A DNA stretch of 34,378 nucleotides, taken from Candidatus Paceibacter sp. Lineage in GTDB: Bacteria; Patescibacteriota; Patescibacteriia; Magasanikbacterales; UBA922. Shown here piece by piece: positions 1 to 34,378 of the stretch. Position 1 is the stretch's first letter, and each line of letters starts with the position of its first letter. The DNA is taken from contig DYFM01000014.1 in assembly GCA_020725175.1 (NCBI GenBank), forward strand, positions 1-34,378. Reading direction: 5' to 3'. The position numbers and the translations under genes were made by a program. The notes under the pieces are model-generated. The model was given only the letters and a program-made list of their open reading frames with translations. It did no database searches and was not told where the DNA came from.

Positions 1-56
1 TACTTGTTACTTGTTACTTGTTACTTGTTACTTGTTACTTGTTACTTGTTACTTGC
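1..56. repeat. 7-bp tandem repeat at the rsmE 3' end
   Basis: About eight copies of the unit TTACTTG run from the window edge to about position 56. On the minus strand they supply the last codons of rsmE (Ser-Asn-Lys-stop reads AGTAACAAGTAA), so the stop codon lies inside the array. The array may continue beyond the window. Confidence 0.95.
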
Positions 57-746
57 CAACTCATACACCCCAACAATCGCCGCCGTCTCGGCTCGAAGTA
101 CCAATGACCCAAAACTCACTGTTCTACATCCTTTTTCCTTTGCAAGCATCCGCTCCTCGTCTGTCCAACCACCCTCCGGACCAATAAACAGAGCAATAGA
201 ATCCAAATGTTCTTTTAGAGCTGAACCCATGGGCTCTCCCCCCATATCACAAAACAAACGCACCGTACAAGCGTTCGCCTGCTCAAACGCTTCTTTGAGA
301 GACACAACCGGCTCAACAGAGGGAACGGTGCCGCGCCCACATTGTTCAGCTGCTTCACGAACAATAGATTGTAAACGATCGATACGAACACTTTTTTTGA
401 TAGTCCGGGCAGAGACCACCGGAACAATCGTCATGACACCAAGCTCAGTAGCTTTTTCTACCACAAGATCCACATGATCATGTTTGATAATTGAAAGATA
501 CAACACAATTTTTCGCTGTAAGACGTGTGGCGCCTGATATCGCTCCAACACCTCAACCACCACCTCTTTTTTCGTAATGGTCGTTATTCGTACCCGTGCC
601 TCTTGATTATTTCCGTCACACAACAATAATTCATCACCAACATTCATTCGAAATACCCGTGATAGCTGATGACGTAACGATGAATCAACAAGAGAAATCT
701 GTATAGCAGTGAGATCTATGGGTCGAATAAATCGATGTAGACGCAT
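42..746 (-). CDS. rsmE: 16S rRNA (uracil-1498-N3)-methyltransferase RsmE
   Basis: RsmE uses S-adenosylmethionine to methylate N3 of U1498 in the decoding region of 16S rRNA. The 234-residue protein has the normal family length. Its C-terminal SPOUT (knotted) domain carries the two hallmark segments: GPEGGW at about residues 189-194 and LRAETA at about 217-222. Both form the knot that binds the cofactor. The N-terminal part (about residues 1-75, with LCDGNNQEARVRI) fits the PUA-like RNA-binding domain. The gene starts 15 nt after the stop of the PsiE-like gene on the same strand, so the two are probably cotranscribed. No Shine-Dalgarno site precedes the ATG. Its last codons and stop lie in a 7-bp tandem repeat, so the C-terminus may vary between strains. 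Confidence 0.95.
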   Translation of the reverse strand: MRLHRFIRPIDLTAIQISLVDSSLRHQLSRVFRMNVGDELLLCDGNNQEARVRITTITKKEVVVEVLERYQAPHVLQRKIVLYLSIIKHDHVDLVVEKATELGVMTIVPVVSARTIKKSVRIDRLQSIVREAAEQCGRGTVPSVEPVVSLKEAFEQANACTVRLFCDMGGEPMGSALKEHLDSIALFIGPEGGWTDEERMLAKEKGCRTVSFGSLVLRAETAAIVGVYELASNK

Positions 747-761
747 ACAACACCATTCACT

Positions 762-1226
762 TTAAAAACAATCCTCTGCCAACTGACGACGATGGGTTTC
801 TACATAATACACTACTGCCAGTGCCAATAGAACAACCGCAAAGGCAATCCCCGTTCCCCAATTGACTACCGTATCAAAAACAAAAATAACTTCCCGAATA
901 ATAGAAGTAATACCAATTCCAAGAATTAAGTTGAGACTGATGTGTCGTGTGAGAAGATAGTACTTTAATATGATGACAAATTCCATGAGGATCAAAATAA
1001 ACAAGCCGTTTTTTATAGCAGTTTTCGTATCACTCGACAATAAATCCCCTGCCATCCCAACGAGCTCTCTCACCATGGACCACCCTAACAAAATGATAAA
1101 AACAATAATAACCCCAATAATAAACCAATCAATAATTTGCTCTACCGGTGCAATAAATGGATATTGTTTGCTTCGAGGAACAACCGGTTGATTGTCATCT
1201 GATGAGGAAGAAAAGCTCTCTTTCAT
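762..1226 (-). CDS. PsiE-like small integral membrane protein
   Basis: The protein (about 154 residues) has a polar N-terminus followed by four hydrophobic segments that are probably membrane helices. The central pattern, an acidic residue in LILMEFVIILKYYL and then LGIGITSIIREVIFVFD, resembles the PsiE family (phosphate-starvation-inducible E), whose molecular function is unknown. I chose the ATG at 1226 over an upstream start at 1301 because the first 25 residues of the longer form look non-protein-like and the polar stretch MKESFSSSSDD is a typical cytoplasmic start. It lies just upstream of rsmE on the same strand. Family assignment is by pattern recognition only. Confidence 0.65.
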   Translation of the reverse strand: MKESFSSSSDDNQPVVPRSKQYPFIAPVEQIIDWFIIGVIIVFIILLGWSMVRELVGMAGDLLSSDTKTAIKNGLFILILMEFVIILKYYLLTRHISLNLILGIGITSIIREVIFVFDTVVNWGTGIAFAVVLLALAVVYYVETHRRQLAEDCF

Positions 1227-1328
1227 AACGCAATGGTAAATAATAACACCACTATCATACGGAAAAAACCGCCGAACGTCAATACAACCACCTATACACA
1301 TTACTCACTTTTCGATCTTTCACGAACT

Positions 1329-1337
1329 TGTTATACT
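1329..1337 (+). promoter_or_regulatory. Extended -10 promoter for the DUF1761 gene
   Basis: TGTTATACT is an extended -10 element (TG, one base, TATACT) 28 nt before the ATG at 1366. No clear -35 box is seen. Inferred from consensus only. Confidence 0.5.
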
Positions 1338-1365
1338 ATCTGTATTATGTTGTAAATATCTTTTT

Positions 1366-1797
1366 ATGGAAATAAACATTCTTGCTGTACTTGTTGCGGC
1401 GATTATTGCAAATATTCTCGGTGGTATCTGGTACTCTCCACGAGTTTTTGGTACAACCTGGATGAAACTCTTAGGATGGGATCCGCACAACCAGGCACAA
1501 ATGGCCCAGATGAAAAAAAACGCCGGTAAGTCATACACTATTAATGCTTTTGCAAGTATTGTACTGGCATATGTCTTGGCGCACTTTATCATCACATCAA
1601 GAAGTGCTGCCCCAGACACTTCACCGCTTTTCATAGGAATAGAAACAGCTGTCTGGTCATGGCTCGGCTTTGTAGTTCCGGTTTCTCTTGGTTCTGTTCT
1701 TTGGGAAGGAAAACCGTGGAAACTATTTTTCTTAAATACCATGTACTACCTGGTTTCTCTCGTTAGTATGGGTCTCATACTAGGAATCTGGCAATAA
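1366..1797 (+). CDS. DUF1761 family membrane protein
   Basis: The 143-residue protein has four predicted membrane helices. The first contains the DUF1761 signature region: small residues, then GGIWYSPRVFGTTWMKLLG at about residues 19-37. A WSWLGFVVP segment and the C-terminal helix ending in GIWQ complete the usual family layout. The function of DUF1761 is unknown. The gene stands alone between a divergent PsiE-like gene and a dispersed repeat, and has its own extended -10 promoter. Length and topology match the family and nothing is missing. Confidence 0.8.
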   Translation: MEINILAVLVAAIIANILGGIWYSPRVFGTTWMKLLGWDPHNQAQMAQMKKNAGKSYTINAFASIVLAYVLAHFIITSRSAAPDTSPLFIGIETAVWSWLGFVVPVSLGSVLWEGKPWKLFFLNTMYYLVSLVSMGLILGIWQ

Positions 1798-1802
1798 TTT
1801 CT

Positions 1803-1946
1803 TAATGAATGTCCCCCAGCACGTGTCCGCCTGGGGTGGAAGCTGACGTGGTATCGCTATAGGTAGTTTTTCCCGATCAAATCGAGAGAGAATAAAATCC
1901 TCGTCCTCCTTGCTTTGCACGCCTCGGGCTGTGGGCGGATTCAAGT
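1803..1946. repeat. Dispersed repeat, copy A
   Basis: It begins AATGAATGTCCCC just after the DUF1761 stop and ends near TGTGGGCGGATT. Most of it recurs with few changes at about 30299-30463, including GTCCGCCTGGGGTGGAAGC and GTATCGCTATAGGTAG. A degraded part recurs near 23726-23800. It has no long reading frame and no transposase. It is GC-richer than its surroundings. Confidence 0.85.
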
Positions 1947-1977
1947 TAATCTTTTTTTACCTATTAACTATATTTCT

Positions 1978-2082
1978 ATGCAAGAATGTACCTCATGCGC
2001 TATCGAAGTAGAGGAAAGCGAACTTTGCGAACAGTGCGGAAGTTGTGGCTTATGTAGCTGTGGATGTGAAGAAGAGATGTAG
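1978..2082 (+). CDS. 34-residue cysteine-rich mini-protein (putative)
   Basis: This short ATG-to-TAG frame encodes 34 residues, eight of them cysteine (positions 4, 7, 17, 20, 23, 26, 28 and 30). They form CxxC pairs and end in CGSCGLCSCGC. Seven glutamates make it acidic. The pattern suggests a zinc-ribbon-like or metallothionein-like metal-binding peptide, but I recognise no family. No Shine-Dalgarno site precedes it. It lies between the dispersed repeat and the PH-domain gene, close to the copper region. It could be a chance frame, but regularly spaced CxxC pairs in so short a frame argue against that. Confidence 0.5.
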   Translation: MQECTSCAIEVEESELCEQCGSCGLCSCGCEEEM

Positions 2083-2188
2083 CTATGGTCATATTGACAT
2101 ACACTGTATTATCCTCAGTCAAAATAGGTTTGTATTCAGTCTAGACAAAGAATAAAAAGAAGAATACAGTACCTATAGAGGTGATACT

Positions 2189-2722
2189 ATGCCAAATGAT
2201 ATTCACACCCACATTTATCACCACGTGCGCGAGAGTGTTTCTTTGCTTGTCTTACGAATTTTTGTTCCGCTTGTTCTTTTGGAAACCGGATATCTACTCC
2301 TCATCATTATTCTCTGGTCTAGCCAAATAAACACAACATTGTTTTTAGCACCTTATATCTCCACTACATCCAGCTACACCATTCTTTTGGCAGCACAGAT
2401 CATCATTACTATTTTTCTTCTCTATCTTCTCACCAAACATGTTATCAGTTGGGCAATGACCGAATACTATCTCACTGAACACGAACTTATTATCCTACAC
2501 GGAACTATACGGCAACACCAAGATATATTTGATCTCTCACATACTCGCACCATTAAGTTGCATCAATCATGGTTTGGAAAATTATTCAACTACGGAACCA
2601 TTGAGGTAACACTCGCCGGCTCCGGATATCATGAAACAGCACTCTTGAAAGGAATCGTCGATCCAAAGCTTTATGAAAACACTCTTCGACAACACATTGC
2701 AAGACGAGAAGAGAAAAAATGA
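2189..2722 (+). CDS. Membrane-anchored bacterial PH-domain protein
   Basis: The 177-residue protein has two N-terminal membrane helices (about residues 25-47 and 58-83) followed by a soluble domain (about 90-170). The start of that domain, AMTEYYLTEHELIILHG, and the segment FGKLFNYGTIEVTLAG fit the bacterial PH-like domain formerly called DUF304 (YdbS/YdbT type). The role of such proteins is poorly known; they are membrane-associated. It has one of the few clear Shine-Dalgarno sites in the window, GAGGTGA a few bases before the ATG, which fixes the start. A strong bidirectional terminator follows the stop codon. Confidence 0.8.
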   Translation: MPNDIHTHIYHHVRESVSLLVLRIFVPLVLLETGYLLLIIILWSSQINTTLFLAPYISTTSSYTILLAAQIIITIFLLYLLTKHVISWAMTEYYLTEHELIILHGTIRQHQDIFDLSHTRTIKLHQSWFGKLFNYGTIEVTLAGSGYHETALLKGIVDPKLYENTLRQHIARREEKK

Positions 2723-2757
2723 AAAACAGAGAATCGTGATTCTCTGTTTTATTTTTT
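2722..2757. terminator. Bidirectional intrinsic terminator
   Basis: Arms AAACAGAGAAT and ATTCTCTGTTT flank a CGTG loop at 2724-2749. A-rich sequence precedes and T-rich sequence follows, so it can end both the PH-domain gene (+) and the CARDB gene (-) that converge here. Confidence 0.85.
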
Positions 2758-3676
2758 ACTGTAGTAGTGGGACTGTTTGATGGTTATCAGTTTCATCTAA
2801 CTCAGTCACCGAATCCCAGGTATCAACTTCTACACGCACCCGATCAATTTGTACTCCGGGCGGCAATTGTCGAACACTTACATACGTCTGCTCTTTTCCC
2901 GGCAATGTATCTATTACCCGGCTGTAAGTTTTATTTGTTCCAACCTGATTCCCAAATTTTTCACCAATAGAAACCTTTGGTCCAAAAAGTGATTTTCCAA
3001 TATTTTTTACCGTATACTTTACCTGTACTTCATTTGGATTCTCTGTGAATTGAGTAAGTACATCGGTAACAATTAAATTCGGCATGTTTGCGTCTTGCAA
3101 TATGGTTTTTTTCGAAAATACATAGTCATAACTTGCCTCATTATCATGTTCATTTGACTCAGGCACTTCTCCGCTCGGATCCAACTTAAAAAATATCGTC
3201 TGTGGTTCATCAAATAAAACAAATGGTAAAGAAAAATGAAATTCATACGACTCTCCCGGCACTATTTTTTTCAACGGAATATTTGATGTTTTCCACTCTT
3301 CATTCACATCTTTCCATCTCACTTGTAATGTAACCGGAACAGTAGATAGTGATGGAGCAACCTCCGGATTATCAGTATTTGCAACCGGAATTTTTAGAAG
3401 AACATCTTTATCTTCTGTTATTTCGCTCGTTATTTCTCCATTAAAATATAGATTTGGTAAACTACTCGCGCGCACTTCTCGCTCTGCCACAATAGCGGGC
3501 TGCTCAGTCAGTGGCACAGGACCATTTTTGTTTCCGAAGATAGACTGTTTATTGAGCTGTATCCCGGCAGCAGCGGCGGCCATAGCAGATACCCCCAAAA
3601 AAGCAGTGGCCAGTGCCATTTTTGTGGATGAGACGGTTTTAGTAGCAACCCGTGAAGCAGAAGGCATAAACTTCAT
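2756..3676 (-). CDS. CARDB-type surface protein (first of three with a shared N-terminus)
   Basis: The 306-residue protein starts with a polar segment and one hydrophobic Ala-rich helix (about residues 15-40) that contains SSTKMALATAFLGV. The same helix starts the two larger paralogues at 10.5-13.3 kb. The rest looks like two beta-sandwich domains of the CARDB type, about residues 70-185 and 195-306. Typical marks are GES.EFHFSLP and then a Glu/Asp-Asn turn such as VPESNEHDNEASY and VTELDETDNHQTV. It is probably exported or anchored by the N-terminal helix. Nothing catalytic is visible. It lacks the Cys-rich middle and the long C-terminal region of its paralogues. Function unknown; a structural or adhesive role is a guess. 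Confidence 0.7.
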   Translation of the reverse strand: MKFMPSASRVATKTVSSTKMALATAFLGVSAMAAAAAGIQLNKQSIFGNKNGPVPLTEQPAIVAEREVRASSLPNLYFNGEITSEITEDKDVLLKIPVANTDNPEVAPSLSTVPVTLQVRWKDVNEEWKTSNIPLKKIVPGESYEFHFSLPFVLFDEPQTIFFKLDPSGEVPESNEHDNEASYDYVFSKKTILQDANMPNLIVTDVLTQFTENPNEVQVKYTVKNIGKSLFGPKVSIGEKFGNQVGTNKTYSRVIDTLPGKEQTYVSVRQLPPGVQIDRVRVEVDTWDSVTELDETDNHQTVPLLQ

Positions 3677-3907
3677 TGATTAAAAGTAATGACTATAGTA
3701 TACAGCAAATATGCTTCAGACGCAAAAGAAGAAGGAAATACCCTCTTCTTTTAAACGTACAACATCATACCACTACAACCGCTTCCGTTTGATTCGCAAA
3801 CTATTCATCACCACACTAACATGTGAAAATACATCGTTCGAAAAGAGAATGTACAGACTGAACAGGTACTATATCAACAGCATAAAAAAGATGTATTCCC
3901 ACAACAC

Positions 3908-3936
3908 TTGACAAAATAAAGTAAGTATTCTATATT
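3908..3936 (+). promoter_or_regulatory. Sigma-70-type promoter of csoR-copZ-copA
   Basis: A perfect -35 box TTGACA (3908-3913), a 17-bp spacer and the -10 box TATATT (3931-3936). Transcription should start near 3943, inside the palindrome described next. Confidence 0.85.
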
Positions 3937-3940
3937 GTCT

Positions 3941-3965
3941 ATACCTACACCTATGGTATAGGTAT
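3941..3965. promoter_or_regulatory. Putative CsoR operator
   Basis: A 25-bp imperfect palindrome with outer arms ATACCTA and TAGGTAT and a CTATGG centre. It starts 4 bp downstream of the -10 box and covers the expected start site. CsoR operators are palindromes of this general kind, placed over the promoters of csoR-copA operons. The position and the csoR gene 20 bp downstream support autoregulation that copper relieves. Confidence 0.75.
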
Positions 3966-3984
3966 TACTAAATAATATACTTCT

Positions 3985-4260
3985 ATGCTCAAACCATACC
4001 ACGACAAAGTAAGCCTAAACCTCAAAAAAACTCTTGGCCAAGTCCAACGGATCCAAAAAATGGTCGACGAAGAAAAATACTGTATCGATATTGCCCAGCA
4101 AGTAAATGCCGCCATCGGCATGTTGAAGCAAGTTAATACCTATATATTGGAAAGTCACCTCCTCTGCTGTGGAACCGATAAACTAAACTCCAAAGATGAA
4201 CAAATTAAAGCTGCATTTGCCAAAGAGCTGGTGCAAGCCTTTAGTATTAAAAATAAATAA
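3985..4260 (+). CDS. csoR: Copper-sensing repressor, CsoR/DUF156 family
   Basis: CsoR proteins are all-helical DNA-binding repressors that release the operator when Cu(I) binds. The 91-residue protein has the usual length. It has the family's Cys-His-Cys ligand set in the right spacing: C33 (in EEKYCIDIAQQV), H58 and C62 (in ESHLLCC). The same three-residue pattern defines the copper sensors within DUF156 and separates them from the RcnR (nickel/cobalt) type. The helix with LGQVQRIQKMV is also typical. It is the first gene of the csoR-copZ-copA unit, behind a strong promoter with a palindrome over the start site, so autorepression is expected. No Shine-Dalgarno site is seen. Confidence 0.92.
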   Translation: MLKPYHDKVSLNLKKTLGQVQRIQKMVDEEKYCIDIAQQVNAAIGMLKQVNTYILESHLLCCGTDKLNSKDEQIKAAFAKELVQAFSIKNK

Positions 4261-4274
4261 CCAACATTTCTGAT

Positions 4275-4481
4275 ATGGAACATAAAAATTTTACTATCAC
4301 AAACATCACTTGCGATGCTTGTATAAAGCTTTCTACCATGGCATTAAAATCATTACCAGGTGTTAGTAGTGTAACAATAGAGCAAAATGGCAAAGGATCA
4401 ATCACCTCTTCCACACCTATTTCTAACGAGATGATTGAGCAAGTGCTTGTTGAAGTAAAAAAACAAGTTGCCTTTAACTAA
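4275..4481 (+). CDS. Small HMA-domain copper chaperone, CopZ-like
   Basis: The 68-residue protein is a single heavy-metal-associated (HMA) domain. Its metal loop is ITCDACIKL, with the CxxC pair at C13 and C16, and it has the usual beta-alpha-beta spacing ([16 protein letters not shown]). Such proteins carry Cu(I) in the cytoplasm to the P-type ATPase. The first loop has ITCDAC where most copper chaperones have the M-x-C-x-x-C form. The gene lies 14 nt after csoR and 8 nt before copA, so it belongs to the same transcript. CopZ-like is a role inferred from context; specificity is not proven. Confidence 0.85.
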
Positions 4482-4489
4482 CCAATACT

Positions 4490-7477
4490 ATGACCAATAA
4501 AATCTACCTCAAAATCCAGGGCATGCATTGTGAGTCCTGTGAAAAATTGATCGGATCAGAACTTGAAGAAATACCGGGTGTAGCAGATATTTCTATCAAC
4601 TCTAAAACCGGTGATGGAACACTTACCATGTCTAATGAGAATAGCGATGAGACAATTCTAGAAGCCGTAAAACGAGCCGGATATAGTGCAGAAATAGTAA
4701 AGAAAGAAACTAACACCAAAGAAGAAACGACCTCCGGAAAAGAGGCCGAGATTGAAATAACTAAAAAATCAGTTTCCAACAACTCTCCAGTAAAAATTAC
4801 GCTAGAATCTACGGTTGAGGCTGAGGGTAATTTTTCTGTATCCGACAACAAAGAACCAATTTTTTCTGGAAAAATGACCCAAAAAAAGAAAGGTGAAATA
4901 GAGATCCCGGAAGGAAATAATGATGTTGAGAAAGTAATAGACCAAATGGTTCGCTCAGCAAAATTTACAGCGTTATTTGGTGCAAATTTACCCACCAAAG
5001 ATAACTCCCAAATTGAAAGCTCCAACCTTATCTCATCAACAGAATCAAAACCACCTAAGGCATCTAATACAGGTGAACAAATAGCTGACCTAACACTGAG
5101 TGGAATGCATTGTGCATCCTGTGCCGGTATTATTGAAAAAAATGTCAAGAAAATACCGGGAATAAAAACTGCTTCCGTTAATTTTGCTGCCCAGAAAGCA
5201 AAAGTAGTTTTTGACGGATCGCAAACAAATCAAGAGCAGATAATTAAAGCGATCAATAAAGCCGGGTACGGAGCCGAACCGAGTGATAACAAAGACCCTG
5301 ATGCCGATAAAAATAGAAGAGAAAAAGAAATCAAAGGATACTTCAAAAAGTTTCTTTGGAGTATCGGCCTAAGTTCACCGATGCTTTACTTCATGTTCTT
5401 TGATTTCTTTTCCTGGTGGCCAGGCGCAAGTTTAATCCCGTATGTTGGAATAATATCATTAATTTTAACAATTCCGGTTCAATTTATCATCGGTGCCGGA
5501 TTTTATAAAGGCATGTGGAGTGGTCTTCGCATGCGTGTGTTTAACATGGATAGTTTGATAGCGATTGGAACCACCACCGCCTTTTTATATAGTCTCGTGC
5601 AGTACCTGATGTACGTTGCCAACAATAATAGCTTGATAGGGTTAAATGGTGGAAAAATTCATGATTTGTATTTTGAAACCGCCGCCTTTTTAATTACCTT
5701 TGTCATTCTTGGAAAGTGGTTGGAAGCAAAAGCCAAGGGTCGCACATCGGACGCGATCAAGAAATTGGTAGGGTTGCAACCAAAAACCGCTCGTTTGGTA
5801 AAAGATGGCATAACCAAAGATATTCCGATTGAAGAAGTTGTTTCCGGCGATATTATTATGGTACGTCCAGGAGAAAAAATTCCGGTTGACGGTGTTATCG
5901 TAAAAGGAGAATCTTCGGTAGACGAATCAATGTTGACCGGAGAAAGCATTCCAGCGGAAAAACATGTGGGAGACTCTGTCATTGGAGCAACCATAAATAA
6001 ACATGGCAGTTTTGAATTTAAAGCCACCAAAGTAGGCAGTGAAACAGCTCTATCACAGATCATTCGCTTGATTGAAGACGCGCAAAATTCCAAAGCACCG
6101 ATTCAAGCCTTTGCTGATCGTATATCTTCTTGGTTTGTTCCGGCAGTACTAGTGATTGCCAGTCTTACTTTTGTTGTCTGGTTTTTTGTACTAGGCGCAA
6201 GCTTAGCATTTAGTTTGATGGCCTTTACTTCAGTGATTGTTATCGCCTGCCCCTGTGCGCTCGGCCTGGCTACACCGACAGCGATCATGGTTGGGACCGG
6301 AAAAGGCGCTGAGCACGGAGTATTGATTAAAGGTGGAGAACCTCTCCAAGCTGCTACCGGACTAAACGCAGTTGTGTTTGATAAAACAGGTACTCTCACT
6401 AAAGGTAAACCAGAACTCACTGACGTTGTTCCTTTTGGGGCATACGATGAAGAAGAAGTCATTCGGATTGCTGCAAGTCTAGAAAAAAGTTCAGAACATC
6501 CTCTAGCCGAAGCAATAGTACAGTATGCTGAAGAAGAGGATATTGCCATGGTTGATGTTTCCGGTTTTCAAGCCATTCCAGGACACGGCGTAAAAGGTTT
6601 GGTTGACGAACAAGAATACTTCATTGGAAATAGAAAGTTAATGTCCACTCTCAATATTTCTGCTGAAAAAGTAGAACGAAAGTTACGAAAACTTGAAGAA
6701 GCCGGAAAAACCGCCATGCTCGTTGCCTCAACCACCGAAATAATCGGTATAGTGGCGGTAGCTGATACGATCAAAGAATCTACCCAGGCAGCTATTCAAC
6801 AACTTCAGAAACGAGGTCTTACGATCTACATGATTACCGGCGATAATCGACGCACGGCTGAAGCGATTGCCAAACAAGCCGGCATTACCAACGTATTAGC
6901 GGAAGTACTACCGGAAGACAAAGCCAATGAAATTAAAAAATTGCAAGATACCGGTCTCAAAGTGGCTATGGTTGGAGATGGAATAAATGATGCTCCCGCT
7001 CTCGCACAAGCTGATCTAGGAATTGCCATGGGGAGCGGAACGGATGTTGCTATGGAAGCCGGTGGAATTGTTATTATCAAAAATGATTTGCGTGACGTAG
7101 AAACGGCTCTCGACCTGTCAAAAGAAAGTATGAGCAAAATTAAACAAAACATGTTTTTTGCTCTTATGTATAATGTAGTTGGTATTCCGATTGCGGCACG
7201 TGTTTTTGCCGGCATTGGTCTCGTACTAAAGCCGGAATTGGCCGGACTAGCGATGGCGATGAGTTCTATTTCAGTAGTAACCAATTCTCTCATGCTGAAA
7301 TACTTCCGTCCCGGCAAACGGAATTACATATCAATAATAGCGCCGTTTGTAATGGCAGCGGTGTTCCTCATCATGTTTATTCAGTTCGGCCGATGGAGTA
7401 GTGCAAACATGACTGAAACAAGTGAGACGCAAAACAGGATGGATGAGGTTGTAGTAAGTGTTGAAAGTGAGATGTAA
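4490..7477 (+). CDS. copA: Cu(I)-exporting P1B-type ATPase CopA
   Basis: This 995-residue inner-membrane pump uses ATP to export Cu(I). It has two N-terminal HMA domains with GMHCESC (C14, C17) and GMHCASC (C208, C211). The membrane metal site CPC is at about 587-589 in [13 protein letters not shown]. The actuator loop has TGES, the phosphorylation motif DKTGT starts at about D631, the P1B mark is SEHPLAEA, and the hinge is GDGINDAP. Eight membrane helices are expected. The two HMA domains are separated by about 125 residues instead of a short linker. The spacer contains a Ser/Glu/Lys-rich stretch and a segment (about residues 112-160) with ordered-looking beta and helix patterns, which I do not recognise. 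It is the last gene of the csoR operon and is followed by a strong terminator. Confidence 0.97.
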
Positions 7478-7492
7478 AAAGTAAGTAGTATG

Positions 7493-7526
7493 AAAAAATA
7501 GAGACCAATCGGTCTCTATTTTTTAT
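7493..7526. terminator. Bidirectional intrinsic terminator after copA
   Basis: Arms AATAGAGACC and GGTCTCTATT with an AATC loop (7497-7520), preceded by a run of A and followed by a run of T. It serves copA (+) and the converging DoxX gene (-). Confidence 0.9.
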
Positions 7527-7546
7527 TAACGTTTATTAGTTGCCCG

Positions 7547-8023
7547 TTATCCAAAAAACTTTCTTAATCTTGGATACTTCAAACAGACCGGCAATTTGGA
7601 ACACCAATTTTCCAAGCCCATTACTCTTCCAGCTCGAAAGGCCCCGAGCAGTAACAAAGCACTCGCGTATATAACATGCTGATCTACAATAAATGAATTT
7701 GCGTCCGGATGCGGAAATACCAAACGGGGAAAGTAATACAACATCATCAGAATCGCCCCCAAAAAGGAACTCAGCCGTACAAACACACCTAGAATCAAAG
7801 AAACTCCAAGCAACGCCATCCCCCACTGGTTTAATATATCAACCACCGGTAACACAGATCCACTCGCCAACCACTGATAGAACTCCGGAAAAGTTTTGGC
7901 GGACTTCAAAAATCCAGCCGATGTCCAGTTTGGGTTCAGTACTTTTGTAATACCAGAATACAAAAATAACCAGCCGAGAGATATTCTAAGAAGAAACAAA
8001 ACGGTTTTTTGCCAACGGGACAT
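7547..8023 (-). CDS. DoxX family membrane protein
   Basis: The 158-residue protein has four membrane helices. The N-terminal signature is LLRISLGWLFLYSGITKVLNP, typical of DoxX/DoxD proteins, followed by a GVFVRLSSFLGAILMMLYYF helix pair. DoxX proteins are often near thiol, quinone or redox-stress genes, but their exact reaction is mostly unsettled. Here the gene converges on copA and lies downstream of the HMA/SafE/cupredoxin gene on the same strand, separated by 117 bp with two small hairpins. A role in membrane redox balance within the copper region is inference. Confidence 0.85.
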   Translation of the reverse strand: MSRWQKTVLFLLRISLGWLFLYSGITKVLNPNWTSAGFLKSAKTFPEFYQWLASGSVLPVVDILNQWGMALLGVSLILGVFVRLSSFLGAILMMLYYFPRLVFPHPDANSFIVDQHVIYASALLLLGAFRAGRVMGLENWCSKLPVCLKYPRLRKFFG

Positions 8024-8140
8024 AGTGATTATAATTATTCAAGCCTAACCTTCGGCTTGAGACCACAGCGTGAGTTCAATCGAACGCTCAGGTCGAAAGC
8101 AGGGATGAGTTACATTATTTCTAATTTCTCAATTTCCTCC

Positions 8141-9541
8141 TTACTCAACCACTGTAATCGCCGCTCCATATGTTCCCATACCCATTGAACAACTAAATTT
8201 GAACACCCCGGTCTTGGTTGGTGTAAAACGAACTGTCTTTTTTCCAACTCCTAAATATTCATTTATTCTTAATCCGGGAACCAGCAAAGATCTCATACAT
8301 CCGGATGCTTCTGTAGAATCTACATTCCATTGTACCGGCACACCTTTTTTTACAGTAAATTTGTGTGGCAAATAATCAATGAAATCAATTTTCATGTCCA
8401 TTACCTGCACCCCATTTACCAATCGAACATTTGGATCACTCACCGGAGTTGAAGAGACAGCTTTTGCTGAATCCTTTAACTCTGAACCGGAATCAAGAAG
8501 CACCCAACCATTTCGGACAGTAGTAAACCCAACTAAAATAATCAACACGGCGACGATTTGAGTAAAGTATAACTGAAATCTACCCTTGGAAAAACTGGTA
8601 ACAGCCCCAAGCGAAACCAAAGCCGGAACAGTACCAAGAGCAAAAAAGAACATCGTTAATGCCCCGATAGATGCACTACCGGTTGAAAGCGCATAGAGCT
8701 GTAAAGCTTGGGTAAATCCACAAGGTAAAAAGAAGGTTGCCGCACCAAGGATAAACGGCGTTGACTTTTTATTACTTCCACTTAAATCATGAATTTTGTG
8801 TGCCAAAGTCTTTGGCATTTTTGGTTGAAAGCGGCGCAGACTAGGAAAAATGCTCAACATCTGGAATCCAAGTAGGACCATAACCAAACTCGCAACAATT
8901 GTGATGAGCCCGGTAATAGCAGGCGATAACGTGAGGATTGAACCGACGGCTCCGACTACTCCACCTAAAACTGTGTAAGAGATAATTCTTCCAATATTAA
9001 AGTAGATGTGGGGGCGGAACCTTTGAAACCCTTTCAACTCAGGATGTGCTTCCGTAAACTTGGCAGTAATCGCCACCAAGAGTCCACCGGTAGTAGCCAA
9101 ACAAGTTGACATCGATGCTACCAATCCGATAAGTAAGATAAATCCATAGCTCATCGAATCTGTGACACCAATGTCCGGTAACCAACCAAATCGACGTGAT
9201 AGCCAGAAAAATCCTAAGACAATGGCGATGATACCTATGATACGCTTCTTATCTTTTGGATTGATATGTTGTGGTGAATTTATGTTTTTTTCTTGCTTAG
9301 CAACTTTTTTCTTACCAGAAGATACTTCCGCAATAAAGTGAGCGTTGTAACCATGCTCCTTGATCGGAAGATTCAACTCGTCCAACGTAGGTTGTCTATT
9401 CACTTCCATTTCAGCATATCCATTTGCACTATTTACTGACACTGAGAGAACGTCAGGCAACTTCTTCCAGGCTTGTTCAATCATCACTTCGCAACTTCCA
9501 CAGTGCATTCCATCAATATGAACTTTAATTTTTTTTCTCAT
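8141..9541 (-). CDS. HMA / SafE-like / cupredoxin fusion membrane protein (copper handling)
   Basis: This 466-residue protein joins three modules. Residues about 1-65 form an HMA domain with GMHCGSC. Residues about 105-345 hold roughly six membrane helices of the sulfite-exporter/cytochrome-biogenesis type (SafE/DsbD-like), with STCLATTGGL and FFLPCGFTQALQ, each with a cysteine in a helix. Residues about 375-466 form a cupredoxin-like domain with PHKFTVKKG near its start and the copper loop FSCSMGMGTYG near its end. The order suggests cytoplasmic Cu(I) capture, transfer through the membrane Cys pair and delivery to an outer cupredoxin, but that path is inference. I chose the ATG at 9541 because the 11 extra residues of the longer frame are hydrophobic and precede the conserved HMA start. 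Neighbours support a copper role. Confidence 0.85.
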   Translation of the reverse strand: MRKKIKVHIDGMHCGSCEVMIEQAWKKLPDVLSVSVNSANGYAEMEVNRQPTLDELNLPIKEHGYNAHFIAEVSSGKKKVAKQEKNINSPQHINPKDKKRIIGIIAIVLGFFWLSRRFGWLPDIGVTDSMSYGFILLIGLVASMSTCLATTGGLLVAITAKFTEAHPELKGFQRFRPHIYFNIGRIISYTVLGGVVGAVGSILTLSPAITGLITIVASLVMVLLGFQMLSIFPSLRRFQPKMPKTLAHKIHDLSGSNKKSTPFILGAATFFLPCGFTQALQLYALSTGSASIGALTMFFFALGTVPALVSLGAVTSFSKGRFQLYFTQIVAVLIILVGFTTVRNGWVLLDSGSELKDSAKAVSSTPVSDPNVRLVNGVQVMDMKIDFIDYLPHKFTVKKGVPVQWNVDSTEASGCMRSLLVPGLRINEYLGVGKKTVRFTPTKTGVFKFSCSMGMGTYGAAITVVE

Positions 9542-9596
9542 ACAATAAAAACAATAATATAATGAACTATACATGCATATTACAGTATGTTACTGC

Positions 9597-10013
9597 CTAA
9601 TATATTTTTGGGTGAAGAAGTCCAATTCGAAACAAACGAATAAGTGGAGTAAACAGTTGAAAACTCCCATAACGATCGCGGACATGATGATAATAGTATT
9701 CAAAACGATCAACTCTCACTTTCAATGTCCGCCATGCAAGAAAAAAAACAAAAGTAAAGACAACAACAATACTCAACAATCCAATACTCGATGGTAAGAC
9801 CGCCTCTGTTGTGTGCTCCATCAGCGTCTCCCCTGACTCCGATGTACCACAACAACTCATCTGCTCATCTACCTGAGTCGTGTCATGATGTGAACGTACT
9901 ACATCCAGATCATTTGCAAGTACCGTTATTTTGAGCCCACGGCAAAACAAAAGAAGACCTATAATCAGGCTGAATAGAGCGATTTTTTTTACAAATACAG
10001 GTGTTTGTCGCAT
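9597..10013 (-). CDS. Small membrane protein with a His/Cys external loop (unknown)
   Basis: The protein (about 138 residues) has two membrane helices (about residues 8-30 and 75-98). The loop between them contains SHHDTTQVDEQMSCCG and ends with MEHTT, and the C-terminal tail is basic and aromatic with FEYYYHHVRDR. I recognise no family with confidence. The His-His and Cys-Cys pairs in what should be the outer loop suggest metal binding, in line with the copper genes on both sides. I chose the ATG at 10013 because a promoter (TTGTCA, 17 bp, TATACT at 10026-10054) ends 12 nt before it, which would make the message almost leaderless. The HMA/SafE gene lies 55 bp downstream on the same strand and may share this promoter. 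Confidence 0.65.
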   Translation of the reverse strand: MRQTPVFVKKIALFSLIIGLLLFCRGLKITVLANDLDVVRSHHDTTQVDEQMSCCGTSESGETLMEHTTEAVLPSSIGLLSIVVVFTFVFFLAWRTLKVRVDRFEYYYHHVRDRYGSFQLFTPLIRLFRIGLLHPKIY

Positions 10014-10025
10014 AGTACTAAGAAC

Positions 10026-10054
10026 AGTATACGTCAAAATATTTCCTTTGACAA
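10026..10054 (-). promoter_or_regulatory. Promoter of the His/Cys membrane protein gene
   Basis: On the minus strand a -35 box TTGTCA (10054-10049), a 17-bp spacer and the -10 box TATACT (10031-10026). The expected start site is within about 6 nt of the ATG at 10013. Confidence 0.65.
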
Positions 10055-10074
10055 GATGGGAATGTTATCCACAC

Positions 10075-10103
10075 TTGTATTGATCTCTCATCCATTCTAC
10101 ACT
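10075..10103 (+). promoter_or_regulatory. Possible promoter of the rhodanese gene
   Basis: TTGTAT (10075-10080), a 17-bp spacer and TACACT (10098-10103) fit a weak sigma-70 promoter. The start site would fall near 10110, just before an ATG at 10118. Confidence 0.4.
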
Positions 10104-10135
10104 ATCCCCGACTACTTATGTACTACACATATTCT

Positions 10136-10441
10136 ATGAAAACAATTACCCCGCAAGAGCTTCTCGAACTTACAAAAACAGAGGAGCCGGTTATCCTCGA
10201 CGTACGTGATCCCGATGAGCATGAAACCATGTGCATTCCTAACTCAAACTTGATCCCGCTTTCGGAACTTGAATCCAGACTCAGCGAACTTGATCCAAAC
10301 AAAAAAACAATAGTCTACTGTGCCAGCGGCGGAAGAAGCTGTGCCGCATGCGATATACTTGAAGAACATGGTTTTACCGATGTATACAATCTTCAGAATG
10401 GCGTATTAGGGTGGATGATGAGTGGGTTGCCGACAGAATAA
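10136..10441 (+). CDS. Single-domain rhodanese (sulfurtransferase-like)
   Basis: The protein of 101 residues (107 if it starts at the in-frame ATG at 10118) is one rhodanese domain. It has the N-terminal PVILDVRDPDEH motif and the active loop YCASGGRS, whose cysteine would carry the persulfide. Two more cysteines follow in CAACDIL. Such proteins move sulfane sulfur or detoxify thiophilic metals and cyanide; the substrate cannot be told from sequence. I favour the ATG at 10136, because MKTITPQELLEL is the classic domain start, although the possible promoter lies close to the earlier ATG. It sits alone between copper-associated genes and ends at a bidirectional terminator. Confidence 0.85.
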   Translation: MKTITPQELLELTKTEEPVILDVRDPDEHETMCIPNSNLIPLSELESRLSELDPNKKTIVYCASGGRSCAACDILEEHGFTDVYNLQNGVLGWMMSGLPTE

Positions 10442-10451
10442 TATTGAACAA

Positions 10452-10488
10452 AAAAGAGTGAGGTTTCACAGTTAACCTCTCTTTTATT
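10452..10488. terminator. Bidirectional intrinsic terminator
   Basis: Stem AAAAGAG(T)GAGGTT with AACCTCTCTTTT, one bulged T, with A-rich and T-rich flanks. It ends the rhodanese gene (+) and the surface-protein gene at 10494 (-). Its minus-strand form resembles the terminator of the paralogue at 11944-11973. Confidence 0.8.
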
Positions 10489-10493
10489 TCGTA

Positions 10494-11792
10494 CTAGTTT
10501 AAGGATATACAATATGACAGATAACTATCAATCTTTTTTGCAACATTCACAATAATTTCTTTTGAAAATGCTGATGCATCTCTTTTTGAATTCAAGTTTA
10601 CTTCAGCCAAAACCTTACCTTTTTGAATGAGACACCCTGCTTCAAACGTACCATTTGTATAATAGGCTCGGGTACAACTCACAATAGTATCTGGTACAAA
10701 TATGTCAGAGTAATCAACCGAAATAATCTTTGTTCCGTCTACATCCTTAGACTCCCCATCACCGGTTTTCATTGTTGTTGCAACATGTTTTGCAGACTCA
10801 CTCGTTGAATAAATATATGTATCAATATTCATGCTCGCTGGAATTGAAACATTCAAAGATTTAAGAGAACCAGAAAATGATTGTGAAAAATAGTAGGAAA
10901 TTGAAGTAGGGTCAAAAATAGACATCACATTTATTTTTTTATCTACTATTGGTGCATTAGCAATAAGACCAGACACATCTTCATTCTGTGCAAATGATAA
11001 CGCGTTCAAGAAATTATCAGAACAACTCATGGTTGAAGAGCTGGTAGATGTATTATCAATTAAACAAGCCCCCTCAAAACATCCATTTTCACACAGTACT
11101 TCCTCGCTGTTAGCGTAAAGTGAACCGTTACTAGTACAAGAAAACTCATTCAATGTTGAAGAACTCACGCAGTAATCTGACATACCGTAGTTTAGCGTAC
11201 CAGTAGAAACAACTCCTTTTGTAAAAAAATCGTTCCCACTGTCTGAATCAGTACACGTAACTTGAGGTGGCGTGTACGGAAAAGCTTTTGTCAATTCATT
11301 ATTTTTTTCATCTATCTCTCTTACTCTTTGAGTCGGATCTATGGCAATACGCATACCTGTCATACCTGCATCAACTATAGATTTTGGAATAAATCCCTCC
11401 ACCTTCCAATTTCCATCTGGAAGAGTCGGAACAGGTTTTGTTAAAGCCAAAAGAACACCTTTATAACCACTCTGTTGATACTGCACCCAGGGCGCTGTAT
11501 CAATGTCATTCACAGTAATAGCGATTGTTTTACTTTCTTCGACATTAATAGGATGTAATTGTATATAAAAACCACCCGGAGTTGCTTTGGTACCTTTATT
11601 TTGAAAATAGGCCGTAAAAGAATACCCGCTGTCTTTTTTATCAAAAGTTAATCCGCGTACTGTAAGATCCGGTCCACTGGTCAACGCACCAGCCGCAGCT
11701 GCTGCCACCGCCGCCACCCCCATAAAGACGGTTGCAATAGCCATTTTGGTTGACGAAATTGTTTGGGTCGTCACTCCTGTTTGAGTAGGTAT
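10494..11792 (-). CDS. CARDB/Cys-rich surface protein, paralogue with an ATA in place of the start ATG
   Basis: Aligned with its neighbour at 11994-13316, this protein has the same N-terminal helix (TGVTTQTISSTKMA, then an Ala-rich stretch) and a CARDB-like domain starting GPDLTVRGL. It also shares a Cys-rich segment running from CTDSDSGNDFF to CENGCFEGACL. The C-terminal half differs from the neighbour. The codon matching the neighbour's ATG is ATA at 11792-11790. The promoter (11842-11850) lies downstream of the only in-frame upstream ATGs (11966 and 11909), so those should not be on the transcript. Either ATA is used as a weak start, or translation begins at the ATG at 11744 with a shortened N-terminus, or the gene is silenced. 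No frameshift or stop is seen in about 430 codons. The role is unknown, probably at the cell surface. Confidence 0.65.
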   Translation of the reverse strand: MPTQTGVTTQTISSTKMAIATVFMGVAAVAAAAAGALTSGPDLTVRGLTFDKKDSGYSFTAYFQNKGTKATPGGFYIQLHPINVEESKTIAITVNDIDTAPWVQYQQSGYKGVLLALTKPVPTLPDGNWKVEGFIPKSIVDAGMTGMRIAIDPTQRVREIDEKNNELTKAFPYTPPQVTCTDSDSGNDFFTKGVVSTGTLNYGMSDYCVSSSTLNEFSCTSNGSLYANSEEVLCENGCFEGACLIDNTSTSSSTMSCSDNFLNALSFAQNEDVSGLIANAPIVDKKINVMSIFDPTSISYYFSQSFSGSLKSLNVSIPASMNIDTYIYSTSESAKHVATTMKTGDGESKDVDGTKIISVDYSDIFVPDTIVSCTRAYYTNGTFEAGCLIQKGKVLAEVNLNSKRDASAFSKEIIVNVAKKIDSYLSYCISLN

Positions 11793-11817
11793 AGAGAAGC
11801 CAATATTAAAAATACTG

Positions 11818-11850
11818 AAGAAATGTTTTCTTTCGTGACTAAGTATAGCA
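11818..11850 (-). promoter_or_regulatory. Extended -10 promoter plus palindrome, surface-protein copy 1
   Basis: On the minus strand TGCTATACT (11850-11842) is an extended -10. It is followed 9 nt later by AAGAAAACATTTCTT (11832-11818), a near-perfect inverted repeat in the 5' untranslated region. Both elements are conserved at the paralogue's start (13342-13374). Confidence 0.6.
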
Positions 11851-11943
11851 TATGTATAAATATTTTGCGATAACGTAGTTGGTTTTATACACAGACATGC
11901 CTCAAGCATGAAAAGCACAGTAGCACAAAGATATTCTGAGAAA

Positions 11944-11973
11944 CAAAAAGAGAGGCGTCTGTTCACCTCTCTT
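11944..11973 (-). terminator. Intrinsic terminator of the second surface-protein gene
   Basis: On the minus strand AAGAGAGG and CCTCTCTT form an 8-bp stem with a 10-nt loop, followed by TTTTTG. It lies 20 bp after the stop codon at 11994. Confidence 0.8.
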
Positions 11974-11993
11974 AAAAAAACGGGTTCTTACTA

Positions 11994-13316
11994 CTATATC
12001 ATATCTTGCACTTTCGTAATCCACTCACTTACTTTATTTTTTACCGGCATCACATCTTTTGTTGAACCAGGCACCAAGTACGGGGCTTTCATTTTCCCCC
12101 CGATGAATAAAACAAGGTTTTGATCTAGCGCGGCACAGTAATAATATCGCTGTTTATTTTTTTCGGCATAGTAACAAGTCTTACCTTTCCCATTTTCCAT
12201 AGCCATTTTCTCGGTAAAAGTAAAATATGTTGCTCCAGCCAAAAATCCTTTTGTCCAAGTTGTCACAGGATCCACATCATAACTATCATAATACGCTTCC
12301 GCAACCTGGACAGATGCATGTCGTTGATACACAATGACCGGATTTTGAAACAGATCACTCGCGTCTACAAAAGAAAATATTTCTTGTTCGCAAGTACTAG
12401 GACATCGCACTTCTCCTTGATCCCACACACTCATCAGGTGTCCTCCAAAAAATTTCTCATCCGTAGCCGGAACTGTGTTGATTCTACTCACCTCTGGTAA
12501 TGATTCTAATATACTCTCATCAATCTGGGGCTTATCCATAATAGGAGTAGAAGTCACCGGTGTTGTGGTAGCACCAGTAAGGCACGCGCCATCAAGACAA
12601 CCAAATTCACACGCCGTTTCTTGACTGCTTATATACGGCGCATCCTCCCCAGTACAGAAAAACTCATTCAACGTTGAAGTGCTCATACAATAATCAGGGA
12701 TAGCAAATTCCGGTGTTGAGGTTGATACTATCCCTTTGGTAAAAATATCATTTCCACTATCTGTTTCCGTACAAGTGATTTGAACCGGCGGAGCTGTGAC
12801 AAACACAGAATGAAGATTGTTTGATTCGTCCAACTCTTTTACTCGATTTAAAATATCTAAATTTATATATAGCTTATTATAGGTAGCTTCTGTATTAAAC
12901 GTCCCGGCAAGCAAAACTGACTGTCCTGCTTTCAGATATTTATTTGGAATTTGGATTAAGAGCCCATTAGCATTGATATTTGGATATTTTGCAATGAAAA
13001 AATTCTGCAAAGTAAGATCCTCCTTCGCTAAGTTTACGGGTGTGACACCGGAATCTTGCTTTTCAACAAGAGAAAAAGAAAGATAAAACGGTCCTCTAGC
13101 TGGGCGAGTGCCGACATTTTTTACTTCAAACGTAAATTCTCCAGGAGAAAGATTATTTCCTCCTGTCGCAGATAAATTTTGAACAACCAAATCCGGACCG
13201 GTAGTTAAAAGTCCGGCCGCAGCCGCCGCCACAGCCGCCACCCCCATAAAAGCGGTTGCAATGGCCATTTTGGTTGACGATATAGTTTGGGTCGTCACGC
13301 CAGTCTTATTGGGCAT
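11994..13316 (-). CDS. CARDB/Cys-rich surface protein, paralogue with normal start
   Basis: The 440-residue protein has an N-terminal hydrophobic Ala-rich helix (about residues 14-38, with SSTKMAIATAFMGV) and a CARDB-like domain (about 42-180, GPDLVVQNL). A Cys-rich segment (about 182-245) runs from CTETDSGNDIF through DYCMSTSTLNEFFC to CEFGCLDGACL. After a Thr/Pro linker comes a C-terminal domain of about 170 residues with CPSTCEQEIF and CYYAEKN. That Cys pattern with D-x-D-x-G recurs in surface proteins of CPR bacteria and archaea, as far as I recall. It is probably anchored by the N-terminal helix. The ATG at 13316 follows a 5' leader of about 43 nt that holds a perfect 15-bp palindrome. 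It is a tandem duplicate of the gene at 10494, with promoter and terminator copied too. Confidence 0.75.
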   Translation of the reverse strand: MPNKTGVTTQTISSTKMAIATAFMGVAAVAAAAAGLLTTGPDLVVQNLSATGGNNLSPGEFTFEVKNVGTRPARGPFYLSFSLVEKQDSGVTPVNLAKEDLTLQNFFIAKYPNINANGLLIQIPNKYLKAGQSVLLAGTFNTEATYNKLYINLDILNRVKELDESNNLHSVFVTAPPVQITCTETDSGNDIFTKGIVSTSTPEFAIPDYCMSTSTLNEFFCTGEDAPYISSQETACEFGCLDGACLTGATTTPVTSTPIMDKPQIDESILESLPEVSRINTVPATDEKFFGGHLMSVWDQGEVRCPSTCEQEIFSFVDASDLFQNPVIVYQRHASVQVAEAYYDSYDVDPVTTWTKGFLAGATYFTFTEKMAMENGKGKTCYYAEKNKQRYYYCAALDQNLVLFIGGKMKAPYLVPGSTKDVMPVKNKVSEWITKVQDMI

Positions 13317-13341
13317 AAAGAAGCCAAGTTAAAAATAACGA

Positions 13342-13374
13342 AGAAATGATTTCTTATGACACTAAGTATAACAT
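13342..13374 (-). promoter_or_regulatory. Extended -10 promoter plus perfect palindrome, surface-protein copy 2
   Basis: On the minus strand TGTTATACT (13374-13366) is followed by AAGAAATCATTTCTT (13356-13342), a perfect 15-bp inverted repeat just after the expected start site. A repressor site or a 5' stabilising hairpin are both possible. Confidence 0.65.
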
Positions 13375-13460
13375 ATTTATGGGCTATCTAAAATATTTTA
13401 TCCACAGTTAGATAAAATATTGTTGTCGGTTGCACAAGAGAACACACAAGGTATACTAAT

Positions 13461-13469
13461 TGATATAAT
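13461..13469 (+). promoter_or_regulatory. Extended -10 promoter of the DUF4396 gene
   Basis: TGATATAAT is a perfect extended -10. It ends 9 nt before the ATG at 13479, so the transcript should begin at or within a few bases of the start codon. No good -35 box is visible. Confidence 0.65.
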
Positions 13470-13478
13470 CAAACCAAT

Positions 13479-14177
13479 ATGAGTTTTCCTTTTCTTCAAT
13501 TTCTAACAAGTCCTTGGTTTGTTGTTCTCTGGTTTGTGACTGGAACTATTTTGGCAGTATACACCCTATATGATGAATATGTCATAAACACAAACGTAAA
13601 CAAAGCATTGAAATGGGGTTGGCCAATTCTTATTACTTTTTTATCACCCATTGCATTTATTCTCTATCTATACACCTGCCGACCACCAGGAATCCAAAAT
13701 AAGACGGGTGAAACAGAGAAACATCTCCACCATGAATACGTTTCTCCCATGTTCAAAAAAGTAACCGGTTCAGTCATTCACTGCGTTGCCGGCGACGGTC
13801 TTGGTATTATGAGTGCCATGGTCGTGAGTCGAATATTCAACTTTCCGTTTTGGACAGAGTTTTGGTTTGAATATGCCGTTGGTTTTTTATTTGGCTGGCT
13901 CATTTTTCAATATGCTGCCATGCGCAACATGGGAAACAATAAAAAAACCGCTCTCTACAAAGCGTTTCGAGCGGAATTTTTTTCCATGATCACGGTTATG
14001 CTGGGTATGGGACTTGTCATGCGTTTTGTCACCCCCGCAGTAGTCGGCCATCCGCCAGATCCAAACACCGCGGCGTTTTGGGGCTTTAGCTCACTCGGGC
14101 TACTAGTAGGAATGATCTTTACGTATCCTATGAATTGGTGGCTGGTAAAAAAAGGCTGGAAGCATGGCATGAGCTAA
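13479..14177 (+). CDS. DUF4396 family membrane protein
   Basis: The 232-residue protein has two N-terminal helices, a His-bearing loop (KHLHHEYV) and a conserved C-terminal block of about four helices. That block has GSVIHCVAGDGLGIM, FWTEFWFEYAVGFLFGWLIFQ and MITVMLGMGLVM. These fit the DUF4396 domain, whose function is not established. The conserved His, Cys, Asp and Met residues within helices make metal transport or binding plausible, and the gene sits in the copper region. Its -10 box lies 9 nt before the ATG, so the message may be leaderless. The stop overlaps the convergent SET gene's stop by 4 nt. Confidence 0.75.
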   Translation: MSFPFLQFLTSPWFVVLWFVTGTILAVYTLYDEYVINTNVNKALKWGWPILITFLSPIAFILYLYTCRPPGIQNKTGETEKHLHHEYVSPMFKKVTGSVIHCVAGDGLGIMSAMVVSRIFNFPFWTEFWFEYAVGFLFGWLIFQYAAMRNMGNNKKTALYKAFRAEFFSMITVMLGMGLVMRFVTPAVVGHPPDPNTAAFWGFSSLGLLVGMIFTYPMNWWLVKKGWKHGMS

Positions 14178-14572
14178 GTGTCACAGTCTTGGCATTTACA
14201 CCCGTAAGGAGCAATGTACATGTCCACATATTCTTTTCCATAATCCACCGTCAATTCTTCCCCCGGTTCAATTCGACGTTTCGCATATGCCCACACCTCA
14301 TTGTTATCTTCTATATAGTACACACAATTTGGTCGACACGCATGATTGATATATCGAGCAATATTACTACGTGCCCGACCATCGATACACTGTGTTTCAT
14401 CAACATACATAAGATACTTTCCCGCTCGCTGATCAGCTTCTTTATTTGAAATTATATCTCCCGTATACTGAACAATTGGTTGCCCCCGTTTAAATGGTTG
14501 GGATGCAAATAGGCCAAGACCAATTTTGGATTTTTTTACTACCACAGGCAATGAGGGTTTACTATTTTTCAT
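14174..14572 (-). CDS. SET-domain protein with post-SET cysteines
   Basis: The protein (about 132 residues) is a compact SET domain, the fold of S-adenosylmethionine-dependent lysine methyltransferases. It has the N-terminal KIGLGLFASQPFKRGQPI, the cofactor and substrate motif NIARYINHACRPNC, then EPGEELTVDYG. A C-terminal CKCQDC forms a short post-SET zinc motif together with the earlier cysteine. All core residues seem present, so activity is plausible. The substrate is unknown; ribosomal or DNA-binding proteins would be guesses. I chose the ATG at 14572 because upstream residues are hydrophobic and the SET fold starts soon after. The gene converges on DUF4396 with overlapping stop codons. 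Confidence 0.88.
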   Translation of the reverse strand: MKNSKPSLPVVVKKSKIGLGLFASQPFKRGQPIVQYTGDIISNKEADQRAGKYLMYVDETQCIDGRARSNIARYINHACRPNCVYYIEDNNEVWAYAKRRIEPGEELTVDYGKEYVDMYIAPYGCKCQDCDT

Positions 14573-14639
14573 AATAATGAATAGTGTACTAAAATTCATG
14601 ATAAAAATAAAGAAGAGACACATTTTATTCCCCTTTTCC

Positions 14640-14924
14640 TTACCCAAACAATTTCAGCAACTCTTATTTGGTTTTTTCTAATCTCCTCTTTTGAAATGTC
14701 GAGAGATTTGTTCCTGCTCGATTGATGTAAAAATTGAGCATTGACATCGCTGATTGTAAAGGTGTTCCTTTTCTTTATTCATTTTTTCTGCAGATCGCTT
14801 CAATGATCTAGTAATACGTCTTGAATCGTCCAAGGTAAAACCCCCTCTTCAAGATCAAGGGTATTACTCTGCCGAGTTACTTTATGTAGCCAACTTTGAT
14901 TTTAGGTTGTTTTCTCATTGGCAT
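14640..14924 (-). pseudogene. Decayed DUF3175 gene (frameshifts plus internal stop)
   Basis: No open frame spans this stretch, but pieces in three minus-strand frames line up in order with my memory of DUF3175. The first is MPMRKQPKIK, then (shifted) SWLHKVTRQSNTLDLEEGV. The next, shifted near a run of five G, is FTLDDSRRITRSLKRSAEK. The last, shifted near an A-run, is KGTPLQSAMSMLNFYINRAG, continuing to RRLEKTK, a TAA stop, then ELLKLFG and the terminal stop at 14640-14642. DUF3175 proteins are small, about 90-100 residues, and of unknown function. At least three shifts and one stop argue for true decay, not one sequencing slip, although two of the shifts are in homopolymers. Confidence 0.75.
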
Positions 14925-15004
14925 ATACTTGTAGTGTAGAGATAGAGGTAAAAAATGTTTCAAGAACCAAAAAACGACTGCTTCCAGCCGTTTTTATACT
15001 TGTT

Positions 15005-17989
15005 TTACTCACTCACCACACCTCTCGTCACCGGCCCGAAGTATCCAACCGCTGGAGTGATACCTTTGGCAGTCTGAAAACGGATCAGTGCCCTACGCGT
15101 CAACTCACCAAAGTAGCGAGTTTCTTGTCCCATGGAACCAACCCCTGATTCAGCGAGGGAAAAACCATTTGTATTGAGATACACCTGAAGCGCTTGCACA
15201 TCTTCGCCTTGCATCCCTATCCGCAAATCGCGCGTAAAGCTAAATTTTTCTTGACGCGGTAAAGAAATCAGGGTTATCGGGCTTCCTTCTGGCAGCAAAA
15301 TGTCGGATGGGATCACTTCAATCGCTTGCCAATCATATCCTCGTGCCAGAAAGGTTTCTTCGTCAACAATCCACCGCTTCACACTTCCTTCAACAATATA
15401 CACTTTAGGATCATGTTTGTACTGTATCAACTTTCCTTCTAACTGTGGAATTTCAACAGGAGGCGCGACATATGGTGAACTTTGTTCTCTTGAAGGACTA
15501 ATTTCAAACACTTCACTCACTCCACCTTCCGGACTACGAAACTTTACATACAGCCGTTTTTCCGTACTTTGATATAATTCATTGTACGGTTCCCAACTGG
15601 CTCCCAAAAAATCTTCGCGCTCAGAGACAGCCATTTGATATACCCGAGTAACAGAAGAATGAATCCCTCGGAAATTGAATGATGGTGGAACCACTACTTG
15701 AGGTGCGGGAGGCGGAGAAAAAGCTCCTCCAGACGGTGCTTGGGCTACGGAAAAAGAAATAGCTGTCTGTGAACTTTCATTTCCGTCCGCATCTTGACAC
15801 TTCACATAATATACATAACTCGTTCCGTCACTTACCACGACTGATGTTGAATGCGAGGTGCCGCCGGTCGTAGAAAAACTCGTCATTGATGCAAAGGTTA
15901 CACCTGAATTAGTACTATATTTACAAGTAGCAGCCTCATCGGTCACCAAAGATATTGTTACAGCACTTGTACCAGCACTTTGTTCTCCGCTTGGAGAAGC
16001 ACTTGAAATCGTTGGTGCCACCACATCAGCGGTGGTAAAACTCCAAGTGGTCGAAGCCGTAATGCCGGCAAAACTATTGCCTGCAGTATCATCAACAGCA
16101 GTAGTTGCGATTGTTACATAATACTCGGTTTCACTGTCAAAGGGCTCAGATGGGTTGATGACGAGTGCGGTTGTACCCGAAGCTGTTACCAGTGCTCCGG
16201 AGATATCTATTGTTTCAAACACCGCATCAGCTGACGCGGTATAAATAACAATGTTTCCGGTGCTGGTAGCAATATCTTCGTTGAAGGTAATTACTAAGTC
16301 TGCGTTCACACCTACACCAGTTGCATTATCAGCCGGAGATAAAGAAGAAACTGTCGGAGCTTGCACATCGGCAGTTGTGAAACTCCAAGTAGTCGAAGCG
16401 GTAATGCCGGCAAAACTGTTTCCCGCGCTATCATCTACCGCGGTAGTCGCAATAGTGACATAGTACTCTGTTTCACTGTCTAAGGTGACACTTGGGTTGA
16501 TAACCAATGCGGTAGTCCCAGAAGCTGTAACTTGACTTGAGCCAATAGAAATTGTTTCAATCGTTGAATCATCACTTGTTTTGTAAATAACAATATTCCC
16601 GGTACTGGTCACAATCGTTTCATTAAACGTAATAATCAAATTATCATTCACCCCCACTCCGGTAGCATTATCCGCCGGAGACAAATTTGCGACAGTTGGA
16701 GCGGTTTCATCAGCCAACGCACCATATTCATAGGCACCAATATCAACAGTAGATACCCGACTCAGATTTCGTTGATCCACCGAAGGAACACTGACCGAAC
16801 CATTTGTTCCACTCACACCATTGTTAACCGCGATACTCGATGCTGAAGTGATCGCAAAGGTTTGTGTTCCAATTGCGGTTCCATTGTCAGCCAAACTGGT
16901 ATCAAGGTTTACTGAACCGGTCGTGGCCGTATTGTACAAAGTAAACACATTATCACCAGTGCTGTTTCCATATCGATCATACCAAGAGGTTGCACTGAAA
17001 CTCACCCCACTATACGCGGTATTTACTTTACCATAGATATTTCCACCATTATCATACAAAGTTCCACTATTTGTAATATCAAAATTATTCCCACTCAAAG
17101 TCGCAACATTTGTTCCGTTCATTTCATTATACACAATAATTGAATTTTTGAGATAAACAGTTGTTCCACTCACAATATCAAGTCCCGAAGTATCTCCGGT
17201 ACTACTTCCATCAGCATTTTGATTAGTGGCATCATTATAGGCAATCGTTGTGTTGGTAATATACGATGTTCCCGAACGTTGATACACACCAGCCCCACCC
17301 ACAGTTGCCAAGTTTGCTGCGGTGGAATTGAAGGCGATCGTAGAATTGGTAATTGTAAGAACATTACTATTTGCCGCGGTATATGCATTCAAAATACCCC
17401 CACCTTGACTATGTGCAAAGTTGTTTATAACGGTACTATTGTTCACCGTAAGTGTGCCGACGTTAGAAATTCCTCCTCCATATCCACTTGTTGACTGCTT
17501 TACATAATTATTGGCGATTGTAGCACGATTCACGGTTAACGTTCCTTGATTTTCAATACCACCACCATTTGATCCGCCGGTTTTATACCCATACCGAATA
17601 GTAACGTCATTGATAGTCGCAGTTACTCCCGATGAAACAGTAAATACACCACTCGCTGCCGTATTGGCTGAAGATGCTGCTTGGATAATTGTAGATGAAG
17701 CCAACTGACCTTGAATGGTAAGATTTTTTCCGATAGTGTATCCGGAATTTGCAACGTCACCGGTCTCGTCGGCATCTGTCCAAGTAAAGGTACCCGTCAA
17801 GTTGAGAGTATCTCCGGCACTGGCCATGGTATATCCTTTATGAAATGTTTTATATGGCGCACCACTGGTTCCGTCTCCGGTCGAGTCATTCCCGGTAGAA
17901 CTATTTACATAAATCGTAGCCGCGTCTACTGCTTGTGTGATTCCAAACAGGCAAAAAGAAAAAAGAATGGAGTAAAAAACACGTTTCAT
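15005..17989 (-). CDS. Large modular surface protein (beta-helix, Ig-like repeats, peptidoglycan-binding end)
   Basis: The 994-residue protein begins with a signal peptide (about residues 1-23, ending VDAA). Residues about 24-425 look like a right-handed parallel beta-helix: TIYVNSSTGNDSTGDG at the start, then many short Ser/Thr/Asn-rich turns such as LTVNRATIANN and LTITNSTIAFN. Two near-identical Ig-like domains of the Big_5 type follow (about 430-545 and 546-660), each with LSPADNATGVGVN and ending ITASTTWSFTTAD. A third Ig-like domain (about 661-755) and a Pro-rich linker come next. Near 860-905 is a module with VKRWIVDEETFLARGYDW. The end (about 915-994) is a peptidoglycan-binding domain with GEDVQALQVYLN and YFGPVTRG. 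It is probably secreted and held on the cell wall. A weak promoter precedes it (18015-18044). Confidence 0.85.
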   Translation of the reverse strand: MKRVFYSILFSFCLFGITQAVDAATIYVNSSTGNDSTGDGTSGAPYKTFHKGYTMASAGDTLNLTGTFTWTDADETGDVANSGYTIGKNLTIQGQLASSTIIQAASSANTAASGVFTVSSGVTATINDVTIRYGYKTGGSNGGGIENQGTLTVNRATIANNYVKQSTSGYGGGISNVGTLTVNNSTVINNFAHSQGGGILNAYTAANSNVLTITNSTIAFNSTAANLATVGGAGVYQRSGTSYITNTTIAYNDATNQNADGSSTGDTSGLDIVSGTTVYLKNSIIVYNEMNGTNVATLSGNNFDITNSGTLYDNGGNIYGKVNTAYSGVSFSATSWYDRYGNSTGDNVFTLYNTATTGSVNLDTSLADNGTAIGTQTFAITSASSIAVNNGVSGTNGSVSVPSVDQRNLSRVSTVDIGAYEYGALADETAPTVANLSPADNATGVGVNDNLIITFNETIVTSTGNIVIYKTSDDSTIETISIGSSQVTASGTTALVINPSVTLDSETEYYVTIATTAVDDSAGNSFAGITASTTWSFTTADVQAPTVSSLSPADNATGVGVNADLVITFNEDIATSTGNIVIYTASADAVFETIDISGALVTASGTTALVINPSEPFDSETEYYVTIATTAVDDTAGNSFAGITASTTWSFTTADVVAPTISSASPSGEQSAGTSAVTISLVTDEAATCKYSTNSGVTFASMTSFSTTGGTSHSTSVVVSDGTSYVYYVKCQDADGNESSQTAISFSVAQAPSGGAFSPPPAPQVVVPPSFNFRGIHSSVTRVYQMAVSEREDFLGASWEPYNELYQSTEKRLYVKFRSPEGGVSEVFEISPSREQSSPYVAPPVEIPQLEGKLIQYKHDPKVYIVEGSVKRWIVDEETFLARGYDWQAIEVIPSDILLPEGSPITLISLPRQEKFSFTRDLRIGMQGEDVQALQVYLNTNGFSLAESGVGSMGQETRYFGELTRRALIRFQTAKGITPAVGYFGPVTRGVVSE

Positions 17990-18014
17990 ATAATATGTAT
18001 AAAACTACGCAAAC

Positions 18015-18044
18015 AGTATACACAATTTTTTTTTTGAAACTCAA
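18015..18044 (-). promoter_or_regulatory. Possible promoter of the large surface-protein gene
   Basis: On the minus strand TTGAGT (18044-18039), an 18-bp spacer and TGTATACT with -10 TATACT at 18020-18015. The expected start site is about 20 nt before the ATG at 17989. Confidence 0.45.
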
Positions 18045-18072
18045 CAACTTACACCAGATTAGCATGAAAAAC

Positions 18073-18101
18073 AAAAAACCCGACTCTATTGGTCGGGTTT
18101 T
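18073..18101 (-). terminator. Intrinsic terminator of the yceI-like gene
   Basis: On the minus strand AAAACCCGAC and GTCGGGTTTT pair around a 7-nt loop, followed by TTTTTTG. It lies about 13 bp after the stop at 18114. Confidence 0.88.
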
Positions 18102-18113
18102 GATCTTTTGCAA

Positions 18114-18839
18114 TTATTTTTTTGATACCACATTTATACTCAATACAAATTCATCATCAATCACATTGTTTCCCAAGTTGTCAAAGAAATTGTCTGACCC
18201 AAAACGAACATCCCACATTGTGCGATCAACAGTAATATCCGCGGTAGTCACCAAACTTTCTCCTTCCATCACAGTAACGGCTGGAAATTCAATTGGTTTG
18301 GTAATTCCTTTCATAGTGAGATCACCTCGTACTAAATATGTATTTGTTTGTCCTTCCACCGGAGTTGCTGAGGTAAATGCAAATGTGGCAGTTGGGTATT
18401 GCTCAACATCAAAAAAATCGGCAGACTTTAAGTGTTTGGCCAATTTATCTTGCCCACTACCGGAGCCGGTTGTCGCTGCAGAAATTGAACTCATATCAAA
18501 TACCACTTGTCCCGAAGTAATGGTATTGTTATCCACTACAAATGATCCTTCTTTCATTTGAATGGTACCAGTATCAACCCACTCTGCGATTAATGTTTTC
18601 TTTCCCGTCCAAGTAGCGGTACTTTCAGCCGGTACGACTGTATAAGTCCCGTCAGCAATTGGCGTTGCCTCTGGCATAGCCGGTTCATTATCTTGATCTA
18701 CCGCAACCGTAGGTTCGGTTATAGCCGGAGTGTTTGTATTGGCTACTTGTGTTGGCTCTTCCTTTTGCATAAAGGCAATCGCGCCAATGACAATAACAAG
18801 CGCGACAATGAGAAGTGGAATCCCAATTTTTTTGTCCAT
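18114..18839 (-). CDS. Membrane-anchored YceI-like lipocalin-fold protein
   Basis: The 241-residue protein has an N-terminal membrane anchor (about residues 5-24) and a Thr/Pro-rich linker. A YceI domain spans about 65-241, with TYTVVPAESTATWTG, KHLKSADFFDVEQYPTATF, LTMKGITKPIEFP and the end NVIDDEFVLSINV. YceI proteins form a beta-barrel that binds long polyprenyl or lipid-like molecules; they are usually periplasmic. Here it should be anchored on the outer face of the membrane. The promoter (TTGACC, 17 bp, TATGAT) contains a perfect 15-bp palindrome, so a repressor is likely. Part of that site matches the one at the Zur-like gene (see findings). A strong terminator follows. Confidence 0.9.
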   Translation of the reverse strand: MDKKIGIPLLIVALVIVIGAIAFMQKEEPTQVANTNTPAITEPTVAVDQDNEPAMPEATPIADGTYTVVPAESTATWTGKKTLIAEWVDTGTIQMKEGSFVVDNNTITSGQVVFDMSSISAATTGSGSGQDKLAKHLKSADFFDVEQYPTATFAFTSATPVEGQTNTYLVRGDLTMKGITKPIEFPAVTVMEGESLVTTADITVDRTMWDVRFGSDNFFDNLGNNVIDDEFVLSINVVSKK

Positions 18840-18885
18840 AGGGTATAAAAATAAAAAGTGAATAAATAATACTTATTAGTCCCAT

Positions 18886-18914
18886 ATCATACCAAATTGG
18901 TATCAGTTGGTCAA
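18886..18914 (-). promoter_or_regulatory. Promoter and palindromic operator of the yceI-like gene
   Basis: On the minus strand -35 TTGACC (18914-18909), a 17-bp spacer and -10 TATGAT (18891-18886). The spacer contains ATACCAATTTGGTAT (18903-18889), a perfect inverted repeat around one base, ideally placed to block RNA polymerase. Confidence 0.75.
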
Positions 18915-18925
18915 TCTGTGGATAG

Positions 18926-19984
18926 TTATGAAACTAGCACTTGCTCCCATGGATAATCACCCCTACTGAAATGGCCGTACGTGGCGGTTTGTTGATACAT
19001 AGGTCGCAAAAGTCCTAAACGCTCAATTATGGCTCGCGGTCGAAAATCAAACTGCTCACGAATATACTTTTTACCTTTCTCGACATTACCCGTGCCATAT
19101 GTTTCAAGCACAACCATAAGCGGTTCTGCTTTTCCAATCGCGTACGCCACACTGACCAATGCTCGTTTGGCAAATCTTTGCGCAACCACCTGCTTAGCCA
19201 CAAACCGACAAAAATAGGCAGCACTTCGATCGACTTTTGAAGGATCCTTGCCGGAAAAAGCACCACCACCATGTGGAATCAATCCTCCATAGGTATCCAC
19301 CATAATCTTGCGTCCGGTAAGTCCGGTATCAGCTGCGAATCCTCCAACAGTAAACCGTCCAGTCGGATTGACAAGTAATTGTCGATCTTCAATACCCCCT
19401 ACAACCGGCCTCACTACTTCATCACGAATAAACGCATGCAGTTCATCTTGTACTACCGCTGAATCATGTTGCACAGAAACCACCACCGTCTCTACCTTAC
19501 GATCCTTTATAGTAACCTGCACTTTTCCATCCGGAAGAATATATTGTTGTCCAAAAGGATGTGTTCGCCGTAAATAAGACAACCTTTCAGTTAGTTTTGA
19601 AGAGAATACCACCGGCACAGGAAGAAGTTCCCTCGTTTCATCGGTTGCATAGCCGTACATAATTCCCTGATCCCCCGCACCGCCAGTATCAACTCCACAG
19701 GCAATATCAGGTGACTGCTGAACGATTCGGGTGACGATCTCAAGATCATCGATGTATCCAATATCACGATAAACTGCTCGAGCAATGGCTGCGTGATCCA
19801 CGGTTACTTTACTCGTAACCTCACCCCCTAATACCAATAACCCATGCGCCCCAAATGTTTCTACCGCCACTCGAGCTAATGGGTCTTGTTTCAAATACGC
19901 GTCAAGAATCGCATCAGAAATTTGGTCACAAACTTTATCCGGGTGACCTTCAGTTACGGATTCAGTTGTTGTATAGAGAGACAT
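18926..19984 (-). CDS. metK: S-adenosylmethionine synthetase MetK
   Basis: MetK makes S-adenosylmethionine from methionine and ATP in the cytoplasm. The protein has the ATP-binding start TEGHPDKVCDQISDAILD (about residues 12-29), the signature GAGDQGIMYGYAT (about 101-113) and the phosphate-binding loop GGGAFSGKDPSKVDRSAAY (about 238-256). At 352 residues it is shorter than the usual 380-400, but all catalytic motifs are present, so small loops or the C-terminal part are probably trimmed. No Shine-Dalgarno site is seen at the ATG. It is controlled by an upstream SAM-I-type riboswitch and terminator. Between these and the start codon lies a 6-bp tandem repeat. It supplies the methyl donor for the RsmE and SET enzymes in this window. 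Confidence 0.96.
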   Translation of the reverse strand: MSLYTTTESVTEGHPDKVCDQISDAILDAYLKQDPLARVAVETFGAHGLLVLGGEVTSKVTVDHAAIARAVYRDIGYIDDLEIVTRIVQQSPDIACGVDTGGAGDQGIMYGYATDETRELLPVPVVFSSKLTERLSYLRRTHPFGQQYILPDGKVQVTIKDRKVETVVVSVQHDSAVVQDELHAFIRDEVVRPVVGGIEDRQLLVNPTGRFTVGGFAADTGLTGRKIMVDTYGGLIPHGGGAFSGKDPSKVDRSAAYFCRFVAKQVVAQRFAKRALVSVAYAIGKAEPLMVVLETYGTGNVEKGKKYIREQFDFRPRAIIERLGLLRPMYQQTATYGHFSRGDYPWEQVLVS

Positions 19985-19991
19985 ATAGTGA

Positions 19992-20071
19992 AAAATTAAG
20001 ATTGAGATTAAGATTAAGATTGAGATTGAGATTGAGGTTAAGATTGAGGTTAAGATTGAGGTTAAGATTGA
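19992..20071. repeat. 6-bp tandem repeat in the metK leader
   Basis: About thirteen units of 6 bp with forms AGATTG, AGATTA and AGGTTA; the last part forms a 12-bp superunit. It lies in the transcribed leader between the riboswitch terminator and the metK ATG. On the minus strand it reads as a pyrimidine-rich run of CAATCT and CTTAAC. Confidence 0.92.
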
Positions 20072-20079
20072 AATAAAAC

Positions 20080-20107
20080 AAAAAAATTCTTCCCGATTAG
20101 AAAGAAT
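20080..20107 (-). terminator. Riboswitch-coupled intrinsic terminator
   Basis: On the minus strand ATTCTTTC and GGGAAGAAT form an 8-bp stem (20107-20086, with one G-T pair) with a short loop, followed by seven T (20086-20080). It begins 11 nt after the aptamer's closing stem, the usual place for the expression platform of a terminating SAM riboswitch. Confidence 0.85.
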
Positions 20108-20118
20108 GTTTCGACCTT

Positions 20119-20223
20119 TATATCTTTCCCAAAACGGGATGGAATGACCACCTTATCCCGACTGAATCGGAACAGGTTGGTGGCAGGTCAACGGGCCATT
20201 TCCCTCGCTGCACTCTGGATATA
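20119..20223 (-). ncRNA. SAM-I-type (S-box) riboswitch aptamer upstream of metK
   Basis: On the minus strand the closing stem P1 is UAUAUC (20223-20218) with GAUAUA (20124-20119). Inside are the conserved blocks CAGCGAGGGAAAUGGCCCG, then CCACCAACC, then AAGGUGGUCAUUCC, and finally GGGAAAGAUAU. These occur in S-box order and spacing, about 105 nt in all. S-adenosylmethionine binding would favour the terminator at 20080-20107 and turn metK off. It could be SAM-I or the related SAM-IV arrangement; a covariance-model search would decide. Confidence 0.9.
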
Positions 20224-20238
20224 GTGAATTGTTTCTGA

Positions 20239-20266
20239 AGTATACCATATGAGAAGCATCAGTCAA
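20239..20266 (-). promoter_or_regulatory. Promoter of the SAM riboswitch-metK unit
   Basis: On the minus strand -35 TTGACT (20266-20261), a 16-bp spacer and -10 TATACT (20244-20239), about 15 nt before the aptamer. Confidence 0.75.
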
Positions 20267-20354
20267 CCCATCTTTCCGATCACCCTCTTGTATTTCCTTA
20301 AATTCCCTGATAGACTCCAGCCACTCCTCAACTTATGAGGATAATATTTTTCCT

Positions 20355-20999
20355 ATGGGCGCATTCAACAAGAAGCGACAGTTTGGTGGCAAATCATCAT
20401 TTGGTGACGGAGGTACACAGTTTAATAGAAAAGCATTCGGAAAGAAAAAATTTAATCATCAATCCTCCAACGGAAAACCAGGTATGCACGCGGCAACCTG
20501 CAGTGACTGTGGGAAAGCGTGCGAAGTTCCTTTTCGACCAACTGGAAACAGAGCCATCTACTGCAGCAGTTGTTTTGAGCACCAAGACAACAACAAACGC
20601 CCATCTTCATTTCGTCAAAATACCTATCGCGATAAACCACGACATGAAGACCGACCACTTCATGATGCTACCTGCGCGACCTGCAAAGACGATTGCCAGG
20701 TACCATTCCGCCCTACCCCGGGAAAGCCAGTCTATTGTAATAATTGTTTTGACAAGGGAGCAAGTACGGGAAGCAAGGGTGGAGCAGACTACAGTGAACA
20801 CTTTGTCCTCTTGAATAAAAAACTCGATACTCTTATTGATTTACTAACCTCAAAAACAGTGGCTGCCGAAATTTTAGAAAAACGTAGCCCAAAAAAAGTT
20901 GTTACCCCAAAAACAAAACCAGCAACGAAAGTAAAAACGACCACCAAAAAACTCCCAAAAACAAAAAGTCCTGCCAAAAAAGTGACGAAGAAAAAATAG
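20355..20999 (+). CDS. Double CxxC zinc-ribbon protein with a Lys-rich tail
   Basis: The 214-residue protein starts with a Gly/Lys/Phe-rich segment (about residues 1-45). It then has two copies of a small zinc motif: CSDCGKACEVPFRPTGN with YCSSCF (about 50-75), and CATCKDDCQVPFRPTPG with YCNNCF (about 107-132). These match the CxxC-x17-CxxC domain family found in many uncultured bacteria. A helical stretch (about 145-172) leads to a tail of about 40 residues made mostly of Lys, Thr and Pro. The basic ends suggest binding to RNA or DNA; no reaction is known. It stands alone, diverging from the metK unit, and is followed by a strong terminator. Confidence 0.82.
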   Translation: MGAFNKKRQFGGKSSFGDGGTQFNRKAFGKKKFNHQSSNGKPGMHAATCSDCGKACEVPFRPTGNRAIYCSSCFEHQDNNKRPSSFRQNTYRDKPRHEDRPLHDATCATCKDDCQVPFRPTPGKPVYCNNCFDKGASTGSKGGADYSEHFVLLNKKLDTLIDLLTSKTVAAEILEKRSPKKVVTPKTKPATKVKTTTKKLPKTKSPAKKVTKKK

Positions 21000-21004
21000 T
21001 GTAG

Positions 21005-21040
21005 ACAAAAAAAATCCACCACATGGTGGATTTTTTATTT
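21005..21040. terminator. Bidirectional intrinsic terminator
   Basis: AAATCCACC and GGTGGATTT pair around an ACAT loop, with A-rich and T-rich flanks. It separates the converging zinc-ribbon (+) and LCP (-) genes. Confidence 0.9.
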
Positions 21041-21049
21041 CTTTTTTAC

Positions 21050-22243
21050 CTATAGCCCCAAAACTTCTTCAAGTAATAGTTTGCCCTTTTCTGACCACTC
21101 GGGATACCCTAAATACTTCATTTCCAATACATAATCTCCTATCAACTCGTGCTGCTCTTTTGTATCCGTTACCGTTCCAAGATGGTACACCAATACGTCA
21201 TATTGAAACATCAACCGTTTTTGTTCGTCTTCAATCTGAAGCCATAAATCATTATCATACGCCCATCGCATAAATTCATCACTACCCCGTTGTTGTTCTA
21301 TGGTATCGAGAAGACGCTGTTGCACGTCATCAATAGTGACATCACGATAATCTTCTGGAGATAACCAATGTTTAATCGGTTCCAATCGTTTCTCCACGTA
21401 CGCTCCGGCATGCTCCGGATCATACGGAATATCTTGCACCGGATACTTTGGCCGCATAAACAAACGTATGCGTTCTGGATGGTTTTTTACATCCATAGCA
21501 ATGAGAGCCGCAACAATATCTTGTGTTTCAGAAAACGTGAGATCGGTATGTACCATTTTATACAAGATATAATACAACGGCACATCAAACGCAGACACTT
21601 CAGTAGGTAACCGGTCAATCATCATCTGTTTGATAAACGTGGAATGATTCCTCGCTCGCTGTGGCTCGCCAATGGCATAACTTTTTCGATGTCGAAGCCA
21701 CTGCAATGTTTCTGTTGTTGGTAGATCAAGATTTCGAAGTAACCCAAGGGTTTCTGAAAACCCAACCGTCACCAAATAATCCGCTTGCTTTCCCAAGATA
21801 CGTTCTATTTGTTTGATTCCGTATTCAAGTCCTCCAATACCACACGCATTTGAGACATAGTACGAACTTGAGGCATGCGGTCCGCCCGGTAATGGTGAAT
21901 AGGTTCCGCGTGGAACTGCCGTAATATCCACCAGTTGCTGTTCCGTATTGATTTCTATAAACTGAATTACATCACAATGACCACTCGATTGACCAGCCCG
22001 ATTATCAAGCCCCAAAAGTAAAATGTGTACCTGTTTATCATCACCAAATGGATCGGTTGATGTACTTTTCTCCAATGAAGCTTGTCGACGCTCCAAAAAC
22101 CATTCCGCGACAGCTGTTTCTTCCGCCAGTACCTGCTCCACTTGTGAATTGGTTCGAATAGTGAGGTACGTATACCCAAAAACTACCAGTCCGACAACTG
22201 GCACGAAAATACTGATAAGTAACAGAAAAAAACGTCTCGACAT
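21050..22243 (-). CDS. LytR-CpsA-Psr (LCP) family protein
   Basis: The 397-residue protein has an N-terminal membrane helix (about residues 5-28) and an outer LCP domain (about 70-220). It shows HILLLGLDNR, then VDITAVPRGTYSP, YGIKQIERILGKQADYLVTVGF and ARNHSTFIKQMM. LCP enzymes attach polymers carried on polyprenyl lipid to the cell wall. The block CDVIQFIEI replaces the usual R-x-D-T-x form near the active site, so activity is less certain. About 175 more residues follow the domain, mostly charged and helical, with no family I know. It is probably a cell-envelope enzyme for surface glycans; the substrate is unknown. Confidence 0.75.
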   Translation of the reverse strand: MSRRFFLLLISIFVPVVGLVVFGYTYLTIRTNSQVEQVLAEETAVAEWFLERRQASLEKSTSTDPFGDDKQVHILLLGLDNRAGQSSGHCDVIQFIEINTEQQLVDITAVPRGTYSPLPGGPHASSSYYVSNACGIGGLEYGIKQIERILGKQADYLVTVGFSETLGLLRNLDLPTTETLQWLRHRKSYAIGEPQRARNHSTFIKQMMIDRLPTEVSAFDVPLYYILYKMVHTDLTFSETQDIVAALIAMDVKNHPERIRLFMRPKYPVQDIPYDPEHAGAYVEKRLEPIKHWLSPEDYRDVTIDDVQQRLLDTIEQQRGSDEFMRWAYDNDLWLQIEDEQKRLMFQYDVLVYHLGTVTDTKEQHELIGDYVLEMKYLGYPEWSEKGKLLLEEVLGL

Positions 22244-22298
22244 AAAAACTTTTTTGTCAGCCTACTCTTTTTTTACCCCGATGTCAAGAATAAACTGA

Positions 22299-22484
22299 TT
22301 AACTCTTTTTTTTCTTAGGCAAATTTTTCCTCTTTGTTCGAGCCATGTCCTCAAGTTGGGGTTTACTCATGCTTTCATACATACTTTTTGATGCACCTTT
22401 CAACGAAGATTTCTTTCGTTGCCCTTTTTTGGCTGATAAAGCTGCACCGGCCGCCATTTGTTGTTTTTTACTTTTTGCTGGCAT
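22299..22484 (-). CDS. DUF3008-like small basic protein
   Basis: The 61-residue, very Lys/Ser-rich protein begins MPAKSKKQQMAAGAALSAKKG. It continues with LKGASKSMYESMSKPQLEDMA and ends in a basic tail. This fits the DUF3008 family of small proteins of unknown function, found in many bacteria. I chose the ATG at 22484, where the family normally starts; the longer frame upstream is hydrophobic and unlike it. It lies between the LCP gene and the conserved gene at 22605, all on the minus strand. A terminator ends the preceding gene, so this gene must have its own promoter. Confidence 0.85.
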   Translation of the reverse strand: MPAKSKKQQMAAGAALSAKKGQRKKSSLKGASKSMYESMSKPQLEDMARTKRKNLPKKKKS

Positions 22485-22554
22485 ACATGTTTTCAAAATA
22501 AACAAAGATATCTCTCGTATAGATAGTATAAAAATCATGCGCCCACTCGTCAAA

Positions 22555-22584
22555 TAAAAACAACTTCCTAATACAGAAGTTGTT
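22555..22584 (-). terminator. Intrinsic terminator of the gene at 22605
   Basis: On the minus strand AACAACTTC and GAAGTTGTT pair around an 8-nt loop, followed by TTTTTATTT. It lies about 20 bp after the stop at 22605. Confidence 0.85.
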
Positions 22585-22604
22585 GTCTTTCTAAAACAAC
22601 CCAC

Positions 22605-23135
22605 TTAGATCTTCCTACTATCATACGCCCAGTGAAGCAAGGCTTGCCGTTGCTTTCTCCGACACGTCACATCCCCTGTTTTACAATGCATTCGTACTTG
22701 ACCAATGTGCCGCCGAATCGCTTTCCACCGCTTGATCTGTCGTTCATCTTCTCCAGGCAATCTCCGACCAAGATAATACCGACAGTACCATTGAAACCAT
22801 CCGTGAGGATCTTCAAGACAAATCCAACCTTTTTGTTTCCAAACGGAGAGTGGTTGACTAGCATTCAGGTGAAAAAAATTGAGTTCTGCTTTCTTTTTTT
22901 TATCTGAAGAAAGATGAACCCCGCGAAACCAACTTTTGGGTAAATCACTGGGAACTAGTCCATCAACACCTATAAAATACGCACCACCAAACACACCGAG
23001 TTGCAACATTTCCTTTGGTGTCAGTTCCGGCTGGAACTCCGGATGGAACTGCTTCCCAAGCGGAGCAGTCAATTGATATTGATAGCGTGACTGAAAGTTG
23101 TCTGAATACAAAATCGTTTTACTTCTACGCGGCAT
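22605..23135 (-). CDS. Conserved unknown protein (EDPHGWFQWYCRYYLGRR motif)
   Basis: The 176-residue soluble protein is rich in Trp, Tyr, Arg and His. Its striking motifs are LYSDNFQSRYQYQLTAPLG near the start, LTPKEMLQLGVFGG, and the block EDPHGWFQWYCRYYLGRR. It then has DERQIKRWKAIRRHIGQV with several Cys and ends with ALLHWAYDSRKI. I recall homologues in varied bacteria and in eukaryotes, all without a known role, but I cannot check this. I chose the ATG at 23135 because upstream residues overlap the membrane-protein gene and look unrelated. Its start overlaps the end of that gene by 11 nt, so the two are translated from one message. Confidence 0.75.
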   Translation of the reverse strand: MPRRSKTILYSDNFQSRYQYQLTAPLGKQFHPEFQPELTPKEMLQLGVFGGAYFIGVDGLVPSDLPKSWFRGVHLSSDKKKKAELNFFHLNASQPLSVWKQKGWICLEDPHGWFQWYCRYYLGRRLPGEDERQIKRWKAIRRHIGQVRMHCKTGDVTCRRKQRQALLHWAYDSRKI

Positions 23136-23583
23136 ATACGTATACAAGGTAATATGCAAGTAAGAAAAGTGATCCCCACCAACCAACATCTGAGACAATT
23201 AGACTACCAGCAATCTTTCGTTGCCAAGAGCGAGGAAGTATTTCACCCGCTTTTCCTTCTTTTTCTCGCTCAAGTAAAAAAGGGCTTACGCGAAACGAAA
23301 GAAATAATCCATTCAAAATCAAAATAATGACGACAAGTAAATGAACAAATGGTATACCAAACAGCGATAACTGGCGATAAAAAACGGTTCCACCAACAAG
23401 AACAAGAAGAATTCCAATCCAAATCAATGGTTTCGTTACCTTATGGGTTCGTACCGTTGCTTCGGTCCAGTATGAAGAGTATCTTCCCAAAAAACCATGA
23501 ATATCAATGACGGTTACCGCCCCTAGTCCAATGACAAATCCGGCGAGGAATATAAATAATCCAACGACATCGATAATTTCCAT
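23125..23583 (-). CDS. Unknown four-helix membrane protein
   Basis: The protein (about 152 residues) has predicted membrane helices at about residues 5-25, 52-70, 74-96 and 128-150. It has a short basic loop, LLEREKEGKAGEILPRSWQRK, before the last helix. I do not recognise the family, and there are no Cys or His clusters. I chose the ATG at 23583 (MEIIDVVG) over a GTG two codons upstream. The gene is translationally coupled to the conserved protein at 22605 by an 11-nt overlap. Confidence 0.7.
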   Translation of the reverse strand: MEIIDVVGLFIFLAGFVIGLGAVTVIDIHGFLGRYSSYWTEATVRTHKVTKPLIWIGILLVLVGGTVFYRQLSLFGIPFVHLLVVIILILNGLFLSFRVSPFLLEREKEGKAGEILPRSWQRKIAGSLIVSDVGWWGSLFLLAYYLVYVYAA

Positions 23584-23725
23584 AATCACGAATAGCTACT
23601 TTTTATAAACACAATACCAGTATAGCAAATACTGCAGAGTTTGTGGATAGTTTGACACAGCTATCTCGCACAATAAACTACCGATAGCTACCCGAAATCA
23701 AAAAATGTACCGAACAGAGAAGAAA

Positions 23726-23800
23726 TGAATGTCCCCATAGCAAGGCAAGCTGACGTGATGGTAGATTCTCATCGCTCTTCTTTCTAGGGATTGCAATGCA
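23726..23800. repeat. Dispersed repeat, degraded copy C
   Basis: It starts AATGAATGTCCCC and soon gives AAGCTGACGTG, as in copies A and B, but lacks the central GTCCGCC block and the second half. It sits in the gap between two minus-strand genes. Confidence 0.6.
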
Positions 23801-24638
23801 AGCAGTATTCTGGATTACCATGTGAAGGGGCGTTGGGGTTTTTTCTTACTTCTGACTCACTACAAACTGAACAGGTAAACAAATAATCATCTGGTATCTG
23901 GCTCGGTGACAAGCACACACGACACAAAACAAAATGAACTGGACGGTGAGAAACAAAGCCGGGACTTTGACATCGCGGACAAAGAGATTGAATACGATTG
24001 ATCAAATCACCGGTCGCTTGTCGGATTGCTTCTCGGCGAAGTGCGTTTCTATGCGCACGAAGATCGGTTTCCAAGTACACAGATCGCGAAAACGGTTTTG
24101 TGAGATAGTTGGCTACCACCACTTCAAACTCTTCAAGACTGTCAATATCTTTTTCTATTAGCCACCGACTGTGTTTTCTTTTTTTAAGAATAATACCGTT
24201 CGCAGGAAAATCCCACTTTTTTGCCAGCTCCACTGCTTCATGGACACTTGTGGCAATACCACAATCCATATGCACTTGGCAAGTACTATGCATCCCAGCG
24301 ATTTCTATCCCACGCTCAGTATCAAGAAACACCACCAACTCCTGATCACACGGTGCAAAGGGAATGGTCGGATGCGCGCCAAAACTTCCTTCACTTGCGA
24401 TACCAAGAGAAATTCCCGTTTGTCGTATCGCAGCCATAGCTTTTGCTCGAGCGGTCTCAAGCTGATCACCGCGCCGTTTTTTTTCACCAGTAAACGCACC
24501 AAACCTATCTGTGTCAAACTCTTTCGGCACGACTACCTCTATCCCCAGTGACTCAGCAAACAAAGGAGCCATAATCTCCTCTTTTTTATGTTTGGTAGCA
24601 AGTACGGCCTGTCTCCCTTGATAGATGTTCATATACAT
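23784..24638 (-). CDS. DUF6671 family protein with C-terminal zinc ribbons
   Basis: The 284-residue cytoplasmic protein starts with YQGRQAVLATKHKKEE. It then has DTDRFGAFTGEKKRRGDQLE, the conserved GIASEGSFGAHPTIPF, and further on LETDLRAHRNALR. These mark the DUF6671 family, of unknown function. The last 65 residues hold CPRCQSPGF, CRVC, CSVC and CLHC, four Cys pairs that likely bind two zinc ions. The ATG at 24638 is preceded at the right distance by AGGAGG, one of the few clear Shine-Dalgarno sites here, which lies inside the end of sua5. The two genes are 3 nt apart and must be an operon. A link to nucleotide or tRNA metabolism is only suggested by sua5. Confidence 0.82.
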   Translation of the reverse strand: MYMNIYQGRQAVLATKHKKEEIMAPLFAESLGIEVVVPKEFDTDRFGAFTGEKKRRGDQLETARAKAMAAIRQTGISLGIASEGSFGAHPTIPFAPCDQELVVFLDTERGIEIAGMHSTCQVHMDCGIATSVHEAVELAKKWDFPANGIILKKRKHSRWLIEKDIDSLEEFEVVVANYLTKPFSRSVYLETDLRAHRNALRREAIRQATGDLINRIQSLCPRCQSPGFVSHRPVHFVLCRVCLSPSQIPDDYLFTCSVCSESEVRKNPNAPSHGNPEYCLHCNP

Positions 24639-24641
24639 TTA

Positions 24642-25625
24642 TTATCCTCCTGAAATCATTCGCTCTATCCGATTTTGTAGTGCTATACCAAGCGCGCTCG
24701 TTCCATACTGCTCATCCACCAGGTAGATACAATCAAGTCCTTTTTTATCAAGTTGATACAACAAATGATACAAATTTTTTGCCACATCTGTCAGTCTTTT
24801 TCTGGTTCCCAAACAATGTGCTACCCCCCTCAATTCATTATCACCAAAAACTGTTTCTTCCAATCCTTCTTCAGTTCCAAGTACCACACACTTTTTTTTC
24901 TTATCCACTTCCCATGCGTTTTTCATGAGTAACAACGGAGTACATGGTGCATAGTGTCGATACCTTGTTCCCGGCACCGGATGTTCTACCCCTTCAGCAT
25001 ACAAAACAGAGTAAGATGAGCCAACCCGATCCAACACCTCACGAATTTCTTGTATTCCTATTGAACCGGGACGAAGAATGGTTACGGTTTCATTGCCAAC
25101 CGAAACAATTGTCGACTCTATTCCAATAGTACAAAGACCACCATCCACCACACCATCAATCTCTGAACCAATGGTTTCATCCACCATTTGCGCGATTGTA
25201 CCACTCATCGTTCCTGATTTATTGGCCGACGGAGCGGCTATCGGTACCTCAACTCCTAGTAATAGTGATAATGCCATGGGATGATCCGGAACACGACAAA
25301 GAATTGTTTCTCTTCCCCGAGTAGCCGGATAAAGAGGTGATTGTTTCGGCAGTGGAAGAAGAATACTCAAAGGACCGGGGGTCAAATATTGAAATAGTAC
25401 CCGTGAAACAACGTCAACGGTAATCCCGTAAGATTCGATGTGCTCCAAGCTATAAAAATGACAAATAAGCGGATTATCTTTAGGCCGCTCTTTTACTGCA
25501 TAAATTTTCTCTACCGCTTCTGCATTGTTCGCCAAAGCACCTAAGCCATACACGGTTTCAGTAGGAAAAGCTATCAAACCACCACGCTGAAGAGTGGTAA
25601 TAGCTGCCTCAAGAGAAATCAACAT
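24642..25625 (-). CDS. L-threonylcarbamoyladenylate synthase (Sua5/TsaC family)
   Basis: Sua5 makes threonylcarbamoyl-AMP from threonine, bicarbonate and ATP, the first step of the t6A37 modification of ANN-decoding tRNAs. The 327-residue protein has the YrdC domain (about residues 8-200), with GGLIAFPTETVYGLG, the KERPKDNPL loop and APSANKSGTMSGT. It also has the extra C-terminal Sua5 domain (about 225-327), joined by PGTRYRHYAPCTPL. The extra domain shows it is the Sua5 form and not the short TsaC form. It is the first gene of a two-gene unit with DUF6671, and its 3' end carries that gene's Shine-Dalgarno site. Confidence 0.93.
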   Translation of the reverse strand: MLISLEAAITTLQRGGLIAFPTETVYGLGALANNAEAVEKIYAVKERPKDNPLICHFYSLEHIESYGITVDVVSRVLFQYLTPGPLSILLPLPKQSPLYPATRGRETILCRVPDHPMALSLLLGVEVPIAAPSANKSGTMSGTIAQMVDETIGSEIDGVVDGGLCTIGIESTIVSVGNETVTILRPGSIGIQEIREVLDRVGSSYSVLYAEGVEHPVPGTRYRHYAPCTPLLLMKNAWEVDKKKKCVVLGTEEGLEETVFGDNELRGVAHCLGTRKRLTDVAKNLYHLLYQLDKKGLDCIYLVDEQYGTSALGIALQNRIERMISGG

Positions 25626-25738
25626 ATTATGATCTTGTCCTCCATCTTACGACGAATCTGTGTTCTTGTCTAGAGAAACAATCCCTTACCACTAAAAAGA
25701 CACATACAACGAATATCGCCCTGGTACATCTAAAACAA

Positions 25739-25954
25739 TCACATCTGGCTTTCTTTTTGATATTCTAATATATCCCCCGGCTGACAATCGAGGGTACGAC
25801 AAATTGCTTCCAATGTAGAAAACCGAATGGCTTTGGCTTTACCATTTTTCAAAATCGATACATTCGCCATAGTAATTCCAACTTGGGAAGCCAGATCCGT
25901 CACACTCATTTTTCTCTTTGCCAACATGACATCAAGCGTAATAATAATAGCCAT
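25739..25954 (-). CDS. XRE-family transcription regulator (YozG-like)
   Basis: The 71-residue protein is a single helix-turn-helix domain of the Cro/C1 type: MSVTDLASQVGITMANVSILKNG, followed by STLEAICRTLDCQPGDILEY. Short regulators of this type are commonly paired with DUF2975 membrane proteins, and here the DUF2975 gene ends 2 nt before it on the same strand. The pair probably acts together, perhaps with the membrane protein controlling the regulator. The shared promoter overlaps an inverted repeat (GATAAA, 9 bp, TTTATC) that could be its own operator. Confidence 0.9.
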   Translation of the reverse strand: MAIIITLDVMLAKRKMSVTDLASQVGITMANVSILKNGKAKAIRFSTLEAICRTLDCQPGDILEYQKESQM

Positions 25955-25956
25955 AC

Positions 25957-26427
25957 CTAAATAGTGAGATCATTTTCAGATTTAAATAAAATTGCGTATT
26001 TCAATAGCTGTTCTAAAAGCGAAGAAAAAGCTCCTATTACGACTGAAGCAAATATGATAATAAGAGCGATAAGTACCATCCCTGGCGCATCATCTTGTTC
26101 GGCAAGAAAAAAAATGTACGGCATTCCTAAACAAAAACTACCAGCGATACCTATTGCACTATTTCGAATGCGATGCAGTGCTCTCGTTGATAGTTCAGAA
26201 AATGCACTGTTTGATTCAATATAGTCAAGAAGTTTGAGTCCTTGATACAACGCCACAAAAAACGGAATGGCTGGTATGTACAGACCAAGGAAAAGCGGTA
26301 AATAGTCCCAATCCCCCACCAACTCCATCGTGATGAGATAAGGCAACCCGATGATACATATTGCAAGAACAATAGTTCCGATGAGAAATATAACTAGACG
26401 GAGAAAACGTGTAGGACCTGGATGCAT
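25957..26427 (-). CDS. DUF2975 family membrane protein
   Basis: The 156-residue protein has four membrane helices (about residues 8-33, 42-64, 93-113 and 118-140). Between the second and third is a helical cytoplasmic segment, LLDYIESNSAFSELSTRALHRIRNSA, typical of DUF2975. Its function is unknown. It is the first gene of the DUF2975-XRE operon, and the stop lies 2 nt before the regulator's start. A perfect-consensus promoter stands about 35 bp upstream. Confidence 0.85.
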   Translation of the reverse strand: MHPGPTRFLRLVIFLIGTIVLAICIIGLPYLITMELVGDWDYLPLFLGLYIPAIPFFVALYQGLKLLDYIESNSAFSELSTRALHRIRNSAIGIAGSFCLGMPYIFFLAEQDDAPGMVLIALIIIFASVVIGAFSSLLEQLLKYAILFKSENDLTI

Positions 26428-26463
26428 ATGGAGATAAAATTATAAAATAATTTATTGATATAC

Positions 26464-26496
26464 GATAAATATATATTGTTTATCATATATTGTCAA
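26464..26496 (-). promoter_or_regulatory. Promoter and inverted repeat of the DUF2975-XRE operon
   Basis: On the minus strand -35 TTGACA (26496-26491), a 17-bp spacer and -10 TATATT (26473-26468). The inverted repeat GATAAA and TTTATC (26484-26464, 9 bp apart) covers the spacer and -10, which suggests autorepression. Confidence 0.8.
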
Positions 26497-26524
26497 TACC
26501 ACTTGTGCATAAACTACCTGACTA

Positions 26525-26555
26525 TAAAAAAACAGCCTAGGAAATACCTAGACTG
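26525..26555 (-). terminator. Intrinsic terminator of the cold shock gene
   Basis: On the minus strand ACAGTCTAGG and CCTAGGCTGT pair with one mismatch around a 5-nt loop, followed by seven T. Confidence 0.88.
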
Positions 26556-26571
26556 TCTCTTAATTGTGAGC

Positions 26572-26772
26572 TTACACTCGTTCAATGTTGCTTGCGTATG
26601 GCCCTTTTGGTCCGTCAGCAACTTCAAACTTTACTTTATCACCTTCCTGAAGTTCGTCCCAGGTCACTCCTCGAAGTTCATTCATGTGGAAGAACAGATC
26701 TTTTTCACCGTCTCCCCGATTGATAAAGCCGAAACCTTTATCGGTTTTTCGGGCAATTGTTCCTTCTTGCAT
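26572..26772 (-). CDS. Cold shock protein (CspA family)
   Basis: The 66-residue protein is a single cold shock domain that binds single-stranded RNA or DNA and melts RNA structure. Both RNA-binding motifs are present: KGFGFI (RNP1) and DLFFHM (RNP2). The usual GxKVxFE segment and the end GPYASNIERV follow. I chose the ATG at 26772 (MQEGTIARK), the normal family start; the longer frame adds an unlike hydrophobic stretch. It is a single-gene unit with its own terminator. Confidence 0.95.
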   Translation of the reverse strand: MQEGTIARKTDKGFGFINRGDGEKDLFFHMNELRGVTWDELQEGDKVKFEVADGPKGPYASNIERV

Positions 26773-26912
26773 AGTATAGAAAAAACTAGTAAATAAACGA
26801 TCAAACACTACGATATGCAGAAAAAACTCGACGTTGTTCTTTGTACACTCTGCTATTTGATACCCTCATCATGACACAACACGACCTTCTTGTCAAACAA
26901 AAAGGTAAAAAA

Positions 26913-27467
26913 CTACCCTTTCCCTCTCCGCGTTTGTTCTCCAACACCCTGTTTTATCAAACGTTCTTTTAAGACCACAAAATTTCCATCAATTCGTCTA
27001 AGAGTCAATTGCTTTTTTATTGAGTGTTGCAGTGTATAAGAAATTTCCGCATTTCGATACCCTCCCTTCAACCAACGAAAGTTAGAAAATTTCCTTGGTT
27101 GTTCATATGCTTCAACAAACGTTTCCAACTCATTTTGAACCTCAATGGTTGCGTTGGTAGTAATCATCTCCCCCTTTTTTATGGGACGGACAGCAATGTC
27201 AGACATCAGATGTAGATCTTGTCGCGTATTAGGCTTTGGAGAATGATTGACAAAACATGCTGGCTCGGAAAACAAAAACATCTCTCCCCAAAACGAGTGC
27301 ACATATGGTTGTTTTTCTACAAGCAACAATGCAAATTGACGAGGATTGACTGGTTTAAGATGATACGCTACCACTACCTCACCTATATCAAAATCACGAG
27401 CAGCATAGACCCTCTTCCCTTCATACAATTTTTTATACTTTCCTTTTCCAATGTATACCTCATTCAT
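26913..27467 (-). CDS. SET-domain protein, second and divergent copy
   Basis: The protein (about 184 residues) has a SET-like core: GKRVYAARDFDIGEVVVAY, then ACFVNHSPKPNTRQ (the NHS/P motif) and AVRPIKKGEMITTNA. It lacks the usual final D-Y-G tyrosine motif and the post-SET cysteines seen in the other SET gene at 14174. About 80 further residues (EAYEQPRKFSNFRWLKGGYR onwards) follow, with a segment LTLRRIDGNFVVLKERL whose family I do not know. Methyltransferase activity is therefore less certain. I chose the ATG at 27467; the longer frame adds a hydrophobic stretch. It lies downstream of tRNA-Asn on the same strand. Confidence 0.7.
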   Translation of the reverse strand: MNEVYIGKGKYKKLYEGKRVYAARDFDIGEVVVAYHLKPVNPRQFALLLVEKQPYVHSFWGEMFLFSEPACFVNHSPKPNTRQDLHLMSDIAVRPIKKGEMITTNATIEVQNELETFVEAYEQPRKFSNFRWLKGGYRNAEISYTLQHSIKKQLTLRRIDGNFVVLKERLIKQGVGEQTRRGKG

Positions 27468-27562
27468 AGAAAGTAGATAGAAAAAACATACTAGCCCCCT
27501 CAATAGGAACTAAACGTACAATACTCATGTTTCCGCACAAGACGGACCAGTCTTGAAAAAAG

Positions 27563-27634
27563 CTCCCAGACCAGGGCTCGAACCTGGAACCTACTGGTTA
27601 ACAGCCAGCCGTTCTACCATTGAACTATCTGGGA
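27563..27634 (-). tRNA. tRNA-Asn (anticodon GUU)
   Basis: The minus-strand cloverleaf is complete. The acceptor stem TCCCAGA/TCTGGGA has discriminator G, the D arm has GTTCAATGGTAGAAC, and the anticodon stem is CTGGC with loop TGTTAAC (anticodon GTT). The T arm is CCAGG TTCGAGC CCTGG. It is 72 nt long; CCA is not encoded. A run of six T follows within 2 nt of the 3' end. An extended -10 box (TGGTACAAT, 27655-27647) lies 12 nt upstream. Confidence 0.96.
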
Positions 27635-27646
27635 ACACTTACCAAG

Positions 27647-27655
27647 ATTGTACCA
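27647..27655 (-). promoter_or_regulatory. Probable promoter of tRNA-Asn
   Basis: On the minus strand TGGTACAAT is an extended -10 box ending 12 nt before the tRNA 5' end. No clear -35 box. It implies that the tRNA can be made without readthrough from the leader upstream. Confidence 0.55.
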
Positions 27656-27703
27656 CTCCCTGCCCAAGACGGGTCCGCCTCGGGCGGAAACTATCCCGGA
27701 ATA

Positions 27704-27730
27704 AACAAAAACCCGCCTTGTCGCGGGGTT
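27704..27730 (-). terminator. Terminator of the Asn-codon leader
   Basis: On the minus strand AACCC(C)GC and GCGGGTT pair with one bulged C around a GACAAG loop, followed by TTTTGTTT. It lies about 28 nt after the leader-peptide stop codon and about 70 nt before tRNA-Asn. Confidence 0.85.
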
Positions 27731-27758
27731 CATGAGCACTGTTGCAGAGCACAAACTA

Positions 27759-27821
27759 CTAACCGCAAACGGACGGGTTATTATTGTTATTGTTTCGAAT
27801 TGCGAAAGTTAATAGTTGCAT
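27759..27821 (-). CDS. Putative 20-residue leader peptide with six consecutive Asn codons
   Basis: The minus-strand frame ATG to TAG encodes MQLLTFAIR, six Asn (AAC AAT AAC AAT AAT AAC), then PSVCG. The -10 box of a strong promoter ends 11 nt before the ATG, so the message would be nearly leaderless. Right after the Asn codons, AACCCG (27779-27774) can pair with CGGTT (27765-27761) at the stop codon. The segment GCGGTT (27766-27761) can instead pair with the 5' arm of the terminator at 27730. This is the arrangement of a classic amino-acid attenuator sensing charged tRNA-Asn. The next gene on this strand is tRNA-Asn. It could also be a small RNA in which the Asn codons are chance. Confidence 0.55.
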   Translation of the reverse strand: MQLLTFAIRNNNNNNPSVCG

Positions 27822-27832
27822 ATGTTGACTTC

Positions 27833-27861
27833 AGTATACGCCGGTTTTTTTAAAGGGTCAA
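27833..27861 (-). promoter_or_regulatory. Promoter of the Asn-codon leader
   Basis: On the minus strand -35 TTGACC (27861-27856), a 17-bp spacer and -10 TATACT (27838-27833). Confidence 0.82.
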
Positions 27862-28083
27862 GGGAGTTATCCACAAAACACAAACCACAGTATCACTATA
27901 CTCATCACCACCAACCCACCTCCTTCTCTATTTCAGAAAGGACAAGGATATGACCCCCCTGAGATGAAATTATCTCAGAGGGTAGAAAAGGTATGATAAT
28001 ACTAACCGCAGTACCGTACCCAACAATATAAAGCATAACGCCCTTTATTTCTCTATTTCTTAATATTCAATTTCCTTCTTCTC
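27862..28083. other. Intergenic stretch between the Asn leader and the zur-like gene
   Basis: It has a DnaA-box-like TTATCCACA (27867-27875). A stem at 27955-27982 pairs CTGAGAT with ATCTCAG and has no T-run after it. I see no gene. Confidence 0.5.
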
Positions 28084-28114
28084 TTGACAAACCAAATGAA
28101 ACTTGGTATCATTT
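28084..28114 (+). promoter_or_regulatory. Promoter and palindromic operator of the zinc module
   Basis: -35 TTGACA (28084-28089), a 17-bp spacer and -10 TATCAT (28107-28112). A 21-bp palindrome with ends AAATGA and TCATTT (28094-28114) covers the spacer and -10; its 15-bp core TGAAACTTGGTATCA has the form of a Fur-family box. Confidence 0.82.
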
Positions 28115-28138
28115 ACTATATAAATTAAGGTAGTAGCA

Positions 28139-28528
28139 ATGAAACTTAATACCATTACTAGCTTTCTAAAAGAAACCGGCTATAAGCTGACCAAAAATCG
28201 TGCCGAAGTAGCTCGCTATCTTGAAAACAATCAAGGAATTTTTTGCGCCAACGATCTTTTGCGCAATTTTTCCAACCTAGACAAAGTATCTTTGTATCGT
28301 ACCCTAGACCTATTTCAGAAACTCGACATTATTCACCCGGTTATCACTCTCAACGGTGAACAATATTATGAAGCCCATGAACTCACCAATCATCACCACC
28401 ATGCCGTCTGTACCAAATGTCACAAAAGTGAATGTATTAGCTGCGATTATACCGATAAACCGGTACCGGGATTTAAAGAAATTCATCATTCAATTGCTGT
28501 CACCGGAATCTGTTATAAATGCGCATAA
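28139..28528 (+). CDS. Fur-family regulator, probably zinc-responsive (Zur-like)
   Basis: The 129-residue protein has the Fur-family winged helix (about residues 1-78, with GYKLTKNRAEVARYLENN and KVSLYRTLDLFQKLDII). Its metal-binding C-terminal half has HELTNHHHHAVCTKCHKSECISC and ends ITGICYKCA. The two CxxC pairs hold the structural zinc and the His-rich segment belongs to the sensing site. Zinc as the signal is inferred from the znuA, znuC and znuB genes directly downstream. The promoter carries a palindrome over the -10 box, so it should repress its own operon when zinc is plentiful. It has no Shine-Dalgarno site. Confidence 0.88.
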   Translation: MKLNTITSFLKETGYKLTKNRAEVARYLENNQGIFCANDLLRNFSNLDKVSLYRTLDLFQKLDIIHPVITLNGEQYYEAHELTNHHHHAVCTKCHKSECISCDYTDKPVPGFKEIHHSIAVTGICYKCA

Positions 28529-28590
28529 CGAACTATAAATAAATATCTTCTAATCTCTTTCAACGTTTAGCATAACATCTTAAATATTAT

Positions 28591-29532
28591 ATGAAAAAAA
28601 TTCTCACATTTCTCTCAGTTGCAGTCCTTGCTCTTGTCATCGGAGCTGGCTGTAGTACTAATTCTCCGCAACCATCACCAGGACAAAGTGCTAATCAACC
28701 TGAACCATCGGTTCGAGTAGCGGCGACTATTTTTCCGTTATATGATATTGTAAAGACCGTTGGCGGTGAACATGTGGCAGCAACACTCATTCTACCTCCC
28801 GGAAACAGTCCCCACACCTTTGAATTGACGCCAAAAGTAACGAAAGAACTGGCAGAGGTATCCCATATTTTTTCTATTGGACAAGGAATTGATACATGGG
28901 TAGCCCAAGCAAAAAACATTGCCCCAAACGCCAGCATTTCAACTGTTGATCAAGGTATTGCTTTACATGAAACCGTCGAACACGCCGAAGAAGAAGGGCA
29001 TACCGAAGAGGAAGAAGAACATGGTCCAATTGATCCACACTATTGGCTAAACCCAATGAATGGTATTACTATTGCAAAAAATGTAGCAGATCAATTGGCA
29101 AACCTTGATCCGGAACACGCGACTGAATACCAAGCAAACGCCGCGGAACTTATCACTGAACTTCGTGAAAAAAATGAAGTATGGAAAGAAACGCTTGCGA
29201 ATGTGAATAAAAAAGAACTTATCACATTTCATGATTCATTTTACTATTTTGCCGATCACTTTGGACTTTCTGTGGTTGCGACCTTTGAACCGTTTCCCGG
29301 AAAAGAACCAACACCACAATATCTCAAAAAAGTGCAGGAAATCATGCAAGAGCATAACATCTCAACCCTCTTTCTTGAACCACAACTTTCGGAACAAGCC
29401 GTGCGTGCGTTCGCCAATGATACTGGCGCTACCATTGCGGTACTCGACCCACTTGGTGGAATTGATAATCGACAAGGATACATTGATTTGATACAATACA
29501 ACGTAGAAACGATCGCAAATACTCTTCGATAA
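28591..29532 (+). CDS. znuA: Zinc ABC transporter substrate-binding lipoprotein ZnuA
   Basis: The 313-residue protein is the external zinc-binding part of the ABC importer. It has a lipoprotein signal ending in the lipobox IGAGC (Cys at about residue 21). The cluster A-I fold follows, with VAATIFPLYDIVKTVGG, the ligand region PPGNSPHTFELTPK and PIDPHYWLNPMNG. It also has HDSFYYFADHFGLSV and VLDPLGG. A charged loop rich in His and Glu (about residues 128-152, HETVEHAEEEGHTEEEEEHG) is typical of zinc rather than manganese binders. The protein is anchored to the outer face of the membrane. It lies 62 nt after the Zur-like gene. Confidence 0.94.
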   Translation: MKKILTFLSVAVLALVIGAGCSTNSPQPSPGQSANQPEPSVRVAATIFPLYDIVKTVGGEHVAATLILPPGNSPHTFELTPKVTKELAEVSHIFSIGQGIDTWVAQAKNIAPNASISTVDQGIALHETVEHAEEEGHTEEEEEHGPIDPHYWLNPMNGITIAKNVADQLANLDPEHATEYQANAAELITELREKNEVWKETLANVNKKELITFHDSFYYFADHFGLSVVATFEPFPGKEPTPQYLKKVQEIMQEHNISTLFLEPQLSEQAVRAFANDTGATIAVLDPLGGIDNRQGYIDLIQYNVETIANTLR

Positions 29533-29556
29533 CACTGTAACAATAATACGAGTTGT

Positions 29557-30303
29557 ATGGCCATTATTGAGGTTCACAATCTTACAAAACGCTTTGGACA
29601 AGTCAATGCCCTGGAAGATATTAATTTCAAAATTGAATCGGGCGATATTGTCGCGCTGGTTGGTCCAAACGGATCCGGTAAGTCAACGCTTGCCAAATTG
29701 ATTGTCGGCCTTGATACACCTACTTCAGGAACCATTCACATCCACCATGAACCCCCAACAAAACCAGGAGTGCCTCGCGTCGGATATGTCCCACAACACT
29801 TTGCGCTCGATCGCACCCTGCCTATGACCGTGTTTGAGTTCCTTCACCTATCATTACCCGGAACTTTTTCGAGATCTGTTGAGGAATCCATAGTAACCTC
29901 CGCACTTACTCGAGTTGGTATTGCCGGACTTCAGTCAAACATTCTTGGTACCCTTTCCGGTGGACAACTCCAACGCGTCCTTATAGCACGCGTACTATTG
30001 CAACCACACGATATCCTGGTGCTTGATGAACCATCGGCCAGTATTGATGTAGGAGGCGAAGAAGAATTATATAGTATTCTACAAAAACTAAATAAAGAAG
30101 ATGGAACCACACTCATTATCATCTCTCACGAACTTGATTTTGTTTTTCGTTTTGCCACGCAAGTGATTTGTGTCAATCGTCGACTGATGTGTAGAGGAAT
30201 ACCAAAAGAAGTGTTAACAAAAGATTTGCTTGAGTCGCTGTATGGTAGTCACACCGCTCACTATCATCACGATCCAAACTGTGACCATCACCACCACCAA
30301 TGA
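29557..30303 (+). CDS. znuC: Zinc ABC transporter ATP-binding protein ZnuC
   Basis: The 248-residue cytoplasmic ATPase has Walker A GPNGSGKST (about 36-44), the signature LSGGQLQRV, Walker B ILVLDEPSASIDVGG and the switch His in IISHELDF. The C-terminal tail ends in HYHHDPNCDHHHHQ, a His-rich cap common in zinc-module ATPases that may bind zinc. It lies 24 nt after znuA. Its stop codon TGA is also the start of dispersed repeat copy B, which separates it from znuB. Confidence 0.94.
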   Translation: MAIIEVHNLTKRFGQVNALEDINFKIESGDIVALVGPNGSGKSTLAKLIVGLDTPTSGTIHIHHEPPTKPGVPRVGYVPQHFALDRTLPMTVFEFLHLSLPGTFSRSVEESIVTSALTRVGIAGLQSNILGTLSGGQLQRVLIARVLLQPHDILVLDEPSASIDVGGEEELYSILQKLNKEDGTTLIIISHELDFVFRFATQVICVNRRLMCRGIPKEVLTKDLLESLYGSHTAHYHHDPNCDHHHHQ

Positions 30304-30463
30304 ATGTCCCCGCAGCACGTGTCCGCCTGGGGTGGAAGCTGACAGGGTATCGCTATAGGTAGTTTTTCCCGATCAAATCGGGAGAGAGTAAAACCCTCGT
30401 CCGCCTTGCTTGTCCGCCTTGTTTACCCGCCTCGGGTGGGGGTGGGGGTTGTGGGCGGATTTA
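30299..30463. repeat. Dispersed repeat, copy B, inside the znu operon
   Basis: This second near-complete copy (about 165 bp) is longer than copy A because of extra GTCCGCCTT and GGGTGG tracts. It starts with AATGAATGTCCCC, which overlaps the znuC stop codon, and fills most of the gap to znuB. No reading frame or transposase. Confidence 0.85.
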
Positions 30464-30506
30464 ATCCATATCGTTTTGAAGCCAATATATAACACCTCAT
30501 CCATAT

Positions 30507-31343
30507 ATGCTCGAGTTATTTACCTATCCGTTTATGCAGCGTGCCCTGGTGGCCGGTATCATTATCGCGCTACTTTTGGGCTGGCTCGGGGTATACGTCA
30601 TTAGTCGCAACATGAGTTTTGTGGGAGATGGGGTAGCTCACGCGTCACTTTCGGCGGTTGCTCTCGCAATTTTAGTCGGGTTCACCCCTCTGCCAACCGC
30701 GATTGTCTTTAGTATTCTCCTCGCTATCGCTATTCACGCGTTAAAACAAAAAAGCAGCATTTCATTTGATGCTGTTATTGGAATTTTGTTTACAACAGGA
30801 ATGGCGCTTGGTATTGTGCTCTTACAATTTCATGAGGGCTACGTTCCCGACTTGATGAGCTATCTGTTTGGAAACATTTTGACGATCAACACATCAGATC
30901 TCTGGTGGATGGCTGGAGTTGGAACACTCATTATTATCTTTTTGGCTACCGCCAGACGGCCGTTGGCTTTTTTGACCATAGATCCGGAAGGTTCTTCTCT
31001 TGCCGGAATCCCGACCAAACGAATTGACCTACTTCTGACAATCATGATTTCCCTCAGTGTTGTATTAAGTATTAAAATGATTGGTATCGTGCTTGTCAGC
31101 GCGCTCCTCATTCTTCCCAGTGCATCCGCCAAACTTCTCGCCCGGTCATTTCATCAGTTTTTAGTTTCCTCTATTATTTTGGCAGTCATCATGGTGCTGG
31201 TGGGAACTATCTTGTCATATGTACTTAATATGCCTACCAGCGCCATTATTGTTCTCTCCGGAACATGTATCTTTTTTGTGTCACTGTTCCTGGCACACCT
31301 TCGCTCTCTCGAAAAAAAAGAGAGTACCACTTCTTCATCATGA
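30507..31343 (+). CDS. znuB: Zinc ABC transporter permease ZnuB
   Basis: The 278-residue inner-membrane protein has about eight helices and belongs to the ABC-3 permease family. Typical segments are MQRALVAGIIIALLLGWLGV, NMSFVGDGVAHASLSAVALA (the conserved D-x-x-x-H region), and ITINTSDLWWM in the loop. LVSALLILPSASAKLLA comes near the end. With ZnuA and ZnuC it imports Zn2+. It is about 200 nt from znuC, an unusual gap for this operon, filled by dispersed repeat copy B. No new strong promoter is seen in the gap, so it is probably still read from the zur promoter. Confidence 0.93.
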   Translation: MLELFTYPFMQRALVAGIIIALLLGWLGVYVISRNMSFVGDGVAHASLSAVALAILVGFTPLPTAIVFSILLAIAIHALKQKSSISFDAVIGILFTTGMALGIVLLQFHEGYVPDLMSYLFGNILTINTSDLWWMAGVGTLIIIFLATARRPLAFLTIDPEGSSLAGIPTKRIDLLLTIMISLSVVLSIKMIGIVLVSALLILPSASAKLLARSFHQFLVSSIILAVIMVLVGTILSYVLNMPTSAIIVLSGTCIFFVSLFLAHLRSLEKKESTTSSS

Positions 31344-31378
31344 CAATCCGCACTTGTTGTTGTGCTACAAACAAATAA

Positions 31379-31396
31379 TCTATTCACGTGAATAGA
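31379..31396. repeat. Perfect 18-bp palindrome
   Basis: TCTATTCACGTGAATAGA reads the same on both strands. It lies between the converging znuB and nrdG genes, 35 bp after the znuB stop. Confidence 0.9.
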
Positions 31397-31413
31397 CCGC
31401 GGATTAGACAAAT

Positions 31414-31441
31414 ATAAATGGATTCGATCGAATCCGTTTAT
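31414..31441. repeat. 28-bp palindrome (16 bp perfect core)
   Basis: The core GGATTCGATCGAATCC (31420-31435) extends to 28 bp with one wobble pair. It lies 17 bp after the first palindrome. Neither has a good T-run, so neither is a typical terminator. Confidence 0.85.
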
Positions 31442-31491
31442 TATCTGTTTAAGCTGTTTAACCCGTATTTCTATTACGTTTCACCTACCAC

Positions 31492-32196
31492 TCAACTCCG
31501 TATCCCCACCTCCGCCACCACCGGCACAAACAGTTCTCGAATATCATACAGTTCAGATTCTGAAAAACCATGATAGTGTTCAAACGCCGGATCCAACGTT
31601 TTTTCCGGACGAAAATTTTGGAGAAAATATCGCCGCGCTCCTTCTACCAACACCGCCATTCCCTGAAGCACGTCTGGAGTGTGTACTTCTTTAATAATCG
31701 TAGAGCGAAACTCATGATCAATCCCATGATCTTTGATGAACGAAATCGCTTCTTGAATATGTGCCTCTCGAACTCGTGAACCCACGAGTTCTTTGTATTT
31801 TGGTAAAATCGTTTTGATATCCATTGCAACATAATCAACGAGACCGGTTTCTACAATCTTCTTAAGAATCTGTGGTGTGTTTCCATTGGAATCAAGCTTT
31901 ACCAAAAAACCCATCTCTTTTATTTTCTCGATAAACGGTAACAAATCACCCATAAGTGTTGGCTCTCCCCCGGTAATAACCACACCATCAAGCAACCCCT
32001 GGCGTTCTTCCAAAAACCGAAAGAAAGCTGCTTCCGGAATAAAACTATCTTTTATTTGCTCAATTTCTTCGGGCAAAACAAATTCCGGATTATGACAAAA
32101 TCCACAACGAAAGTTGCAGCCAGGCGTGAAAACGATACAGGCTGTTTTATCGGGATAGTCGAGCAGAGTGAATTGTTGAATGCCGCTTATCAACAT
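31492..32196 (-). CDS. nrdG: Anaerobic ribonucleotide reductase activating enzyme (radical SAM, NrdG type)
   Basis: This enzyme uses a 4Fe-4S cluster and S-adenosylmethionine to put the glycyl radical on NrdD. The 234-residue protein has the cluster motif GCNFRCGFC (Cys 27, 31 and 34). It also has the S-adenosylmethionine motifs VVITGGEPTL and VKLDSNGN, and DYVAMDIKT. It starts with FTLLDYPDKTACIVFTPGC, as in activases of the longer NrdG and PflA-like type. It is the last gene of a minus-strand set with nrdD, pyrD and the separate radical-domain gene, which supports this substrate. A tandem repeat and hairpin fill the 117-bp gap upstream. Confidence 0.9.
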   Translation of the reverse strand: MLISGIQQFTLLDYPDKTACIVFTPGCNFRCGFCHNPEFVLPEEIEQIKDSFIPEAAFFRFLEERQGLLDGVVITGGEPTLMGDLLPFIEKIKEMGFLVKLDSNGNTPQILKKIVETGLVDYVAMDIKTILPKYKELVGSRVREAHIQEAISFIKDHGIDHEFRSTIIKEVHTPDVLQGMAVLVEGARRYFLQNFRPEKTLDPAFEHYHGFSESELYDIRELFVPVVAEVGIRS

Positions 32197-32198
32197 AG

Positions 32199-32309
32199 TG
32201 AGTTAACAAGTTAACAAGTTTACAAGTTAACAAGTTTACAAGTTGACAAGTTTGTAAGTTGAAAATTGGCAAGCATCAATACTTGCCAACTTGCTAACTT
32301 ACAGACTTG
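32199..32309. repeat. Tandem and inverted repeat between the radical-domain gene and nrdG
   Basis: About seven units of 7-9 bp around ACAAGTT (32199-32260) are followed by an inverted partner. TTGGCAAG (32266-32273) pairs with CTTGCCAA (32282-32289), and CAAGTTTGTAAGTT (32247-32260) pairs partly with AACTTACAGACTTG (32296-32309). The whole forms a long hairpin directly after the stop codon at 32314. Confidence 0.85.
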
Positions 32310-32313
32310 CGAA

Positions 32314-32517
32314 CTAAACATCAGCATACTGTGCCATAAACGACTGATTGGCAGTGGCACATTCTACAAAATGTTTGCGAGAATAGTGTTCTGATTTTTT
32401 TCCAACATTAAAATGTGAAACGGGACGAAAATAGCCCATAACACGAGTCCACACTTCGCAGCGAGTGCGTTGTGATTGAACTACCTGAAGATCCTCTTGA
32501 CGTGTTCCTGTTTGCAT
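32314..32517 (-). CDS. Detached NrdD glycyl-radical domain
   Basis: The 67-residue protein matches the last segment of class III ribonucleotide reductases: RCEVWTRVMGYFRPVSHFN, then GKKSEHYSRKHFVE. In full-length NrdD the same segment (R-V-x-G-Y followed by R-P, N and GK) carries the glycine that holds the radical; here that is Gly28. The protein has no catalytic barrel. The NrdD frame at 34054 ends just before where this segment should be, so the two probably form one enzyme from two chains, as with the spare radical part of pyruvate formate-lyase (GrcA/YfiD). I chose the ATG at 32517; a TTG two codons earlier is possible. nrdG, its likely activator, is next on the same strand. Confidence 0.85.
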   Translation of the reverse strand: MQTGTRQEDLQVVQSQRTRCEVWTRVMGYFRPVSHFNVGKKSEHYSRKHFVECATANQSFMAQYADV

Positions 32518-32644
32518 AAGCAAATATATTATATGAATAAATTTTTAGTAATCATAATTAATCTTAGAGAACAAGCTACGGACAAGTCAAATAACAAATA
32601 GCAGATATCAGATAACATTTGTTTTTTAATTAACTAAGAAAAGC

Positions 32645-32671
32645 ATTTGTTATTTGTTATTTGTTATTTGT
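32645..32671. repeat. 7-bp tandem repeat at the pyrD stop
   Basis: Three to four units of TTATTTG, giving CAAATAA on the minus strand. The pyrD stop codon TAA (32664-32666) is part of one unit. Weaker copies continue to about 32590. Confidence 0.9.
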
Positions 32672-33794
32672 AGAAACTTCCCACCACCTCTGCAATACTT
32701 CCATGCCCATCTCTCTTCATCAATCGCACCAACCCTTGATTAATTTCAGATATCACTTGCGGACCACGATAGATCATTCCAGTAATGAGTTGAACTGCGT
32801 TTGCCCCTCGACGGATTTTTTCATAAGCATCTTCAGCCGTAAATACTCCGCCCACTCCGATAATAAACATTGAGCCATTTGTTTTCTGGTACACGTGGGA
32901 AATTAGTTCATTTGCTTTATTCTCCACACTCTTACCACTCAATCCTCCATAGTTCGGTAGGATGTTTTTTTCATCATCAGACAATTGATCACGCTTTTTT
33001 GTAAGGTTTGAACACACAAATCCGTCAACATGGTACTTTTTAGCAATCTCAATATTGATATCAATATCAGACAATGGAACATCCGGAGAAATTTTCAAAA
33101 AAACCGGTTTTGTTTTTTCTTCTTTCGAAAGTGCTTCAAGTAACAGTTCCAATTTGACCGGATCTGTAAACGGTTCACCACCAAAGGTATTGGGGCAACT
33201 GATATTGATAGTAAAGTAATTACCGATTCCGCGCGTTTGAAACGCCTTGTACACAGCCACGTAATCTTGAATCCCTGCTTCGGTTTCAACAGTCGCAGCA
33301 CTATTCGTTTTTGCAACACTTATCCCAATTGGTATTTGAAACTTCTTCCGAGACAGTCGCTCAGCAATTGCTTCACAACCATCATTTTTCAGACCGTAAT
33401 ACACCAGTAACGATTCTTTTTCTGGAACACGCCATAGTCTCGGTTTCGCGTTTCCCTCACACATCACCCCGGTGACTGAACCAACTTCTGCAAAACCAAA
33501 CCCAACGGACGGAAGAATATCTATGAGCTCAGCATTTTTATCAAACCCCGCTGCTAGACCAACTGGATTTTGCAATTCTAAATTCTTCCATTGCACATGC
33601 AACATCGGATGTTGATAGAAAAAAAGCCACATTACAATCTTTCTTCCCAAAGCACACCGACCCAACAACTTACCCGTTCGAATCATGCGATCATGAACAA
33701 CTTCCGGATCACGCTTGAAGAAAAATGGTTTGAGAATATGTTTATACATTGAACCAATGAACTTGTTTCGGATTGTGATCCATTGTTCGTACAT
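32664..33794 (-). CDS. pyrD: Dihydroorotate dehydrogenase, class 2 (quinone type)
   Basis: PyrD oxidises dihydroorotate to orotate in pyrimidine synthesis. The 376-residue protein has the N-terminal helical extension (about residues 1-65, with PEVVHDRMIRTGKLLG) that marks the membrane-bound class 2 enzymes. The FMN barrel follows: NPVGLAAGFDKNAELID, NISCPNTFGGEPF (Ser is the class 2 base), VFLKISPD, the GGLSG loop and GVGGVFTAEDAYEKI. It sits between the two parts of nrdD on the same strand, so deoxynucleotide and pyrimidine genes are grouped. Its stop lies in a 7-bp tandem repeat. Confidence 0.95.
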   Translation of the reverse strand: MYEQWITIRNKFIGSMYKHILKPFFFKRDPEVVHDRMIRTGKLLGRCALGRKIVMWLFFYQHPMLHVQWKNLELQNPVGLAAGFDKNAELIDILPSVGFGFAEVGSVTGVMCEGNAKPRLWRVPEKESLLVYYGLKNDGCEAIAERLSRKKFQIPIGISVAKTNSAATVETEAGIQDYVAVYKAFQTRGIGNYFTINISCPNTFGGEPFTDPVKLELLLEALSKEEKTKPVFLKISPDVPLSDIDINIEIAKKYHVDGFVCSNLTKKRDQLSDDEKNILPNYGGLSGKSVENKANELISHVYQKTNGSMFIIGVGGVFTAEDAYEKIRRGANAVQLITGMIYRGPQVISEINQGLVRLMKRDGHGSIAEVVGSFYK

Positions 33795-33853
33795 ATTTTT
33801 ACGTTAGCACTTTGGCACCTGAGCACAAGAACACTTCAAAACCCATTTTCAAT

Positions 33854-33878
33854 CCCCTTCTCTTTCAAAGAGAAGGGG
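33854..33878. repeat. 25-bp perfect palindrome
   Basis: Arms CCCCTTCTCTTT and AAAGAGAAGGGG around a single C. It stands in the 259-bp gap between pyrD and nrdD, which also holds a weaker CCCCT/AGGGG hairpin near 34001-34014. No gene is seen in the gap. Confidence 0.85.
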
Positions 33879-34053
33879 CAGGGAGGTGCATGCCCGCCTT
33901 GAGTGGGAGTTGCTTCGAAGCACAGAAAGGAAGTAACTGCCAAACCTTATTCATCCTCTGTAAAACAACTACCTGCCACTGAACGACCCCTTGCGTCCCC
34001 CTAGTAAGGGGAATTTTGTCCACGCTCAAACCTAAAGGCATGGGTTGCATTTT

Positions 34054-34378
34054 TTATTTCTCCGCCACTGCACTAATATAATCCTTTCGATATTCATCAT
34101 CAAATCTTAATCCATCCACAATCCCAAGTGCCTCATCACACTTTGGACAAAAATCCCATTCGCCGGTCAGGTAGCCATGTTTTGGACAAATAGAGAAAGT
34201 CGGTGTGATCGTAATGTATGGCAACCGGAAATTGGTCAACACTTTTCGAACCAAATTTTTACACGCTTCAGTACTGCTCACTTTTTCACTCATGTAACAG
34301 TGTAAGACTGTTCCACCAGTGTATTTTGTTTGCAACTTGTCTTGCAACTTCAATGCTTCAAATACATCATCAGTATAC
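34054..34378 (-). CDS. nrdD: Anaerobic ribonucleotide reductase NrdD, 3' end only; lacks the radical segment
   Basis: The frame is open to the window edge, so only the last 107 codons are present. They match the end of the NrdD barrel: YTDDVFEALKLQDKLQTKYT, then PYITITPTFSICPKHGYLTG, and the zinc site C-P-K-H and FCPKC. In usual NrdD proteins a short stretch then leads to the glycyl-radical segment. Here the frame instead ends GLRFDDEYRKDYISAVAEK and a TAA at 34056-34054, with no R-V-x-G-Y motif. That motif is encoded separately at 32314-32517. I see no leftover radical-segment coding between 33795 and 34053 in any frame, so a simple frameshift does not explain the loss. The enzyme reduces ribonucleoside triphosphates without oxygen. 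Confidence 0.9.
   Translation of the reverse strand, partial: YTDDVFEALKLQDKLQTKYTGGTVLHCYMSEKVSSTEACKNLVRKVLTNFRLPYITITPTFSICPKHGYLTGEWDFCPKCDEALGIVDGLRFDDEYRKDYISAVAEK

Follow-up and report, generated by a model that had tools for sequence, protein, structure and literature searches.

A putative ribosome-mediated attenuator with an Asn-codon leader ahead of tRNA-Asn genes in Magasanikbacteria-like Patescibacteria

On the minus strand of the window analysed here, a stretch of 34,378 nucleotides of DNA from a Magasanikbacteria-like member of the Patescibacteria, a promoter is followed by a frame of 20 codons that includes six Asn codons in a row, then by a terminator, and finally by a tRNA-Asn gene. 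This gene is the sole tRNA-Asn detected in the assembly of the window, which is 98% complete. The original prediction had recognized in this succession the order of parts of an amino-acid attenuator and had pointed out that the next gene on the strand is tRNA-Asn(GTT) itself. Both observations are correct, and the parts are located at the following coordinates:

27833-27861, minus strand: sigma-70-type promoter, with TTGACC at 27861-27856, a spacer of 17 nt and TATACT at 27838-27833, matching 10 of 12 consensus positions
27759-27821, minus strand: leader ORF encoding MQLLTFAIRNNNNNNPSVCG, with the ATG at 27821 and the stop codon TAG at 27761-27759
27777-27794, minus strand: six consecutive Asn codons (AAC AAT AAC AAT AAT AAC), the putative regulatory codons
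27749-27769, minus strand: putative antiterminator segment 2, across the stop codon (TTTGCGGTTAGTAGTTTGTGC), which can pair with CATGAACCCCGCGA
27707-27727, minus strand: intrinsic terminator CCCGCGACAAGGCGGG-TTTTT, with a CCCGC/GCGGG hairpin at 27727-27712 and a U tract at 27711-27707
27636-27701, minus strand: insert of 66 nt between the attenuator and the tRNA, an apparent remnant of a tRNA-Asn 5' half (TTCCGGGATAGTTT...AGTGGTACAATC) split by a palindromic element at 27690-27657
27562-27634, minus strand: tRNA-Asn (GTT), with U11-A24 in the D arm

The -10 box of the window is separated from the ATG by 11 nt, which would yield a nearly leaderless mRNA. The window also contains a SAM riboswitch (Rfam RF00162; 20117-20225, minus strand) that precedes a gene for a methionine adenosyltransferase-like protein (18926-19984) and, on the plus strand at 28139-31343, a cluster that opens with a Fur-family regulator gene and continues with the genes for the binding protein, the ATPase, and the permease of a zinc/manganese ABC transporter, according to the translations. 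A Sua5/YwlC-like threonylcarbamoyl-AMP synthase, an enzyme related to the t6A37 modification of ANN-decoding tRNAs, is encoded at 24642-25625, likewise on the minus strand and some 2 kb downstream of the tRNA-Asn gene; this vicinity is probably a coincidence.

The tRNA-Asn genes of relatives were found by blastn with the window region and their upstream sequence was then read; moreover, a tRNA-Asn covariance model was built, and tRNA-Asn loci were collected from the family, the order, and the class. The relatives share a TTGACA-17-TATAAT promoter, an ATG a few nucleotides further on, a short frame that includes an AAY run, a stop codon, a U-tract hairpin, and the tRNA, in this order. Since the same layout recurs ahead of tRNA-Asn in most relatives, that of the window is not due to chance.

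The tRNA-Asn genes of the order and the class are of two kinds. The leader is present at 59 of the 64 genes that carry U11-A24 in the D arm and at none of the 65 that carry C11-G24. One further U11-A24 locus is cut at a contig edge and its tail matches a leader, and the four intact U11-A24 genes without a leader have a different upstream sequence. Once the loci were mapped to genomes, 14 genomes (G044, G054, G084, G143, and G354 among them) were seen to possess both kinds, with the leader always and only on the U11-A24 copy. Magasanik-, Kuenen-, Komeili-, and Veblenbacteria are represented among the named records. A pattern scan of 84,980 species genomes gave at least 29 matches on tRNA-Asn; all the listed ones have the leader and come from Patescibacteria or bacterial MAGs, and about 50 of the matches listed are on other tRNAs, all without a leader. 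The strict leader pattern had no match among the genomes sampled from other classes of the phylum, an absence that is only provisional because this pattern recovers roughly half of the known cases. We have also considered direct versus indirect charging with Asn as the basis of the two kinds, and this idea was discarded: almost every genome of the order has AsnRS and GatB, and therefore, their presence cannot separate the kinds. The tRNA-Asn of E. coli has U11-A24 and that of B. subtilis has C11-G24; thus, no special function follows from the D arm alone.

A terminator was found in 58 of the 59 leader loci, its stem beginning 22-42 nt past the stop codon (median 31), and the structure tests cover these 58 loci with an assignable terminator. 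The original prediction had proposed mutually exclusive pairings, which are possible on paper in the window and are conserved in the relatives. The stop-codon region (segment 2) pairs with the 5' arm of the terminator (segment 3) with z < -2 relative to shuffles in 52 of the 58 loci. The cognate 2:3 duplexes have a mean energy of -14.6 kcal/mol, compared with -9.9 kcal/mol when the segments are permuted among species (z = -14.5 for the 58 loci, only an upper guide because close relatives are non-independent), and none of 20000 permutations of segment 3 reached an energy as low as the cognate one. With an Asn codon in the ribosomal A site, segment 2 would be free for at least one codon in all 58 loci, and a ribosome at the stop codon would cover at least half of segment 2 in 55 of them, assuming a downstream footprint of 12 nt. 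Minimum free energy (MFE) folding with the ribosome masked gave the antiterminator in the stalled state in 25 of 58 relatives; this procedure was judged too crude, and the comparison of cognate and swapped duplexes was used instead.

The proposal of mutually exclusive pairings fares worse in the window copy itself. Its antiterminator duplex (-10.4 kcal/mol) is among the weakest and does not rise above chance (z about 0), and with a ribosome placed at most of the Asn codons, MFE folding still kept the terminator. The presumed function of this copy rests on homology rather than on its own pairing. Such a chance-level duplex, next to an insert of 66 nt that has an extended -10-like box, would suit a genome that is losing its attenuator and transcribes its single tRNA-Asn from an improvised promoter in the inserted tRNA remnant (TGGTACAAT). 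We consider this unlikely, as the promoter, the frame, the six AAY codons, and the terminator are all intact in the window, and more than 40 nt lie between the attenuator and the tRNA in about 18 of the 58 leader loci, i.e., inserts coexist with intact leaders in the relatives. The box TACAAT, described in the original prediction as the -10 box of the tRNA itself, is indeed present, but it sits in an apparent D arm remnant of tRNA-Asn, beside the inserted palindromic repeat, and it has no -35 box at the proper spacing.

The D arm remnant was compared by eye (AGTGGTACAATC versus AATGGTAGAACG). The palindromic element of the insert is dispersed, with many copies in the genome and in relatives, and inserts similar to that of the window also occur in L005 and L015. 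At these three loci (27701-27636 in the window), a partial 5' copy of the tRNA broken by the dispersed palindromic element stands directly upstream of the intact tRNA gene. Broken partial copies are likewise found at tRNA-Lys, -Pro, -Arg, and -Ile/Val loci (L031, L041, L034, and L032), which suggests that tRNA genes are the target of the palindromic element and become partly duplicated by it. Locus L239, from Patescibacteria STB_112, has a leader with nine Asn codons in a row; the tRNA-Asn behind it carries a CCTGC-type interruption in its anticodon region, perhaps again the palindromic element.

The leader frame is constrained as a coding sequence. All 72 unique leaders start with ATG, and between the first and the last Asn codon they contain 431 AAY and not a single AAR codon; the interruptions of the runs are other sense codons (TTG, AGC, CGC, etc.). 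The remaining codons are of mixed composition, and nothing but the Asn run and the frame is common to the peptides. In the relatives, the distance from the -10 box to the ATG has its mode at 8-9 nt, suggesting that the ribosome reads this ORF from a leaderless mRNA. The comparison with relatives envisaged in the original prediction thus came out in its favour, since over 59 loci the Asn codons and the pairings are conserved and the other bases drift.

When the ATG frames upstream of 94 tRNA genes of three genomes were inspected, at least six cognate codons were found only for tRNA-Asn, the next best case being Leu with four, and no cognate leader was detected ahead of any other of these tRNAs. 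A promoter-like TATG followed by four AAY codons was recurrent only at tRNA-Asn in 46 genomes; the two similar matches examined, in G009 and G066, were rejected as leaders because they appear to be antisense to coding sequence. In four genomes, the leader-tRNA is followed at a distance of 130-200 nt by asnS in the same orientation, and in the genomes read where it does not lie behind the leader-tRNA, inspection revealed no Asn leader of its own ahead of asnS. No Rfam family other than tRNA was found at 20 leader loci.

These data bear on the possibility that tRNA-Asn is attenuated but its terminator responds to RNA-binding factors or to translation in general. The Asn run would then not sense Asn-tRNA and would only be a linker, either slow or unstructured. 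In favour of this explanation, most of the runs mix AAU with AAC and are rich in A, and therefore unstructured, but the ratio of 431 AAY to 0 AAR, together with the mixed flanks, is unexpected for an A-rich linker and fits a decoded Asn run. The frame, the ATG, and the position of the stop codon are also constrained, and the leader is specific to tRNA-Asn among the 94 tRNA genes of three genomes, all of which makes this explanation very improbable.

Promoters were scored by their match to the consensus, and their positions are predicted ones. A promoter with at least 9 of 12 matches and its -10 box 4-16 nt before the ATG precedes 49 of 57 leaders. No promoter of this quality was found within 45 nt upstream of the tRNA at the 59 leader-bearing loci, and 30 of the 65 tRNA-Asn genes of the C11-G24 kind have one within the same distance. 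Where no repeat is inserted, 7-25 nt separate the end of the terminator stem from the tRNA; this spacing is found in 36 of 58 loci. The promoter ahead of the leader and the lack of a close one at the tRNA indicate that the tRNA most likely depends on readthrough. It is scarcely credible that the ORF is an independent Asn-rich microprotein gene beside a tRNA gene with its own promoter, for in spite of the good promoter and the terminator of the ORF and the TACAAT box ahead of the window tRNA, conservation is limited to the Asn run and does not include the peptide, no promoter with at least 9 of 12 matches lies close ahead of any of the 59 tRNAs, many genomes have a terminator only 7-15 nt away from the tRNA, and the ORF occurs only ahead of the U11-A24 kind of tRNA-Asn.

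We are therefore left, with considerable confidence, with a ribosome-mediated transcription attenuation of the tRNA-Asn gene by its own decoding activity, as predicted from the sequences. The elements in its support are the putative promoter, the coding constraint on the Asn run, the position of the stop codon, the cognate 2:3 pairing, the terminator, the absence of another promoter, and the specificity for tRNA-Asn. The codon run, the promoter, the terminator, and an antiterminator that a ribosome halted on the stop codon would cover are all found in the relatives, which argues for the attenuator postulated by the original prediction ahead of tRNA-Asn. We infer that the ribosome stalls, that the polymerase reads through the terminator, and in which direction the system responds.

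According to this model, RNA polymerase would start 0-5 nt before the leader ATG, and a ribosome would load at the 5' end of the mRNA and translate the Asn-rich peptide. When Asn-tRNA-Asn is plentiful, the ribosome would reach the stop codon and mask segment 2, so that the terminator, located 7-30 nt ahead of the tRNA (more with an inserted repeat), would form and the tRNA would not be transcribed. When charged tRNA-Asn is scarce, the ribosome would stall in the Asn run and leave segment 2 exposed; this segment would pair with the 5' arm of the terminator, and the polymerase would continue into tRNA-Asn. The cell apparently makes more tRNA-Asn when its ribosomes are short of it, and this negative feedback loop would hold the supply of tRNA-Asn to demand. 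Besides the weak antiterminator of the window, the MFE results, and the four intact U11-A24 genes without a leader, two considerations count against the attenuation reading. To our knowledge, transcription-translation coupling is unproven in Patescibacteria, and extra tRNA is useless when Asn itself is missing. It might be imagined that a shortage of Asn induces the leader-controlled U11-A24 tRNA-Asn as a second, dedicated isodecoder, perhaps the one on which Asp is converted into Asn via a non-discriminating AspRS and GatCAB, and that the constitutive C11-G24 tRNA-Asn serves AsnRS. The wide occurrence of both GatB and AsnRS in the order speaks neither for nor against this idea. We regard it as quite doubtful; if true, the tRNA itself would be the 'biosynthetic gene' of the attenuator.

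The attenuators of amino-acid operons, i.e., the trp, his, leu, thr, ilv, and pheST leaders, are textbook cases of ribosome-mediated transcription attenuation. The tRNA-Asn leader resembles them in its short peptide with a run of cognate codons, its stop codon within the 5' arm of the antiterminator, its alternative 2:3 and 3:4 hairpins, and its U-tract terminator. It differs in being Asn-specific, in its putatively leaderless mRNA, and in its target, which is the cognate tRNA and not an enzyme; in contrast to the trp and his operon attenuators, no biosynthetic enzyme or synthetase is its regular target, asnS being behind the leader-tRNA in only the four genomes mentioned above among those examined. 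In mycobacteria, leaderless polycysteine uORFs act as attenuators in which the codon run is the amino-acid sensor (Shell et al., 2015, PMC4633059; Canestrari et al., 2020, as cited in PMC13236596). They share with the tRNA-Asn leader a leaderless short ORF with a sensing codon run, but they contain Cys instead of Asn codons, control Cys-metabolism operons and not a tRNA, and belong to another phylum. The His leader peptides ahead of the hisS/hisZ paralogues of Bacilli (Naville and Gautheret, 2010, PMC2965389) also govern a component of tRNA charging, but the gene controlled is of the synthetase family and not a tRNA, and the amino acid is His and not Asn. T-box riboswitches likewise respond to tRNA charging by transcription antitermination, as proposed here, but they bind the uncharged tRNA directly, without translation; no match to the T-box model of Rfam was found at the gathering score in the window or at 20 leader loci.

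Our searches of the open-access literature revealed no tRNA gene described as being controlled by a leader-peptide attenuator and, as far as we could find, no known amino-acid attenuator acts on the very tRNA that serves as its input. Since the target would be the very tRNA consumed by the sensor, the circuit would be a closed homeostatic loop: with the speed of the ribosome on Asn codons as sensor and tRNA-Asn as output, the cell could titrate a single-copy essential tRNA to demand. This would represent a concrete case of individual feedback control of one bacterial tRNA. It would also be a case of ribosome-mediated attenuation on apparently leaderless mRNAs in Patescibacteria, bacteria in which we know of almost no regulation, and one where two kinds of tRNA-Asn gene would be set apart by different regulation.
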